In this document: positions 1 through 64,000 of the stretch, piece by piece
How positions within the stretch are numbered: position 1 is the first letter of the stretch
Layout of the letters: each line of letters starts with the position of its first letter
DNA from: Pelosinus fermentans JBW45
Lineage (GTDB): Bacteria; Bacillota; Negativicutes; DSM-13327
Assembly: GCF_000271665.2 (NCBI RefSeq)
Contig: NZ_CP010978.1
Span: 3,130,501-3,194,500, forward strand
Direction of reading: 5' to 3'
DNA: 64,000 bases
Position numbers and translations under genes: made by a program
Notes under the pieces: generated by a model
Seen by the model: the letters and a program-made list of their open reading frames with translations, nothing else
What the model was told of the DNA's origin: nothing
The model's database searches: none

Positions 1-960
1 TTTCAAAATTACATGGGTCATTGCCTGAGCTAAAGCAGCGTCTGACCCCGGATTAACTGGAAGCCAATTATCGGCAAATTTTACATTTTCCGCATAGTCG
101 GGACTGACGGCTACGACCTTCGTACCTTTATAACGGACTTCCGTCATAAAATGGGCATCCGGTGTTCGAGTCATTGGTATATTGGAACCCCACATAATGA
201 TATATCCCGCATTATACCAGTCGCTGCTTTCTGGTACATCCGTCTGCTCACCCCATATCTGTGGTGATGCAGGGGGCAAATCTGCATACCAGTCATAAAA
301 GCTTAGCATAGGGGCACCTAAGAGTGATAAAAATCGTGATCCCGCTGCATAGCTGACCATGGACATGGCAGGTATAGGCGTAAAACCAGCAATGCGGTCA
401 GGTCCGTAAGTGATAATGGTATATAGCAGCATAGCTGACATGATTTCATTAACCTCTTGCCACTCAGCCCTCACAAAGCCGCCTTTCCCCCGTACCTCTT
501 TATATTGTTTTGCTTTGTCTTGATCTTCTACAATCGAGCCCCAAGCCTTTACTAAATGACCATTATTTTTTGTTAATGCCTCACGCCATAATGACAATAA
601 TTGACTGCGAATATAGGGGTGCTTAATTCTAAGAGGACTATATACATACCAGGAGAAGCTAGCTCCCCTTGGACATCCTCTAGGCTCGAACTCTGGCATA
701 TCCGGTCCTGTGGAAGGATAATCTGTCTGCTGGTTTTCTGAGGTAATAATACCGTCCTTAACAAATATCTTCCAGCTGCAGGACCCTGTACAGTTTACAC
801 CATGGGTCGTGCGTACCACTTTGTCATAATTCCAACGCTTACGGTATATAGTTTCAGCGTTTCGATCATCTGCAACCACTTGACTCCATCCATTCTGTGC
901 TGTTTCTTTGCTTTTAAAGAAATTCAGTTTTTTCCATAATGGTAATTCTTGCTTCTCCAT
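1..960 (-). CDS. narG: Respiratory nitrate reductase alpha subunit, N-terminal 320 residues (cut by window edge)
   Basis: The frame runs from ATG at 960 off the left edge with no stop. NarG is the molybdopterin catalytic subunit of membrane-bound nitrate reductase; it reduces nitrate to nitrite with electrons from quinol via NarH and NarI. The N-terminal FS0 iron-sulfur segment THGVNCTGSCSWKIF (His, two Cys) and the following EPRGCPRGASFSWYVY are clear. Further on, GFTPIPAMSMVSYAAG, SFYDWYADLPPASPQ and TRTPDAHFMTEVRYKGTK match NarG of enteric bacteria almost word for word. The start is supported by GGAGGTGAG just upstream. narK lies 21 bp upstream on the same strand, so the two are probably co-transcribed. 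The rest of narG, and any narHJI, lie outside the window. Confidence 0.96.
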   Translation of the reverse strand, partial: MEKQELPLWKKLNFFKSKETAQNGWSQVVADDRNAETIYRKRWNYDKVVRTTHGVNCTGSCSWKIFVKDGIITSENQQTDYPSTGPDMPEFEPRGCPRGASFSWYVYSPLRIKHPYIRSQLLSLWREALTKNNGHLVKAWGSIVEDQDKAKQYKEVRGKGGFVRAEWQEVNEIMSAMLLYTIITYGPDRIAGFTPIPAMSMVSYAAGSRFLSLLGAPMLSFYDWYADLPPASPQIWGEQTDVPESSDWYNAGYIIMWGSNIPMTRTPDAHFMTEVRYKGTKVVAVSPDYAENVKFADNWLPVNPGSDAALAQAMTHVILK

Positions 961-981
961 TTATTCTCACCTCCATATTTC

Positions 982-2283
982 TTAGCACTTTATCTCTGCA
1001 TTTGTTCGACTGTAATAATAATGAATTACAAATAGACTGATGATATAAAAGGCAATAAAACCATATAAGGCCATGGCAGGCGATCCAGTAGTCCGTGTTG
1101 ACCAACCAAAAGCTATGGGAACAAAAAACGCACCATAAGCAGCAACGGCTGAAATAAAGCCAATAGCTGGCGCTGCTTCTTTAGGGTTAAATATTTTGGA
1201 AGACATGCCAAACGTAGAACCGCTGGCTGCCCCAGTAGTAACAAATAAAATTAATGCCATGATAAAAAATACGACAAAATTATGTTGGTTCATAAAAAAG
1301 ATAACTCCTAAGGTAGCACCACTCATAATAAAAATAGACCCAAAGCTTACTCGCGCCCCACCGTATTTATCAGCAGCCCAGCCTCCTATAGGACGAGAGA
1401 GAGCACCTACGAGCGGTCCCAAAAAAGCATACTGCAACGGGTTAATGCCAGGAAATTGCAACTTTATCAATAAAGGAAACACTGCGGAATAACCAATAAA
1501 AGAACCAAAAGCAATGGTATAGATAAAACTCATGACCCACATATGTTTACAGCTAAAGATGCTGAATTGTTCACGAAGGGATGCTTTAGCAGTCTCCAGG
1601 TTATTCATACCAAAAAACGCGGCTACTGTGATCACTACAATAGGAATGATCCATATAAAAGCAGCATTTTGCAGCCAAACACTTTTAGCACTCCCACCAT
1701 TCACTAAAAGTTGAGGCTCACCACCGATACTGCCAAAGATTCCAAAGGTAATAACAAACGGTACCACAAACTGTACAACACTGACGCCTACATTACCCAA
1801 TCCCCCATTAATTCCTAATGCAGTTCCCTTCAATTTCTTAGGGAAAAAGAAACTAATGTTACCCATAGACGATGCGAAGTTTCCTCCACCTAAGCCACAT
1901 AAAATAGCCCATATCATCATCGTTCTATAGGTTGTAGTGATATCCTGTACTGCATATCCAATACCAATCGCTGGAATTAAAAGAGATGCTGTGCTAATCA
2001 CCGTCCAATTCCGTCCACCAAAAACAGGTATTACAAAAGCATAAAAAATTCGTAACGTTGCACCTGATAATCCTGGCAAAGCAACTAAATTAAACAACTC
2101 CTCCGTACTGAATGTGAACCCTGCACTGTTAAGATTAACCGCTACAACCGACCATAACACCCAAATGCAAAAAGATACGAGTAGAGCCGGAACAGAAATC
2201 CATAAATTTCGGTTCGCAATTTTTTTTCCCTCCTGCTCCCAAAAAACAGGGTCCTCCGGTTTCCATATTTTCAATTTATACAA
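982..2283 (-). CDS. narK: NarK-type nitrate/nitrite transporter
   Basis: 433-residue major facilitator superfamily transporter with about 12 hydrophobic segments. The start WKPEDPVFWEQEGKKIANRNLWISVP and the segments ANFASSMGNISFFFPKK and GGLGNVGVSVVQ are the nitrate-signature type of NarK/NarU proteins, which exchange nitrate and nitrite across the inner membrane. The start is TTG (2283-2281), behind AAAGGGGG with 8 bp spacing. It is followed after 21 bp by narG, so import and reduction of nitrate form one transcription unit. The upstream region contains a pair of TAGGG-N4-CCCTA-like boxes. Function is confident; whether it works as antiporter or symporter cannot be told from the sequence. 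Confidence 0.94.
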   Translation of the reverse strand: MYKLKIWKPEDPVFWEQEGKKIANRNLWISVPALLVSFCIWVLWSVVAVNLNSAGFTFSTEELFNLVALPGLSGATLRIFYAFVIPVFGGRNWTVISTASLLIPAIGIGYAVQDITTTYRTMMIWAILCGLGGGNFASSMGNISFFFPKKLKGTALGINGGLGNVGVSVVQFVVPFVITFGIFGSIGGEPQLLVNGGSAKSVWLQNAAFIWIIPIVVITVAAFFGMNNLETAKASLREQFSIFSCKHMWVMSFIYTIAFGSFIGYSAVFPLLIKLQFPGINPLQYAFLGPLVGALSRPIGGWAADKYGGARVSFGSIFIMSGATLGVIFFMNQHNFVVFFIMALILFVTTGAASGSTFGMSSKIFNPKEAAPAIGFISAVAAYGAFFVPIAFGWSTRTTGSPAMALYGFIAFYIISLFVIHYYYSRTNAEIKC

Positions 2284-2355
2284 TGACTGGTCCCCCTTTA
2301 GTAAGTGTGTAATATATATTGTCAGATTTATTTTAATATTTTGTCGATGAAAAGT

Positions 2356-2399
2356 AATGTAGGGAATCCCCTATATCGATTAAGGGGATCCCCTACATT
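2356..2399. promoter_or_regulatory. Paired NreC-like boxes upstream of narK
   Basis: The first box, TAGGGAATCCCCTA at 2360-2373, fits TAGGG-N4-CCCTA exactly. The second, AAGGGGATCCCCTA at 2382-2395, fits with one mismatch. Their starts are 22 bp apart, about two helical turns. The whole is also a large inverted repeat: 17-base arms at 2356-2372 and 2383-2399 with one mismatch. TAGGG-N4-CCCTA is the published binding consensus of the staphylococcal nitrate regulator NreC. The site lies about 75-125 bp upstream of the narK start. The regulator itself is inferred; no nreBC genes are in the window. Confidence 0.7.
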
Positions 2400-2435
2400 G
2401 GCTATAAAAAATTATTTATGTCATTATTGTTAACT

Positions 2436-3383
2436 TTACCAATATATATACTCCGCTACTTGCGCCTTAGGATTCAAAATTACATCTTTCAATACCCAGT
2501 TTTTGAATACCTGATAACCAGTTCTATCAACAATGTATCCTACATGTTCCTTTCCTCCTGGTGCATCTTTGTCTATATAATTATGGACATAGGCATAGGT
2601 ATTTTTAATGATCTCTAAAACACTAGCTTCATCAATCCACTTGATAAACGGCTGCGCAATTCTAGGGTTCTTTCTTCCCGTTCTTCCCATAATTACAAGC
2701 TGATATAATTTATTGGAACTTCTCGTCCAAGCCCCTGTTGGGCACTTTAATACACATTCTCCGCAGCCAATGCATTTATCTGAATGCCTGACTACCTTAA
2801 AGTTTTCAAATTTCAAGGCGCCAGCAGATTTTTTTTCACAAGCTTTTACACATGCCTGACATCCAATGCACCGATAGGAATCATACTGTGGCTCGTTCAT
2901 GCCAATAATGCCAAAATCATTCATTCTTGCCTTAATACAATCATTAGGACAACCAGTAAGAGCAATTTTCACATGATAATCATTAGGAAAAATCACTTTC
3001 TCTATCCGTTGAGCAAAAGCACTTGTATCAAAATTAGCAAACTGGCATACCCGACTCCCAATACAGGCCGCAACATTTCTGGTACCTGCTGCAGAATATC
3101 CTGCATTAGAATCAGTTTGGTTAACTTCAAGTCCGTCGATTAGACTTTGAATTATGGCATTCACCTCTGCCATTTTTTCAATATCAATACCTGGAATCTC
3201 AAAACCTTGTCGCGTTGTTATATGAATGGTACCATTACCAAATGTTTCTGCCACGTACTTAACCGTATCCAGATATTTTGCTGCCATTTCTCCCCCTGGA
3301 ACCCTAATCCTAATAGCAGTCTTATATCTTTCCTTTGTTATACGAAAGGCATTCTTTTTTAGTATTTTTGTATTTATATCCAT
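2436..3383 (-). CDS. asrC: Anaerobic sulfite reductase subunit C (siroheme)
   Basis: 315 residues. Siroheme/4Fe-4S reductase that carries out the six-electron reduction of sulfite to sulfide together with AsrA and AsrB in the cytoplasm. The siroheme ligand pattern is present as CIGSRVC (C-x5-C) and CPNDC (C-x3-C), near residues 107-150. Two ferredoxin-type 4Fe-4S motifs follow: CIGCQACVKAC and CIGCGECVLKC. The N-terminal half is a nitrite/sulfite reductase ferredoxin-like domain (TTRQGFEIPGI). It is the last gene of asrABC, 19 bp after asrB. The DNA between it and narK holds the narK regulatory boxes and no obvious terminator. Confidence 0.95.
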   Translation of the reverse strand: MDINTKILKKNAFRITKERYKTAIRIRVPGGEMAAKYLDTVKYVAETFGNGTIHITTRQGFEIPGIDIEKMAEVNAIIQSLIDGLEVNQTDSNAGYSAAGTRNVAACIGSRVCQFANFDTSAFAQRIEKVIFPNDYHVKIALTGCPNDCIKARMNDFGIIGMNEPQYDSYRCIGCQACVKACEKKSAGALKFENFKVVRHSDKCIGCGECVLKCPTGAWTRSSNKLYQLVIMGRTGRKNPRIAQPFIKWIDEASVLEIIKNTYAYVHNYIDKDAPGGKEHVGYIVDRTGYQVFKNWVLKDVILNPKAQVAEYIYW

Positions 3384-3402
3384 ACATACTGCTCCTCCTT
3401 AA

Positions 3403-4197
3403 TTAATCAATAAAACTTTTAGCTTTCACATAATTAAACACAGGTCCCTCAAGACAAATATAAGTATCGTCAATTTTACAGTGTCCGCATTTGCCAACGC
3501 CACAGCACATTTTTCTCTCATAAGACACCCATATATTTTCTTCCCTAATCCCTCTTTTTAAAAATTCTGCCACAGTAAAACGAATCATTACAGGCGGACC
3601 TACAACAATCACATTTGCCATTGATTGATTTTCTATGGAGATATCCTGTATATAATTTGTAATAAGACCCGTATTGCCTGTATACGTTTCATCATCTGAA
3701 CCATCTACTGTTACTATAACATTTATTGTCCTTTGCCACTTCTCAAAGTCAGCTTTATAAAGTATATCTTTAGGTGATTTGAATCCAGCAATCAAGGAAA
3801 AGACTGTCACTTCATGAACATTATCAGCAAAGTAATCTACAACGCCTTTGACTGGTGCTAACCCCGTCCCACCAGCAGCAACAATAACTTCCTTCGATTT
3901 AAACAAGTCAATGTTAAAACCATTACCATAAGGCCCCCTTAGGAATAGCACCCCACCTTCCTGTAGCTCATGAATCGTATTGGTAACCAGCCCCACTCTG
4001 CGAATTGTCAATCCAACATACCCTTCACCAATTTCACTCACAGATATGGGTGCTTCGCCAAATTTAGGAATGGATACTTCAAAAAACTGTCCAGGCTTTA
4101 CATCACCCTTATACTCCATTAAGAAAGTATAATCAATAGCAGTATGAGGAATTATTTTTATAATTCGGGATTTAAAAGGCAGATACGTATTGCTCAT
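3403..4197 (-). CDS. asrB: Anaerobic sulfite reductase subunit B (flavin/2Fe-2S)
   Basis: 264 residues, ferredoxin-NADP reductase fold. AsrB passes electrons from NAD(P)H via FAD toward AsrC. The FAD-binding segment (LTIRRVGLVTNTIH), the NAD-binding VAAGGTGLAPVKG and a C-terminal cysteine cluster (CCGVGKCGHC then C of YICLEGPVF) that would bind 2Fe-2S are in the expected order. This resembles dihydroorotate dehydrogenase electron-transfer subunits (PyrK), but the asrA-asrB-asrC gene order settles the assignment. The start codon overlaps the asrA stop by one base (TAATG), which suggests translational coupling. Confidence 0.94.
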   Translation of the reverse strand: MSNTYLPFKSRIIKIIPHTAIDYTFLMEYKGDVKPGQFFEVSIPKFGEAPISVSEIGEGYVGLTIRRVGLVTNTIHELQEGGVLFLRGPYGNGFNIDLFKSKEVIVAAGGTGLAPVKGVVDYFADNVHEVTVFSLIAGFKSPKDILYKADFEKWQRTINVIVTVDGSDDETYTGNTGLITNYIQDISIENQSMANVIVVGPPVMIRFTVAEFLKRGIREENIWVSYERKMCCGVGKCGHCKIDDTYICLEGPVFNYVKAKSFID

Positions 4198-5189
4198 TAT
4201 TTCTCCTCCACTATGCTCTTAAGTCTATTTGCACAATGCGCAATCGAAATATACTCTGGACATGCATCATCACATCTTCCACACCCGACACACATATGGT
4301 AGCCAAAGCGCTTTTTATAATCATGAAACTTATGCATCACTCTAAATCGCATACGATCTCCTTGCTTTTTGCGGAAAGAATGTCCTCCGGCCATATCCGT
4401 GAAGCCATCAACCATACAGGAAGACCAAACTCGTCTTCGCTCTCCCATGTTTTTATTTTCTTTATAAAAGATATCTTGCATCGAGAAACAACTACAAGTT
4501 GGACATACAAAACTACATCTTCCACAACCGATGCAGCGAGATGAATATTCTTCCCAAAAAACAGATTGTGCCAGCCCTTTTGATAGCTCTTTCGGTATAG
4601 ACACCTTCGTTTTATTTTGCATGACGAAACGTGGAGAAAGGTCTACTACCTTTTCATCCAGCCGACCCATCTCTTTATTATTAATTCCGACATATACATA
4701 ATCACCCTCAGGACGTATAAACATATCATATTCATCCGTAATATTGGTTCCCATACTGGCGCAAAAACAGTTTGCAAAACTTTCATAACATTCGATGAGA
4801 CAAAATCTTACTTTTTTACGAAATACCTTATAGTAAGGATCTTCACATCCATTTCTTAGATAGATATCATCAAGCCTTTTTATGCCATGTATGTCACAAC
4901 TTCTCAAGAATAGCAGTATTTTTTTATCATGAACCTTGGGTTCTGTCCAATTATCCTCGTTAAAATAAAATAAAGTCTCAGTAATGGGTAGAAGAATTTC
5001 TTTAGCAGAAAAATTAGCTTTTATCGTCAGTTCGACTTCTTCCAACTTTGTTATTTTTTGATACCTAACTGAATCCGTATTAGTAAAAGCCCCCTTCCCC
5101 AAGAGAGCTACGGGAGCAAAAATTAGATACTCCTTTTCTAGTTCTTTTAAGTACTGGTTAAACCTTATCCCGGTTACTTTATATGCCAT
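4197..5189 (-). CDS. asrA: Anaerobic sulfite reductase subunit A (ferredoxin-like)
   Basis: 330 residues. Iron-sulfur electron-transfer subunit of anaerobic sulfite reductase, related to the 4Fe-4S beta subunits of group 3 [NiFe] hydrogenases. Two 4Fe-4S motifs occur in the C-terminal third: CIGCGRCSFVCPTC and CVGCGRCDDACPE. It is first in asrABC; its own upstream region (5190-5535) contains one pair of NreC-like boxes and, farther up, a single perfect box. This promoter arrangement is shared with narK and is unusual, because asrA is normally thought of in terms of sulfite or sulfur control. Confidence 0.94.
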   Translation of the reverse strand: MAYKVTGIRFNQYLKELEKEYLIFAPVALLGKGAFTNTDSVRYQKITKLEEVELTIKANFSAKEILLPITETLFYFNEDNWTEPKVHDKKILLFLRSCDIHGIKRLDDIYLRNGCEDPYYKVFRKKVRFCLIECYESFANCFCASMGTNITDEYDMFIRPEGDYVYVGINNKEMGRLDEKVVDLSPRFVMQNKTKVSIPKELSKGLAQSVFWEEYSSRCIGCGRCSFVCPTCSCFSMQDIFYKENKNMGERRRVWSSCMVDGFTDMAGGHSFRKKQGDRMRFRVMHKFHDYKKRFGYHMCVGCGRCDDACPEYISIAHCANRLKSIVEEK

Positions 5190-5331
5190 TATTTTTTTCC
5201 TTTCCTACGTTTGTTTTTTTCTTATGAATCCTGCTTTTACCCTTGCCTCTTATAAGAACCTTATTATTCTATAGTTCTTTTGTGCAATGAATAGATATCA
5301 GGCTAATTTTAATATTTAACTACTAAAAAGT

Positions 5332-5374
5332 AATGTAGGGAATTCCCTCTATTGATAAAGGAAATTCCCTACAT
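5332..5374. promoter_or_regulatory. Paired NreC-like boxes upstream of asrA
   Basis: Box 1 TAGGGAATTCCCTC at 5336-5349 has one mismatch to TAGGG-N4-CCCTA. Box 2 AAGGAAATTCCCTA at 5358-5371 has two. The start-to-start distance is 22 bp, the same as in the narK pair. The outer bases AATG...CATT are also shared with the narK site. The pair is about 145-185 bp upstream of the asrA ATG. Shared sequence and spacing suggest that one dimeric regulator acts on both operons. Confidence 0.65.
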
Positions 5375-5496
5375 TGTTTATTTTAATAAATTTCTATTCC
5401 TAGAGATTACACCATTTTAATTATTGGCAAAAAAAGTAACACATTGTTTAGAATGTATCTACCACCAATAATGAGGGTAGATGGCTAAAAGTAATC

Positions 5497-5510
5497 TAGG
5501 GAATTCCCTA
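5497..5510. promoter_or_regulatory. Single perfect TAGGGAATTCCCTA box
   Basis: A perfect 14-bp palindrome that fits TAGGG-N4-CCCTA with no mismatch. It is preceded by AAAAGTAATC, like the flank of the other boxes (AAAAGTAATG). It is 161 bp upstream of the paired boxes and 26 bp past the stop of the DUF438 gene. Together with the paired boxes it occupies most of the 346-bp gap 5190-5535, in which I see no gene. Confidence 0.6.
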
Positions 5511-5535
5511 TTGTTAATTGTTTATTGCTCCTAAC

Positions 5536-6765
5536 TTAGTCTGTAATTCGCTTTTCTCCCGTAATCGCTTGAATCGGCTTAATATCCTGGGTAACTTCTA
5601 AAACGCCAGAGAAATTTTCGTCCTTGTCTCTTACCGCAAAATAACGAATATATACGAATTTATCTCCCATCTTGATCCAAAAGTCTTCATTGTCCTTTTT
5701 CCCGCTTTTAAAGTCCTCCACTATTTTTTCTACCACGTAGGCACTCGCTGGAGGATGGCAGTTTTCTACCTTACGACCTATAATCGTACGGGTGCGTGGG
5801 AAAATTCGATCCTTGGTCGTAGAGAAAAACTTAACGACTCCATTTTTATCAACAAAAGTGATATCAACTGGTAAATGCCGATAAATCAATTCAATTTCTT
5901 GGGGTGATAAAAAACCAGTGTCAAACTTAACATGGCCGCTTGTATTATTTTCATTGAGTGGATTTATAACGTCTTCCTTCACATCCTCCCGATATGGTTT
6001 CCAGCCATACTGAGGTTCCACTAAGCAATAACCAATTTCATCACTGTCGAGTAGAGCACGGTACCATTCATCTTCTGATAGTGTTTCCATCGCCATTGGC
6101 AGGAATATTTTTTCTTCTTTAAAAATCATTTCCTCAACTTGTACTAATGTTTCTTCCGTTTTAGCAATTAACTCCTCTTTTATAGGTGATTGATAAGCAA
6201 CAGCCAAGCTTTTTGCTTCTTTTAACAAGTTTCTGATTTTATCGTCGACGCCCCACATGACTTTAGGTGGCCCAGTAATTTCATACTTCTCCAAAAAAGG
6301 AAATATAAGATCCTCTTTTCGCCTATAATGTTTATCAACGTCCCATAGCAAGTTTATTTTTTCAGTCAATTGTAAAGCTAATGTTTTTTCAGCCTGGTTC
6401 GACGCCTGCTTTAGTTCGATGAGGATAGGCCTAATTTCCTGATCTATTAGCTTTTGCACTGCTTGATTCTCTGCTATAAAAATTGCTGCTGGATGTCCAT
6501 GCTCTACCGACAATTCCGGATTTTTCTCTAATGCATCTCGGAAGACCGCAGCATGAACATCGCAGAGTCGTTGGACTTCTTCCACTGGTAACCCCTCATT
6601 AATCAGTCCTTGTTCAATCAAAGAAAGTTCAGATGGATCCATACCTACTGCAATTTTATCAAATTTGTCTTTGACGTCCTGAACTGATTTTCCCTGATGA
6701 AGTTCCAAGATTATTTCTTTTAAAGCCTTTTGCCTGTACTCTCGATTATTAATTAGTTCACTCAT
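5536..6765 (-). CDS. DUF438 / hemerythrin-like / PAS domain protein
   Basis: 409 residues. Residues about 1-75 are a DUF438 domain; about 85-235 are a hemerythrin-like HHE region (VEHGHPAAIFIAENQ, DKHYRRKEDLIFPF, EEKIFLPMAMETL) that would bind a di-iron centre; about 290-400 are a PAS domain (YRHLPVDITFVDKNGVVKFF). Proteins of this architecture are common in anaerobes and are presumed oxygen, NO or redox sensors or scavengers; no enzymatic activity is established that I know of. No signal peptide or output domain is visible. Its position next to the nar/asr genes, with a perfect NreC-like box just behind its stop, makes a role in handling nitrogen oxides plausible but unproven. Confidence 0.85.
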   Translation of the reverse strand: MSELINNREYRQKALKEIILELHQGKSVQDVKDKFDKIAVGMDPSELSLIEQGLINEGLPVEEVQRLCDVHAAVFRDALEKNPELSVEHGHPAAIFIAENQAVQKLIDQEIRPILIELKQASNQAEKTLALQLTEKINLLWDVDKHYRRKEDLIFPFLEKYEITGPPKVMWGVDDKIRNLLKEAKSLAVAYQSPIKEELIAKTEETLVQVEEMIFKEEKIFLPMAMETLSEDEWYRALLDSDEIGYCLVEPQYGWKPYREDVKEDVINPLNENNTSGHVKFDTGFLSPQEIELIYRHLPVDITFVDKNGVVKFFSTTKDRIFPRTRTIIGRKVENCHPPASAYVVEKIVEDFKSGKKDNEDFWIKMGDKFVYIRYFAVRDKDENFSGVLEVTQDIKPIQAITGEKRITD

Positions 6766-6904
6766 ATATACCTCCCCAGCACTTTACCACCATTGCCATT
6801 TACGTTGCTTTATTTGCTTTATTTTAACACTACTTAGCATTTCCACACTTAAATAATTCATACAAAAACTAAACGTGCATATTGCTTTCACTTACATCCA
6901 GATC

Positions 6905-6933
6905 GTTAACCTTTAAATAAAAATAGTTTACAA
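6905..6933 (+). promoter_or_regulatory. BirA-type biotin operator
   Basis: Half-sites GTTAAC (6905-6910) and GTTTACAA (6926-6933) are separated by 15 bp, matching the dyad architecture of biotin-repressor BirA operators. The right half-site contains a good -35 element TTTACA (6927-6932), followed after 16 bp by TATAAA (6949-6954). BirA bound with biotinyl-AMP would therefore block this promoter. The bioY start is at 6992. Confidence 0.6.
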
Positions 6934-6991
6934 TAATGGTAAAATTATTATAAACTATACATATGGATTTCACACAGCAGGAGGATAGTTT

Positions 6992-7567
6992 ATGAAGTTA
7001 ACACTTAGAGAAATGATCTTAATTTCTATTTTTGCTGCATTAACTGCAGTAGGTGCATTTATAAGAATTCCTACTCCCCTTGTACCTTTCACATTGCAAT
7101 TTTTATTTTGCGCTTATTCAGGTGTATTTTTAGGAGGAAGGAAAGGATTCTATTCCCAGATATTATATGTTGGAATTGGTCTAATCGGTATGCCTGTTTT
7201 TGCCAGTGGCGGCGGCCCTGCCTATGTACTGCAGCCTACTTTTGGTTATTTGTTAGGTTTTATAGCCTGTTCTTATACCATCGGCCGACTGGTTCAACAT
7301 TTTTCCACTATAACCTTTATAAAAGTTTATAGTGCAGTCCTCTTAGGATTATTCTTTGTTTATGTTTTTGGCGTAGGATATTTATATCTCATTGTAAATT
7401 TTTACTTACATAAACAAATGACACTACAAGCTGCTATCGGAGTGGGTCTTCTCCCTTATATTTCTTCCGATTTAATCTTAAGTGTACTAATCACACTTAC
7501 CGCCGTTCGTATTATACCGATATTGAGGAAAAGCGGTTATTCTGTATCAACTTTTAATTCAAGATAA
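6992..7567 (+). CDS. bioY: Biotin ECF transporter substrate-binding subunit
   Basis: 191 residues, almost entirely hydrophobic with about six membrane helices. The start MKLTLREMILISIFAALTAVGAF and the motifs IPTPLVPFTLQ and YVLQPTFGYLLGF are characteristic of BioY, the S component that captures biotin at the cytoplasmic membrane. AGGAGG lies 6-8 bp before the ATG. It is a single-gene unit on the plus strand between two minus-strand genes. The general ECF ATPase and T subunits are not nearby, as is usual when a shared module is used. A BirA-like operator overlaps the promoter. Confidence 0.93.
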   Translation: MKLTLREMILISIFAALTAVGAFIRIPTPLVPFTLQFLFCAYSGVFLGGRKGFYSQILYVGIGLIGMPVFASGGGPAYVLQPTFGYLLGFIACSYTIGRLVQHFSTITFIKVYSAVLLGLFFVYVFGVGYLYLIVNFYLHKQMTLQAAIGVGLLPYISSDLILSVLITLTAVRIIPILRKSGYSVSTFNSR

Positions 7568-7630
7568 CTCTATGGTATTTTAGATTCTTAGCTAGCTAGT
7601 AAAGAAGCACTTTTTAGCCTTGATTATAAT

Positions 7631-7669
7631 AAAAAATGGCAGGTTACTTAAAATATCCTGCCATTTTTT
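7631..7669 (+). terminator. Rho-independent terminator of bioY
   Basis: Stem AAAAAATGGCAGG / CCTGCCATTTTTT (13 bp, 13-nt loop), ending in a T run on the plus strand. The symmetric A/T tails mean it could stop transcripts from both sides. Confidence 0.85.
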
Positions 7670-7723
7670 ATCACTTACACCTTGTGGAAATAGGGCATTC
7701 AATTAGCCCCTTCCTTACAAATA

Positions 7724-7760
7724 AATCCCCTGAATTCATAGAGTTTGAATTCAGGGGATT
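7724..7760 (-). terminator. Stem-loop 3' of transketolase
   Basis: Perfect 15-bp stem (AATCCCCTGAATTCA and complement) with a 7-nt loop, 32 bp past the transketolase stop. The U tract on the minus strand is weak (TTTATTTGT), so it may act as terminator or as 3' mRNA protection. Confidence 0.65.
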
Positions 7761-7791
7761 CTATTTGTTCATTCTATTGTTTAAGTTCTCT

Positions 7792-9807
7792 TTATTTATT
7801 AAGTTTCAATAGTTCTTTGACTTTTGCAACCACATGCTCTACAGTAAATCCATACTCTTTAAGTACGATTGATTCCGGCGCTGAGGCACCAAATGTATCA
7901 ATTCCTAATACACATCCTTGATCGCCAACATAACGTTCCCAACCTAATGTTGATCCCATTTCGATTGCTAGACGAATTTTCACATTAGAAGGAAGCACAG
8001 TTTCTTTATATTCCTTCGACTGATGTTCAAATAAGTTCCATGAAGGGAAACTGACTACGGATACAAAAATATTTTCACTTGCAAGCTGGCTCTGAGCCTG
8101 CACGGCTAGTTGAACTTCAGATCCTGTTGCCAAGAGTAAAGCACTTGGGGTTTCTGCCCTTGCTTTTGAAATAACATATGCACCTTGTCGTACACCTTTA
8201 TCTGCAATTTCCTTCGTCCCAGGGATGGTCAGAAGGTCTTGTCTTGATAAGACTAAGGCTGTAGGTTTATCAAGAGATTCTAATGCTATTTTCCATGCTG
8301 CTACTGTTTCATTCCCATCTGCCGGGCGAATCAGATTGAGATTGGGCAAGGCTCTTAACGAAGCCAGTTGCTCAATCGGTTCATGGGTAGGCCCATCTTC
8401 TCCTACTGCAATACTGTCATGAGTAAACACGTAAGTAACTGGCAGCTTCATTAAGGCCGCCAAACGAATTGCCGGGCGTAAATAGTCCGAGAAAATAAAG
8501 AACGTTGCACCATATACTTTTAATCCGCCGTGTAAGGCCATGCCGTTTAAAGCAGCTCCCATGGCAAACTCCCGCACACCAAACCAAATGTTACGTCCAC
8601 TGTAATCCGTAGAAGAAAAAGGATTTGCATCTTTTATTGTTGTTTTGTTAGAGCTGGCTAAATCGGCTGATCCACCAAAAAGTGCAGGTACTGTTTTAGC
8701 AAATGCATTTATCACTTCACCAGAAGAAGAACGGGAAGCAATTTTTTTGCCGTCTTCATATTGTGGCAAATTGCAATCCCAATGATCCGGCAAAAGCCCA
8801 TTGATAGCACTCTCAAGATTTTTTGCTAACTCTGGATATTGAATGCGATATTTGTCCAATAAAGTATTCCATTTTTCTTCCAAACGAGCTCCCTCTTTAA
8901 TGACCGTCTCAGAAAAATGTGTATACACTTCATCAGGAACATAAAAATCTTCTTCATAAGACCATTTATACGCTGCTTTGGTTAATTGTACTTCTTCTTT
9001 CCCCAGAGGCGATCCATGAGAAGCAGAAGATCCCGCCTTATTGGGTGAGCCAAAGCCAATTGTTGTCTTAACCTCTATTAGCGTAGGACGAAGCGTATCC
9101 GCTTTAGCTTTTACTAATGCTTTATCAATATTGGTTAAATCATTGCCATCTTCTACATAAAGCACTTGCCAGCCATAAGCTTTAAAGCGCTTTTGTACAT
9201 CTTCAGAAAAAGACAAATTTAGTTTTCCATCTAATGAAATGTTATTGGAATCATATAAAACAATAAGACGTCCTAATTTAAGATGCCCTGCAAGAGAAGC
9301 TGCTTCTGCTGAAACGCCTTCCATCAAGTCACCATCACCACAAATACTATAGGTGCAGTGATCCACTATTTCGTATTCTGCTTTATTATATTGAGCTGCT
9401 AGATGCCGTTCCGCCATCGCCATACCAACTGCCATAGCGATTCCCTGCCCTAAAGGTCCTGTAGTAGCATCTACCCCTGGTGTATGCCCATATTCAGGAT
9501 GTCCAGGTGTTCTGCTTTGCCATTGACGAAATCTTTTCAAATCTTCGATTGTAAGATCATAACCTGATAAATGCAATAAGCTATACAGCAAGATTGAACC
9601 ATGGCCTGCAGACAGTACAAAACGATCCCTGTTAAACCATTTTGGATTCTTGGGATTGTGATGCATATGTTTCGTCCAAAGTTGATAGGCCATAGAGGCT
9701 GCTCCCATAGGCATTCCCGGATGGCCAGAGTTGGCTTTTTCCACTGCATCAATCGACAAGTTGCGGATTGTATTGATTGCTAATTGATCTATTTTTTTAG
9801 ATTTCAT
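7792..9807 (-). CDS. tkt: Transketolase
   Basis: 671 residues. Thiamine-diphosphate enzyme that moves two-carbon units between ketose and aldose phosphates in the non-oxidative pentose phosphate pathway. [15 protein letters not shown], the thiamine-diphosphate motif [13 protein letters not shown], and [15 protein letters not shown] in the pyrimidine-binding domain are all present. The open frame extends 30 codons upstream, but AAAGGAG positions the ATG at 9807 ([10 protein letters not shown]), which fits the family N-terminus. It is monocistronic, with stem-loops on both sides. Confidence 0.96.
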
Positions 9808-9855
9808 ACATAAAAACTCCTTTCTCTTTCCATGGAATTCAGGTAGAATACAGAA

Positions 9856-9904
9856 AATTCCTTTAAAGCTGCTGCTTGAAAAAAGCAACAACTTCAAAGG
9901 AATT
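9856..9904 (-). terminator. Terminator of sepF
   Basis: Long imperfect stem: AATTCCTTTAAAGCTGCTGCTT (9856-9877) pairs with 9883-9904, with a 5-nt loop. It starts a few bases after the sepF stop and is followed on the minus strand by TTCTGTATTCT. Confidence 0.75.
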
Positions 9905-9911
9905 CTTATAC

Positions 9912-10334
9912 TTATATCTTGGGTTTTATATAGGCAGGAACAGAATACGCATATAGCTCTTTCTCTATATCTACATGTCCTGGAACATAGATAAATACAG
10001 AATCAGCAATTCGTTGTACATTACCAGATACTACATAGCATACTCCATTCATGAAATCTTTAATAGCATGCTGCATATCCAGATCTACACCTGAAAAATT
10101 AATTACTACTGCCACATTTTCCTTCAGATGATTTGCATATATGCACACATCATCATATGTTACTGGTGAAGCCACTACTACTTTTAAAGACATCGATTCA
10201 CTGGTATGAACCTGTAAATTCATCGACTTTCGAGCACGAGCTGCATCCATTTCCGATACAATACTCCCTCCAGCAGCCACTTCCTCCAGTGGCATCAAAT
10301 AATTTGTCAGCTTATCGATTAAACTAAGCCCCAT
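9912..10334 (-). CDS. sepF: Cell division protein SepF
   Basis: 140 residues from ATG 10334, chosen because GGAGG lies 9 bp upstream; the frame is open 9 codons further. SepF links FtsZ to the membrane at the division septum. [18 protein letters not shown] is a membrane-binding amphipathic helix, and the C-terminal 80 residues form the SepF/DUF552 core ([46 protein letters not shown]). The linker is short. The dcw neighbours often found with sepF are absent; it stands between tkt and typA. Confidence 0.92.
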
Positions 10335-10474
10335 TATTCTTGCCCTCCAGACATTTTCCAAATAAATTTAACTAATATTTCCATTATAATTTAATCATTC
10401 GACACGTTATTAATAAATCCCTGCATATCAATCATATTTTTTATATTTTTTTATAAGATTATGCGTAAAGATTA

Positions 10475-10498
10475 GAAAAAAGACGCCCCAAGGGGCGC
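10475..10498 (-). terminator. Terminator of typA
   Basis: GC-rich stem GGCGCCCC / GGGGCGTC followed by TTTTTT on the minus strand, 13 bp past the typA stop. Confidence 0.85.
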
Positions 10499-10511
10499 CC
10501 ATGTTTATATC

Positions 10512-12320
10512 TTAGCCATTTTTACGTTCTCTGCCACGTAATGTACGGCTTAAAATTGCTTTACGCAGACGAATGCTCTTAGGAGTCACCTCTACCAATT
10601 CATCTTTATTAATATATTCTAATGCTTGTTCTAAACTTAATATTCGAGGTGCAGTTAAACGCAACGCTTCATCAGAAGCACTTGTCCGCATATTGGTAAC
10701 ATTTTTCTTTTTGCATGGATTAACATCCATATCCATTTCTCTAGTGTTTTCACCAATGATACTACCCTCATATACTGTTTGTCCTGGTACAATAAATAAG
10801 GTTCCTCTTTCTTGCACACCAAAGATACCATAACCGGTTGTTTCACCTGCTTCAAAAGCAACTAAAGCACCGCGACTGCGTCCTGGTATATCGCCTTTAT
10901 ATGGTGCATAGCCATGGAATAAGTGATGCATAATGCCATTGCCTTTGGTACTAGTTAAGAATTCAGAACGGAAACCAATCAATCCACGAGCAGGAATCAC
11001 AAATTCCATACGAAGATAGCCAGCGATCTCTGTCATATTCACTAAGTCAGCTTTGCGAGTACCCAGTTTTTCCATAACAGCTCCCATAAATTCTTGAGGA
11101 ACATCAATGGTTAAAGCCTCCATTGGCTCACACCGCTGTCCATTAATGGTTTTGTAAATAACTTCCGGTTTACCAACCTGGAATTCAAAACCTTCACGGC
11201 GCATGGTTTCAATTAAAATTGACAAATGCAATTCACCACGACCCGATACTTCAAATGTATCTGCACTTTCTGTTTCCCGAACTTTTAAGCTTACATTGGT
11301 TTCTACTTCGCGGAATAGTCGATCACGCAAATGTCTCGTAGTGATGAATTGACCTTCACGTCCAGCAAGAGGACTATTGTTAACACTAAAGGTCATAGCC
11401 AATGTTGGCTCATCAATATCAATAGTTGGTAATGCTTCTGGATTTTCCGTATCGGCAATGGTCTCACCAATATTTACATCATCCAGTCCAGTAATCGCAA
11501 CGATATCACCTAACGCTACATCTTGGACTTCAGTACGTTTTAAACCTTGATAGGTATATAAGCGGCCCAGTTTCGCCTTCTTCTGAATTTCACCATTTAA
11601 CACTAAAACCTGTTGTCCATTCGTAGCTTTACCACGAATAACACGTCCGATAGCAATACGTCCTACATAATCATCATAGTCCAGGGTGGTAACCATGATT
11701 TGCAGTGGTCCATCAATTTCTCCTTGAGGAGCAGGAATTTCAGCTACCAATAACTCAAATAAAGGCTGCAGGTTATCACTGTCATCTTCCATCTTCAATT
11801 TAGCAATACCAGCTCTGGCTGCCGTATAAACAATCTTAAACTCTAATTGTTCATCTGTAGCATCTAGTTCCATAAATAATTCAAACACTTCATCGGCAAC
11901 GTCCTTTACTCGCTGATCTGGACGGTCAATTTTGTTGATAACAACAATCGGTTTTAATTTTTGCTCTAAGGCTTTTTTCAAAACATATTTAGTCTGAGGC
12001 ATAGGACCTTCAAAAGAGTCTACTAGTAATAGAACTCCGTCCACCATATTGAGTACTCGCTCTACCTCACCGCCAAAGTCCGCATGTCCTGGAGTATCCA
12101 CAATATTAATTTTTACACCATCATGCATAATAGCAGTATTTTTTGACAGGATGGTAATACCCCGTTCACGTTCCAGATCGTTAGAATCCATAACCCGTTC
12201 AGCCACAGTTTCATTGGCACGGAATACCCCGCTTTGTCTTAGCATTGCGTCTACCAGAGTCGTTTTACCATGGTCAACGTGCGCAATAATGGCAACGTTG
12301 CGTAAATCAGTACGTTTCAT
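10512..12320 (-). CDS. typA: Ribosome-associated GTPase TypA/BipA
   Basis: 602 residues, translational GTPase of the EF-G group that binds ribosomes and helps assembly and stress adaptation. G1 is AHVDHGKTT, the switch region carries [10 protein letters not shown]3 is [16 protein letters not shown] and G4 is NKIDRPDQR. The beta-barrel and EF-G-like C domains follow, ending in the TypA-specific C-terminal domain ([36 protein letters not shown]). Full length for the family, monocistronic, with its own terminator. Confidence 0.96.
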
Positions 12321-12479
12321 AAATTAAGCCCTCCTACAAAGTCAACAAAGAAAGGATGCGTTTTACTGCACCCTTTTATTTTCGCATACAAACCACTATA
12401 TTATACTGTCGTCTTGCTGTCAATTATAAATATTAAAAATTACCAATATATTTTAGATTATAGGATGATTTTTTCCTTC

Positions 12480-14081
12480 CTATACACCTTTTTTCAATTT
12501 ATTAATGTAGACTTGCATTTTTTCTAAGTTGCGCATAATATCTCCCATCTTCTGATTGTCAGCGCTACCTAATTGTTCAAGATGTCTCCGGTATTCGCCA
12601 TACTCTTTGTCCAATAGTTCTAAATGCTCATGCAACTGTCTTATAGCCGGATCTATTACTTCGGCCTGCTCTATGTTCCAATCTAATCCATTTAAGAGCG
12701 CCGAATCGCCAAAATTTGGAATATAAGTGGAAACATCTAACTTGTCTTTGATTAGCTGCGCAAAGGGTTCTGATGCTTCCACCTCTCCATGTACTAAAAA
12801 AATGTTGGTAGGTTTTCTTTTATAATAGGTTAACCATGTTAACAACTGTTCTTGATCAGCATGTGCCGAGAAACCATCCAGGCTATATATGGTCGCTCTT
12901 ACACTAATTTCTTCTCCCATGATTTTCACCTTGCTTGCACCTTCTACCAAACGGCGCCCTAGACTGCCTTGCGCCTGATAACCGACGAACAATATACTCG
13001 ATTCTGGACGCCACAAATTATGTTTTAGGTGATGAAGAATCCTACCAGCATCAGCCATCCCACTGGCAGAAATAATAATTACAGGTTCATTTAAGCTATT
13101 GAGTGCTTTTGATTCATCAGCAGTTTTTGTGAAACGCAGCTGAGGCATTTGTAAAGGATTATTTTTGGTACTTTCTAGCATTCCTTTGGCTTCTGCATCA
13201 AAATCCTGAGTATTACGCATGAAGATATCAGTAGCAGATATAGCTAGAGGACTATCGATAATCACTGGTATATTAGGAATCTTTCCTGCTTTCAAAAGAT
13301 TATGCAAATAATACAGCATGGTTTGAGTACGGCCTACAGCAAAAGAAGGAATAATGATGTTTCCTCCGCGAGCCACACTGGCATTAATAATGGTTGCCAA
13401 ATGTTCTTCTTTGTCATACTCTTCATGCAAGCGATTACCATAGGTAGATTCGACAATCACATAATCGGCCTCATCAATGAAGGTAGGATCTTTTATGATA
13501 GGCTGATTTGGTTGTCCTAAATCACCAGAAAAAACTAATTTAGTTGTTTTTCCTTCTTCATTCACCATGACCTCCAACATAGCTGAACCTAAGATATGTC
13601 CTGCATCACGAAAACGTACAACAACATTTGGCGACAAGGTCACTTCTTTGTCATAATCTACTGGCGAGAAATGCTCTAGAGTAGCATAAGCGTCCTCAAT
13701 CGTATATAAGGGCTCTACAGGTTTCCTGCCTGCACGCTTCCCTTTCCGATTGGCAATTTCAGCATCAAAGCCTTGAATATGGGCACTATCAGGCAGCATA
13801 ATCCCACAAAGCTCATGTGTTACTCTGGTGGCATAAATTGGACCTTTAAAGCCAGATTTGCATAGTTTAGGCAATAGTCCGCTATGGTCAATATGCGCAT
13901 GAGTTAGCAATACGCAATCAATTGCTGTTGGATCATATAGAAAATCACGTCGATTGAAGGCTGTAATCGTTTTTGAACCTTGGAACATTCCACAATCGAT
14001 TAAAATCTTTTGTGTATCCACTTCTAATAAATAAGACGAGCCAGTTACAATTTTTGCTGCACCTAAGAAAGTTAATTTCAT
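12480..14081 (-). CDS. Metallo-beta-lactamase/beta-CASP ribonuclease-like protein
   Basis: 533 residues. MKLTFLGAAKIVTGSSYLLE and the zinc motif HAHIDHSG mark the metallo-beta-lactamase domain. ESTYGNRLHEEYDKEE, SFAVGRTQTMLYYL and the Beta-Casp/RMMBL segment (GFSAHADQEQLLTWL, FLVHGEVEASEPFA) follow. The family includes RNA exo- and endonucleases such as Thermus TTHA0252. The last 70 residues are a charged, probably helical extension. It is likely cytoplasmic RNA processing; the exact substrate is unknown. No operon partner is obvious. Confidence 0.85.
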   Translation of the reverse strand: MKLTFLGAAKIVTGSSYLLEVDTQKILIDCGMFQGSKTITAFNRRDFLYDPTAIDCVLLTHAHIDHSGLLPKLCKSGFKGPIYATRVTHELCGIMLPDSAHIQGFDAEIANRKGKRAGRKPVEPLYTIEDAYATLEHFSPVDYDKEVTLSPNVVVRFRDAGHILGSAMLEVMVNEEGKTTKLVFSGDLGQPNQPIIKDPTFIDEADYVIVESTYGNRLHEEYDKEEHLATIINASVARGGNIIIPSFAVGRTQTMLYYLHNLLKAGKIPNIPVIIDSPLAISATDIFMRNTQDFDAEAKGMLESTKNNPLQMPQLRFTKTADESKALNSLNEPVIIISASGMADAGRILHHLKHNLWRPESSILFVGYQAQGSLGRRLVEGASKVKIMGEEISVRATIYSLDGFSAHADQEQLLTWLTYYKRKPTNIFLVHGEVEASEPFAQLIKDKLDVSTYIPNFGDSALLNGLDWNIEQAEVIDPAIRQLHEHLELLDKEYGEYRRHLEQLGSADNQKMGDIMRNLEKMQVYINKLKKGV

Positions 14082-14150
14082 AAGACTCCTCTCCTCTCAT
14101 TGCTTACTATCTGTATATTTCGACAATTAATATAAAAATCCTTCCCTTTA

Positions 14151-14198
14151 TAGCAAGTAGAAAAGACTTAGACAAAGCTAAGTCTTTTCTACTTGCTA
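14151..14198 (-). terminator. Terminator of the ylbF-murB unit
   Basis: Perfect 21-bp stem (TAGCAAGTAGAAAAGACTTAG at 14151-14171 and its complement at 14178-14198) with a 6-nt loop. The murB stop codon is the first three bases of the stem on the minus strand. Confidence 0.75.
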
Positions 14199-15122
14199 TT
14201 CTTCACCGATGACCCGCACTTCTGGATGCAGCATGATACCTGAATCCTCATATACACGACGTTGTACTTCTTCAATCAGTAATAATACATCTTCTGCCGT
14301 TGCCCCGCCAGCATTAATTACAAAGCCGGCATGCTTCATTGACACTTGGGCCCCTCCTACTTGGAGTCCCTTTAAACCAGCTTTCTCGATAAGCGTCCCT
14401 GCAAAATTTCCTGGCGGACGTTTAAAGGTACTGCCAGCACTAGGCATTTCTAAGGGTTGCTTGCTTTCCCGCCTGAACGTATACTCATCCATTTTTTGCG
14501 AAATTGCTGGTTTTTCTTGTTTTTGCAGCGTTAATTCTACTTCGCAAACAATGCAGCCATTGTCCTGGAAAATACTATGACGATAGCCGAACTGAATTTG
14601 TGCTGGTAAAAAACGTTGAATATTACCATTTCGGCAAACGCCAGACACTGCCGTAACTACTTGACACATTTCACCTGAGTAAGCACCTGCGTTCATAAAT
14701 ACAGCACCGCCAATGCTACCAGGAATGCCAATCGCAAACTCCATTCCACTTAATCCATGTTTAGCAGCATAACAAGAGACATCTGCCAGCATAGCCCCTG
14801 CACCGGCAGTAACTAAAGCCCCAGTGTGCCGGATATATGACATTTCACTGCCAAATTTTAAGACCAGACCTTTAATACCTTTATCACGTACTAGAATATT
14901 TGAGCCATTGCCGAGTACAGTAACTGGTATGCCATACTGCTTAGTAATAATCATGATGGCAGATATTTCATCCATGGAAGCAGGAAAGACTAAGTAATCG
15001 GCTGGACCGCCAATTTTGAAAGTCGTATGCTTTGATAAGGGCTCATTGATCAAAAGGCGGCACTCAGGAATCACTTGCTTTAACTTTAGTAAAAGTTCAT
15101 CAGACAGATTATTTCTTTTCAA
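14196..15122 (-). CDS. murB: UDP-N-acetylenolpyruvoylglucosamine reductase
   Basis: 308 residues. FAD enzyme that reduces UDP-GlcNAc-enolpyruvate to UDP-MurNAc in peptidoglycan precursor synthesis. The FAD-binding VLGNGSNILVRDKGIKGLV, GIPGSIGGAVFMNAGAYSGEM and the type IIa-like C-terminus (PSAGSTFKRPPGNFAGTLIEKAGLKG, HPEVRVIGE) are present. It overlaps the 3' end of the ylbF-family gene by 14 bp, so the two are co-translated. Confidence 0.95.
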   Translation of the reverse strand: MKRNNLSDELLLKLKQVIPECRLLINEPLSKHTTFKIGGPADYLVFPASMDEISAIMIITKQYGIPVTVLGNGSNILVRDKGIKGLVLKFGSEMSYIRHTGALVTAGAGAMLADVSCYAAKHGLSGMEFAIGIPGSIGGAVFMNAGAYSGEMCQVVTAVSGVCRNGNIQRFLPAQIQFGYRHSIFQDNGCIVCEVELTLQKQEKPAISQKMDEYTFRRESKQPLEMPSAGSTFKRPPGNFAGTLIEKAGLKGLQVGGAQVSMKHAGFVINAGGATAEDVLLLIEEVQRRVYEDSGIMLHPEVRVIGEE

Positions 15123-15459
15123 AGAAATCCATTCCTTCAGCTACAGAATCACCCAAAATTTTATAAATATCCGCCACTAGACGTTGAAATTTCATATATG
15201 ACTGCATAAATGCAGAAGCTTTACTATTTCCAACGATCAGTTGATACATTTGCTGTATTTGCTCTGTTTTTGCTTTGTCTTCTCCCTTGCCGCCCATCAT
15301 ATCGTATTCTAATTCCATCTGCTTGGCAATAAAATCTTTTACCATTTTCTTCGCTTGTTCATCTGTATCAATGATTTTCTTAACTTCCATAAATTCTCTA
15401 TATTCTGGGGATTCTTTAATTGCTCGCACTAAGTCATGGGTTTTATCGTAAATATTCAT
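15109..15459 (-). CDS. YlbF/YmcA-family protein
   Basis: 116 residues, highly charged and helical. MNIYDKTHDLVRAIKESPEYREF and the C-terminal FQRLVADIYKILGDSV match the YlbF family (control of RNase Y, competence and biofilm in Bacillus). ATG 15459 is chosen because AGGAGG lies 6 bp upstream; an in-frame ATG at 15474 overlaps that ribosome binding site. First gene of a two-gene unit with murB. Its role in Negativicutes is unknown. Confidence 0.85.
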   Translation of the reverse strand: MNIYDKTHDLVRAIKESPEYREFMEVKKIIDTDEQAKKMVKDFIAKQMELEYDMMGGKGEDKAKTEQIQQMYQLIVGNSKASAFMQSYMKFQRLVADIYKILGDSVAEGMDFFEKK

Positions 15460-15550
15460 ATTACTCCTCCTCATTTACACTCTACTAAATACACCCAATA
15501 CATTATACAATATTCTATCCATAATCGTATAGATCTGAATATTTGATGCC

Positions 15551-16408
15551 TCATTTTTGCTCTATTAAGGATACATAAAGATCTTGCATCGCTTTTGCAT
15601 CTGCTGCCTGCGTACCAGCAGACTCACAAATCACTCGAGGTGTAAAACCACGTTTAGCGCAAACAGCAACAAAAGGCTCATAGGGAGGGCCAAATTCATC
15701 GGCAAAAGTCCAATGGCGTTTTTCGCCCCCTTTTGTAAACTCAATGGGACTGAAGTGAATATGCAGATTTTTCGCTACTTCTTTTCCTAAAATTTCTCCC
15801 ACCTTATCAAAAACAGCTTCAAATTCCTCTTCTGTTGTATATTTTCCACCTGTTACTGCATGCAAATGTCCAAAGTCTATAGTAGGTATAAGCCATTCGG
15901 ATAAAGTACATACAGCAAGAACTTCTTCTAATGAACCCAATTGATTTTGTTTTCCCATGGTCTCTGGACAAAAATAGATGCCCGTTAGTCCTCGCTTATC
16001 TACTAATTCCAATAGGGTAAAAAGGGCGCGTTTCACATTTTCCATCGCCACTTTCCGATCTTGCTTACCCAACCCTCCCATATGGAAAACAATACGGTCA
16101 GCTCCCATCCAGCGAGCGACTTCTAGGGATTTTAAAAAATGATTTTGTGTATTTCCAATAATTTTTACATCGTCTGTGGACAAACTAATATAATAGGGAG
16201 CATGTATACTCAGCTTCACTCCATACTTTGCTGCTTGCTGCCCAATTTTTATGGCTGTTTCCTCTTTTATATTCACGCCGCGAGTACATTGGTATTCATA
16301 AGCCGTCAGTTTCAGCGTACCCAGCCATGCTGGTATCTCCACCGATGCTTTATAGCCAGCTGCATAGAAAGCCTCTGGATTGCCTCCTGGTCCAAATTGT
16401 GCGCGCAT
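15551..16408 (-). CDS. Endonuclease IV-like TIM-barrel protein
   Basis: 285 residues, xylose-isomerase-like/AP endonuclease 2 barrel. Metal-binding residues typical of endonuclease IV are in place: LSIHAPYYISL, RIVFHMGGLG, YFCPETMG, TIDFGHLHA, HIHFSPIEF and VICESAG. Endonuclease IV cuts at abasic sites in DNA. Overall similarity looks closer to the Nfo-like archaeal/clostridial branch than to E. coli Nfo, so DNA repair is likely but not certain. It stands alone between ylbF and trmL. Confidence 0.8.
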   Translation of the reverse strand: MRAQFGPGGNPEAFYAAGYKASVEIPAWLGTLKLTAYEYQCTRGVNIKEETAIKIGQQAAKYGVKLSIHAPYYISLSTDDVKIIGNTQNHFLKSLEVARWMGADRIVFHMGGLGKQDRKVAMENVKRALFTLLELVDKRGLTGIYFCPETMGKQNQLGSLEEVLAVCTLSEWLIPTIDFGHLHAVTGGKYTTEEEFEAVFDKVGEILGKEVAKNLHIHFSPIEFTKGGEKRHWTFADEFGPPYEPFVAVCAKRGFTPRVICESAGTQAADAKAMQDLYVSLIEQK

Positions 16409-16442
16409 TATGTTTCACCATCTTTTCAATATTTATAGATTC

Positions 16443-16901
16443 TTATTTTAAACCTACAAATTGCTGCTGTCGAAGAGCCTCATATACCACGATTGCAGCA
16501 GAATTTGATAGATTAAGAGATCTAGCATCACTAACCATAGGAATACGAATGCAGCTATCTTTATGTTCTATTAGTAACTGTTCAGGCAAACCAGCCGTTT
16601 CCTTGCCAAACACTAAAAAATCATCTGCTTTAAACTGAATATCACTATAATGCTGATCAGCTTTTGTTGTGTTAAAGTAAAAATTATGCTCTTTATATAA
16701 TTCTATCACTTCAGCAAAATTTTCATGACTATGTACTTTCACTAAATTCCAATAATCCAGGCCAGCTCTTTTCAAATATTTATCTTCAATCGAGAATCCC
16801 AAAGGTTTCACTAAATGAAGCTCCGTATTTGTTGCTGCACACAATCGCGCTATATTACCTGTATTTCCAGGAATTTCAGGTTCAACTAATACAATATGCA
16901 T
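16443..16901 (-). CDS. trmL: tRNA (cytidine(34)-2'-O)-methyltransferase
   Basis: 152 residues, SPOUT fold. MHIVLVEPEIPGNTGNIARLCAATN at the N-terminus, LVFGKETAGLP in the middle and SLNLSNSAAIVVYEALRQ at the C-terminus form the trefoil-knot SAM site of TrmL/YibK. It methylates the wobble ribose of tRNA-Leu species. Monocistronic, in the same orientation as its neighbours. Confidence 0.93.
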   Translation of the reverse strand: MHIVLVEPEIPGNTGNIARLCAATNTELHLVKPLGFSIEDKYLKRAGLDYWNLVKVHSHENFAEVIELYKEHNFYFNTTKADQHYSDIQFKADDFLVFGKETAGLPEQLLIEHKDSCIRIPMVSDARSLNLSNSAAIVVYEALRQQQFVGLK

Positions 16902-16976
16902 GATAACACCTCATTTTTATATCATTTCCAAATACTTAATTATTACATATACTTTCACAATTTTAAATAAAGAAAT

Positions 16977-18410
16977 TCATTTGTCTATTATACTTTTTTT
17001 CTTTGCAGGAAACACAACCATCATAAATACCATTATGATAATTGTTAAAACAATCCCCGTAGATTGAGCATTTAGTATTCCAATTCCTTTTCCACCATTA
17101 CCAAATTGCAGGACTACAGTAGTCAAAACTCCAGCAATTGCGCATATAAAGGCAGCTTTAGTAGAAGGTCGCCTTGAAAACAAACCAAATAATAAAGGAG
17201 CTGTTAATGACACGGACATCAACGAATAAAAAATAGACAATGCTGTAATGATATTAGGCAATAGTAAAGCAATACTAATACCGAGAATTCCAGCTGCCAC
17301 CGTAACGATGCGGCTCATTTTCAGTAATTCCTCATCTGAAGTTTCAGGTTTAATAAAGGTTTTATACAAATCTTTCGTAAAAGATGTTGTTATCATATAT
17401 AGTACTGCGTCTGCAGCACTAACCTCGGCTGAGAAGATGGCTGCCAAAGCAAAGGCAGAAGCCCAAAATGGCATAAATTCTTTCATAACAATCGGCAATG
17501 CCAATTCACTCTGCGACAAGTTCGGAAACGCTGCAAAAGCGCACATTCCTAGTATAACAGGGACAATGGCAAAAGCAAATTGCACCAAAGCATTAAGAGC
17601 TGTGCCAATTCTTACTGTAGCTACATCACGAGCTCCATATACCTTCCCAATTAAACCTGGAGAAATAAAAAAAGACGGCGTTAACATTAAAAAATAACCA
17701 ATAATCATAGTAATTCCAATGCCGTCAAAACTCATATAGGCTTCTGCCTTATTTGCATCCGCTATGTTTTGTCCGATTAGTGCAGTAAGCCCTTCCCAAC
17801 CGCCTATATAATGCAATGCAAAGGGAACGGCTAATAAAAATCCAACAAACTTTACTACGATTTGAATGCTATTTACAAATGTCGCGGCGAGTAGGCCTCC
17901 GGCACCAAAATATAAGATAACTACAATAGAGCCAACCAAAATTCCCACTGTTTTACCAGTACCAGCTACAGCGGTCAAAATCCAGGCAATTCCCATTAAC
18001 TGTCCCGCAAAAATAGCCAGGGTGCCAATAGCCATCATCAATGATATGAATCCTCGAAAATTTCGATTATAACGATAATCCAGATAGTCTCCCAATGTAT
18101 ATAAGTTATATTCTTTTGCCACTCGCCAAATCGCAGGACCAACAATAAAGGCTAATATGACAGAACCTACAGCCGAAGAAGCAATCCACCACCAAGCAGA
18201 AATACCAAATTTATAGCCAACTCCAGCTACGCCAACGGTGGAGCCAGCACCAATGTTAGGTGCAATTAATGTAGTAAATAAAAGAGCAGGTCCTAGCTTT
18301 CTGCCAGCGACAAAAAAATCAGATGCACCTTTAACGCCCTTAGTGGCAATAAAACCTACAGCAACTAAAATACATGCATATACGATAATAGCTATTAAAT
18401 ACGGGTTCAT
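16977..18410 (-). CDS. Sodium:solute symporter (SSS family)
   Basis: 477 residues with about 13 hydrophobic helices. The N-terminal GFIATKGVKGASDFFVAGRKLGP and IAPNIGAGSTVGVAGVGYKFG match the sodium/solute symporter family (PutP/PanF group). It would import an organic solute, such as an amino acid, pantothenate or a carboxylate, with Na+; the substrate cannot be read from the sequence. The C-terminus ends in a short positively charged tail. A 29-bp imperfect palindrome lies about 30 bp upstream of the start. Confidence 0.88.
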   Translation of the reverse strand: MNPYLIAIIVYACILVAVGFIATKGVKGASDFFVAGRKLGPALLFTTLIAPNIGAGSTVGVAGVGYKFGISAWWWIASSAVGSVILAFIVGPAIWRVAKEYNLYTLGDYLDYRYNRNFRGFISLMMAIGTLAIFAGQLMGIAWILTAVAGTGKTVGILVGSIVVILYFGAGGLLAATFVNSIQIVVKFVGFLLAVPFALHYIGGWEGLTALIGQNIADANKAEAYMSFDGIGITMIIGYFLMLTPSFFISPGLIGKVYGARDVATVRIGTALNALVQFAFAIVPVILGMCAFAAFPNLSQSELALPIVMKEFMPFWASAFALAAIFSAEVSAADAVLYMITTSFTKDLYKTFIKPETSDEELLKMSRIVTVAAGILGISIALLLPNIITALSIFYSLMSVSLTAPLLFGLFSRRPSTKAAFICAIAGVLTTVVLQFGNGGKGIGILNAQSTGIVLTIIIMVFMMVVFPAKKKSIIDK

Positions 18411-18439
18411 GTTTACATTCTCCTTTTCAATAACAAATA

Positions 18440-18468
18440 CCTAAAGCTTTGACAATCAAAACTTTAGG
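18440..18468. other. Imperfect palindrome upstream of the symporter
   Basis: CCTAAAG (18440-18446) and CTTTAGG (18462-18468) with additional inner pairing TTTGACAATCAAA. It is either a 5' leader hairpin or an operator for the symporter gene starting at 18410. No T run follows it. Confidence 0.35.
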
Positions 18469-18662
18469 CATTATGAACTGCACTAAATATACTATATTAT
18501 TTCATACAAATCAACATTGTATCTTATTAATACTTGCGATTTATCATACATATCACATTGAATTTGTTTATATCTAATTCATGTTAAAAATAAATCATAA
18601 AAACAAGATAACAGTAGAATAATATATATGTAAGTAACATCTCATCATAAGGAGGAAATTTC

Positions 18663-18869
18663 ATGACTGTACAAAAGGACTTGCAAAAAGCTGTCGCTGC
18701 AGCAGAATCAGCAAAAGGAACCTATGCAACCTTCGCACAATCAACTGACGATCAAACAGCCAAACAACTTTTTACACAGATGTCACAGGATATGGATCAA
18801 CATATCAGCCAGCTCAATAGCCGCCTTAACGTCACCGAGCAAAATCAACTAAATAGTCAAGCAGACTAA
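18663..18869 (+). CDS. DUF1657 small protein
   Basis: 68 residues: MTVQKDLQKAVAAAESAKGTY, then FTQMSQDMDQHISQLNSRL. This is the DUF1657 family, small helical proteins found in spore-forming Firmicutes, often near spoVA or DUF421 genes. Such neighbours are absent here. AAGGAGG lies 6 bp before the ATG, and a strong terminator follows. Function unknown; a sporulation link is only inferred from the family distribution. Confidence 0.85.
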   Translation: MTVQKDLQKAVAAAESAKGTYATFAQSTDDQTAKQLFTQMSQDMDQHISQLNSRLNVTEQNQLNSQAD

Positions 18870-18870
18870 T

Positions 18871-18911
18871 AAACGATAAGGGGGTAGTAAATGACTGCCC
18901 CCTTATCATTT
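18871..18911 (+). terminator. Terminator of the DUF1657 gene
   Basis: Stem GATAAGGGGG (18875-18884) / CCCCCTTATC (18898-18907), then ATTT. Confidence 0.8.
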
Positions 18912-18952
18912 ATAAATTTAATCTGTTATGTAGACGTTAGCATACATTCTTT

Positions 18953-19486
18953 CTAGCAATTATTTTTTTCAATAATCCCCTCACTTAATGCTTTTTCCTC
19001 CACTGGAATACGAATTCCTAGAATTAACCAAGCGTTACACAGAGTCGCAAGGGTTGCTGTGATTGCAGCTCCAAATAGTAAGGGCACAACTAGCAATTCT
19101 ATGGCTACAGCTACATAATTGGGATGTTTTATATATTGGTATGGTCCTTTAGAAATAAGTTTTCGGCCAGGAATGACTAAAACCCGAGTGTTCCAAGCCT
19201 TCCCCAGACTAGCAATACACCAATACCTCACTACTTGAGCAATAACAAATAAACTTAGCCATACATACCATAACTCAGTTATGACAACGTTACCTATGCC
19301 GCTCTCTACGATCCAACCGATAAACCAGCAGCCATGTAAAATAAAAAATAAAGAGTAATGCTCCTTGCCAAACTCTTGTGCTCCAGCTGCCACTGACCAC
19401 TTATAGTTATTTTTAGCTATGTATAGCTCTAAAAGGCGCTGACTGATTAGAATACATGCCATTATTAAAACCCATAGGCTCACCAT
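18953..19486 (-). CDS. Isoprenylcysteine carboxyl methyltransferase-family protein (BpsB/YpbQ-like)
   Basis: 177 residues, mostly hydrophobic with four to five membrane helices. The C-terminal SAM-binding part has GPYQYIKHPNYVAVAIELLVVPL, the family signature. It overlaps the 3' end of the type III polyketide synthase gene by 7 bp. The same pairing occurs in Bacillus subtilis (bpsA-bpsB), where the methyltransferase O-methylates alkylpyrones made by the synthase. By this context it should methylate the polyketide product at the membrane, not a prenylated protein. Confidence 0.85.
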   Translation of the reverse strand: MVSLWVLIMACILISQRLLELYIAKNNYKWSVAAGAQEFGKEHYSLFFILHGCWFIGWIVESGIGNVVITELWYVWLSLFVIAQVVRYWCIASLGKAWNTRVLVIPGRKLISKGPYQYIKHPNYVAVAIELLVVPLLFGAAITATLATLCNAWLILGIRIPVEEKALSEGIIEKNNC

Positions 19487-20526
19487 TTGAATAGTACCTG
19501 TTCCGCACTAAAACCAGGTCCTAGTGCTAACATAATTCCATATTCATCTTTTGCTGGTGTTTCAGCCATAAATTTTTCTAATACAAATAAAATGGAAGCA
19601 CTAGACATATTGCCATAATCAATTAGTATCTTATATGCTTGAGATAGCTGATCTTTACTGATATTCAAACTCCCCGAATATGCATCCAATACCTTTGCAC
19701 CACCAGGATGAACAACATAATGAGCTATTTTTTCTTGCTCGATTCCCCATTTGCCACAAGCCTCTTGTAATAAATCAGGTAAATAGCGGCGTACAATGCT
19801 AGGAATATCTCGAGAAAACCGTACCTTAAGACCTGTCTCAACTAGTTCCCATCCCATAATGTCTTCTGAATTGGGAAACAAGGTACTATGATTTCCTAAA
19901 ATAGCGGGTCCTTCACCATCCATGGTTATTAATACCGCAGCCGCCCCATCAGCAAAAATGCTGGTACCGACTATATTGGATTTAGAGAAATCATTCCTTT
20001 GAAAAGTAAGACTGCAAAGTTCTACAGCTACCAACAATATCGATTTGCCTGGCATACTATAAGCAAGTTCATTAGCTCGTGCTAATCCAGCGGCACCTCC
20101 CCCGCAGCCAAGTCCCCAAATAGGCAGCCGCCTTGTATGAGGTGATAATCCCAGCCGCTCAATCAGCTTAGCATCTAAGGTAGGAGTCGCAATACCAGTA
20201 GAAGTCACAAAGATAACCATACCGATATCCATTGGCTTTATATTCCCTCTCGTCATTGCCTGCAATGCTGCCTTTTCTGCAAGATCAAGGGCTACTTCTT
20301 TAAATATTTGATTCGCTTCTGAAAAAGAATGAGGAGCCGCATACCATTCCAGCGGCCGAGATAAGTATCTTACCTTAACGCAGCTATTCTCAAAAATGGG
20401 AAGCAGCTTATCAATATGATCTACGTGGGAACGAAACATACTCGCGACAAATTCTTTTATCTCTTTTTGCTCTAAAGCATAATGAGGTACTGCTGTACCG
20501 ATAGCCTGTATTGTAGGCTTCACCAT
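19480..20526 (-). CDS. Type III polyketide synthase (BpsA-like)
   Basis: 348 residues from ATG 20526 (MVKPTIQAIGTAVPHY); the open frame extends 23 codons upstream without a better ribosome binding site, and GGTGGTGAT precedes this ATG. Chalcone/stilbene synthase fold with the Cys-His-Asn catalytic triad: C141 in WGLGCGGGAAGLAR, H273 in VVHPGGAKVL and N306 in YGNMSSAS. Such enzymes extend fatty acyl-CoA with malonyl-CoA to alkylpyrones or alkylresorcinols. The downstream methyltransferase overlaps and supports methylated alkylpyrones as product. Chain length is not predictable. Confidence 0.92.
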   Translation of the reverse strand: MVKPTIQAIGTAVPHYALEQKEIKEFVASMFRSHVDHIDKLLPIFENSCVKVRYLSRPLEWYAAPHSFSEANQIFKEVALDLAEKAALQAMTRGNIKPMDIGMVIFVTSTGIATPTLDAKLIERLGLSPHTRRLPIWGLGCGGGAAGLARANELAYSMPGKSILLVAVELCSLTFQRNDFSKSNIVGTSIFADGAAAVLITMDGEGPAILGNHSTLFPNSEDIMGWELVETGLKVRFSRDIPSIVRRYLPDLLQEACGKWGIEQEKIAHYVVHPGGAKVLDAYSGSLNISKDQLSQAYKILIDYGNMSSASILFVLEKFMAETPAKDEYGIMLALGPGFSAEQVLFKW

Positions 20527-20683
20527 ATTATAATCACCACCAATTGGTATTTTTAATACTACTACACTATTAAGCAATGTATTGAAAAATACCATTTTGG
20601 GAAATTATAAGCCGAAACTAATTTAATACATGATAATCGATATAAATTTTTTATTGCATTATCATTTGATGTACATTATAAAA

Positions 20684-20714
20684 TTAACCCCTCTGTTTAT
20701 TTAAGAGGGGTTAA
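20684..20714 (-). terminator. Terminator of the FMN oxidoreductase gene
   Basis: Stem TTAACCCCTCT (20684-20694) / AGAGGGGTTAA (20704-20714) with a 9-nt loop, followed by TTTTAT on the minus strand. It separates this gene from the polyketide unit downstream. Confidence 0.8.
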
Positions 20715-20721
20715 TTACTGC

Positions 20722-22077
20722 TTACTTTTCTGTGTTTTTTCTTTCTTCTCGATGGCTGGCTGCATAGCGAATCGCAGCAAATTCCGCTAGGTCTTTTTCT
20801 ACAGTTACCAGATCACTTCGATTTAGCTCCTTAATGCTTTCTTTACCTACAGCTTGTACGGCTAGCTGCATTTCACTCTTACAAGAAGACAGAAAGTTTG
20901 CCAGATGATTGGCAGCTGCATCGATGTTAAGTTTATCCGTTAACTTGCCTGTATATAATAACATTTGCGAAGGGGGCGCTTGTGGCAGTGCCTTTGTCAT
21001 TTGGGTATGTAGCGCAGCCAGTAAAGCAATCGTTCCAATATAAACTGCATCCGCTCCTAGAGCCAGGGCTTTTAGAAAGTGCCCTGGAGTCGTTAATCCA
21101 CCAGCAATAATCACACTAAAACGATCACGCAAATTATTTTTTACGAGCCAATCGATCGTTCGTACAAGGGTATGAAAGGTCGGCAGCCCCACATTGTCTT
21201 GTAAGGTTGGATTCGCAACTGCTGTCCCGCCCTCAGAACCATCTACGACAATATAATCTGCTTTTGTCTGGGCAATAACCGCCAGTTCATATTCAATATA
21301 GTCAGTACCAGCTATTTTGACCCCTATAGGAACATCATACTGCGCTTTCATATCATCGATCATCGCAATATAATCTTGTGTCGAATTTTTCCCAGGCATG
21401 CGCGCATATACAGTGGCATCTTCTCCTTTTTTTAGCTTCCATGCGTTGCGCAGATGATCATCAATATCTTGAGCCTTCATTGTAGAATCAACCGCACCGC
21501 CCCAAGCTCCCTGACCTAATTGAATTTCAATCGCATCCAGCTGCTTTAGCTGCTCTTGACTACTCAATTGACCTCCACGATGGTATTGTCCAATTAAAAA
21601 TCGAGCTGCTCCCCGTTCTTCCTCAGTAACGGCAGACTCTCCTGTATTAGTTGAGGTTCCGACTATCGTTGCTCCCTTAGCCAAGGCAATTTTTATCGGC
21701 AAACTTAGCGACCCGCCATAAGACATTCCTGTAATCATGATAGGCAGTTCAAGCTGCAGAGGCTTTTTAGCCTTTGGTCCAATAACCGTTTTCATGGTAA
21801 TTTCGGTATAATCAGAAGTAGGTAATTCAAACAATTGCTTTGGGTTCAGCAGCAGCTTATCCCATGGAGATAGTACCACCGGACTGCCTAAGGGTCGTGC
21901 CAATTCTTTGCCAGCCTCGGCACGCATAGCAGCTTCCATCATGGCTCGCGGTGATAACTTTTCTGCTACTGTAACCATCAAGAAGGGATTGTCCTTATAA
22001 TCCTCCGTAAGCATCTTTGCCATTACTTCATCCATTGAGGGATCTATGAGTTTCATCATCATCCAGCTTAATAACAT
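20722..22077 (-). CDS. FMN-binding glutamate synthase-like protein
   Basis: 451 residues. It corresponds to the FMN/synthase barrel of glutamate synthase: PIMITGMSYGGSLSLPIKIALAKGA, GTSTNTGESAVTEEE, QLGQGAWGG, GVKIAGTDYIEYELAV, DGSEGGTAVANP and IIAGGLTTPGHFLKALALGADAVYIGT. The glutaminase domain and the GXGXG C-terminal domain are missing, and no cysteine cluster for a 3Fe-4S centre is obvious. Stand-alone proteins of this kind exist in many anaerobes and archaea; their reaction is not settled. It could use free ammonia or be a different FMN oxidoreductase. Confidence 0.82.
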   Translation of the reverse strand: MLLSWMMMKLIDPSMDEVMAKMLTEDYKDNPFLMVTVAEKLSPRAMMEAAMRAEAGKELARPLGSPVVLSPWDKLLLNPKQLFELPTSDYTEITMKTVIGPKAKKPLQLELPIMITGMSYGGSLSLPIKIALAKGATIVGTSTNTGESAVTEEERGAARFLIGQYHRGGQLSSQEQLKQLDAIEIQLGQGAWGGAVDSTMKAQDIDDHLRNAWKLKKGEDATVYARMPGKNSTQDYIAMIDDMKAQYDVPIGVKIAGTDYIEYELAVIAQTKADYIVVDGSEGGTAVANPTLQDNVGLPTFHTLVRTIDWLVKNNLRDRFSVIIAGGLTTPGHFLKALALGADAVYIGTIALLAALHTQMTKALPQAPPSQMLLYTGKLTDKLNIDAAANHLANFLSSCKSEMQLAVQAVGKESIKELNRSDLVTVEKDLAEFAAIRYAASHREERKNTEK

Positions 22078-22162
22078 CGTAACACCTCCAATATTTAGTA
22101 TGTATATTTAAGACCTATATTATAACTGAACTGCTTTAAAAACTTTATCGTAGTAAACAAAA

Positions 22163-22198
22163 AACGAGAGGGTGGAAATTGATTGCCACCCTCTCGTT
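22163..22198 (-). terminator. Terminator of the YmaF gene
   Basis: Stem AACGAGAGGGTGG (22163-22175) / CCACCCTCTCGTT (22186-22198), followed on the minus strand by a T-rich tract. Confidence 0.85.
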
Positions 22199-22203
22199 CT
22201 TTT

Positions 22204-22662
22204 TTAGTTATATTCTTCATCATCAGGACGTTTGTACTTATATTTACAGGGTTTTTTATCCTCATCATCTTCATCCACACATATATTGGGTCCTAGACCA
22301 GTAACATCAGAAAAGTTATGACAGTGACCATCATTCATGCTTGTACGGCCTTCATAATAATGAGTATGAGAGCCATCCGGCATGGCGACTGCCCGGTCTG
22401 TCATAATATCTACCCAATGCCAGTGCCCTCTAGAATTCTCGGCCGCAAAAGATGTTCTCGTACGAATTTGATGAACATGAGACCGTCCTTCCACCCTAGC
22501 AGGTCCAGTAACACCTAAAAACATATGCTGATGATCATCTGAAACATCTGTTTCCGTAGTGTACACATGTACATGGACATTATCCATATTATCTTCATTG
22601 TTGCCTGTTATATATTTGTCTTCATGGTCCATCATATATTTTCGCTCTTCATCGTTAAGCAT
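22204..22662 (-). CDS. YmaF-family histidine-rich protein
   Basis: 152 residues from ATG 22662, with AGGAGG 10 bp upstream; an in-frame ATG nine codons earlier precedes that ribosome binding site and is less likely. The notable feature is six HxH motifs (HVH, HQH, HVH, HWH, HTH, HCH), spaced 14, 18, 18, 19 and 14 residues between their first histidines. The tail is acidic then basic (DEDDEDKKPCKYKYKRPDDEE). No signal peptide. It matches the YmaF family of Firmicutes, whose function is unknown. The regular HxH array suggests a beta-repeat with metal sites. Confidence 0.8.
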   Translation of the reverse strand: MLNDEERKYMMDHEDKYITGNNEDNMDNVHVHVYTTETDVSDDHQHMFLGVTGPARVEGRSHVHQIRTRTSFAAENSRGHWHWVDIMTDRAVAMPDGSHTHYYEGRTSMNDGHCHNFSDVTGLGPNICVDEDDEDKKPCKYKYKRPDDEEYN

Positions 22663-22994
22663 TCTCCCCACACCTCCTATAATTTCCATAGTATTATATG
22701 CGGAATATTTTTATTTGTGCTCTTTAAGAGCTTCACATATCAAAACTATCTGTCAATACGTTAGATTCTCGCAGTGTGAAGCATCCAAAGGATAATTATT
22801 GGGATGCGATTTTCTCATATAATAACAATAACTTTTCTTTAAAACTATATATTCTTGCTGAAAAGTATTATATAATGATAGTCAAAATTAAAAAAATGTA
22901 TTGATGTAAAGCCGATGAGCAAAGTAAGAATTTGTCATCTGCAAATATAACGATTGATTTATATCGTAAGAAGTATTACAAGGAGGCCATTTAA
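22663..22994. other. 332-bp divergent intergenic region ymaF / hydG
   Basis: No gene seen. It holds inverted repeats GCTTCAC (22730-22736) / GTGAAGC (22776-22782) and GCATCC (22781-22786) / GGATGC (22802-22807), and a third hairpin candidate GATGA/TCATC at about 22912-22940. The rest is AT-rich and must carry promoters for both genes. I do not recognise a known riboswitch class here. Confidence 0.4.
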
Positions 22995-24422
22995 TTGATT
23001 TCTAATAAAGAACGAACACCCGATGATTTTATTAATGACGAGGTAATTCTTCAATTACTCCGCGAAGCAAAAACAAAATCTCAGGATAAAAAACTCGTTA
23101 ACAGTATTATTGCGAAAGCCAACCAATACCAAGGTTTATCAGCATCTGAAGTAGCCATTCTTTTAGAAGTGACTGATCCAGACGTATTGGAATCCATGTA
23201 CACTGTTGCTGCTGATATAAAACAAAAAATTTATGGCACACGTATTGTATTATTTGCACCACTTTATATCTCCAGCCACTGTATCAACGATTGTTCGTAT
23301 TGCGGCTACCGCAGCGGCAATCCAAGCCAAGTACGCCGTCATCTATCCATGGCTGAAGTAAAACAAGAGGTAGAGATCATTCAATCCTTAGGTCACAAGC
23401 GCTTAGTGTTGGAAGCTGGCGAAGATCAAGACAACTGTTCCATCGACTATGTTGTCGATACCATTAAAGAAATTTATAATGTGAAAAATAAAAACGGCAG
23501 CATACGCCGTGTTAATATTAACGTTGCCGCTACCACCATTGACGAATACAAAAAATTACAACAAGCCGAGATTGGCACCTATATTTTATTTCAAGAAACC
23601 TACCACCGTCCAACCTATGAGATGCTGCATCCTTCTGGACCCAAAAAAGATTATAACTGGCATACCACTGCCATGGATAGAGCCATGCAGGCAGGCATTG
23701 ATGACGTTGGTATCGGGGTACTTTATGGACTCTATGATTATAAATATGACACGATTGCTATGTTTTTACATGCCGAGCACTTAGAAAAAGCCTTTGGTGT
23801 CGGGCCTCATACTATCTCAGTACCCCGCCTCAGACCAGCTGACAGTATTAACCTCGAAACCTTTCCGCATCTTGTGAATGATGAAGACTTTAAAAAAATC
23901 ATTGCTATAATTCGCTTAGCAGTACCTTATACAGGAATTATTTTATCAACCAGAGAGCATCCTGAGTTACGAGACAAGCTTCTTACTTATGGTGTTTCAC
24001 AAATTAGTGCCGGTTCCTGTACAGGTGTAGGCGGTTATCAAGAAACCCAAGAAGATTCTGTCACAGCAAAGGGAGCGATGCAGTTTGAAACAGGGGACAA
24101 TCGTTCTCCAGAAGAAATTATCTCTATGCTATGCGAAAAAAACTATATACCCAGCTATTGTACAGCTTGTTATCGTCAGGGACGCACAGGTGATCGCTTT
24201 ATGAGTCTTGCTAAAAGTGGTGAAATACAAAATGTTTGCTTGCCTAATGCTTTATTGACTTTTAAAGAGTATCTGCTTGACTATGGTGATGATGCGCTAA
24301 AAAAAGTAGGCGAAACTATGATTACTAAAAACCTTGCTTCGATACCACAGGAAAGTGTCCGCACTAAAACCATCAAACGTCTAAAAGAAATTGAAAATGG
24401 TGCCCGTGATTTATACTTCTAG
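22995..24422 (+). CDS. hydG: [FeFe] hydrogenase maturase HydG (radical SAM tyrosine lyase)
   Basis: 475 residues. HydG cleaves tyrosine to make the CO and CN ligands of the hydrogenase H-cluster. The radical-SAM motif CINDCSYC (C96, C100, C103) and the C-terminal auxiliary-cluster motif CTACYRQGRTG with a third Cys 22 residues on (EIQNVC) are intact, which separates HydG from ThiH. The start is TTG at 22995, 8 bp after AGGAGG. hydE and hydF are not next to it. An [FeFe] hydrogenase gene lies 26 kb away at 50671. Confidence 0.95.
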   Translation: MISNKERTPDDFINDEVILQLLREAKTKSQDKKLVNSIIAKANQYQGLSASEVAILLEVTDPDVLESMYTVAADIKQKIYGTRIVLFAPLYISSHCINDCSYCGYRSGNPSQVRRHLSMAEVKQEVEIIQSLGHKRLVLEAGEDQDNCSIDYVVDTIKEIYNVKNKNGSIRRVNINVAATTIDEYKKLQQAEIGTYILFQETYHRPTYEMLHPSGPKKDYNWHTTAMDRAMQAGIDDVGIGVLYGLYDYKYDTIAMFLHAEHLEKAFGVGPHTISVPRLRPADSINLETFPHLVNDEDFKKIIAIIRLAVPYTGIILSTREHPELRDKLLTYGVSQISAGSCTGVGGYQETQEDSVTAKGAMQFETGDNRSPEEIISMLCEKNYIPSYCTACYRQGRTGDRFMSLAKSGEIQNVCLPNALLTFKEYLLDYGDDALKKVGETMITKNLASIPQESVRTKTIKRLKEIENGARDLYF

Positions 24423-24440
24423 ATCATGACAATTTTCAAA

Positions 24441-24485
24441 AAAGGTTAGGAGAGACTACCAAATCGGAGTCTCCCCTAACCTTTT
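24441..24485. terminator. Bidirectional terminator between hydG and nrfA
   Basis: Stem AAAGGTTAGGAGAGACT (24441-24457) / AGTCTCCCCTAACCTTT (24468-24484) with one mismatch and A/T tails on both sides. It serves two convergent genes. Confidence 0.85.
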
Positions 24486-24491
24486 TCTTAT

Positions 24492-25772
24492 TTATAGCAC
24501 ATTGATCCCTGCTGCTAAATTGGCCGATTCAATGGCCTGATGAGCTAATTCATTAGCTTGACCAAGAGTCGTCATCGTCTGATCGGTATTATGAAAGCCC
24601 ATACTATTTTCAGCTGACACAATATCCCACATCCACTGGGCTTTACGCACCAATTCCCTAGCTTTGGCAAGTTCAGCCTGATTGACATTTGGCGTATCAC
24701 CAGCTTTTCGTATCGCTTCATGAGCTTTAGCTATATTTAAGCCTGCAGTATGCTGCAGTAAAAAAGTTTGGTCTTGGATTGTCTTAACTCTTTCGGATAA
24801 CCATTCTGTTCCTTGACTGTGACATGGAGAACAAGAGGCATCAAGAGTCTTTAATGGGCTTGTAATAAAATGGGATGTATATTTCTGCCCATCTTTACGC
24901 ATATACGGCATATGACAATCGGCACATGATACCCCAGCCTTACCATGAGTACCATTCGCGAATGTTTCATAATCAGGATGCTGCGCTTTTAGCATTGGTG
25001 CTTTAGAATCTGGATGCTCCCAATCCTGAAGGAAGTTATTAGGTTTTTCAGCATAATAAGCATACATTTCCTCCGGCTTAAAGCCTTTATCCCAAGGAAA
25101 AACTACCCGCATGGTACCAGGCTCAAAATAATATTCAGAATGGCATTGAGCACATACATACGTGCGCATTTCTTCTCTTGTTGCCTTACTCAAATCGATA
25201 CCCCGCCGTTCTTGTGCTTCAATAAATGCTGGATTAATGACACGTAAGTTCATCGTTTCTGAGTCATGACATTGGGCGCAAGTAACAGGATGCTTACTCC
25301 TTTCTAATAATTCCCCTAAAGGTTTATTGGCATACCCCCAGCCTGATTCTTTATAGAATTGTTCCACATAAGGAGTTTTACAGGTAATGCACGCACCTTT
25401 ACTAGCGGGACCAATCCGTTTACTATGAAGTAAATCTTCTACAGCATATACATGACCCCGATCCTCAGTATAATCCTTACTAAAAGGCATACCTTTAAAG
25501 TTTGTGAAAATTTCTGGCTGCATATCTGATTTTTGTACATTCACACTGCCTCCATAACCTGTAGGAGAAGGAGATACCTCGGCCATCTTTCGATAGCTTT
25601 CATATTGAAGGGGATAGACTTTTCCCCATACTGCTGCATCATATTCTCCTGCGGGGATGGGTGAGGCTTTGACTGTTGCTGCCGGCTTAACCCCAATACG
25701 TACAGCAACAAAACCAAAAAAGATGACTGCTACACCCAACAAGGCAATTAAGGTCTTTTGCATGTTACTCAA
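24492..25772 (-). CDS. nrfA: Ammonia-forming cytochrome c nitrite reductase, catalytic subunit
   Basis: 426 residues, exported by the uncleaved or cleaved hydrophobic segment at 7-27. NrfA reduces nitrite to ammonium with six electrons. Five heme sites are visible: the active-site CITCK (C128, C131, K132) and four CXXCH at C165, C207, C283 and C314. GTHGKAGVSCADCHMPY is the family signature. Its start overlaps nrfH by 8 bp. It is the last gene of the sensor-ccm-nrf block and is closed by a bidirectional terminator. Confidence 0.97.
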   Translation of the reverse strand: MSNMQKTLIALLGVAVIFFGFVAVRIGVKPAATVKASPIPAGEYDAAVWGKVYPLQYESYRKMAEVSPSPTGYGGSVNVQKSDMQPEIFTNFKGMPFSKDYTEDRGHVYAVEDLLHSKRIGPASKGACITCKTPYVEQFYKESGWGYANKPLGELLERSKHPVTCAQCHDSETMNLRVINPAFIEAQERRGIDLSKATREEMRTYVCAQCHSEYYFEPGTMRVVFPWDKGFKPEEMYAYYAEKPNNFLQDWEHPDSKAPMLKAQHPDYETFANGTHGKAGVSCADCHMPYMRKDGQKYTSHFITSPLKTLDASCSPCHSQGTEWLSERVKTIQDQTFLLQHTAGLNIAKAHEAIRKAGDTPNVNQAELAKARELVRKAQWMWDIVSAENSMGFHNTDQTMTTLGQANELAHQAIESANLAAGINVL

Positions 25773-26238
25773 CTTTTATTCCCCCTTTGCTCTTGTTCAT
25801 GCCATGAACTAAGCCGCGATGGCATTTCGTACAATCCTCTCCACCGGCTCCCATACCAGTGTTTTGTACTGTAGATTGATGACAGCGCATGCAATTGTCT
25901 TCTACGATAGCTTTGCCTTTAGGCGATAACTTCATTGTTGCGGGATAATCTCGCAAGACTTCATGATAGGTATCATTCATACCGGTCTGCGCTTTAGTAA
26001 TCATTTTAATTGCAAAATTCTGCTGCGGCAAATGACAGTCGGTACACTTAAGCTGCTTGTGATTCGATGCCTGCCATGTTGTATGGACTGCCTCCATTGA
26101 ATGACAACTTCCACAAAACCCTGGACTATCTGAATAAGCATAACCAGCACCTCCAGCTGCCATTCCTATCATCACCACAACCAGAACCACCAGCGCAATC
26201 TTTAAAGCATTGCGGTTTAAAAACTGACCAGTATCCAA
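25765..26238 (-). CDS. nrfH: Tetraheme quinol dehydrogenase NrfH
   Basis: 157 residues, NapC/NirT/NrfH family. One N-terminal membrane anchor (about 12-33) is followed by four heme motifs: CGSCH, CTDCH, CMRCH and CTKCH (C42, C65, C116, C136). It oxidises menaquinol and passes electrons to NrfA, with which it forms a membrane complex. The 3' end overlaps nrfA by 8 bp. It is 122 bp downstream of ccmF, and that gap contains a cloverleaf-like inverted repeat. Confidence 0.95.
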   Translation of the reverse strand: MDTGQFLNRNALKIALVVLVVVMIGMAAGGAGYAYSDSPGFCGSCHSMEAVHTTWQASNHKQLKCTDCHLPQQNFAIKMITKAQTGMNDTYHEVLRDYPATMKLSPKGKAIVEDNCMRCHQSTVQNTGMGAGGEDCTKCHRGLVHGMNKSKGGIKVE

Positions 26239-26282
26239 CCCCTCACCTCCTATTTTATAGTTTTTCTTCCCTACTTTTTTTT

Positions 26283-26361
26283 ACTAGCACCTTATCAGCC
26301 CTAAATCAGTGAATACTGACGGTCTATTTTCCTACCGTTTTAAAGCTGACAAGGTACTAGT
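26283..26361. repeat. 79-bp cloverleaf-like inverted repeat between ccmF and nrfH
   Basis: The ends ACTAGCACCTTATCAGC (26283-26299) and GCTGACAAGGTACTAGT (26345-26361) pair over 17 bp with two wobbles or mismatches. Two inner hairpins are CAGT-GAAT-ACTG (26307-26318) and ACGGT/ACCGT (26319-26338). The last base touches the ccmF stop. Similar ends (ACTAGTAC with TTTAAAAC inside) occur in the element at 52064-52176, so this looks like a dispersed small repeat that now sits within an operon. Confidence 0.55.
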
Positions 26362-28589
26362 CAATTATGTAGTCCTAGAAATGGACATTGACCCCTTTTC
26401 CTTATCATCCATTTTCTTTTAAAAAACCAAAAGCGATTGATTGCTCCCCAGCCACAGCCGAAGGTAATCAAAATTGCTCCTAACCATACTAAATTGATTA
26501 AAGGCTTATTACTGATTTCAACTTCAACACTATCTGATTTACTGATAGAAACGTTATCCAAAAGTCCAATGCTTATATTTCCATCCCTAGGATTAACCCC
26601 ATTAATGACGATTTCATATTGACCAAAAACCACTACAGGAGCACCAGTAACCACTCCGTTCTTATACACAAGCTCTGGCTGAATCGCTTCTGTCCTTCCC
26701 TCTTTTACCACTTCAAAGACGGTTTGCACTTTCATTTCCTGTCCGGTGGTACCTGTAATCATTTTCCAGGAAATAAACCTAATGATTACGTCATTTTGCT
26801 GACTTTCCTCTCCTGTTGCCAATCGAATTTCTGTAGCCGTATGGTCTTCATGCTTCATGACAGGGGCTACATATAAATCCGCTAGCCATCTGCGGTCAAT
26901 AGCCGGCTCTCTAGCAGATGGCTGCCCTTCTTTATTGTATTTAGTAAAGGCCTGTATCAAAGAAGGCTCTATCTTCTGGTGGCCGACAATAAAATTTTGA
27001 TAAAATCCACTACCGTCGTTCGCCTCTTCTTTACCTATATATGTAATTTCACTCCCCAGGATTTGTTTAGGTTGTTGTAGATTTAAGGTTGTCACCGTCG
27101 ACTCATTGGCAGCAGAAGAGGCGACAATACCGATTACCATAACGGCTAATCCAGCATGAGTAATAGCTGCTGGCCATGATGCTGCGCTTTCATTTCCCCT
27201 ACCTATGATAACATTCGCAATCAAAGCCGTAATGGAAAAAATGGTCGTTATTACTATCATAGGCTGGTATAATCCCAGCTTAAGCGGCAAAACCAATGAC
27301 AGCAAACCGATAATTCCCAACCACCAGTACTTCTTTAACGAAATAGCCTCATTAGGTTTTTTATTAAACATAGGAGAGATCGTAAGGAGCATAACCAAAG
27401 CTGCTGCTAATGGCAGCGACGTGTTATTATAAAAACTTTCACTCACATTTGACGGATTTCCTAATAACATCGTAACCAAGGGGGTAGACATCCCGATAAA
27501 AACCATTACCGCCATAAGACTAAAAATCAGTACGCTGCAGCCCAATGTAAATTCACGGCTGTTGACCCTGGTATATAATTCACCTTCTGGCAAGTCAGGC
27601 CAACGTATGATTAGCAAGGTTAAGCCAAAAAATATAGTAAGAAGCACAAACCCTGCCAGCAATCCCCCAACCCCTTCATCTGCAAAAGAGTGAGTAGAAA
27701 AATCACTTAAAACTCCGCTGCGAGTTAAAAATGTTCCATATAGCACGGTTACAAAGCTAAAAATACTTGCAAAATAAGCAGATCGAATAGCCGCTGATTT
27801 TAATCTTGCCCAGAATAAGCTATGTACCAAGGCTCCATTTACCAACCACGGCACGAGAGAGGAATTCTCCACGGGATCCCAGGCCCAATACCCTCCCCAA
27901 CCTAATACTTTATACGCCCAAAAACCCCCAATAAAAACACCGGCTCCCAAAGCACACCATGAAAACAAAGCCCAAGGCAATACTGCTGTCATCCAGGTTT
28001 TATGATTGTTAGAAAAAAGTCCTTCTAGAGCGTAAGCAAAGGGCACAGCCAAACCAGCATACCCCAAGAAGATAATTGGCGGATGAATAATCATCCAAAA
28101 ATCTTGTAACAAAGGGTTAAGTCCCACCCCGTCCAGTTGAGGTTGTGCCAGCAGCATAAAAGGTCCTTTTGCCAACAAAACAATCAGCAATATAGCCTGC
28201 AGCACGCTATAAACGGCCATAACACCAGGAGGTGTGTCGTTCTTTCGAGATAGTAGCAATCCAAATATCACATGAAATACCAACCACAGCATAAATGAAC
28301 CTTGCTGCCCCGCCCAAAATGCGGACAGCTTATACATAAAGGCCAACTCGCGAGACGAATAACTAAAAACATAAGCATAATCAAAGCGATTATCTAAGAT
28401 TAGATATAGTAAATAACCTGCTGCAATCCCAGCTAATATTGCTGACAAACGGTAACACTGTAATCCAACGTTGGCAGCCCTCCCCTTTCCTGAGCGCCGT
28501 GTAACAGTCGACAGATGCACATTGAAATAGGAAAATGCTGCTATACAGGTAACAAGCAAAGCGAAAACGATAGAAACATAGCCAACCAT
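26361..28589 (-). CDS. ccmF: Heme lyase CcmF/CycK
   Basis: 742 residues with about 15 membrane helices. CcmF joins heme delivered by holo-CcmE to apocytochrome CXXCH motifs on the outer face of the membrane. The tryptophan-rich heme-handling segment WGGYWAWDPVENSSLVPWL and the flanking conserved His positions (LQDFWMIIHPPIIFLGY, HSLFWARLK) are present, as is the C-terminal periplasmic domain before the last helix. Its start codon overlaps the ccmE stop by one base. Substrate NrfH/NrfA genes follow directly. Confidence 0.94.
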   Translation of the reverse strand: MVGYVSIVFALLVTCIAAFSYFNVHLSTVTRRSGKGRAANVGLQCYRLSAILAGIAAGYLLYLILDNRFDYAYVFSYSSRELAFMYKLSAFWAGQQGSFMLWLVFHVIFGLLLSRKNDTPPGVMAVYSVLQAILLIVLLAKGPFMLLAQPQLDGVGLNPLLQDFWMIIHPPIIFLGYAGLAVPFAYALEGLFSNNHKTWMTAVLPWALFSWCALGAGVFIGGFWAYKVLGWGGYWAWDPVENSSLVPWLVNGALVHSLFWARLKSAAIRSAYFASIFSFVTVLYGTFLTRSGVLSDFSTHSFADEGVGGLLAGFVLLTIFFGLTLLIIRWPDLPEGELYTRVNSREFTLGCSVLIFSLMAVMVFIGMSTPLVTMLLGNPSNVSESFYNNTSLPLAAALVMLLTISPMFNKKPNEAISLKKYWWLGIIGLLSLVLPLKLGLYQPMIVITTIFSITALIANVIIGRGNESAASWPAAITHAGLAVMVIGIVASSAANESTVTTLNLQQPKQILGSEITYIGKEEANDGSGFYQNFIVGHQKIEPSLIQAFTKYNKEGQPSAREPAIDRRWLADLYVAPVMKHEDHTATEIRLATGEESQQNDVIIRFISWKMITGTTGQEMKVQTVFEVVKEGRTEAIQPELVYKNGVVTGAPVVVFGQYEIVINGVNPRDGNISIGLLDNVSISKSDSVEVEISNKPLINLVWLGAILITFGCGWGAINRFWFFKRKWMIRKRGQCPFLGLHN

Positions 28590-28969
28590 TACTTATTCAC
28601 ACTCCCTTGCACAGACTGATATTTAGAAGGGCATTTTACTAATAATTTTTCAGCAATAAACTGATCATTCTGATATTTCCCAATAGCCACAATACTAGTC
28701 GCCTCTTCTATCCCATCCGGCTTAGTCCCCTTATATACAATCAACGCTTCTTGTCCGTTCTCATCTTGCAGCTTAAAAGTTATAGCTTTTTTGTCCTCTG
28801 TCATGATCACACGTTCTGAAATTAATACTCCACGCACCTGCACACTGCCGCTCATCGTTTTGGCCTTAGCAAAAGTAACGTATGGCGTTAGGGAACTTTT
28901 AAAACTGACAGCACTAAAAATAATGAATAGAGCAATAATACCGATACCAATTCCATGTCGTTTTTTCAT
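28589..28969 (-). CDS. ccmE: Heme chaperone CcmE, CxxxY type
   Basis: 126 residues from ATG 28969 (GGAGG 6 bp upstream); the open frame continues 48 codons back into ccmC and is not real there. One N-terminal anchor (about 6-22) is followed by an OB-fold domain (VQVRGVLISERV, ITFKLQDENG, ALIVYKGTKPD, IVAIGKY). The heme-attachment motif is C113-P-S-K-Y117, not the HxxxY of proteobacterial CcmE. The CxxxY form is known from archaea and Desulfovibrio. Neighbours ccmC and ccmF confirm the role. Confidence 0.92.
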   Translation of the reverse strand: MKKRHGIGIGIIALFIIFSAVSFKSSLTPYVTFAKAKTMSGSVQVRGVLISERVIMTEDKKAITFKLQDENGQEALIVYKGTKPDGIEEATSIVAIGKYQNDQFIAEKLLVKCPSKYQSVQGSVNK

Positions 28970-29042
28970 GGGTTTCCTCCTTATCCCATAGGAGTCTCTG
29001 GAGATAGCTATTCCGAGAGACTCCCCATGATGCGATCCACTC

Positions 29043-29669
29043 TTACGCTGATTTTTGTTTGTTGAGTACCATATAGTTAAAGCACTGCCAAAATAGTGCT
29101 GTACACGCCCCAACAGCCGCTAGAAGTACATAGATCATGATCGTATCCATTTCTAACTTACCAGCACTATTAATCACCGGTTCAGGATGCAATGAGAAAT
29201 AAAAACGTGGAATGATAAAAACTAAGAATGGTACCGTTAAAAAAGAGAGTAAAGCATAAACAGCAGATATTCTGGCTCGCTCTTTCTCTTCTTGAATGGA
29301 GGATCGTAATACTAAATAAGCTCCATAAATGAGCAGCAAAATAAAAATAGATGTTTGCCGCGGGTCCCAATTCCAATAAGCACCCCAAGTGAGTTTTGCA
29401 AAAACGGCACCGCTTATAGTTGCCAATAGACAAAATAGTAATCCTAAACTAGCGGCTGCTGAACTTTTCCAGTCATATTGTATATCTCGTGTACGCAGAT
29501 ATTGTACAGACCAGCCAGCCGACAACAAAAAAGCTAAAACCGATACCCAGGCAACTGGTATATGGAAAAAAGCAATTCTCACCAATTCACCCAATCCTTC
29601 TGCCGGGGGCACGATGTAGAATACCGCATATATCACTCCCATAATCCATAAAAGCAAGATGAGCTTCAA
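29043..29669 (-). CDS. ccmC: Heme delivery protein CcmC
   Basis: 208 residues, six membrane helices. CcmC loads heme onto CcmE. The WWD motif WGAYWNWDPRQTS and the conserved histidine segments IAFFHIPVAWVSVLAF and FSLHPEPVI are in the expected order. It is 17 bp after ccmB and 73 bp before ccmE. No ccmD reading frame is evident in that 73-bp gap. Confidence 0.93.
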   Translation of the reverse strand: MKLILLLWIMGVIYAVFYIVPPAEGLGELVRIAFFHIPVAWVSVLAFLLSAGWSVQYLRTRDIQYDWKSSAAASLGLLFCLLATISGAVFAKLTWGAYWNWDPRQTSIFILLLIYGAYLVLRSSIQEEKERARISAVYALLSFLTVPFLVFIIPRFYFSLHPEPVINSAGKLEMDTIMIYVLLAAVGACTALFWQCFNYMVLNKQKSA

Positions 29670-29686
29670 TTACAATCCCCCCAAAA

Positions 29687-30364
29687 TCAGTCGTACCAAA
29701 GATAATCGAATACTATGGATGATGCAATCATCAGTACCACATTATAGGCTGCCATAAACAGGATGTCAGATATATCGGGCTTAACATTCATCAAGATCTT
29801 AGCTGTAGCACTAATACTACTTAAAAATTGGGGCAATAATATGGGAAATGTCAATACCGTAAATAATGCATTTTTCCCCTGGGTCTTGGCTACCATAGCG
29901 GCAGTAATCGTGCTGGCAGCTGCAATACCTATATCGCCAAGAATCAAGACCACAATAAATATCGACCAATGATAAATATCTACATTCAGAAAAAGGATAA
30001 ATAATGGAATGATTAACATCGTCAGAGCCAATAACATAATAATATTAAACAATAACTTACCAAATAGTACAGCTTGCCCTGACCCATAAAGCTGCAGCGC
30101 TATGATAGTGCCCGACTCCTCTTCTTGAACAAAAACTCTAGACAGTCCAGCCATAGCACAAAAAAACAATAGTACCCACAATAAAGCTGCTGTAAGATCC
30201 GCAGGTAAACTTGCTGCACCAATGGACATACTAATGCTGGCTAAGGATATTAAAGCAAACATAAACAATGCGCTCACAGCATAACGGGTTCTAAACTCAC
30301 ATAATCCATCTTTCATCATGATTGCCCAAATGCAATTAAGCAAGTTCAATCTTATAGTCGGCAT
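29687..30364 (-). CDS. ccmB: Heme exporter permease CcmB
   Basis: 225 residues from ATG 30364, 6 bp behind GGGAGG and overlapping ccmA by 29 bp. Six hydrophobic segments and FVQEEESGTIIALQLYGSGQAVLFGKL, DIGIAAASTITAAMVAKTQGK and LTFPILLPQFLSS match CcmB. With CcmA it forms the ABC complex that powers release of holo-CcmE from CcmC. Confidence 0.92.
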   Translation of the reverse strand: MPTIRLNLLNCIWAIMMKDGLCEFRTRYAVSALFMFALISLASISMSIGAASLPADLTAALLWVLLFFCAMAGLSRVFVQEEESGTIIALQLYGSGQAVLFGKLLFNIIMLLALTMLIIPLFILFLNVDIYHWSIFIVVLILGDIGIAAASTITAAMVAKTQGKNALFTVLTFPILLPQFLSSISATAKILMNVKPDISDILFMAAYNVVLMIASSIVFDYLWYD

Positions 30365-30962
30365 GTTCCGCCTCCCATGGTTCATTTGTCGCAATAATGA
30401 TTGCCGCATTCTGTTCGAGTCCATTGCTAATCATTTGGGCTATGAGCCTCTTTCCATCAGCATCTAAATTGGAAGAGGGTTCATCTAATAACCACAACAA
30501 CGGCTGCATCGCTAGCATAAGAGCCAATTTTAAACGCTGCCGCATTCCTGTAGAATAGGTACGTACTAATTGATCCTTATCGATTGCTAAACCAACTTTT
30601 TGGCAATATCCCTCTATCTGATGCTCATTGCATCGTATTTTACGCAAGCGAGTAAAAAATAATATATTTTCACGGCCTGTCAAATCAGCATATAATATAA
30701 TTTCAGGAGATATGAGTCCCAAGCACGCCCGTCGTTCTTCTGCATCGAATTGCTTATTGTTACTTATAATTTGTATCGCACCTGTCGTTGGCTGATTAAG
30801 ACCTGCAATTATTTTTAGCAAGGTTGATTTGCCTGAACCGTTAGGTCCTGTAATGACTAGGCACTGTCCTGCATTCACTACAAGATTAATTCCCGTAAAT
30901 AAAACCCGTGTGCCGATACTCTTGCTGACATCCACAAGTTTCACACTGATATCTCGATACAT
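30336..30962 (-). CDS. ccmA: Heme ABC exporter ATPase CcmA
   Basis: 208 residues. Walker A GPNGSGKST, signature YSTGMRQRLKLALML, Walker B LLWLLDEPSSNLD. Gene order CcmA-CcmB-CcmC fixes the assignment among ABC ATPases. AGGAGGGGGGATAGCA precedes the ATG. It starts 119 bp after the response regulator gene; no terminator is seen in that gap, so transcription may continue from the two-component pair. A lone TAGGG half-box is at 31015-31019. Confidence 0.92.
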   Translation of the reverse strand: MYRDISVKLVDVSKSIGTRVLFTGINLVVNAGQCLVITGPNGSGKSTLLKIIAGLNQPTTGAIQIISNNKQFDAEERRACLGLISPEIILYADLTGRENILFFTRLRKIRCNEHQIEGYCQKVGLAIDKDQLVRTYSTGMRQRLKLALMLAMQPLLWLLDEPSSNLDADGKRLIAQMISNGLEQNAAIIIATNEPWEAEHADYKIELA

Positions 30963-31081
30963 TGCTATCCCCCCTCCTATCTTCTACTAAAAATAAATGC
31001 ACGAAAATGTTGTGTAGGGAGTTATGCTTTTATCATACTACAAGTTACTTACATCCAGCTTACAAAACTATTACGAAAAGA

Positions 31082-31768
31082 TTACATTTGAAATTTATAC
31101 CCTACGCCCCATACGGTTTTAATATAAAGAGGTTTAGATGGATCTGGCTCAATTTTTTCTCGTAAGCGCCGCATATGAACCGTAACGGTATTCTCGTCGC
31201 CATGGTAATCGCTATGCCAGATTTTATTAAGCAATTGCTTTCTGGTAAAAACTTGCTTAGGGTTACTGGCTAAAAGCCATAGCAGTTCAAATTCTTTCGT
31301 AGTTAACTCTATGATTTCTGAATCAATGTTTACCGACCTAGCCTTACTATCAATTCGTAAATTGCCAGACAGGATGCTTTCATTCTTCTCTTGCTTTTTC
31401 CCTTTTGCCCGGCGCAGTACCGCTTGTACCCGCAATACCAGCTCCGTTGGGCTAAAAGGCTTTGCAATATAATCGTCAACACCCATTCTAAAACCTGCAA
31501 TACGATCTAATTCATCGCCTTTTGCAGACAAAATAACGATAGACATATCATACTCCGCAATCAAGATACTACTTACATCCAAGCCATTAATCTTTGGCAG
31601 CATTAAATCAAGCACTACTAAATCAGGTTGTTCTCGTTTCGCCACGGCTAATGCCTCTTCACCATCCATAGCAATCACAACCATGTAGCCTTCCCTTTCA
31701 AAACAATGCTTAAGAATTTTTAGTATTTTATCGTCATCATCCACAATTAGAATTTTTTCCTTGAACAT
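31082..31768 (-). CDS. OmpR-family response regulator
   Basis: 228 residues. Receiver domain with the phospho-acceptor D54 in LVVLDLMLPKINGLD, acidic residues DDDD at 10-13 and K of DYIAKPFSP. A winged-helix DNA-binding domain follows (ELTTKEFELLWLLASNPKQVFTR, GDENTVTVHMRRLREKI, VWGVGYKF). The gene overlaps the 3' end of the kinase gene by 22 bp, so they are a pair. It lies directly upstream of ccmA; control of the ccm-nrf genes is the natural hypothesis. Confidence 0.93.
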   Translation of the reverse strand: MFKEKILIVDDDDKILKILKHCFEREGYMVVIAMDGEEALAVAKREQPDLVVLDLMLPKINGLDVSSILIAEYDMSIVILSAKGDELDRIAGFRMGVDDYIAKPFSPTELVLRVQAVLRRAKGKKQEKNESILSGNLRIDSKARSVNIDSEIIELTTKEFELLWLLASNPKQVFTRKQLLNKIWHSDYHGDENTVTVHMRRLREKIEPDPSKPLYIKTVWGVGYKFQM

Positions 31769-33402
31769 ATGTAGCCTCCCGTTCCAACAATCGGCAAAGT
31801 AAATGTAAAAACGCTCCCTTTACCAACTTTACTCTCCACTCTGATTTGTCCCCCATGCAGCTGAACAAAATTATGGGCTAAAGCAAGGCCCAATCCACTC
31901 CCCATATATTCCCTTTCACTAGGACTGCCAGCCTGTTTAAATTTTTCAAAAATAGAGCTTTGTTCTTCCTCGCGGATACCAATACCCGTATCCTTCACAG
32001 CTATCTTTAGATACGGCTCCTGCTTCTGATGAATGACCTCCGCCTCAATGCTAATTGAGCCGTTGGAAGGGGTGAACTTCACGGCATTACCAATCAGATT
32101 TTTGATAATATGACTTACTTTGTCATAATCAGCCATGATCATCGGTACTGCGGAACTAATATTGCTATGAAACTGAAGATTCTTTTTAAGCAGTAATGGT
32201 GAGATAATGCGAGCAATATTATCAACAATCTCTCTAATATCTATAGGCTGCATGTCTAACATGATTAAACCAGCCTCAATTTTAGACATATCCAAAATAT
32301 CATTGATCTGACTTAGCAGTTGATGTGAACTTTCAAAGATATCCTCCAGATAGTCCCGTTGCTGACTACTCAAATTTTCTTCATATAATAATATTTCACT
32401 AAAAGCAATAATGGCTGTCAAAGGCGTTCGTAGTTCATGGCTCATCACCGCTAAAAATTCTGACTTGAGTTGATCCGCTTGACTGAGCTTGTCATTCATA
32501 GCCCGCAGTGCAGCGCCTTGTTCAAGCAGCTGTACATTCGCTTCTTGCAGCAGATGAGTGCGTTCGTTAACCTTTTGCTCTAATTCACTATAAAAATGCT
32601 GGATTTTATCTGCCATGGTATTAAAAGCTTCCACAAAAGATTTCATTTCATCATAAGTATGAATATCAACCAATTTCGTTTCCAATTGTCCATCTCCTAT
32701 AGATGTCACCTTCGCAGTAAGTTCTTGGATCGGCATAATCACAATGTGCTCCATTAAAATATAAATCAGTCCAATGATGGCTAAAACCATAAACACAATA
32801 AACAATAATTGATTCATGATATAGCTTCTCTGATTTGTTTCGTAAGTAGTCATAGGAACGATAATACTAATAGCTCCAGCAAAATCACCCGCCGTAAAGC
32901 CCTCTTTCAGATTTCCTGATATATCCTTGCCACCTGCTGGCTTACCATGGCAAGGCATGCAGCTTTCATCATAATATAAAGGAGAAAAGTAGCGAAAAAC
33001 TTTTTCCCCACCATGCACATCATATCCCCACACTGCTGGAAGATCAGAATTGGCGGCCAATACTTTCATCTTTTCAATTTCAAAACTATCAGGAGTATTT
33101 TCTGGAGCACGTACAGAAAAACGAGTTTGTTTAATTTTATAACCGGAAGATTGATTGAAAAAATCACCAACCTCCTTCCCCACTGCCGCAGGGTTTAGAT
33201 GTTTAAATTCATAATGTCCCTGTGAATCCGAATTGATGTTATCTTGCCTGAGAGCAATAACAGAACGAGTAGCAATAAGCTGTCTGGCGACCACTGCTGC
33301 TTTCTCACGCATTTCTTCCTCAGCTTGTATGCTGTATTGATGAATATTCCATAATAAATTTATTGTCATCAACACTGTTACCACAGCAGCTATACTCAAC
33401 AT
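31747..33402 (-). CDS. Sensor histidine kinase with periplasmic heme-c (DUF3365) domain
   Basis: 551 residues. One N-terminal helix (about 3-20), then a periplasmic DUF3365/Tll0287-like sensor domain with the heme c motif CMPCH (C148, C151, H152), a second helix (about 197-217), HAMP (218-270), a coiled segment, HisKA with H322 in MSHELRTPLTAI, and an HATPase domain (NLIGNAVKF, DTGIGIREEEQSSIFEKF, GSGLGLALAHNFVQLHGG). A covalently bound heme could sense redox, NO or oxygen. Start is uncertain: GAGGTGAG lies 33 bp upstream of the ATG at 33402, and the frame between them reads IVIRNSLSIRF with no standard start codon. Confidence 0.9.
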   Translation of the reverse strand: MLSIAAVVTVLMTINLLWNIHQYSIQAEEEMREKAAVVARQLIATRSVIALRQDNINSDSQGHYEFKHLNPAAVGKEVGDFFNQSSGYKIKQTRFSVRAPENTPDSFEIEKMKVLAANSDLPAVWGYDVHGGEKVFRYFSPLYYDESCMPCHGKPAGGKDISGNLKEGFTAGDFAGAISIIVPMTTYETNQRSYIMNQLLFIVFMVLAIIGLIYILMEHIVIMPIQELTAKVTSIGDGQLETKLVDIHTYDEMKSFVEAFNTMADKIQHFYSELEQKVNERTHLLQEANVQLLEQGAALRAMNDKLSQADQLKSEFLAVMSHELRTPLTAIIAFSEILLYEENLSSQQRDYLEDIFESSHQLLSQINDILDMSKIEAGLIMLDMQPIDIREIVDNIARIISPLLLKKNLQFHSNISSAVPMIMADYDKVSHIIKNLIGNAVKFTPSNGSISIEAEVIHQKQEPYLKIAVKDTGIGIREEEQSSIFEKFKQAGSPSEREYMGSGLGLALAHNFVQLHGGQIRVESKVGKGSVFTFTLPIVGTGGYICSRKKF

Positions 33403-33721
33403 AAATCGTATACTAAGGCTATTTCTTATAACTATCTCACCTCAAAATCTATTTTTGACATTCTAATTTACAATACAATTCGCATAATTTTCTGCAAATC
33501 CTTCCAAAGTCATCATAATTAGCCATGAATCAACATTTATGGTAGAATTGACATCATGACATTTAGAATCTTTCAATTTAGATATTCTTATATATATTGA
33601 ATAACTATTCTACATGGCAGTCGTCAGGAATCGAATCCCTATATTCCATTCCTGGCAGACTAACAATCAATATACAAGTTTTTTAATGCATTGTATATAG
33701 ATAAATAAGCAGGTGTTTAAC
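33403..33721. other. 319-bp divergent intergenic region with a strong hairpin
   Basis: No gene seen. It carries a long hairpin: AGTCGTCAGGAATCGAA (33619-33635) and TTCCATTCCTGGCAGACT (33644-33661) pair over about 15 bp with a bulge and one mismatch, with loop TCCCTATA. It lies 60 bp upstream of the SGNH gene on the plus strand. It superficially resembles a tRNA T-arm, but no acceptor, D or anticodon arm is present. No T run follows directly. Confidence 0.4.
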
Positions 33722-35341
33722 ATGAGGCGATTTTTAGTTTTTATAGTAATACTGATGACCCTATTATTTTTTATTGAAAGCAACGACAGAATCGGATTAA
33801 CGGAATATAAACCACTCGTAGATATCACAAATATAGGAGATAAATATACGCTGACTTGGTCACCAATATCGTATTTCGCCTATTACGAAGTGGAAATACT
33901 AAATCAAATTCCAGAAAAAGATCAAAACTTCTCCATTGCACTCCCTCTTCATCGGATTATCAAATATCGTACCTTTGAAAATTCTATTACAATCAACCAG
34001 AACTTTCCAGAAAGTGCTTACCTTAGAGTGTCTGCCCATAGCTTATTTCACCATCCTTTAGGTTCTTATTCTGATTTTATCCCAATAACAAAGACCGGCA
34101 TGAATCAAGATGCGATGCAAACTAAACCCCTTTCCTTGATCCATTACCCCACCCATACTCCTGCCTCTAATTTTCCTATGTTAATGTGGACCACACTTCC
34201 AGGGGCTGTTTATTATGAGATCGAATTTTTAAGTTCTCCTCCCGAAAATCCAAATGGTTTATTCCCTTCCCGCTATCAGATATTTTCTTCACGAGAAGTA
34301 TTTACAAATGGCTATAGCATCAACCTATCTACCTATCCTAATGATCACTTATATTGGCGAGTTCGAGCTCTAGATTATACCGGAGATCCGATCGGAGTAT
34401 TTTCCGATGCTGCCGAAGTTCGTATTGATCATACCTTGCCTCCAAATCTAAAACCCCTATCAAACACTGGCTATAAGACTGCCAATATGCCAGTACCTCT
34501 CTACCCTGTATTTTCATGGATTCCCATTACTGGGGCCACCTCTTATGAAATTGAATTAACCTCAGCACCACCCGAAAATCCAAATGGAGTACAACCATCT
34601 CGTCATCGCCTTAGACAACAAATTGTTACTATGGGTTCAGATTACTATGATGAAACGCCTTTAGGCACCCCTGGTACCTATTATTGGCGTGTTCGCGGCT
34701 TAGATGGAAATGGCACGGCAGTTGGTGTTTATTCGAATGCGGAATCCTTTGTCGTCGACCGCTCCCCAGGCAAATATGCAGCTACTTTGGGTGATAGTAT
34801 CACCCATGGTGGCGGTGCAATTTCCTATTCACCTGCTGATGTCGAATATAGTTTTCAAACGTATTTATCCTTTCCCACTATCAATTTAGGGAAAAGCGGC
34901 GATACTTCTGCCTCTATGCTAAGTCGATTTGATGCGGATGTATTGCCGTATCATCCTATGTTTCTGATTATTATGGGCGGGAGCAATAGTTTACGGGGAG
35001 GTGTGCCCGGCAGCCAAGTCATCAAAGAGCTGAGTGCAATTCGCGATAAATGCTTAGTTCATGGCATTCGACCCATTTTTTTAACACTGCCGCCGATTAA
35101 TCCTCAGGCCATTCAGCAGGTATTTAATGAAGAAACCATACCTGAATGGCAAAAAGAATTTGCTGTCGTAAACCATTTTATTCGTCAGCAGCGATACCAT
35201 ATTGATCTTGAACCCTATTTTACAGATGGAAATCAAACCTTGCCCCTCCGCTACGCTACGGATGGGCTGCATCTAGATATCGAAGGCAAAAAACTAATGG
35301 CACAAATTATTAATGCCAACTGGGCTTCAGTAACGCAATAA
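33722..35341 (+). CDS. Secreted SGNH-hydrolase protein with three beta-sandwich-like repeats
   Basis: 539 residues from ATG 33722, 6 bp after AGGTG; an in-frame GTG at 33713 lies in that ribosome binding site. The N-terminus RRFLVFIVILMTLLFF is a signal peptide or anchor. Three related modules of about 90-100 residues follow, sharing Y-E-I/V-E and SxPPENPNG...SR-Y/H...LYWRVR...D-x-x-G...GVFSDA; the second and third are closest. The C-terminal 190 residues are an SGNH esterase: block I ATLGDSITHGGG, GGSNSLRGG, and block V ATDGLHLDIEG with catalytic Asp/His. It probably deacylates an extracytoplasmic glycan or lipid; the substrate is unknown. The modules look fibronectin-III-like. Confidence 0.82.
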   Translation: MRRFLVFIVILMTLLFFIESNDRIGLTEYKPLVDITNIGDKYTLTWSPISYFAYYEVEILNQIPEKDQNFSIALPLHRIIKYRTFENSITINQNFPESAYLRVSAHSLFHHPLGSYSDFIPITKTGMNQDAMQTKPLSLIHYPTHTPASNFPMLMWTTLPGAVYYEIEFLSSPPENPNGLFPSRYQIFSSREVFTNGYSINLSTYPNDHLYWRVRALDYTGDPIGVFSDAAEVRIDHTLPPNLKPLSNTGYKTANMPVPLYPVFSWIPITGATSYEIELTSAPPENPNGVQPSRHRLRQQIVTMGSDYYDETPLGTPGTYYWRVRGLDGNGTAVGVYSNAESFVVDRSPGKYAATLGDSITHGGGAISYSPADVEYSFQTYLSFPTINLGKSGDTSASMLSRFDADVLPYHPMFLIIMGGSNSLRGGVPGSQVIKELSAIRDKCLVHGIRPIFLTLPPINPQAIQQVFNEETIPEWQKEFAVVNHFIRQQRYHIDLEPYFTDGNQTLPLRYATDGLHLDIEGKKLMAQIINANWASVTQ

Positions 35342-35362
35342 TTTTGAAAACTACTGATAAAA

Positions 35363-35407
35363 AGAAACAGGCTCCCATGCCTTTAGACGACATGGGAGTC
35401 TGTTTCT
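35363..35407. terminator. Terminator shared by the SGNH gene and tyrA
   Basis: Stem AGAAACAGGCTCCCATG (35363-35379) / CATGGGAGTCTGTTTCT (35391-35407) with one mismatch. On the minus strand, half of it is the last coding bases of tyrA (ETDSHVV and stop), followed by TTTTTATC. Confidence 0.8.
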
Positions 35408-36264
35408 TCTATTAAAATATCCCTCCGAACTTTCGCTCTCTTGAAAAAATGATGTATGGCTGGCCGATCAGCTTTTTCTACAGCTTGAATCATTTCATCC
35501 AGCAACTCTTTCACCTGCAATAAGCTTTGGGTAATAGGCTGAGAATTGGTCAAACAGATGTCTGCCCACATATCGGCATTAGAGGAAGCAATACGGGTAG
35601 TATCACGAAACCCGCCACCTACTAATTTAAAACTTTCTTCCAAAGCTGGATATTTGCCTAAGAGGTTCACAAGAGCAGCAGCTACTACATGTGGAATATG
35701 GCTAATGATTGCCGCACATTGATCATGATCGGCCAAGTCCATCGTAGTAATCCTAGCTCCTGTCCAGGTAAGTGTCTGAGAGATGATTTCAACAGCCTCA
35801 GGAGAGGTAGATGCTTCGGGGATTAGAATATACCATTTATCTTTAAATAATCCTTGATCCGCTGCCATAATACCACTTCGCTCGATCCCTGTCATAGGAT
35901 GCCCACTCACATAATGAACGCCAGAAGGCATCATGCATAGCAATTTTTCTGCTAAGAACCCTTTAGTACTACCTACATCTGTTAAAATCCCGCCGACTTT
36001 TACATAGGGCAAAATTTGTTCTACAATCGGTATGATTTGAAGTACAGGAGTACATAAAAAGATAATATCAGCTTGTTCTACGCCCTTTTTCAAATCATTC
36101 GTACTGTAATCTACAGCACCGCGCTGTACAGCGAGCTCTAAAGTTTCTTGCTCATAATCAACTCCTGTTACTCTTAGCTCTTCTCCACACTGCTTCTTCA
36201 ATGCTAAGCCAAGGGAACCACCGATTAGCCCTAAGCCAATGATTGTAATACGCTTCACTTTCAT
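35383..36264 (-). CDS. tyrA: Prephenate dehydrogenase
   Basis: 293 residues. NAD-dependent oxidative decarboxylation of prephenate to 4-hydroxyphenylpyruvate in tyrosine synthesis. N-terminal Rossmann [15 protein letters not shown], then [33 protein letters not shown] and the helical dimer domain ([13 protein letters not shown]). No ACT domain is fused. Its start overlaps the aroF stop by 4 bp (ATGA), so the two are one operon controlled by the T-box upstream of aroF. Confidence 0.95.
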
Positions 36265-37277
36265 GCCATAACCTTCCCCATGACCTGAGCAATTGTTTTG
36301 ACTTCTTGCATCGTCAGTTCAAAATTCTCCGGAGTTAAAGATTGCTTGCCATCGGATAAAGCTTCTGCAGGATTTGGGTGAACCTCAATCATAAGTCCAT
36401 CGGCACCAGCAGCAATACCAGCTCTGGCCATAGGACGCACTAATTTCCAGCGACCTGTACCATGACTAGGATCTACGATAATCGGGAGATGACTAATGTT
36501 TTTCACTGCCGCCACTGCACTTAAATCCAAGGTATTTCGCGTATATTCTTCATAGGTTCGAATACCACGTTCGCATAATACTACATTGTAATTTCCTTCA
36601 CTCATAATATATTCCGCAGCATTCAACCATTCATTAATAGTTGCCGATAAGCCACGCTTTAATAATACAGGCTTATTGGTTTTTCCTACTGTTTTGAGCA
36701 ACTGGAAATTTTGCATATTGCGTGAGCCGATTTGCAGCATGTCAGCATAAGCACTGACCACAGGCACTGACTCAACATCCACAACTTCAGTCACTATTTT
36801 CAGTCCCGTTTTCTCTCTTGCTTCCGCCAACATTTCTAGGCCCTTTTCCTCTAACCCTTGAAAAGCATAAGGAGAGGTTCGGGGTTTGTACGCTCCTCCA
36901 CGTAAAAATTGTGCACCTGCTTCTTTGACAATAAAGGCCGACTGCAATAGCTGTTCCCGGCTTTCAACTGCACAGGGTCCAGCCATAACTGCCAAATGAT
37001 TCCCTCCAATCAAAATACCACCAACGTCCACAATCGTATCGTCCTGCTTAAATTCACGACTAACTAACTTATAATCGACAGTCACAGATACTGTTTTTTC
37101 CACACCATCCATGGCCTCTATCGATAATTGAGCAATCAACTGTTTATTACCAATGATTCCAATGATCGTACGAGTCGCACCTTCTGACAAATGCACCTTT
37201 AAACCTAAGGCTGTTAACTTATTCATTATTACATGTACTTGCTCTTGTGTTGCTTCTGGTCCCATTACGATAATCAT
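36261..37277 (-). CDS. aroF: 3-deoxy-7-phosphoheptulonate synthase (DAHP synthase)
   Basis: 338 residues. First step of the shikimate pathway: phosphoenolpyruvate plus erythrose 4-phosphate. About 70 N-terminal residues form a ferredoxin-like regulatory domain ([20 protein letters not shown]), as in Thermotoga and Bacillus type I-beta enzymes; the barrel has [41 protein letters not shown] and [10 protein letters not shown]. Operon with tyrA; the leader carries a T-box. Confidence 0.95.
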
Positions 37278-37395
37278 AATCTGTATCCCCTCTACATTTT
37301 TATTTAAATTTACACCACAAGTTTTGATAAGCGGCAGATTGAGATTGCATTTATATAAATTAGCTTAACCACTTCCTCATTTATATAAATAAAAA

Positions 37396-37619
37396 AACAC
37401 CTCATCCCTATACAGGGACGAGATGCTATTGCTCGTTGTACCACCCTGCTTGCATTGCAAGCCGATTACTCTTCAAGTACGAGGCAGTTAACCTGATACT
37501 CTAGCCTTTAATAACGGTGGCATTCCGGCACGGTCTACTTGTTACCTTTCAACCTGCTACTCCTAGGTGTATTTCAATCAGTACATTTACCAGGTCACAC
37601 CACCCCCTGGCTCTCTGAA
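37396..37619 (-). promoter_or_regulatory. T-box riboswitch upstream of aroF-tyrA, probable tyrosine specifier
   Basis: Read on the minus strand: stem I begins near 37619 with CAGAGAGCCAGGGGG, and the specifier region reads UUGAAAUACACC with the codon UAC at 37571-37569, followed by A. The T-box core AAGCAGGGTGGTACAAC is at 37451-37435. The terminator CATCTCGTCCCT (37425-37414) / AGGGATGAGGTG (37409-37398) is followed by TTTTTTT. Uncharged tRNA binding the T-box bulge would favour the antiterminator. A UAC (Tyr) specifier fits an aroF-tyrA operon. An AUA reading one base over is possible but lacks the conserved purine after the codon. It occupies most of the 462-bp gap 37278-37739. Confidence 0.9.
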
Positions 37620-37739
37620 AAATGCTGCCAATTTACTTATCCTATTCATCATATTTACAAATCTTTATTTGATTTAATGATAATATAACAAAACTTTACA
37701 CTACTGTCAAGCATTCAAGGACATTTTTATTTTTGTATA

Positions 37740-38408
37740 TTAAATAATTCGCCTCGCACCAAGATATCGTGTCTTCCAGTAACTTTCGTCTAAGTGACTG
37801 ACCATGACACCATGGCTGGATGCATGAATAAATTTACCCTGTTCTAAGTAAATACCACAATGGGAAGCACCTTTTTCGTAGGTACTAAAAAAGACTAAAT
37901 CCCCTGGTTTAAGCTCTTTTTGCGTTATTGCTTTCCCCACCTTATACTGAGCATCCGCAGCCCGCGGCAAGGTTATTTTTCTTTGATCAAATACATATTG
38001 AACAAAACCGGAACAATCAAACCCTTTGGGGTTAGTACCGCCAAACTTATAAGGTACGCCTGCATAGGTTTTAGCTGTATCTGTTATTTGTTTTGCCTTA
38101 TCCTGTACCTTTTCATTACCCACTTTTAAATTTTTTCCCATTAATATATAATAGGTTCTATTCTCAACAATTCCGTCGGATTTGAGCTTTTGCCGCTTTT
38201 GAAAACTGCGAACAGCCTTCCTTGTCTCTGCTGTAAATTTGCCATTAATCCTGGTAATTTTATAGCCCTTTTCCTTCAGCTTCATTTGTATTGCTGCAAT
38301 TTCACTCCCTTGGTCGCCTTCTTTGAATTGAGTGTCAGCAGCATATACGAATAACGGCATTATAGAAAATAAAAGACCTAATAATAATCCTCTTACCATA
38401 ACTCCCAC
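37740..38408 (-). CDS. NlpC/P60 cell-wall hydrolase with peptidoglycan-binding domain
   Basis: 222 residues. Signal peptide (about 1-24, ending VYAAD), PG_binding_1 domain (about 30-92, EGDQGSEIAAIQMKLKEKGY), then NlpC/P60 with catalytic C132 (KGFDCSGFVQYVF), H183 (ASHCGIYLEQ) and H195. It would cleave D-glutamyl-diaminopimelate bonds in peptidoglycan. The start is GTG at 38408, with GGGGG about 9 bp upstream; an ATG three codons later is an alternative. Monocistronic. Confidence 0.9.
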   Translation of the reverse strand: MGVMVRGLLLGLLFSIMPLFVYAADTQFKEGDQGSEIAAIQMKLKEKGYKITRINGKFTAETRKAVRSFQKRQKLKSDGIVENRTYYILMGKNLKVGNEKVQDKAKQITDTAKTYAGVPYKFGGTNPKGFDCSGFVQYVFDQRKITLPRAADAQYKVGKAITQKELKPGDLVFFSTYEKGASHCGIYLEQGKFIHASSHGVMVSHLDESYWKTRYLGARRII

Positions 38409-38580
38409 TTAGGTATTCCCCCGTTTCTTTCCAATTACTCACATATTTCGTTAAATACTGCCAAAATCCTGCAATTGCATCCCTATTCAGTAATTTTTCA
38501 TATATTAAACCTTCATTATTGATTTTCCTGGAAAGTTCCTTGTATACTATCAATAAAGAGAAAATAAACAGGAGGCTACT

Positions 38581-39252
38581 ATGCTTACATTGAAATTTCA
38601 CGGTCATGCTTGCTTTCAGCTAACCTATAATCAGATTTCTATTGTATTTGATCCCTTTTTTACCGGTAATCCAAAGGCAACTCTATCGCCAGAAGAAATA
38701 AACTGCAACTATATTCTAACTTCCCACGGTCACGATGATCATTTAGGTGATACTGTTGCTATTGCCCAACGCACAGGTGCAACTGTCATTGCCACGGCTG
38801 AGATAGCTAAGTTTTGCAATGAACAAGGCTGTACTACTCATGCCATGCATATTGGCGGCAAACATTCCTTCGATTTCGGTTATGTGCGAATCACCCTTGC
38901 CTTCCACGGCTCAGGTATACCAGGAGGTCATGCCTGTGGTTTTATTGTCAACTTTTTCGGTAAGACAGTCTATTTTGCTGGTGATACAGGTATCTTTGGT
39001 GACATGGCATTGCTTGGGCGTTTAGAAAAAATTGATTATGCCTTACTGCCAATTGGTGACAATTACACCATGGGGCCATCAGATGCTGCCGAAGCTGCTA
39101 ATTTATTAAAGCCTGGCAATGTCATACCTATGCACTATAACACTTGGCCTCTTATTGCTCAGGACCCATCAGCCTACAAAAAAGACGTGGAAGAGCGTTT
39201 TAATATTCCTGTACATATCATAAATCCAGGTGAGGAAATCACTTTGCTTTAA
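38581..39252 (+). CDS. UPF0173 metallo-beta-lactamase-fold hydrolase
   Basis: 223 residues. Metal-binding motif SHGHDDHLGD, then HGSGIPGGHACGFIV, FAGDTGIFGDM and PMHYNTWPL, the pattern of UPF0173/YtkL hydrolases. The substrate is unknown; the family is widespread in bacteria and archaea. AGGAGG lies 6 bp before the ATG. Followed by a repeat-like hairpin that could end its transcript. Confidence 0.9.
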   Translation: MLTLKFHGHACFQLTYNQISIVFDPFFTGNPKATLSPEEINCNYILTSHGHDDHLGDTVAIAQRTGATVIATAEIAKFCNEQGCTTHAMHIGGKHSFDFGYVRITLAFHGSGIPGGHACGFIVNFFGKTVYFAGDTGIFGDMALLGRLEKIDYALLPIGDNYTMGPSDAAEAANLLKPGNVIPMHYNTWPLIAQDPSAYKKDVEERFNIPVHIINPGEEITLL

Positions 39253-39267
39253 AACTTAAAACAATCC

Positions 39268-39324
39268 AAGCACAAAGACCCGAAGGACAACAAGGGTGTG
39301 CCGCGACAGAGGCATTGTGCTTTT
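39268..39324 (+). repeat. Hairpin-forming intergenic element, possible terminator and dispersed repeat
   Basis: Arms AAGCACAA (39268-39275) and TTGTGCTT (39315-39322), then TT. The 39-nt interior is unusually GC-rich for this genome (GACCCGAAGG, GGGTGTGCCGCGAC) and can form its own pairs (CCCGAAGG/CAAGGG). It lies 15 bp after the UPF0173 stop. The composition suggests a dispersed repeat rather than a simple terminator; there is only one copy in this window. Confidence 0.4.
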
Positions 39325-39334
39325 GTAGTTCATC

Positions 39335-39391
39335 AATGTGTAATAAAAATCGCTCCCACTTGACTGTGAGGAGCGATTTTTATTACACATT
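39335..39391. terminator. Bidirectional terminator at the ABC-F 3' end
   Basis: Perfect 22-bp stem (39335-39356 with 39370-39391), loop of 13 nt, with AT-rich outer and GC-rich inner parts. It overlaps the ABC-F stop codon. Confidence 0.8.
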
Positions 39392-40961
39392 ATATAACTT
39401 TTGTTGTCCAATCTTCAACGTTCCAGATGTGTGTTACCCAGTCTTCATAGAAGTCTGGTTCATGAGATACCAAAAGAACCGTTCCTTTAAATTCAGCGAG
39501 AGCTTTTTTCAGCTCGGCTTTGGCATCTACATCCAAGTGATTGGTAGGTTCATCTAATACGAGCCAGTTTGCCTCTGTCAGCATTAATTTACATAATCGT
39601 ACTTTCGCATTTTCACCACCGCTTAATACCATCATCTGGCTGGTGATATGATCATTCGTCAATCCACAGCGAGCTAATGCCTGACGTACTTCAAAGTGGC
39701 TTAGTCCAGGGTATTCCTGCCATACTTCTTCCATAGCGGTATTGTTATTATGACGATTGGATTCTTGTTCAAAATAACTTGAGTGCAAATTATCACCAAG
39801 TTCCACCTTGCCTGCGACTGGCTGAATTTTCCCCAATATGGTTTTTAAAAGCGTAGTTTTTCCTAAGCCATTGACACCACGAATGGCTACCTTCTGGCCC
39901 CGCTCTAATTGAAATGTAACAGGTCTCGTTAACGGTTCATCATAGCCCAATACTAAATCCTCAGCCTCAACAATCATGCGGCTTGGCGTTCTTGCTTCTT
40001 TAAAACGAAAGGTTGCTTTTGGTTTCTCCCGCGGCTTTTCCAATACTTCCATTTTATCCAATTGCTTCTGCCGGCTTTTTGCCCGTCCGGTAGTAGAGAT
40101 ACGAGCTTTATTACGGGAAATAAAGTCTTCTAATCGATCAATTTCTTGCTGCTGCCGTTCGTAAGCTTTTGACTCTTGCCCTTTACGTATATTGTATAAT
40201 TGTTGAAACTGCTCATAATCTCCTGTATAGCGTGTCAATATCGTATTTTCCACATGATAAATGACATTTACAACCTCGTTTAAGAAGGGAATATCATGAG
40301 AGACTAGGATAAAGCTATTCTCATATTCTTTTAAATATCGCTTTAACCATTCAATATGCTCTACATCCAAATAGTTCGTAGGCTCATCTAAAAGTAAAAT
40401 AGTTGGATTCTGCAATAATAATTTAGTTAATAATACCTTTGTTCTTTGCCCGCCGCTTAAATCGGCTACATCTCGATCAAGACCGATTTCAGCCAATCCT
40501 AAACCATTTGCTACTTCAAGGATTTTGGCATCAATCATATAAAAACCGTTTGTCTCTAAAATGGTCTGAATCTCGCCTACATCTTCCATCATTTTATCTA
40601 GCTCTGCAGGTGATGCATCCCCCATGGTATCATAAATCGCCAGCATTTCAGCCTCCAGATCAAACATGCCTTGAAAAGCTTCCCGCAGTGCTTCCCGGAT
40701 GGTTTTTCCTTTACTCAATACTGTGTGCTGATCCAAATATCCGACTGTTACTCGATTGGACCATTCTACCTTACCTTCATCAGGCATTAATTGCCCTGTA
40801 ATAATATTTAAAAAGGTAGATTTTCCTTCACCATTTGCTCCAATTAAACCAACATGTTCTCCTTTTAATAAACGAAAGGATGCATTTTCTAGTATTTGTC
40901 TGCCGCCAAAGCCATGGGTTACATTTTCTACTGTTAATACGCTCAATCTATTCACCTGCAT
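39390..40961 (-). CDS. ABC-F family ATPase
   Basis: 523 residues, two ABC domains and no membrane helices. Domain 1: Walker A GANGEGKST, signature LSGGQRTKVLL, Walker B LLLDEPTNYLD. Domain 2: Walker A GVNGLGKTT, LSGGENAKVRL, LVLDEPTNHLD. The linker (about 240-300) is a charged helical arm. ABC-F proteins act on ribosomes in translation control or antibiotic protection. It most resembles the YkpA/YbiT-like housekeeping group; there is no sign of a resistance cassette nearby. Confidence 0.9.
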   Translation of the reverse strand: MQVNRLSVLTVENVTHGFGGRQILENASFRLLKGEHVGLIGANGEGKSTFLNIITGQLMPDEGKVEWSNRVTVGYLDQHTVLSKGKTIREALREAFQGMFDLEAEMLAIYDTMGDASPAELDKMMEDVGEIQTILETNGFYMIDAKILEVANGLGLAEIGLDRDVADLSGGQRTKVLLTKLLLQNPTILLLDEPTNYLDVEHIEWLKRYLKEYENSFILVSHDIPFLNEVVNVIYHVENTILTRYTGDYEQFQQLYNIRKGQESKAYERQQQEIDRLEDFISRNKARISTTGRAKSRQKQLDKMEVLEKPREKPKATFRFKEARTPSRMIVEAEDLVLGYDEPLTRPVTFQLERGQKVAIRGVNGLGKTTLLKTILGKIQPVAGKVELGDNLHSSYFEQESNRHNNNTAMEEVWQEYPGLSHFEVRQALARCGLTNDHITSQMMVLSGGENAKVRLCKLMLTEANWLVLDEPTNHLDVDAKAELKKALAEFKGTVLLVSHEPDFYEDWVTHIWNVEDWTTKVI

Positions 40962-41118
40962 TGTTTAAATTTTTCTTTAACTTTTTTCGATATGTTTTAT
41001 TATTGTAGCTTGTAAAACCTATTGTGTCAAAATCGATAATCCCTTCAACCACAAAAACGCAACGGCATGCAATGTTTACATACCTTTGCGTCCTTGTCAT
41101 TCATAGTTTTCTCATCGT

Positions 41119-41370
41119 CTAACTATTGACAAATTCACGAATTAAATCCAACTTTTTACATCGTGGCATTTTTTTTATTCTTGCTTCACGTTTTTGTGCA
41201 GCACTTTGATTTGCTTGGGATTCCCAATACACAAGGGTTACCGGTACACGGCTGCTGGTATATTTAGCACCAATTCCCTCATTGTGGGCAGCAAGCCGTT
41301 TCTCCAAATCTACTGTCCAACCAGTATATAACGTGCCATCAGCACACTGAACAATATACGTATATGGCAT
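41119..41370 (-). CDS. GIY-YIG domain protein (UPF0213/YhbQ-like)
   Basis: 83 residues from ATG 41370 (MPYTYIVQCADGTLYTGWT). GIY-YIG nuclease-like fold: YIVQC...LYTGWTVDLEKRLAAHN, then the YTSSRVPVTLVYWE and A-KREARIKK pattern of UPF0213. It overlaps no essential part of its neighbour: its upstream in-frame ATG would overlap the cyclophilin stop by 14 bp. The family shows weak nuclease activity; its cellular role is unclear. Confidence 0.88.
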   Translation of the reverse strand: MPYTYIVQCADGTLYTGWTVDLEKRLAAHNEGIGAKYTSSRVPVTLVYWESQANQSAAQKREARIKKMPRCKKLDLIREFVNS

Positions 41371-41380
41371 GATTACTCTA

Positions 41381-41986
41381 CTACGGCTGCTCAATGGTAA
41401 TTTTTTTAATTACAACATCTTCTGCAGGTTTGTCGTTTGCCCCGACTTTAACCTTGCCAATTGCTTGAACAACCTCTAAACCAGTAGTGACTTTGCCAAA
41501 AACTGCATGCTTTTTATCCAACCAAGATGTAGGCGCTAATGTAATGAAAAACTGTGATCCACCTGTATTCGGTCCCGCGTTGGCCATAGAAAGGACGCCG
41601 GCGCTGTCATGTTTTAAATCAGGGTGAAATTCATCTTTAATCGTATACCCAGGTCCCCCTGTACCATTTCCTTTAGGATCACCGCCTTGAATCATAAATC
41701 CATCGATAACCCGATGAAAGATCAATCCATCATAGAACTTTTTGTTTACCAGGTCAATAAAGTTCTTAGTGGTAACAGGTGCTTTATCTTCAAATAATTC
41801 TATTTTAAAGTCACCTTTGGAAGTCTCAAATTTGGCTATACTATTCTTTTTTGCAATCGTTGTTTGTTTCGGCGTGCTCTCTGGAGCTGCCTGACTACCT
41901 GTATTGCCAGTATTACCAGAGCACCCGGCAATCAAAAATACTTGTACAAATAAAACAAGCAGCATACTTACAATCTTCTTTGACAT
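41381..41986 (-). CDS. Lipoprotein peptidyl-prolyl cis-trans isomerase (cyclophilin type)
   Basis: 201 residues. Lipoprotein signal with lipobox LIAGC (C about 22), a Thr/Gly/Ser-rich linker, then a cyclophilin domain: [54 protein letters not shown] and [14 protein letters not shown]. It would help fold exported proteins at the outer face of the membrane. Directly upstream of the GIY-YIG gene, probably co-transcribed. Confidence 0.94.
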
Positions 41987-42049
41987 GATATTCCTCCCGA
42001 AGTTTAAATTACCTTCTCATTATATCATCACTACAGAAAATCACAAACT

Positions 42050-42682
42050 TTAGAGAATCTTACTTGGGCATAATGCAGCTAAAGGACAGGTATTACATTC
42101 TGGTTTCCGCGCTTTACAAATTCTTCGTCCATGCCAAATAAGCCAATGATGCGCATCACTCCATTTATTGCGAGGTATCGCTTTCATCAGCCCTTCTTCT
42201 ACAGTTAAAGGGGTATCTCCTTTGGCTAATCCCAGTCGATTGGATACTCGAAATACATGAGTATCTACAGCAATTGCCGGAATGTTAAATAATTGACTTA
42301 GTACGACATTTGCCGTCTTTCTGCCAACACCTGGCAGGGTAATTAATTCCTCAAAGGTTTCTGGAACCTTTTCATCATATTCTCGGCATAAAATATCACA
42401 AGTCGCCATAATATTGCGAGCCTTACTGTGATATAATCCACAATCTCGAATATATGCCTCTAGCTTTTCCAAACCCATCTCTTTAATCTTTGTGGGCGTA
42501 TTATATTCGGGAAACAAACGTTTCGTTATAATATTAACCCGTACATCGGTACATTGAGCGGATAAAACTACAGCGATTAATAATTCAAATGGGGAAGAAT
42601 AATCCAGGGCTGTGGCAGTACCTTGATAGCGTTCTTCTAATATAGATAGCATTTCTTGTTTGACAGCTTTGGTAATACGCAT
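42050..42682 (-). CDS. nth: Endonuclease III
   Basis: 210 residues. DNA glycosylase/AP lyase for oxidised pyrimidines. Helix-hairpin-helix LPGVGRKTANVVLS with catalytic Lys, catalytic Asp in VDTHVFRVSNRLG, and the C-terminal 4Fe-4S cluster CKARKPECNTCPLAALC (C-x6-C-x2-C-x5-C). Full length. No close operon partner. Confidence 0.96.
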   Translation of the reverse strand: MRITKAVKQEMLSILEERYQGTATALDYSSPFELLIAVVLSAQCTDVRVNIITKRLFPEYNTPTKIKEMGLEKLEAYIRDCGLYHSKARNIMATCDILCREYDEKVPETFEELITLPGVGRKTANVVLSQLFNIPAIAVDTHVFRVSNRLGLAKGDTPLTVEEGLMKAIPRNKWSDAHHWLIWHGRRICKARKPECNTCPLAALCPSKIL

Positions 42683-42780
42683 ATGTTCCTCCTAAAAAAG
42701 TAAACTTATCGAAATATCACTATAATTACTTTTTAATGTGTGCAGGATAGTTTACTCTTTGTAATCTGTAAAAAGCAAAA

Positions 42781-42815
42781 AGCTAACCCTTTCTTACTAA
42801 ATGAAAGGGTTAGCT
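42781..42815 (-). terminator. Terminator of the UPF0237-UPF0210 pair
   Basis: Stem AGCTAACCCTTT (42781-42792) / AAAGGGTTAGCT (42804-42815) followed on the minus strand by TTTTTGCTTTTTAC. Confidence 0.85.
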
Positions 42816-42834
42816 TTAATGTAAAACAATCTGA

Positions 42835-44196
42835 CTAATTTGTCAAACTGCGTATCGGCGCAGGAATTCTGCCACCCCGAGCAATAAAGTCATCGGATTT
42901 AAAAGTGTTCACAGGGATAATCGGACTATACCCCAAAAGACCGCCAAATTCTACACTGTCACCGACTTTTTTACCTGGAACAGGAATAATACGTACCGCT
43001 GTCGTCTTGTTATTAATCATACCAATTGCTGCTTCATCTGCAATAATACCTGAAATAGTAGCCGCAGACGTATCTCCCGCTACAGCAATCATATCAAGTC
43101 CTACTGAACAGACACAAGTCATGGCTTCTAATTTTTCCAATGTCAAGCTTCCGCGTTCTACTGCTGCAATCATTCCTGCATCTTCGCTTACAGGAATAAA
43201 GGCTCCGCTTAACCCGCCAACATGAGATGAAGCCATTAACCCGCCCTTTTTCACTGCATCATTCAATATTGCTAACGCTGCAGTAGTACCAGGTGCACCG
43301 CAGCTTTCTAAACCCATTTCTTCTAGAATATGTGCAACACTATCACCGACCGCTGGTGTAGGTGCCAATGACAAATCAATAATACCAAAAGGCACACCCA
43401 TCCGCCTGGAAGCCTCTTGGGCAACAAGTTGTCCTACTCGCGTAATTTTAAAGGCAGTTTTCTTGATGGTTTCTGCCACAGCGCTAAAATCTTGTCCTCT
43501 TACCTCTTCCAAAGCGCGTTTTACCACACCAGGACCACTGACTCCTACACTGATTACCTTTTCCGCTTCTCCTACACCATGAAAAGCACCAGCCATAAAA
43601 GGATTGTCTTCAGGGACGTTTGCAAAAACTACTAACTTTGCACACCCTAGAGCATCACGGTCACTAGTAAGTTCAGCAGTTCGTTTAATAATTTGCCCCA
43701 TTTCTCGTACACAGTCCATATTAATTCCCGCCTTGGTAGAGGCCAGATTAATGGAAGAACAGACTCTTTCCGTTTGTGCCAAAGCTTCTGGAATCGATTG
43801 GATCAAAATCCGATCCCCTTTTGTGTATCCTTTTTCAACTAAAGCCGAAAAACCACCAATAAAGTTAACACCAACGGTTTTGGCTGCAGCATCTAGAGCC
43901 TGAGCCACAGGAACATAACTATCAGCATGACAACTCTCAGCAACTATGGCAATGGGCGTTACGGAAATACGTTTATTAATAATAGGTATACCGTATTCTG
44001 CTTCAATATCTTCCCCTGTACGAACCAAATGCTCTCCTGCCCGTGTAATCTTCTCATAAATGTTTTGACAGAATATTTTTATATCCGGATGACAGCAATC
44101 TCGTAAGCTAATACCCAATGTAATGGTACGAACATCAAAATTGTTTTGCTCAATCATCCGATTCGTTTCTAATATTTCCTGAATTGTTAACATCAA
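42835..44196 (-). CDS. UPF0210/DUF711 family protein
   Basis: 453 residues. [30 protein letters not shown] and the glycine-rich C-terminal part ([36 protein letters not shown]) match the DUF711 (PFL-like) family found in many Firmicutes and archaea, of unknown enzymatic function. It lies 14 bp after an ACT-domain protein, a pairing conserved widely (UPF0237-UPF0210), which suggests ligand-controlled activity. Confidence 0.9.
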
Positions 44197-44210
44197 CGTT
44201 CCCCCTTACT

Positions 44211-44480
44211 TTATATCCGGTGCATGATTTGAAAAATATCTTCATGCTGCGCTTTTATATCCAAACCAAGTTCATCGCCTTTTCCCTTTAAAATCTGCTG
44301 CATATCTTTAAGACTTACTTTGCTGCTTGCCATATCCACAATCATTACCATATTAAAAAATCCATCTAAAATATTTTGATTAATATTTAAGATATTCACA
44401 CTGTTAACCGCCAAAATTTCACTAACCATTGCTACAATTCCTACTCTATCCTGTCCCACAATTGTAATTACTGCTTTCAT
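44211..44480 (-). CDS. ACT-domain protein (UPF0237)
   Basis: 89 residues from ATG 44480, preceded by GGAG at 9 bp; the frame is open 34 codons upstream but without family similarity. A single ACT domain (MKAVITIVGQDRVGIVAMVSEILA, NILDGFFNMVMIVDM), related to GcvR-type regulatory domains. It probably binds an amino acid and regulates or interacts with the UPF0210 protein encoded next. Confidence 0.9.
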   Translation of the reverse strand: MKAVITIVGQDRVGIVAMVSEILAVNSVNILNINQNILDGFFNMVMIVDMASSKVSLKDMQQILKGKGDELGLDIKAQHEDIFQIMHRI

Positions 44481-44633
44481 TTTTTCACTCTCCACGCACA
44501 ATATTTGGATTTCCCCTAGTTTTGTCTTCTTTGAAAATACATTTGTAATCTTTTTAAGAGATATTATTCTATTATACGGCATTTACAGCAAAAGCCAATA
44601 CCTTGCATTAAAATTTATATTTTCCGACAACTT

Positions 44634-44679
44634 AAAGAGTATGTGGCAAGTCTTAAAAAGGACTTGCCACATACTCTTT
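44634..44679. terminator. Terminator of the thioredoxin-reductase-like gene
   Basis: Perfect 19-bp stem AAAGAGTATGTGGCAAGTC (44634-44652) / 44661-44679, with T-rich ends in both directions; it overlaps the stop codon region at 44678. Confidence 0.8.
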
Positions 44680-45589
44680 ATTCCTTGTGCAACAAATAAT
44701 CATAAGCCATCAAAGCAGCTTTAGCACCATCTCCTGCGGCGATTACGATTTGTTTATCAGGACCATCTGTAATATCTCCAGCTGCATACACTCCTGGAAT
44801 ATTGGTTCTAGAACGGCAATCGACCATCAGTTCTTTTCTCTTATTCATCCTAACGATATCTTCTACATACTCAGAATTGGGTTCTAAGCCAATTTCTACA
44901 AAAACCCCATCGATGGCCAGATCTTGAAGTTCCCCTGTCGTAATCTCACGGATCGTAATCTTTTCCACTACCTCATTACCATAAATTCCTTCGGATTCAT
45001 AACCGATCTTTTCAATAATATTGGTAGCAACTTTCATTTTTTCAAGAATAATAGGATCAGCAATGTAATGATCATTTCGTACCACTAAGTATACGGTATG
45101 TGCAATTTTGCTAAGTTCGAGAGCTGCTTGAACTGCTGAGTTGCCACCCCCTATAACAGCTACCGCTTTATTGTCAAAAAAAGGACCATCACAAGTGGCA
45201 CAATAGCTAACCCCCCGCCCAGTGAACTCTTTCTCTCCTGGTATGTCTAGCCCCCTAGGCCTTTTACCTGTGGCTAGGATCACAGTTTTACTTTGATATT
45301 CCGTCTCTTCTGTCTTAACCAAAAATGTACCATCTTGATTCACTATTAAGCCATTTACTTCTTCATATTGAATGGCAACGGCAAAACGTTTCACCTGTTC
45401 TTCAAATTTTCCCATTAGTTCTGGACCACTAATAAATTGATAACCCATATAATTTTCTATTTCTTTTGTCCACATGAGTTGTCCGCCAAATTCTTTTGTC
45501 AGTAGTAGCGTATTCATTTTTTTGCGAGCTGCATACACTGCGGCAGTCAGTCCGGCGGGTCCACCGCCTATAATAATCAAATCATACAT
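44678..45589 (-). CDS. Thioredoxin reductase-like flavoprotein
   Basis: 303 residues. FAD-binding IIGGGPAGLTAAVYAARK, redox-active C130-A-T-C133, NAD(P)-binding VIGGGNSAVQAALELS and the C-terminal FAD motif GVYAAGDITDGPDKQIVIAAGDGAKAAL. It would reduce thioredoxin or a related thiol partner. No thioredoxin gene is adjacent. NADPH specificity is not certain: the segment VVRNDHY lacks the usual HRRxxxR. It could therefore use NADH or ferredoxin as some clostridial homologues do. Confidence 0.9.
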   Translation of the reverse strand: MYDLIIIGGGPAGLTAAVYAARKKMNTLLLTKEFGGQLMWTKEIENYMGYQFISGPELMGKFEEQVKRFAVAIQYEEVNGLIVNQDGTFLVKTEETEYQSKTVILATGKRPRGLDIPGEKEFTGRGVSYCATCDGPFFDNKAVAVIGGGNSAVQAALELSKIAHTVYLVVRNDHYIADPIILEKMKVATNIIEKIGYESEGIYGNEVVEKITIREITTGELQDLAIDGVFVEIGLEPNSEYVEDIVRMNKRKELMVDCRSRTNIPGVYAAGDITDGPDKQIVIAAGDGAKAALMAYDYLLHKE

Positions 45590-45615
45590 ATATTTTCATC
45601 CTTTACGTTTTTTCA

Positions 45616-45654
45616 CTTTACAAAATGCAAATATAATAATAAAATTTTGTAAAA
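45616..45654. promoter_or_regulatory. Inverted repeat in the divergent promoter
   Basis: TTTACAAAAT (45617-45626) and ATTTTGTAAA (45643-45652) form a 10-bp dyad with a 16-bp spacer, between the divergent thioredoxin-reductase-like and DUF896 genes. It could be an operator; no regulator is recognised. Confidence 0.35.
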
Positions 45655-45714
45655 TGTTATTATTATTCTCTTATCTAAATAATAACATAAATAGGAAGTG
45701 AGGTCTTCATTATT

Positions 45715-45924
45715 ATGATAACACCAGAAGATATTTCTAGAATTAATGAGCTAGGACGAAAGCAAAAGGCAGGAACATTAACCGAAGAAGAGGTAGCGGA
45801 ACAAGCCAAGTTGCGACGTTTGTATGTCGATACGATTAAGGGTCATGTAAAAACCCATTGTGATGCACAGCAAGCCGCTAACCATGCCCACGGATGTTCT
45901 TGCGGCTGTGACCATAAACACTAG
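45715..45924 (+). CDS. DUF896 protein with metal-binding-like tail
   Basis: 69 residues. TPEDISRINELGRKQKAGTLTEEEVAEQAKLRRLY is the DUF896 (YnzC-like) helical hairpin family. The tail HCDAQQAANHAHGCSCGCDHKH is rich in His and Cys (five His and four Cys in 22 residues) and is not part of the usual domain; it may bind a metal. AGGAAGTGAGG lies upstream. Divergent from the thioredoxin-reductase-like gene and followed by a terminator. Confidence 0.85.
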   Translation: MITPEDISRINELGRKQKAGTLTEEEVAEQAKLRRLYVDTIKGHVKTHCDAQQAANHAHGCSCGCDHKH

Positions 45925-45945
45925 TTTCTAGTTTACAGGACAAAT

Positions 45946-45988
45946 AAAAAAATGCCGAAAGCTGCTATCAGCCTTCGGCATTTTTTTA
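45946..45988. terminator. Bidirectional terminator between DUF896 and DUF1540 genes
   Basis: Stem AAAAAATGCCGAAAGCTG / CAGCCTTCGGCATTTTTT with one mismatch and a 4-nt loop. Confidence 0.9.
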
Positions 45989-46375
45989 TTAGTTCTTCTT
46001 TTTAAAAGTTCTGCAATCTGTATCATCTGTTTTGGCAGCATTTGCTCCAAATACATCAATTTGGGATGCATTGCAGACATTGTTACCTTGCCAGTAACTA
46101 CAGGTATTCACAAAGCACTCTACCTCAGGTGTAACTTGGGTACCATCCAGAAAGGCTGCAGATATAGTCCCGCCAATATTGGCATTATGCAGTGCTCCTA
46201 TCATGTCCCCCATCGTCTTGCGATCATGAAAGGACTTACATTGCGTGTCTTTTACTTGTTCTGACTTTCCAGTTTCTTCTTCATTATAAATGCTAATTTT
46301 AGCTGCCATGCATTGATCACCAGGCATATAATGACTGCATTGATCCACGGTACACTTTACTATGGGATTCGGCAT
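45989..46375 (-). CDS. Protein with two DUF1540 domains
   Basis: 128 residues. Two copies of the small Cys-rich DUF1540 motif: CTVDQCSHYMPGDQCMAAKISIY...QCKSF (about 8-48) and CFVNTCSYWQGNNVCNASQIDVFG...DCRTF (about 86-124), each with four Cys. Such tandem proteins occur in spore-forming Firmicutes; they may bind zinc or iron. Function unknown. AAGGAGTGA precedes the ATG. Confidence 0.88.
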   Translation of the reverse strand: MPNPIVKCTVDQCSHYMPGDQCMAAKISIYNEEETGKSEQVKDTQCKSFHDRKTMGDMIGALHNANIGGTISAAFLDGTQVTPEVECFVNTCSYWQGNNVCNASQIDVFGANAAKTDDTDCRTFKKKN

Positions 46376-46525
46376 ATAAAATCACTCCTTCTTGTACAAT
46401 TTTTTTCTGATTCCAGTATTTTTACAAAAACATCATAGCTGACAATCTACCTATTTATTTTCTGTATTAGTATCCTACCATGTTCATTTTTTTATCCGTA
46501 GGAATCATTTTCAAAAAATGCATTA

Positions 46526-46744
46526 CTAAATATAAATCAATTGCAGAGCAATTCTTGCATCATAACCACATTCAGCGCAATACAAGATATGGACGCATTG
46601 ATTTTCTATATCGCTTTCCATATAAGGGCTATAAGGTCCTACATAATTTTGCAGCGATCCACCATCTAGTAAAATTTCTCCGCAAATGGGACACTGATCT
46701 TTAATCATGTCTAAGCCATTGCAAGCAGGACAAAGTTTATCCAT
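46526..46744 (-). CDS. Small zinc-ribbon-like protein
   Basis: 72 residues with CPAC and CPIC near the N-terminus and CAEC near the C-terminus (a further C at VHILYCAEC), a pattern of a rubredoxin- or zinc-ribbon-like fold. GACLK-type catalytic features are absent. No family name is recognised. It stands alone between the DUF1540 gene and the diguanylate cyclase; the upstream sequence AGTGAGGTCTTAC gives a moderate ribosome binding site. Confidence 0.7.
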   Translation of the reverse strand: MDKLCPACNGLDMIKDQCPICGEILLDGGSLQNYVGPYSPYMESDIENQCVHILYCAECGYDARIALQLIYI

Positions 46745-46869
46745 TGTAAGACCTCACTCACTTTTTGTGTAGTATCATTCGTTAATAAGCTCTACTAGTA
46801 CATTTGTAAACTTTTAACTGATTTGAGCATATGATAAAACAAAATCACTCTACGTAAGAGGTGACAAAA

Positions 46870-49140
46870 ATGCTGGTCATAGCTCACAATATGCTAGGAA
46901 TTTTCACAATTATACTTGGAGTTATTATCTCCTTTATTGCTTGGCATGGTATCAGCAAAAATGCAAATCATTACAGTTATTTAAAAGGAAAAGCAATCAG
47001 TTTTTTCATATTATGCGCCAGCATCCTAGATTTATTGCAGCTGCTTTCTTATTCTGCAAATAATCCGGCTGATACGAGTTGGATTATGTATTGGATGATT
47101 GCTTGTATCTTGTGGGCTTGCGCTCTCTTATACACCATACGTCTTACACTAAAAACTCCTCAGCCTACTGATACGTTCTTGTTTTACACTGCAAGTTTAT
47201 TACTAATAGGATTACTTACAGGGCTGCTTACTAATTTTAGCTTTACTTTTGACAAATTTGATACGTTGCCATCATTTCTCCATATCGACAATACAAATCA
47301 TCCATTAGTTATTTCTACCTTATTGATAGCTATTAGTATTCATAGTATTTCACTTATTATTCTGCGCCGCAACTTCTCCCAATATATAACAGGTGATTAT
47401 ATCCAAATCGCTTTATTTTTTAGTATTCTGTCTAATTTAGCCTACCTTTCAGATGTCTCTATTCAAACTAATGTATTCGCTCACCTTTGTAAATGTTTTG
47501 CCTATTATTTCGTTCTGCGAGCTGTGTTCAAATTTGTTATCAAACATCCTTATGAACAATTGCTTCTATTTAAAGAACAATTAGAACAATTGGCTGTTAA
47601 TAATGCCGAATTATATAAAAAATCAGAGCAGCAGCGAAATTTACTGGAAGATACGTTATCGAAAATCGGCACTATTATTTCTTCACAACTTAATGTAAAA
47701 GATACTCTTGATGCAATCGCTGATATGGTGACTGATTTAATGCACTCTCGGCAAAGTTTAATCGGTCTATTATGTACCAATCAAACTCATATTCAGGTAG
47801 TCGCGACCCACGGAATCAATACACCGCCAGCTGTTATTCCATTAAATCATTGTTTACGCGGGCAGGTGATAGTGCAGAATATAGCTCTTTCTATTAATGA
47901 TCTATCCCAGCATCCTGATATACAAAAACCGCAGCTCATATTTTCCAGCATCCAATCCATGATTTGCGCACCTTTAATTCATGACGGTGAAGTCATTGGG
48001 ATTATCGAAGCCTATTCTTCTGATCTTAATGCTTTTAATGAAAGCGATCTTCGATTTTTAACAGCTTTGGGTCGTCATGCGGGCACAGCCATCGCCAGCG
48101 CTATGCTTTTTGAAAAGACGAAGCTCCATCTTGAAGAGGAAAAATTTTTATCAGAAATATCTCAGACTACTTCTACTACTATTGATACCAATACGATCAT
48201 TGAGCATTGTACTTCTCATGTAATGAAAGCACTCAATGCTGACGTAGCCGTCGGTATGCTTATTGATGCTGACAAAAAGAACTTCACTATTATCTCTTCA
48301 ATTAATTTCAATTACAAACTGGTAAAAATGAATCTCGACTCTTATCCTGCATTGGCATCTTTACTCGCAACCTTTAGACCCTGCATTACAGCCGCAAATA
48401 CCTTTGCTCCCTTCGCTGAACTGTATGACCAAAATGCATCTAGGTATATGATGGTTTTGCCAATAGCTGTAGAACAAAATCTTCTGGGGTTAATACTCTT
48501 AGGGTGGCAGCATTTCATTGCCCCTGAGCGTTTAAATCGTATATCCTTTGCATTTTTAATGTCCCAACAAATCGCTCTTGGTTTGGAAAAAGCTCATTTA
48601 TATAACCAAATAAAATTGATGGCTCTTTCTGACAGCCTCACAGGTCTAGCAAACCGACGAAATTTTGATATGTTTCTGACCATTGAGCTAAAACGTGCAG
48701 CTTCCTTAAAACGTCCATTAAGTTTAATTATGTTGGATCTTGATAAGTTTAAACGCTATAACGATTCTTTTGGGCATCTTACAGGTGACAAATTATTAAG
48801 TCAACTTGGCCAAATTCTCCAATATAATGTACGCAATATTGATTTGCCAGCACGTTATGGAGGCGAAGAGTTTAGCATTATTTTACCTGAATGCAGTAGT
48901 AATGAAGCAAAATTTCTTGGCGAAAAATTACGTGAAATCATCGAAAGTGAAAACTTTCCTGATGACGTTGGAACCACTACAGCAAAAATCACTGCCAGTT
49001 TAGGGATTGCCACTTATGATCCTGCTGTTTCTGCAATCCCTCCTAGCAGAGAAAAAATTATTGAGCTCGCCGATAAAGCACTCTATCAAGCCAAAAAAGA
49101 AGGCCGTAACCGTGTAATTACAAGTATTATCATTTCTTAA
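46870..49140 (+). CDS. Membrane GAF-GGDEF diguanylate cyclase
   Basis: 756 residues from ATG 46870, 6 bp after AAGAGGTG; GTG 46861 is part of that ribosome binding site. Seven to eight N-terminal membrane helices (about 1-230), a coiled coil, two GAF-like domains (about 265-410 and 430-580) and a C-terminal GGDEF domain. The active-site loop is RYGGEEF, with the allosteric I-site RNID eight residues before it, so it should make cyclic di-GMP with product inhibition. What the membrane and GAF domains sense is unknown. Confidence 0.93.
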   Translation: MLVIAHNMLGIFTIILGVIISFIAWHGISKNANHYSYLKGKAISFFILCASILDLLQLLSYSANNPADTSWIMYWMIACILWACALLYTIRLTLKTPQPTDTFLFYTASLLLIGLLTGLLTNFSFTFDKFDTLPSFLHIDNTNHPLVISTLLIAISIHSISLIILRRNFSQYITGDYIQIALFFSILSNLAYLSDVSIQTNVFAHLCKCFAYYFVLRAVFKFVIKHPYEQLLLFKEQLEQLAVNNAELYKKSEQQRNLLEDTLSKIGTIISSQLNVKDTLDAIADMVTDLMHSRQSLIGLLCTNQTHIQVVATHGINTPPAVIPLNHCLRGQVIVQNIALSINDLSQHPDIQKPQLIFSSIQSMICAPLIHDGEVIGIIEAYSSDLNAFNESDLRFLTALGRHAGTAIASAMLFEKTKLHLEEEKFLSEISQTTSTTIDTNTIIEHCTSHVMKALNADVAVGMLIDADKKNFTIISSINFNYKLVKMNLDSYPALASLLATFRPCITAANTFAPFAELYDQNASRYMMVLPIAVEQNLLGLILLGWQHFIAPERLNRISFAFLMSQQIALGLEKAHLYNQIKLMALSDSLTGLANRRNFDMFLTIELKRAASLKRPLSLIMLDLDKFKRYNDSFGHLTGDKLLSQLGQILQYNVRNIDLPARYGGEEFSIILPECSSNEAKFLGEKLREIIESENFPDDVGTTTAKITASLGIATYDPAVSAIPPSREKIIELADKALYQAKKEGRNRVITSIIIS

Positions 49141-49181
49141 TATAGAATCAAGTGACAAAACCTTAGCTAGCTGGCATAATA

Positions 49182-49219
49182 AAAAATTAGCAGCAGGAAT
49201 ATTCCTGCTGCTGATTTTT
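49182..49219. terminator. Bidirectional terminator
   Basis: Stem AAAAATTAGCAGCAGGAAT / ATTCCTGCTGCTGATTTTT, between the convergent diguanylate cyclase and permease genes. Confidence 0.85.
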
Positions 49220-49241
49220 TATTATTTCTTGTCGGCATTTC

Positions 49242-50543
49242 TTATTTCGCAAACCAATAGACTGGCAAACCAACCACTGTAATACCAATAGCCACCATTG
49301 CATCCATTGGCTTGTTCATAAACATACTTGCAATAATATAGAACGCACCTAAAATAGCAATCATTGGTATAATTGGATAACCAGGTACGCTATAAGAACG
49401 TTTAGCATTGGGATACCGTTTTCGAAGAATAAATACGGCGATAAACGCAGAAACATAAAAAGTCCACATTACAAACATCGCAATGTCAGTAAGGCTATCT
49501 GGATCCCAGAAAATCATTAAAGCAGTTGCCAGACTCGCTTCTAATAACATTGCATTTACTGGCGCTCCAACTGAAGCTGGAACTTTTGCCAATATAGAGG
49601 AAGCTGGCAATTGTTCATTCAATGCCATCGCATAAGGAACACGTCCATTGGTAAGAATATAGCCATTGAGAGCACCAAAAATAGATACCAAAATACCTAT
49701 ACTGATAATTTTGCCCCCCATCTCACCAAATAATAATCCAGCAGTAGTGCTGGCAGCCATTTTTCCTAATGCAGCAATTTCCGCAGCAGGCAATACATGC
49801 ATAATCGCGATATTCATAGTAAGATATGCGATAATCACGATTCCAAGCCCAAAAACAATGGCTTTAGGCAATTGTTTCGCTGGATTTTTCATTTCTCCCG
49901 CTACGAAACTTACACCAACCCAACCATCATATGCCCATAACGTAGCTAAAACGGCTGCTCCCATGCCAAGAGGAGGAGTAACACCACTCGTCATGCCAAG
50001 AACTTGTCCATTTCCCTTCCATAAACCAAATATAACAATAAGTGCAATAGGAATTAATTTGCCAATGGTAGCAACGGTTTGAATAAAACCCCCATATTTA
50101 GTACCTAAACAATTGACACCAGTCATAAAAAATACACTACCCACTGCAATCGGCAACCTAAATTCTTCACTAATGCCAAAAAAGGGCAATAGTAACGAAG
50201 AAAAATATAATCCAAGGGCTCCAATTGTTGCAGGTCCGTAAATTACCGTCTGCATCCAGCCATACAAATATGCCCACATCTTACCATATACTTCATTTAA
50301 GTATGTGTATAAGCCTCCTGTTTTAGGAATTTGTACCCCTAATTCGGAAACTGTCAGCCCTGCAGCAAGTGTTATACCACCACCTAGTACCCAAGCCATA
50401 AGGGCCATTGTAGAATCACCAGCCGCTAAAATTACACTACCGGATTTCATAAAAATCCCTGAGCCAATAACCATGCCAATTACTAATGCCATTGCTGGCA
50501 TTAATCCTAAATTTTTCTGAAGATTACTTTGTCCTTCTGCCAC
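49242..50543 (-). CDS. APC-family amino acid permease
   Basis: 433 residues, 12 membrane helices. GMVIGSGIFMKSGSVI is the helix-1 substrate motif of the LAT/SteT branch of the amino acid-polyamine-organocation superfamily; YLNEVYGKMWAYLYGWMQ and LWAYDGWVGVSFVAGEMKNP are also typical. It probably exchanges or imports neutral amino acids; the substrate is not determinable. Divergent from the hydrogenase gene. Confidence 0.9.
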   Translation of the reverse strand: MAEGQSNLQKNLGLMPAMALVIGMVIGSGIFMKSGSVILAAGDSTMALMAWVLGGGITLAAGLTVSELGVQIPKTGGLYTYLNEVYGKMWAYLYGWMQTVIYGPATIGALGLYFSSLLLPFFGISEEFRLPIAVGSVFFMTGVNCLGTKYGGFIQTVATIGKLIPIALIVIFGLWKGNGQVLGMTSGVTPPLGMGAAVLATLWAYDGWVGVSFVAGEMKNPAKQLPKAIVFGLGIVIIAYLTMNIAIMHVLPAAEIAALGKMAASTTAGLLFGEMGGKIISIGILVSIFGALNGYILTNGRVPYAMALNEQLPASSILAKVPASVGAPVNAMLLEASLATALMIFWDPDSLTDIAMFVMWTFYVSAFIAVFILRKRYPNAKRSYSVPGYPIIPMIAILGAFYIIASMFMNKPMDAMVAIGITVVGLPVYWFAK

Positions 50544-50670
50544 AACGATTACTCCTTCTTACGAATATTTCAGACTAAGCATCAGAATATCAAATTTTTT
50601 GCACAACTGCAATAGGAATTAGCATAAAAAGGGCTAATAATATGTAGTAATAGCATTTAGGAGGTATAAT

Positions 50671-52053
50671 ATGGATCATGCTACTTTAAACATTAAGCCC
50701 CGCATTCTCTATCATGTAGCAAAAGCCGCCTGGGAAGGAACCTTATTTGATCGTCGAGAAGAAATTTGTACTATGGTATCAGAAGAATTTAAAGATAAAC
50801 ATACTCGCCGCCAAGTAGCCAACCAAATTCGTATTGCCATGGGATTAAATCCTCACAATGATGATCAAATTCTCAATGATTATGATGAAGAAGCTCTTAT
50901 GGGCATGGGCAATGAATCCATTATCATTACCAATCCGGATGCTTGCCAATCCTGTCCTGCAGAGGAACGAAATTGTGAAAAAGCTTGTCCTTTACAGGCT
51001 ATCACTCGTGATGACTTTGGTAAGGTTTCTATAAACCAGGAAAAATGCCTGGGTGAAGGTCACTGTATCCAGGCATGTTCTTTTGGTGCCTTAGCAGAAA
51101 AATCTCAATTTGTCCCTCTTATTAACCTTTTAAAACAACATAGTCATCCTGTATATGCTTCCATCGCTCCTGCTTTTGCAGGACAGTTTGGTGCAGAAGT
51201 TACGCCAGGTAAATTGCGTTCTGCACTTTTAAAAATGGGTTTTACCGATGTTCTAGAAACTGCTTTATATGCTGATTTAATTACTATGAAAGAAGCCTTT
51301 GAATTTGATCAGCATGTAAAAACGGACCAAGACTTTATGTTTACCAGTTGTTGTTGTCCAGTATGGATTAAATTAATTGAAAATAAATTTCCCGATCTTA
51401 TGGAACATATTTCCCCTTCCGTCTCACCAATGATCGCATCGGCTAGAGTTATTAAACAGTTTGAACCAGATGCAAAAGTGGTCTTTATCGGTCCATGCAT
51501 CGCCAAAAAATCAGAAGCTCTGTTACCTGACTTAAAAGGAGCCATAGACTATGTGCTCACCTTTCAGGAGCTGGCTACTATTTTTGAAGCCATTAACATT
51601 CATCCTGCGGATCAGGAGGATCATGAAAAAGCAATAGCCTCATGGGGAGGACGAGTCTATGCCTATACAGGAGGTGTAAGTGCTGCCGTAGCTACGACTT
51701 TAGAGAAATTGATTCCTCACAAAGTCCAAAAGCTAGTGTCCCTTAAAGTGGACGGTATTCCAGACTGCCAAAAGCTATTGGAACAGATTCGCAATGGTCA
51801 ATTTACTGCTAATTTTATTGAAGGTATGGCTTGTAAAGGCGGTTGTGTTGGCGGACCGGGTCGCTTACTTCCCCCTGAAGAAGGACGAGAGCATGTTAAA
51901 AAATATGGTGCGATTGCTCTGGCTAATACACCTGTAGAAAACCCACAAGTTTATGCAATTCTAGCCCGTTTAGGCCACGAAAGCGGTATGCCTAGTCTAT
52001 CAGGGAAAAGTCCTATGGCAGAATTATTGTCGCGCAAATTGGTACAAGATTAA
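50671..52053 (+). CDS. [FeFe] hydrogenase (monomeric, variant motifs)
   Basis: 460 residues. H-cluster motifs are TSCCCPVW (225-232), GPCIAKKSE (274-282) and EGMACKGGCVGG (384-395), with the usual TSCCPGW and MPCxxKxxE altered. A ferredoxin domain at 88-140 has C92, C95, C102, C106 and then C126, C132, C136; in the second motif E129 stands where a Cys is expected. The N-terminal 85 residues are not a recognised hydrogenase domain. It probably makes or senses H2 in the cytoplasm with ferredoxin as partner. GGAGG precedes the ATG. Maturase hydG is at 22995. Confidence 0.88.
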   Translation: MDHATLNIKPRILYHVAKAAWEGTLFDRREEICTMVSEEFKDKHTRRQVANQIRIAMGLNPHNDDQILNDYDEEALMGMGNESIIITNPDACQSCPAEERNCEKACPLQAITRDDFGKVSINQEKCLGEGHCIQACSFGALAEKSQFVPLINLLKQHSHPVYASIAPAFAGQFGAEVTPGKLRSALLKMGFTDVLETALYADLITMKEAFEFDQHVKTDQDFMFTSCCCPVWIKLIENKFPDLMEHISPSVSPMIASARVIKQFEPDAKVVFIGPCIAKKSEALLPDLKGAIDYVLTFQELATIFEAINIHPADQEDHEKAIASWGGRVYAYTGGVSAAVATTLEKLIPHKVQKLVSLKVDGIPDCQKLLEQIRNGQFTANFIEGMACKGGCVGGPGRLLPPEEGREHVKKYGAIALANTPVENPQVYAILARLGHESGMPSLSGKSPMAELLSRKLVQD

Positions 52054-52063
52054 AATTATGTAT

Positions 52064-52176
52064 TCTAGTACATGCGTCACCTAAAAGCAATGTTAATTTT
52101 GCAGTCTTTTCCGCCTCGCTGGTCGAAAAAATCCTCGCAAACTTATCCACTGTTTTAAATGACGCAATGTACTAGT
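52064..52176. repeat. 113-bp inverted-repeat element
   Basis: Ends TCTAGTACATGCGTCAC (52064-52080) and GACGCAATGTACTAGT (52161-52176) are complementary with a one-base bulge. The interior is comparatively GC-rich (CCGCCTCGCTGGTCG, ATCCTCGC). On the minus strand it begins ACTAGTACATTGCGTCATTT, close to ACTAGTACCTTGTCAGCTTT of the element at 26283-26361; TTTAAAAC follows at the same distance in both. The remaining gap to 52435 is AT-rich, with runs of A and T (52228-52275) and no gene. Confidence 0.5.
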
Positions 52177-52435
52177 TAATTTCTGATATCATGCTCTTGT
52201 TTACTGAATATTCTTTTTTGCATACAATATACTAAAAAAAATTAAAAAATTTTAAAAAAATTTTAAAACAAATGACTAGCAAAAGCATGTGAAATAATGT
52301 AGAATTATAATTGATCAATCTTGTTACATATTTAACTAAGTAGTTCTGTAGTAAATTTCCAATATACTTTCTCTTACATAACTCTATATTTTGGAAAGTT
52401 ACCACAATTACTACATTCAAAAAAAGGGGGATAAT

Positions 52436-53791
52436 ATGTCTAGAAAACCTGTACAAATTATGGAAACAGTATTACGCGATGGTCATCAATCACTTGCTGC
52501 TACTCGCATGCGCCTCACTGATATGTTGCCAGCTTTAGAACAACTTGATAACATGGGGTATTTTGCACTAGAAGCATGGGGTGGCGCTACTTTTGATAGT
52601 TGCTTACGTTTCTTAGGCGAAGATCCTTGGGAACGCTTACGCGTCCTAAAATCACATTTGAAAAAAACACCGATCTCTATGTTACTTAGAGGGCAAAATA
52701 TTCTTGGGTATAACCACTATGCTGATGATGTTGTCACTGCTTTCGTTAAGAAAATGGTAGAAAACGGAGTTGGTGTTATTCGTGTATTCGATGCGCTAAA
52801 CGACGTGCGTAATTTAGAAGTAGCCATGAAAGCTGCTAAAGAATCCGGCGCTCATGTACAAGGTGTATGTGTATATACGATTAGCCCTTATCACACTGTA
52901 GAAAGTTACATCAAATTAGCACAACAATTAGTAGAACGTGGCGCTGACTCTATCTGTATTAAGGACATGTCTGGTCTACTAAGACCTTACGTTGCATATG
53001 ACTTGGTAAAAGCTCTGAAAGCTGATCCTAAAGTAGGCGTACCAATTCAACTGCATACTCACTATACTAGTGGTATGGGTTCTATGACTTACTTAAAAGC
53101 AATTGAAGCTGGTGTAGATGTTGTTGACTGCGCACTGTCCCCATTTGCTCTTGGTACTTCACAACCTTGTACTGAATCTATGATTGCAGCTTTAGAAGGT
53201 ACTGAATATGATACTGGTCTTAAACGTAGCAATTTAAAAGATGTTGCTATTCATTTCGGAAATGTTAAGAAAAGCTTGGGCGCTGACTTTGGTCTTAAAA
53301 CGTCCTTCGATGTCGACGCTAACGTTCTTGACTTCCAAATTCCTGGAGGTATGCTTTCCAACCTGTTCAATCAGCTTAAAGAGCAGGGTATTGAACACAA
53401 ATACCAAGAACTTTTGGAAGAAATGCCACGAGTACGTGCAGAACTTGGCTATCCTCCACTTGTTACTCCTACCAGCCAGATTGTTGGTTCCATGGCAACC
53501 TTCAATGTAATGCTTGGCGAACGTTATAAAATGGTTCCACGTGAAGTAAAAGACTTGGCACGTGGTAAATATGGTAAAACTCCTATGCCTGTTTCTGAAG
53601 AAGTTCGTGAGAAAATCATTGGCAACGAACCTATTATTGACTATCGTCCTGCTGATGATATTGCGCCGCAAATGGATCTTCTTACTAAGCAACTTGCTGA
53701 AAAAGGCTATCCAAATGCATCGATCGAAGATGTTTTATCCTATGCATTATTCCCTGAAGTAGCATTAAAATTCTTCGAAAAAAATCGTTAA
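52436..53791 (+). CDS. Carboxyltransferase subunit (oxaloacetate decarboxylase alpha / pyruvate carboxylase B-like, no biotin domain)
   Basis: 451 residues from ATG 52436 (AAGGGGG at 5 bp); the open frame runs 15 codons further upstream. HMGL-like TIM barrel: ETVLRDGHQSLAATRM, RVFDALNDVRNL, ICIKDMSGLLRP with the carboxylated Lys region and the metal site PIQLHTHYTSGM. The conserved carboxylase domain follows, but the C-terminal biotinyl domain (AMKM) is absent. It resembles the 5S subunit of methylmalonyl-CoA:pyruvate carboxyltransferase as well as OadA. No biotin-carrier or membrane beta subunit is adjacent, so which complex it serves is open. Confidence 0.88.
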   Translation: MSRKPVQIMETVLRDGHQSLAATRMRLTDMLPALEQLDNMGYFALEAWGGATFDSCLRFLGEDPWERLRVLKSHLKKTPISMLLRGQNILGYNHYADDVVTAFVKKMVENGVGVIRVFDALNDVRNLEVAMKAAKESGAHVQGVCVYTISPYHTVESYIKLAQQLVERGADSICIKDMSGLLRPYVAYDLVKALKADPKVGVPIQLHTHYTSGMGSMTYLKAIEAGVDVVDCALSPFALGTSQPCTESMIAALEGTEYDTGLKRSNLKDVAIHFGNVKKSLGADFGLKTSFDVDANVLDFQIPGGMLSNLFNQLKEQGIEHKYQELLEEMPRVRAELGYPPLVTPTSQIVGSMATFNVMLGERYKMVPREVKDLARGKYGKTPMPVSEEVREKIIGNEPIIDYRPADDIAPQMDLLTKQLAEKGYPNASIEDVLSYALFPEVALKFFEKNR

Positions 53792-53804
53792 GAAATGACA
53801 TAGT

Positions 53805-53841
53805 AACGCCCCCTAACTTTTAAGTTAGGGGGCGTTTTTTT
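53805..53841 (+). terminator. Terminator of the carboxyltransferase gene
   Basis: Stem AACGCCCCCTAACTT / AAGTTAGGGGGCGTT with a 2-nt loop, then TTTTT. Confidence 0.92.
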
Positions 53842-53847
53842 ATAGTT

Positions 53848-55512
53848 CTACTCATGGAAGCATGATTCTCCAATAAACTCTCGCAAAATGGAATTCATAG
53901 GAATTCCACAATCGTCAATACTTTGAAAATAAGTAAGGAATTTTAACAATCTTGTAGCCTCGGAATATGCTACTTGATCTGCTGTAATTTCTTTCAATAA
54001 TGGTTCTGCATATTTCTTTAGAACCCCTAGTTCATAAATTAGTGCTGAATTAAACATAATATCTGCATCTTCTTGAAATGGGAAAATATTTCGCTCCTCG
54101 CCTCTTCTAACAGAGTGCCACATATTTAAAGTCGTTAAAGCATCATGAGACCTAAATTGATTATCTCTAACAATTCTTCTAATGAGCCGTCCATCAGTAG
54201 TAGGAATACGGTTATGATTATCAATGGATAATTGTGTTAACGCACTAATATAGATTTTCACTTTATGCTCTCTGGCAACAGCTGCCGTGAGCCTTTCATT
54301 GAGTCCATGAATTCCCTCAATAATAAGAGGTTGATCCTTTGTAATTTGAATGATATTTCCCAGATACTCCCGTTGACCATTTATAAAATTAAAAGAAGGC
54401 ACACTGACAGCCTCACCATCTAATATTTTACATAGATGCTCGTTAAAAAGCTCTAAATCAATAGCTTCAATCGCTTCAAAATCATAGGCGCCCTTTTCAT
54501 CCTTAGGGGTTCTATCACGATCAACGAAATAATTATCTAGGGATAGTGCTACAGGCCGCATAGCATTTACCCTAAGCTGAACGGTTAAACGCTGAGCAAA
54601 GGTCGTTTTACCTGATGAAGACGGACCTGCTACTAAAATTAATCTCACTTCTTTATGCTCAGCTACAAAATCGGCAATATGTGCTATTTTTTTCTCGTGC
54701 AGTGCTTCTGCAACTCTGATGATATCCTTAATCTTACCATTTTCCACGTATTCATTTAATGTGGCTACATAACCACACTCTAAGATGGCGCCCCAACGTT
54801 CCGCCTCCAGGAATATTTCTGATAATTTATGTTGAGGTACAAAAGCAGGCAATCGATCAGGCGTTTCTTTTTCAGGGAAACGTAAGATAAAACCAGCCGC
54901 ATGCTGTCTTAATTCAAAAATCTTCAAATGTCCTGTGCTAGGTGTCATCGTGCCATAAAAATAACCGTATGTATTGCCACAATAGTAAACCCGAACATTT
55001 TTACGGTTCAATTGCTGCAAATGCTTCACTTTTTCAGATTGTCCTGTGACCTCAAATAAGGCTATTGCTTCCGCAATAGGAATACTCTTCATAGTTATGG
55101 GTCTATCTTCATTAATAATCTCTTGCATACGCCTTGTTATTAATTCTAGATGATTCATCGTAACCGTCTCACCAATATGCAGCTCGCAATATAAGCCCTT
55201 ACTTAAGGAGTGTTCTACGGTTACTTCTCCTAATGGGAATAATTCAGATACAGCAGTAATCATTACAAAGGTCAAGCTACGCTGATAAACTTTAATACCT
55301 GAATCCGTATGTAAGTCTAAAAATTCAACGCTACAATCAGAGACTACTTTATACTGTAAATCTCTGATCTCATTGTCTACTCTGGCGGCTACAATTGGCG
55401 TAGCATATCGCTCCTGTATAACCTGACTGATATCTAACAAATTTGTTCCAGAATTATACAAGCCTATTTCACCATTTGCAAAAGATAGGGTAATTTGCTT
55501 TTTTTTCATCAA
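53848..55512 (-). CDS. Uridine kinase-like protein with ThrRS-type N-terminal domain
   Basis: 554 residues. The first 200 residues have a TGS-like start (ITLSFANGEIGLYNSGTNLLDISQ) and a threonyl-tRNA-synthetase second-additional-domain region (VSELFPLGEVTVEHSLSKGLYCE). The C-terminal 280 residues are a phosphoribulokinase/uridine kinase fold: Walker A LVAGPSSSGKTTFAQRL, DNYFVDRDRTPKDEKG and IEGIHGLNERL. These fusions are common in Firmicutes and Thermotogae and are annotated as nucleoside kinases; their substrate is not firmly known. Monocistronic. Confidence 0.88.
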   Translation of the reverse strand: MMKKKQITLSFANGEIGLYNSGTNLLDISQVIQERYATPIVAARVDNEIRDLQYKVVSDCSVEFLDLHTDSGIKVYQRSLTFVMITAVSELFPLGEVTVEHSLSKGLYCELHIGETVTMNHLELITRRMQEIINEDRPITMKSIPIAEAIALFEVTGQSEKVKHLQQLNRKNVRVYYCGNTYGYFYGTMTPSTGHLKIFELRQHAAGFILRFPEKETPDRLPAFVPQHKLSEIFLEAERWGAILECGYVATLNEYVENGKIKDIIRVAEALHEKKIAHIADFVAEHKEVRLILVAGPSSSGKTTFAQRLTVQLRVNAMRPVALSLDNYFVDRDRTPKDEKGAYDFEAIEAIDLELFNEHLCKILDGEAVSVPSFNFINGQREYLGNIIQITKDQPLIIEGIHGLNERLTAAVAREHKVKIYISALTQLSIDNHNRIPTTDGRLIRRIVRDNQFRSHDALTTLNMWHSVRRGEERNIFPFQEDADIMFNSALIYELGVLKKYAEPLLKEITADQVAYSEATRLLKFLTYFQSIDDCGIPMNSILREFIGESCFHE

Positions 55513-55801
55513 TCTGCCTCCCGTTTCTACTTTATTATATACGAACAGTAAGGATCAACTTAACTCTTTCATATTAATGAGCTTTTTTGACGTATAAATC
55601 GACTACTAGATTATTCTTACATATAATTATATTTTATCATAACTCTTCCTAATCCATAAAGATTGATAATTTTATTTATCCGATGACTAAACCGCTCTAA
55701 GAATCCCATCTTCGTAAGGCATCTAAGTCCTAAAGATAAAGAAGGCAAATAAGCATTAAATACTTATTTGCCAGCAATTATTTATGTATTTATTATGCCA
55801 A
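55513..55801. other. Intergenic region with pit terminator
   Basis: No gene seen. At 55744-55772 a stem GGCAAATAAG / CTTATTTGCC, followed on the minus strand by TTCTTT, ends the pit transcript. The stretch 55680-55735 (CCGATGACTAAACCGCTC, AATCCCATCTTCGTAAGGCA) is more GC-rich than its surroundings and is unexplained; it could be a leader, a small RNA or a repeat. Confidence 0.5.
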
Positions 55802-56791
55802 CTAAAAAAAGAAAGACATGACTTTATAAGCCAAGGCACTTACTAAAGCTGTGCAAGGAATTGTTAATACCCACGCCATGAGCATTTGCTGCGCTACACC
55901 CCAGTGAACTGCACTAATGCGTTTTGAAGTTCCTACCCCCATGATAGACCCTGAAACCACATGTGTTGTACTTACTGGCAAATGCAATAATGTTGCGCCA
56001 AAAATAATCAATGAAGAATTCAAATCCGAGGCAAAGCCACTAATCGGCTCCAATTTAAAAATCTTACTACCCATGGTACGAATAATTCTCCAACCACCTG
56101 CTGCCGTACCTAATCCCATAGCCGTAGCTGCTGATAACTTAACCCAGATAGGAACATCTAAGCTGGTTAAATAGCCTGTACTCACTAAGGTCAAAGTAAT
56201 AATCCCCATAGCCTTTTGCGCATCATTTGATCCATGGGAAAAAGCCATCATGGCTGCTGTCAAAATTTGTGCCTTTTTAAATTTAGGATTAATACGCGAT
56301 GGAGCTTTTCTGCCAAATATCCACAACAGAACTGTCATAACGGCAAATCCTGTAATCATGGCAATGACTGGAGAACAGATTAAGGCAGCAACAATTTTCA
56401 AAATGCCTTCTATTTTAAGTGCCTCATAGCCTGTAGAAACTAATACTGCACCAACGACTCCGCCTACTAAAGCATGAGAGGAACTACTAGGAATCCCTTT
56501 CCACCAAGTTAGCAAATTCCAGAAAATTGCACCGATGATCGCCGCAATAATAATGTGCTGATTCACCATCTGCGCTGATTTTACCAGATCGCTGCCAATT
56601 GTCTTAGCAACGCCTGTACTATACATAGCACCGAGAAAGTTAAGCATAGCAGCCATCCATACTGCAACCCGTGGTGTTAATGCTCGTGTAGAAACCGATG
56701 TGGCTATTGCATTAGCAGTATCATGAAATCCATTAATATAGTCAAAGGCTAATGCTAATAAAACAACAAAAATGATCAATGTATCAGGCAT
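55802..56791 (-). CDS. pit: PiT-family inorganic phosphate transporter
   Basis: 329 residues, about ten helices with the duplicated PiT signature: DYINGFHDTANAIATSVSTRAL near the N-terminus and FSHGSNDAQKAMGIITL in the second half. It takes up phosphate (as metal-phosphate) with H+ or Na+. The start overlaps the DUF47 gene by 8 bp; such pairs function together. Confidence 0.93.
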   Translation of the reverse strand: MPDTLIIFVVLLALAFDYINGFHDTANAIATSVSTRALTPRVAVWMAAMLNFLGAMYSTGVAKTIGSDLVKSAQMVNQHIIIAAIIGAIFWNLLTWWKGIPSSSSHALVGGVVGAVLVSTGYEALKIEGILKIVAALICSPVIAMITGFAVMTVLLWIFGRKAPSRINPKFKKAQILTAAMMAFSHGSNDAQKAMGIITLTLVSTGYLTSLDVPIWVKLSAATAMGLGTAAGGWRIIRTMGSKIFKLEPISGFASDLNSSLIIFGATLLHLPVSTTHVVSGSIMGVGTSKRISAVHWGVAQQMLMAWVLTIPCTALVSALAYKVMSFFF

Positions 56792-57410
56792 ATTTCATAA
56801 CCACGCCCCGCAATAAGTCTGCAATGTCTTCACAGTGGTCAAGGGCGTCCTCCATATGTTCCAATATTTCTTTCCATTTTATAACTTCGATTGGATCAGA
56901 GCAGGTTTCAAATAAAAGAGCTACTTCTCGTCGATAAATATTGTCACCTTGGGTTTCTAAGTCAGCAATTTTATGCGTGTGACTAAGGATTTTTTCTTGA
57001 TTTCCTTTAATGTTCTTAAACAAAGTAAATACCGCTACCATTTCCTCGGTACAGTCCACTAGCACATTGGCTAATTGGACAGCTCCTGGTGCAGGTTTTC
57101 CAGCCTTATAGAGCACCATACGCTGCATTGTACCTTGTAGAAAATCCACAACATCATCTAACATCGTTGCCAAAGAATAAATATCCTCGCGATCAAGAGG
57201 TGTAATAAATGTCTGATTTAACTTATCAATGATTGCATCATTAATATCATCAGCTTTATGCTCAATATCAGAAATTTGCGCCATTTTCTGCTCAAGCTGC
57301 GTATACTCATTCATTACACTTTGAAGCACATAAGCCCCTTCCCGCAACACCATACTACTTTCTACAAATAACTTAAAAAATTCATCCTCTTTTGGTTTTA
57401 AGCCAAACAT
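56784..57410 (-). CDS. DUF47 / PhoU-like regulator of PiT
   Basis: 208 residues from ATG 57410, 7 bp after GGGGG; the frame is open 7 codons further. Helical DUF47 family (YkaA type): MFGLKPKEDEFFKLFVESS, KADDINDAIIDKLNQTFITPLDREDIYSL and LEHMEDALDHCEDIADLLRGVV. PhoU-like proteins bind metal through acidic repeats and modulate the adjacent transporter. Confidence 0.92.
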   Translation of the reverse strand: MFGLKPKEDEFFKLFVESSMVLREGAYVLQSVMNEYTQLEQKMAQISDIEHKADDINDAIIDKLNQTFITPLDREDIYSLATMLDDVVDFLQGTMQRMVLYKAGKPAPGAVQLANVLVDCTEEMVAVFTLFKNIKGNQEKILSHTHKIADLETQGDNIYRREVALLFETCSDPIEVIKWKEILEHMEDALDHCEDIADLLRGVVMKYA

Positions 57411-57618
57411 CTTTGAACCCCCATTTTTCAAAATTAGAAAAATTTAGTATACAAAATGAACCCAATAAAATTAGCCCAAAAATACTATATCATCAATAAC
57501 GGAATAAAACAATGACCTACGTTATAGTAAACCATAAGTTTGATTTTTAAAAATAATGCAAATTTTATAATATTTCTTTTTTTATCGATTAAGATGAAAT
57601 CAAGTACACAGGAAAAGA

Positions 57619-57639
57619 GGGTGAACCAAGAATTCACCC
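57619..57639 (-). terminator. Terminator of the 62-residue protein gene
   Basis: Stem GGGTGAA / TTCACCC with a 7-nt loop, followed on the minus strand by TCTTTTCC. Confidence 0.65.
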
Positions 57640-57652
57640 ATCTTTGCTGGAT

Positions 57653-57841
57653 TTACCTTTCCATCAGCCTACGTAATAAACGATAAGCTACCATAGAAAC
57701 AGGCGCACGTTGAATTGCAAATCTCATTCCTAAAACAAAAATGATCACCGGTCCAATTACATGTATTATCCAAAACAAAGAACGAGGAAACTCTAAGACT
57801 GTATCATCAATAAAATTTTTATGCTGTCGCCCCAAATTCAT
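57653..57841 (-). CDS. Small single-pass membrane protein
   Basis: 62 residues with one hydrophobic helix (about 22-40, LFWIIHVIGPVIIFVLGM), a polar N-terminus and a basic C-terminus (RLLRRLMER). AAAGGAGG lies very close to the ATG (2 bp); a TTG two codons later would have better spacing, so the start may be at 57835. A terminator follows. I do not recognise the family; coding potential rests on the strong ribosome binding site and plausible protein composition. Confidence 0.6.
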   Translation of the reverse strand: MNLGRQHKNFIDDTVLEFPRSLFWIIHVIGPVIIFVLGMRFAIQRAPVSMVAYRLLRRLMER

Positions 57842-57910
57842 CTCCTCCTTTATTGTAGTATTCCCTTCTATACTACAATAAACAAATGGATAATAGTGTA
57901 ATTGATGCTT

Positions 57911-59161
57911 TTATTGAACCGAAACTGCTTGGATCGCTTTAGCAAATTTACCAGCCATCCCAGTCATTTTCTCAGATGTTACCGCACATACTGCGATACG
58001 AATTCCTTTTGCTAAAGGTACGGCAAATATATGATCATCATGCAGTTTCTCACAAACCGCCTCAGGATTTTCAACAGGGACGGTAATAAAGAAACCCGCA
58101 ATATAAGGAAGGATATGTAAATTAACTTCCTGCGCTTCACGCATAAAAATATCAGCTCGTTTGCGAATTAAGGCATAATATTCGCCGCGCTCTTGCTCTG
58201 TCTGTGCTAATAAACTCTTATCTTGATAAATATCAGCCAATAGTTTCATGGCACTATAGTTAATATTTGACCATGTAGCTCTACTTGTAAATTGATTAAT
58301 GCTTTGAAACTCTGTAATTATTTCTTTATTGGAAGAAATGCCAATCATGACACCTGTCCTTTGACCATACATCGTAAATCCTTTTGACATACTGCAGGCC
58401 AAAATAGGCAATATATTAGCAGGTAAATTGCCAAATTTCTTTAAAAAAGAACGACAAGCATTCTTTTCGCCTGCATAATCAATATAAGCAATATCAATTA
58501 ACGGAATAATATGTTTTGTAGTATCTTTAACACAGTCTTTAAAAAGATCTAATACCTGATCCCAATCACTGTCACTCAAACTAAATCCAGTTGGGTTATG
58601 AGCAGGAGTATTAATAATAATAACCAAGTTATTTTGCTTTGCGATTATCTCTCTTACCTTAGCACTAAATGCCCCAATATTAAACTTTTGCTGATCATCA
58701 AATAAAGTATAGGTATCCAATGTACGCAAGGCATCTTGACACAGTATTTTATAGGGTCCCCAATACCAATCAGAGGTTAAAATCGTATCGCCAATCTCTG
58801 AATAATTCCAAATGGTATGATGGATAGCCCCAGTGCCCCCAGCAGTAGCTACGGCATCAATATAAGCCTCTGGCTTATGGTCCGCAAAGGTTAACTCTAT
58901 CATCGCCGCTAGATAATCCGGCAAACCAGCAATTGGAGCATAGGGTATAATATGGTTGATTGAAAAATTTTTAAAAACTTTCTCAACCGTTGGTATGCAA
59001 GCTAACCTCTCTTGCTCATCCATAAAAGCACCGATGGTAGCATTGACGACCTTATTTTTGCCATACTGAGCAGCCGCTTTGGCAGCAGCAGCATTGGCGC
59101 CGAAAATTTTGTCTGTAGCACACTTTCCCTTTGCATGAGATGCAGCAACACTATAAGTCAT
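57911..59161 (-). CDS. Class I/II pyridoxal-phosphate aminotransferase
   Basis: 416 residues. PLP lysine K260 in ILACSMSKGFTMYGQRTG, NTPAHNPTGFSL with the substrate Asn/Pro/Thr, and LIDIAYIDYAG for the PLP pyridine-ring Asp. It is the aspartate/aromatic aminotransferase superfamily (fold type I). Substrate is uncertain: aromatic or acidic amino acids are possible. Preceded by a perfect 38-bp palindrome about 25 bp from its start. AAGGGGG is the ribosome binding site. Confidence 0.85.
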   Translation of the reverse strand: MTYSVAASHAKGKCATDKIFGANAAAAKAAAQYGKNKVVNATIGAFMDEQERLACIPTVEKVFKNFSINHIIPYAPIAGLPDYLAAMIELTFADHKPEAYIDAVATAGGTGAIHHTIWNYSEIGDTILTSDWYWGPYKILCQDALRTLDTYTLFDDQQKFNIGAFSAKVREIIAKQNNLVIIINTPAHNPTGFSLSDSDWDQVLDLFKDCVKDTTKHIIPLIDIAYIDYAGEKNACRSFLKKFGNLPANILPILACSMSKGFTMYGQRTGVMIGISSNKEIITEFQSINQFTSRATWSNINYSAMKLLADIYQDKSLLAQTEQERGEYYALIRKRADIFMREAQEVNLHILPYIAGFFITVPVENPEAVCEKLHDDHIFAVPLAKGIRIAVCAVTSEKMTGMAGKFAKAIQAVSVQ

Positions 59162-59184
59162 TATTGTTCCCCCTTGAGATTGTT

Positions 59185-59222
59185 TTATTAGCCAAGTTGT
59201 TATCTAACAACTTGGCTAATAA
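59185..59222. other. Perfect 38-bp palindrome upstream of the aminotransferase gene
   Basis: Arms of 18 bp (TTATTAGCCAAGTTGTTA and its complement) with a 2-bp centre. No T run follows in the minus direction (AAACAATC then the ribosome binding site), so it is not a canonical terminator of asnS. It could be an operator or a leader hairpin. Confidence 0.5.
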
Positions 59223-59352
59223 ATAAAATAAATTCTTTTTATGGCCTAATATGTTTACTTTTCCGTAGTAGTTAAAAGTTCCTGCTTTAAAAATTATGTA
59301 TACAAAGTTTTTTTATATTTTTTCTTTAGAAACTGCTGCATCGCAACTAATC

Positions 59353-60645
59353 TTAAGGATACATTTTATGCAACATCCGAGGAAATGGGATTGTTTCGCG
59401 AATATGTTCAAGACCGCATAACCAAGCAACAGTACGCTCAAGACCTAAACCAAACCCAGAATGTGGCACTGATCCATATTTTCGCAAGTCCAGATACCAC
59501 TCAAAAGCTTCTATCGGTAAATGATGCTCTTCAATACGTTGTTTTAAGAGTTCAAGATCATCAATCCGCTGTCCACCGCCAATAATTTCGCCATATCCTT
59601 CCGGAGCCAGGAGGTCCGCACCGAGTACGACGTTGGGATCTTCCGGATCAGGCTTCATATAAAAGGCCTTAATTGAGGTTGGATAGCGATGTACAAAAAC
59701 AGGTGAACCAAAATGATTTGAGATAATCGTTTCATGAGGTGCACCAAAGTCTTCTCCCCAAGTAAAATCTTCTCCTGCTTCTTTCAGTATTTCCACTGCC
59801 TCAGTATAAGATATACGTGGAAATGGCAATTGTATGTTTTTTAATTTTTCTACATCTCGGTCTAAAATGGTCAGTTCTCTCTTACAGCGTTCTAATACCC
59901 TTGTGATTACATAGTAGACCATTTCTTCCTGCAGCTTAATATTGTCATCCATGTCAAAATAAGCCATTTCAGCTTCCACCATCCAAAACTCCATCAAATG
60001 GCGGCGAGTTTTGGATTTTTCTGCACGAAAAGTGGGGCCAAAGCAATAGATTCTTCCTAATGCCATCGCATTTGCTTCGCTATATAATTGACCACTTTGT
60101 GACAAATACGCTTTTTCACCATGATAATCTAAGCCAAACAACGTGGAGGTTCCTTCACATGCTGACGGTGTAATAATCGGAGCATCTGCCAGAACAAAAT
60201 CACGCTGGTAAAAGAAATCTCTAAAAGCATGTTCAATTTCTGATCGAATTCGGAGAATTGCCATTTGTCTAGGAGTGCGAATCCATAAATGACGACGCTC
60301 TAGTAAGAAATCTACCCCATGTTCTTTATGTGTAATTGGATATTCTTCTGCAATATTAATCACTTCAAAACCTGTAACTTGCATTTCATAACCACCTGCA
60401 GCCCGAGGTTCCTCTTTTACAATTCCCGTTACTGTTATCGAAGTTTCCTGTGTTAATGCTTTGGTTTTATCAAACAGTTCTTCTCCTATATTTTGTTTTA
60501 CAATTACACATTGCAAAAGACCGCTACCGTCACGCAAAATCAAGAATTTTACTTTTCCTGAACCACGCTGATTATATAACCATCCTTGAATTGTGACTTC
60601 TTCGTCTAAATGTTTTCCCAGATTTTTTATCAATACGGTATTCAA
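59353..60645 (-). CDS. asnS: Asparaginyl-tRNA synthetase
   Basis: 430 residues from TTG 60645 (read as [17 protein letters not shown]), 8 bp after AAGGAG; the open frame extends 14 codons upstream to an ATG with no such site. N-terminal OB fold for anticodon binding ([24 protein letters not shown]), class II motif 2 [21 protein letters not shown] and motif 3 [16 protein letters not shown]. It charges tRNA-Asn with asparagine. Confidence 0.95.
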
Positions 60646-60742
60646 TATCTCCACTCCTTGTGATTCAATTCGCTGTTTAGGTATCATAATTACATTTACT
60701 ATTAAGCTTAAAAAATCCTTCTATAAAGTAAAAAAGTATATG

Positions 60743-60776
60743 AAAAGATAAGCAGGTAAAAACCTGCTTATCTTTT
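60743..60776. terminator. Terminator of the spore protein gene
   Basis: Stem AAAAGATAAGCAGGT (60743-60757) / ACCTGCTTATCTTTT (60762-60776) with a 4-nt loop. Confidence 0.85.
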
Positions 60777-60794
60777 CAGCCATATGAATGACTC

Positions 60795-60998
60795 TTATTT
60801 ACCACTGAATTGCTGTTCTTGAGCCTGAATCATCTTGCGGACCATTTGACCACCTACACGGCCATTATCAGCAGAAGATAATGCACCTTTATAAGTGTTC
60901 TTATAGTCTTTAAGACCAATCTCAGCTGCTGTTTCTTCCTTTAATTGATCAAGCGCCTTTTGTGCGGCAGGGTTCACAGGTTTTTTACTCCTAGACAT
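60795..60998 (-). CDS. Alpha/beta-type small acid-soluble spore protein
   Basis: 67 residues. NPAAQKALDQLKEETAAEIGLKDY contains the GPR protease cleavage region (AAEIGL), and NGRVGGQMVRKMIQAQEQQ is the DNA-binding second conserved segment. These proteins coat spore DNA and protect it from UV. GGAGGGTG lies before the ATG. Expected to be sigma-G controlled; I did not identify the promoter. This gene is direct evidence for sporulation. Confidence 0.95.
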   Translation of the reverse strand: MSRSKKPVNPAAQKALDQLKEETAAEIGLKDYKNTYKGALSSADNGRVGGQMVRKMIQAQEQQFSGK

Positions 60999-61229
60999 TA
61001 CGCAACACCCTCCAATAAATTTATTTGTAGTGCCTGTTTATATATTGCCTATAATGAATCAAATACATACAATGAAATTTTTGGTTGAGATGCAAATCAT
61101 ACCCTTCATCAATCAATCTTATATAAAATTCAAGTTTTCAATCTTAGTTATGGAACATACCGTAGTAAAGCAACATAAAATAATAATAAAAATACTCTAT
61201 ATTTACATTTTAGTAAAGGAGGAGTTCCC

Positions 61230-61907
61230 ATGAATACGAGCAATATTGAAATTTTAGGTATTACTTCTCAATCTGATTTTCCAATTTGTCCTCCACATTA
61301 TCCTTGCTCTCAAATTTGTCAAATAGATAAACTCTTTTTAGCTTGTCAGCATGATATTCAAAAAATACTCAAAGTAATTGTAACAATTACAATTTCCTCA
61401 TTTAAAATTATTAATACTCCAATTGGCAAAAAAGTAGTCGTACATGGTTTTAAACATATAAAAGTGATTTCTGCTATCGATAACCATTGCTATTGTACCC
61501 ACTCTGCTTGTTTTGATATTCCTTTTTGTCTTTTCATTAAATTAAAAGAATTCGATGCTGCCATTACCAAAATATGTACCATAGTGGAAGATGTTTCTGT
61601 TCAATGTTTGAAAAACCAATTTTTATTAGTGTCAAGTGTCATTTTCGCATGTCCTGTCTTTAAACCTAGTATCCCTAATTGTCATCATGAAAACGATAAA
61701 AATTGTAATTGCAATAAACCATCTCATGATTTCTCGGATATTCCCATTTATTCTAAGCAATGTGGATGCAACGAAATCGATCCTCTCTATTCTAATCAGA
61801 AATCTAACCTTTACGAAAAACAAAACCACCATCCGTCTTGCCCACTATGCCAAAATCATCCTACTGAAGCCTATCATACCTATCAAAACTTCCACGATGA
61901 TCGATAA
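61230..61907 (+). CDS. SPOCS-domain (DUF3794) spore coat-like protein with Cys/His tail
   Basis: 225 residues. The central part is a SPOCS (DUF3794) beta domain: LKVIVTITISSFKIINTPIGKKVVVHG, HIKVISAIDNHCYCTHSACFDIPFCLF and FDAAITKICTIVEDVSVQCLKNQFLLVSSVIFACP. The last 70 residues (CHHENDKNCNC, QCGCNE, HHPSCPLC) are rich in Cys and His with repeated C-x-C or C-x2-C. Such proteins are found in spore coats. AAAGGAGGAG lies upstream of the ATG. A second SPOCS gene follows after the IS element. Confidence 0.83.
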   Translation: MNTSNIEILGITSQSDFPICPPHYPCSQICQIDKLFLACQHDIQKILKVIVTITISSFKIINTPIGKKVVVHGFKHIKVISAIDNHCYCTHSACFDIPFCLFIKLKEFDAAITKICTIVEDVSVQCLKNQFLLVSSVIFACPVFKPSIPNCHHENDKNCNCNKPSHDFSDIPIYSKQCGCNEIDPLYSNQKSNLYEKQNHHPSCPLCQNHPTEAYHTYQNFHDDR

Positions 61908-61989
61908 GCACTTGGCAGATAGTCTCACTACAAATTATTGTTTCCAAAATATACAATAAAAAAAAGAGGTTGGAAATAAACTGATACCT

Positions 61990-62034
61990 ATAGACTAGAC
62001 ACTTGAAAAAAAGTGTCTAGTCTATATTTTTTTT
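61990..62034 (+). terminator. Hairpin terminator at the left end of the IS
   Basis: Stem ATAGACTAGACACTT (61990-62004) / AAGTGTCTAGTCTAT (62011-62025), then ATTTTTTTT. It would stop external transcription before the transposase gene. Confidence 0.8.
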
Positions 62035-62040
62035 GTATAA

Positions 62041-63393
<1,353 letters not shown>

Positions 63394-63631
63394 TTCTCTT
63401 TTTTCAAATTGTCCTTGACATAGGTATCAGTTTAAAACTACCTCTTTTTTTTATACTTAATTATTGTCTTTTTGGTAACCAAATGTCATCCTTATTGATA
63501 TGATATTATAAATCACTTAGGTCGAATTTTTCGCATCTGAAGACTAGCCAAAATCATTATAGATTTTTAGTATACCGCAATTTTCACTTACCCTAAGAAT
63601 AGCAAATCTAAATCAAGGAGGAATGTATCAT

Positions 63632-64000
63632 ATGGTATGCAAAAAAAGTACACAAATTGCAGTAAATGGCTCATTACCTCTTCCAAGCCACACACCAGAT
63701 ATTGACTTTTTACTTCGTGTGACTTCTACTCCAGTCATAAAAAAAACAATTATCTTAGATAAGCAAATCAGTTTTTCTGGTCATGTAAATATTTGCATAG
63801 AATTTGTATCATCCAATTTTGACTCCACACAAACAGTCCATTTCATCTCCTTTGAAACTCCATTTATTGCTCTTATTAATCATTGTTGCGCAAAAGCCGG
63901 TATGGATTGCCAATTAAAGGCTTCTATTAAACATCAAGAATTTCAACTTATCAATGGTAGGTGCATTAATAAATTAATTGTTATAAAAGTTTGTGTAATC
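63632..64000 (+). CDS. SPOCS-domain (DUF3794) protein, N-terminal part (cut by window edge)
   Basis: 123 residues are visible, with the open frame running off the right edge. The start MVCKKSTQIAVNGSLPLP is 10 bp after AAGGAGG; an in-frame ATG at 63623 is too close to that site. The segment VTSTPVIKKTIILDKQISFSGHVNICIEFV matches the SPOCS domain, and FISFETPFIALINHCCAKAGMDCQLKASIKHQEF continues it. It is a paralogue of the 61230 protein. The gap 63453-63631 contains no other gene. Confidence 0.8.
   Translation, partial: MVCKKSTQIAVNGSLPLPSHTPDIDFLLRVTSTPVIKKTIILDKQISFSGHVNICIEFVSSNFDSTQTVHFISFETPFIALINHCCAKAGMDCQLKASIKHQEFQLINGRCINKLIVIKVCVI

Follow-up and report, generated by a model that had tools for sequence, protein, structure and literature searches.

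Why should an operon labelled as a sulfite reductase lie beside the nitrate reductase operon of Pelosinus fermentans JBW45, and could both answer to one regulator? The question arises from a window of 64,000 nucleotides, the whole stretch of DNA analysed here (contig NZ_CP010978.1, positions 3,130,501 to 3,194,500). On its minus strand lie asrA (4197..5189; TIGR02910, 506.1 bits, cut-off 323.15), asrB (3403..4197; TIGR02911, 436.7 bits, cut-off 288.6) and asrC, encoding the sirohaem subunit (2436..3383; TIGR02912, 543.9 bits, cut-off 324.1). The neighbouring narK, of the nitrate/nitrite transporter family (982..2283, minus strand), is the first gene of a run narK-narG-H-J-I-nreA-B-C that continues into molybdopterin genes. 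This run (locus L010) extends before the window, and its nar and molybdopterin names were assigned by inspection.

The two operons share a particular arrangement of DNA elements. The motif TAGGG-N4-CCCTA, which we take to be the NreC consensus of staphylococci, was found in a window scan at 2360 (TAGGGAATCCCCTA, no mismatch), 2382 (one mismatch), 5336 (one), 5358 (two) and 5497 (none), which are the positions reported in the initial annotation. Every box is situated upstream of genes on the minus strand. The asrC-narK intergenic region holds the narK proximal box (2360..2373, minus strand, sense TAGGGGATTCCCTA) and, 22 bp upstream of it, the distal box (2382..2395, minus strand, sense TAGGGGATCCCCTT); their centres would fall at about -43.5 and -65.5, respectively. 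Between the DUF438 gene and asrA lie the asrA proximal box (5336..5349, minus strand, sense GAGGGAATTCCCTA), the distal box (5358..5371, minus strand, sense TAGGGAATTTCCTT) and the single box at 5497. The exact 22-bp spacing claimed for both pairs was confirmed, and the outer AATG...CATT was also present in both; it does not extend to the 5497 box, whose flanks are AATC...TTGT. A putative -10 hexamer, TAAAAT, begins 24 nt past the proximal box at narK (2330..2335) and at asrA (5306..5311), both on the minus strand.

Single boxes are uninformative on their own, because their counts are not above chance, and they were rejected as evidence. With up to two mismatches, the window holds 14 against 15.5 expected, and with up to one mismatch the genome holds 59 sites against 130 in a reversed control. 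Two further perfect single boxes occur in the genome, the first within a mechanical open reading frame and the second immediately past a LysR-like reading frame, and three of four inspected one-mismatch sites (of 55) fall inside mechanical open reading frames. The pairs are real and far above chance: the window contains two against 0.08 expected, a number reached in 2 of 100 shuffles. A second pair pattern, allowing up to three mismatches, finds only the narK and asrA places in the 5.38-Mb genome and none in the reversed control; the genome-wide search for 22-bp pairs that had been proposed at the outset thus returned these two places and no others. Pairs with up to two mismatches nevertheless also arise by chance: 14 genomes together have 27 such places, and their reversed control has 9. 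One of the 27, with one mismatch, lies in genome G422, away from nar.

A candidate regulator is encoded in the nar operon itself. The nreA, nreB and nreC genes stand directly behind narI, which links nreABC to narGHJI, and the same order from narK to nreC is found in genomes G002, G003, G005 and G006. NreA exceeds the cut-offs for the GAF_2 and GAF domains, and in the PDB it is matched best by NreA structures (E 9e-21 to 1e-18), presumably of staphylococcal origin; its best NCBIfam match, NF038250, reaches 108.1 bits against a cut-off of 175. NreB combines PAS, HisKA_3 and HATPase_c domains with a CX2CX11CX2C motif, whose four cysteines are candidate [4Fe-4S] ligands and whose spacing is that of staphylococci. 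This motif is present in JBW45, G002, G003, G619 and G422; its first cysteine is missing in G005 and G006, and it is absent from G746, G735, G466 and G776. NreC carries a receiver domain (PF00072) and a GerE/LuxR-type helix-turn-helix (PF00196), both over cut-off, with VraR, NarL and DevR as its nearest solved relatives. The genome therefore does contain an NreC-like regulator, since nreABC sits in the same nar operon, and the search for nreB and nreC suggested by the initial annotation located it at the operon's end. Taken together, the pairs are very probably tandem operators of this NreC, and their arrangement fits cooperative binding by two NreC dimers.

The co-occurrence of these elements within the genus is strict. 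Each of the five Pelosinus genomes with NreA has one pair spaced by 22 bp upstream of asrA and another upstream of narK, and AsrA, NreA and the pairs (up to one mismatch) occur in the same five of eight Pelosinus genomes and in none of the other three. These five are the only genomes with NreA among the 380 of the class. More distantly, three genomes (G746, G619 and G422) have the order narG-H-I-nreA-B-C, with NreC 53-62% identical. In G746, a pair spaced by 22 bp stands upstream of narK (64% identical). In G619 and G422, a pair with this spacing stands upstream of a gene that weakly resembles narK (24-26% identical), and another, spaced by 21 bp, stands upstream of narG. These five distant pairs are all that were found in six 20-kb stretches scanned with up to two mismatches per box and spacings of 15-40 bp; in the same scan, the three stretches with nreA-nreC-nreB but no nar gave none.

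The distance to the promoter is equally regular. In 15 of the 18 tabulated pairs, a -10 hexamer (at least five of six positions) begins precisely 24 nt beyond the proximal box; one further pair has it at 23 nt, and two have it at neither distance. The table omits three Pelosinus rows that are identical to listed ones from box to -10 (both promoters, asrA and narK, in the first G003 copy and the narK promoter in G002). An offset scan was made on 13 rows, after the removal of three near-duplicate Pelosinus rows and the two extra upstream narG pairs of G619 and G422; it places 12 hexamers at offset 24 and at most two at each of the other 35 offsets. The extra narG pairs speak against the rule, having no -10 at this distance of 24 nt. 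Because the Pelosinus promoters are related by descent, the 13 rows amount to about six promoter families, in which the distance from the proximal box to the hexamer is 24 nt, or 23 nt in one case. With 22-bp spacing, which sets the second site on the same helical face, 24 nt to the -10, a proximal site near -40 relative to a predicted start and a weak -35, the geometry, judged from sequence, is a class-II activator layout.

The main rival reading is that the same DNA acts as RNA, in that the pairs might form hairpins, intrinsic terminators or attenuators before each gene, instead of or in addition to a protein operator. On the sense strand, the two window pairs fold into hairpins of 17-20 bp (-27.8 and -29.3 kcal/mol; z -7.6 and -6.2), three more Pelosinus pairs give z values of -5.6 to -9.4, and a T-rich tail follows, with six terminator-like sites found in a scan against 2.9 expected. 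Hairpin symmetry accounts for 90% of cells as paired (4 of 500 shuffles) against 70% for two separate palindromes, and its covariation score is matched in 2 of 500 shuffles, while that of the palindromes is matched in all 500. Across pairs 1-16, departures from the hairpin comprise 12 G-U cells and six unpaired cells. Against these stand the changes on both sides of three pairs, a number reached in 119 of 500 shuffles, and the constant 22-bp spacing, which a hairpin does not require. Moreover, a transcript from the predicted promoter would exclude the hairpin, because the -10-like hexamer lies at a fixed distance downstream of the pair. Finally, three distant NreC-linked promoters have no hairpin (z -0.2, -1.8 and -0.6), yet the boxes, spacing and -10 distance persist. 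An RNA element as the main function is thus improbable, and the Pelosinus hairpin may serve as a terminator for the upstream gene. Use of the boxes by a different LuxR-type response regulator is more improbable still. The genome has nine GerE matches, eight over cut-off, and related regulators could share such sites, but NreA tracks the pairs exactly across the eight Pelosinus genomes, and the pairs appear again at nar promoters in distant genomes whose nreABC is linked to nar. NreC remains the preferred regulator.

The perfect box at 5497 was considered as a designed third asrA operator, and this was rejected in favour of a relic. In two relatives, a third pair stands before an HPP-family gene upstream of asrA; the protein of G006 matches TM_HPP (PF04982) with 135.7 bits against a cut-off of 27.2. 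JBW45 appears to retain only the last six codons of such a gene (YPHYWW and stop, 5459..5479, minus strand) and the single box (5497..5510, minus strand), which can be read as a fusion that arose when a deletion of 22 bp joined both boxes of the lost HPP promoter. The most plausible reading of the 5497 box is thus that it marks an HPP transcription unit since lost, and the JBW45 sequence would display the decay of a third regulon member.

Outside the genus, asr is found without the paired sites. Among the best 80 of 529 asr loci, a set to which Acididesulfobacillus acetoxydans does not belong, 78 lack pairs (some contigs having less than 500 bp upstream), and the two loci with a pair both belong to one Pelosinus bin. 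Pairs at asrA are likewise missing in all 13 other genomes in the class that have an AsrA match, and NreA was missing in all 21 named genomes searched from the 80 loci, in a search without a positive control. In the class-wide pattern search, the extra-genus matches listed all carry two or three mismatches, with control counts similar by eye. On the counts of two in 80 and none in 13, the idea that NreC governs asr generally was rejected; the initial annotation had held that absence of the boxes from related species would speak against its proposal, and they are kept within Pelosinus but were missing before asrA in these loci beyond it.

What, then, does the asr operon do under this regulator? 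The proposal of one NreC-type operator for narK and asrA stands, but its extension, that sulfite reduction is under a nitrate regulator, took the sulfite label at face value, and the context favours nitrite. Since asr and nar have the same paired sites and appear to answer to one nitrate-responsive regulator, a nitrite role for AsrABC is suggested. Nitrite or nitrosative chemistry is further favoured by the HPP gene in the regulon of relatives, by the parallel with staphylococcal nar, nir and narT, and by the nitrate induction of asrABC in Acididesulfobacillus. In A. acetoxydans grown on nitrate, AsrABC is reported to be up 29-fold as transcript and 195-fold as protein (PMC10949509). With less confidence than the operator reading, Pelosinus AsrABC probably uses NADH to reduce mainly nitrite, or related nitrogen species, in the cytoplasm. 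The chances are about even for the fuller proposal, in which it would be an NADH-linked cytoplasmic nitrite (or hydroxylamine or NO) reductase of the NreC regulon, recruited along with an HPP-type nitrite transporter to take the place of a NirBD-type enzyme; the HPP family is described as including nitrite transporter candidates.

The alternative is that NreC binds the boxes and AsrABC is devoted to true sulfite reduction or detoxification coupled to nitrate respiration. All three subunits exceed the Asr equivalog cut-offs, the asr operons of C. perfringens are attributed to sulfite in the literature consulted, and two NrfA genes already serve nitrite in JBW45. The 2024 article itself describes AsrABC as neither purified nor assayed with nitrite, and it cites asr mutants of Salmonella that still reduce nitrite (PMC10949509). 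NrfA is present in all eight Pelosinus genomes, so nitrite reduction can be accounted for without AsrABC, and a role as sole nitrite reductase was rejected on this ground. As a regulon member, nrfA was rejected as well, the genome's pairs lying at narK and asrA only. On the other side, no sulfur gene was recognised by inspection in the cluster, where the companions of asr are narK, narGHJI, nreABC and molybdopterin genes, with the HPP-family gene in two relatives, and in A. acetoxydans asrABC is up on nitrate relative to growth on sulfate (PMC10949509). A dedicated sulfite function is thus rather unlikely, and a nitrite-related role is preferred.

The computed features (boxes, spacing, -10-like position, regulator genes, conservation, co-occurrence and HPP loss) can be joined in a working model. 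Nitrate would lift the block that NreA imposes on the kinase NreB, and NreB would phosphorylate NreC. Two NreC dimers would then bind, perhaps cooperatively, to boxes 22 bp, or two helical turns, apart, with the proximal dimer abutting a poor -35 element for class-II-like activation of transcription. One promoter would drive narK-narGHJI-nreABC, giving positive autoregulation, a second would drive asrABC, and a third, in relatives, the HPP-family gene. Under this model, asrABC would be the part of the NreC regulon that handles nitrite in the cytoplasm.

This scheme resembles the staphylococcal NreABC system as reviews describe it, where nreABC forms one operon with the nitrate reductase genes directly ahead of it, NreA is a GAF nitrate sensor, NreB is a PAS kinase with an iron-sulfur cluster, and NreC binds G+C-rich palindromes of nar, nir and narT. 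In contrast, no nir operon is among the predicted Pelosinus targets, which are narK-nar-nre and asrABC (with the HPP gene in relatives), so that AsrABC may stand in place of the nitrite reductase operon. The Pelosinus operon also continues into molybdopterin genes, tandem pairs spaced by 22 bp lie at a constant distance from the -10, and JBW45 is a strict anaerobe, so oxygen input may matter less. The DevR/DosR system of M. tuberculosis offers a similar promoter layout, with a NarL-family regulator, tightly packed sites, a proximal site overlapping the -35 and a secondary site bound cooperatively (PMC3029386), although sequence, signals and genes differ. In A. acetoxydans, asrABC is strongly induced with nitrate and has been proposed as a nitrite reductase; its asr and nar genes are distant by gene numbers, whereas in Pelosinus they are adjacent with a common operator, and neither "NreC" nor "regulator" occurs in the main text of that article (PMC10949509). 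The Salmonella and clostridial AsrABC belong to the same three-subunit family (TIGR02910-02912), but their operons are described as sulfite-induced or, in C. perfringens, unchanged between sulfur sources, whereas Pelosinus asr has the NreC pair. No title or abstract found in the open-access literature, a scope outside which most subscription papers fall, reports NreC control of asr.

The grammar of two boxes 22 bp apart, with a -10 hexamer 24 nt past the proximal one, is seen in two separate lineages and could be used for predicting NreC targets in anaerobes. It also provides a testable regulatory reason for the 2024 proposal of AsrABC as a nitrite reductase, namely that the asr operon carries the operator of nitrate reductase. 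If this is true, some metagenomic asr genes that are counted as sulfite reducers would belong to the nitrogen cycle.

The initial annotation had proposed one NreC-type operator common to the nitrate (nar) and sulfite (asr) reduction operons of Pelosinus fermentans JBW45, from five boxes resembling TAGGG-N4-CCCTA, the consensus of staphylococcal NreC. All five are present where it placed them, as two pairs (2360/2382 upstream of narK, 5336/5358 upstream of asrA) and a single box at 5497. Taken singly, such boxes mean little: with at most two mismatches, 14 occur in the window against 15.5 expected, and with at most one, 59 occur in the genome (one contig of 5,380,816 bp) against 130 for the reversed control. 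As pairs 22 bp apart, they stand out above chance. The window holds two against 0.08 expected, a count reached by 2 of 100 shuffles, and a whole-genome search for the pair pattern (up to three mismatches) matches only the narK and asrA places, with none in the control. Across 14 genomes, a search for the 22-bp pair gives 27 places with at most two mismatches, and its reversed control gives 9; when the limit is one mismatch, every place lies at an asr promoter or a nar-linked one, apart from a single place in the distant genome G422.

Genes for a matching regulator lie in the nar operon itself. In JBW45 itself (stretch L010), narK is followed by narG, narH, narJ, narI, a GAF protein (144 aa), a PAS kinase (356 aa) and a receiver-GerE regulator (219 aa), and then by moaA, mobB, moaC, a mog/MOSC gene and a molybdopterin oxidoreductase, the nar and molybdopterin names being given by inspection. 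NreA structures are the best matches of the GAF protein among solved structures, and NreA is also its top NCBIfam model, with a score below the cut-off. The PAS kinase, NreB, contains CX2CX11CX2C. According to reviews, nitrate reductase genes followed by nreABC is also the order in S. aureus, nitrate relieves the inhibition of NreB by NreA (two reviews), and NreC-P binds palindromes rich in G+C at nar, nir and narT (one review). The iron-sulfur ligands of NreB differ between loci (L010 8915-9985, L036 13559-14653, L037 13536-14630 and L220): the protein of G005 and G006 is missing the first cysteine of the motif and retains four others nearby, and that of the distant genome G746 is without the motif. 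With such variation, these three genomes may have a changed or missing ability to sense oxygen.

Among eight Pelosinus genomes compared, JBW45, G002, G003, G005 and G006 have AsrA, NreA and pairs with at most one mismatch, and none of these was found among the matches listed for G001, G004 and G007. A search for NreA at E 1e-10 or better in 380 genomes of the class finds it in just those five, and all five have a 22-bp pair upstream of both asrA and narK. In the aligned Pelosinus promoters, the proximal box is nearly invariant and is followed by CATTACTTTT (with one exception, in an HPP promoter), the distal box varies more, and TAAAAT or TATAAT stands at a constant distance. With these conserved pairs and nreABC in the nar operon, the proposal that a single NreC-type operator serves nar and asr is well supported as a prediction of binding. 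The cluster occurs twice in the metagenome bin G003; the second copy (L038 15262-17225) is a diverged nar-asr region with asrA interrupted, asrB split and the promoter pairs retained, and would be either a decaying copy or the product of a mixed bin. Elsewhere in JBW45 (G000:C1), one 44-base sequence recurs unchanged in at least five places (501272, 1890589, 2350252, 2460978, 2660832), probably as a piece of a multicopy transposon.

The promoter layout extends to three genomes outside the class, reached through NreA in another phylum, where 8 of 398 genomes match, six with NreA-sized frames. G746 has a 22-bp pair upstream of narK (64% identical); G619 and G422 have a 21-bp pair upstream of narG and a 22-bp pair upstream of a gene behind nreC that weakly resembles narK (24-26% identical). 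No pairs were seen at three nre loci without nar. For 15 of the 18 tabulated pairs, a hexamer that agrees with TATAAT in at least five of six positions begins precisely 24 nt beyond the proximal box, and for one more it begins at 23 nt; the remaining two are the second, upstream pairs at narG. An offset scan of 13 rows (offsets 8 to 43) places 12 at offset 24 and at most two at any other. If the hexamer spans -12 to -7, the box centres fall at -43.5 and -65.5, a layout that resembles the tandem sites of the NarL-family regulator DevR, where the proximal site lies over the -35 and binding is cooperative (PMC3029386). The second narG pairs of G619 and G422 are 22-bp box pairs about 100 bp farther upstream (L221 14087-14120, L222 14122-14155), and no -10 follows them at the distance seen elsewhere.

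The pairs could instead act as RNA hairpins rather than protein operators. The Pelosinus pairs do fold into strong hairpins whose symmetry shows some covariation, and two separate palindromes are without such covariation. However, this explanation ranks low, because the -10 sits downstream of the pair and the three distant NreC promoters are without a comparable hairpin. Under the operator reading, the mirror symmetry may come from two dimers whose outer half-sites are strong and whose inner ones are weak; the hairpin may also terminate transcription of the gene that lies upstream.

The single box at 5497 is best read as a relic. In G005 and G006, an HPP-family gene (164 and 177 aa; the G006 protein matches PF04982) separates the DUF438 gene from asrA; it has a 22-bp pair of its own, followed 24 nt later by a perfect TATAAT. 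In G002 only residues 1-41 and 145-177 remain behind a single box, and in JBW45 only the final six codons and the stop remain behind 5497. Aligned with the HPP pair, the single box consists of the distal box's left half fused to the proximal box's right half, which amounts to a 22-bp deletion, and together with the HPP remnants this points to a lost promoter. In the second copy of G003, the HPP gene is absent, and what remains is two degenerate boxes with an 18-bp spacing. HPP proteins include a plastid nitrite transporter candidate, and the title of a cited 2014 work also mentions cyanobacteria. A DUF438-hemerythrin-PAS protein, a possible sensor of oxygen or NO, is encoded directly upstream of the asr cluster (5536-6765, minus strand), as it is in G002, G005, G006 and the second copy of G003.

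Among the best 80 of 529 asr loci, two carry a pair at most 500 bp from asrA. These two belong to the Pelosinus bin, and narG or strong narK matches in the flanks are likewise confined to the loci of that bin; the L064 flank has one weak narK-like match. Another 13 genomes of the class have an AsrA match, and no 22-bp pair was found at their loci. Because pairs are absent from these other loci, the asr-NreC link appears, in what could be seen here (with A. acetoxydans outside these loci), to be a Pelosinus trait.

The Asr name is correct at the family level, since the JBW45 proteins pass all Asr models, and the surrounding genes are nitrate-related. A 2002 title of Fedtke et al. names the operons of nitrate reductase and nitrite reductase, together with narT, as targets of NreBC in S. 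carnosus; this parallel suggests that AsrABC stands in for the nitrite reductase here. The genome has four NIR_SIR matches, in frames of 225 to 525 aa, and a typical NirB is longer. In A. acetoxydans with nitrate, PMC10949509 gives a rise of asrABC of 29-fold in RNA and 195-fold in protein, and its authors propose that AsrABC reduces nitrite. An exclusive role in nitrite reduction is disfavoured, because NrfA is found in all eight Pelosinus genomes and, in the same text, Salmonella asr mutants still reduce nitrite. JBW45 has two genes for cytochrome c nitrite reductases of the NrfA type (PF02335), at 24531-25640 on the minus strand of the window and at G000:C1:951656-952807, and no tandem NreC pair was found at either. 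It is likely, but unproven, that Asr belongs to nitrite handling in these bacteria.
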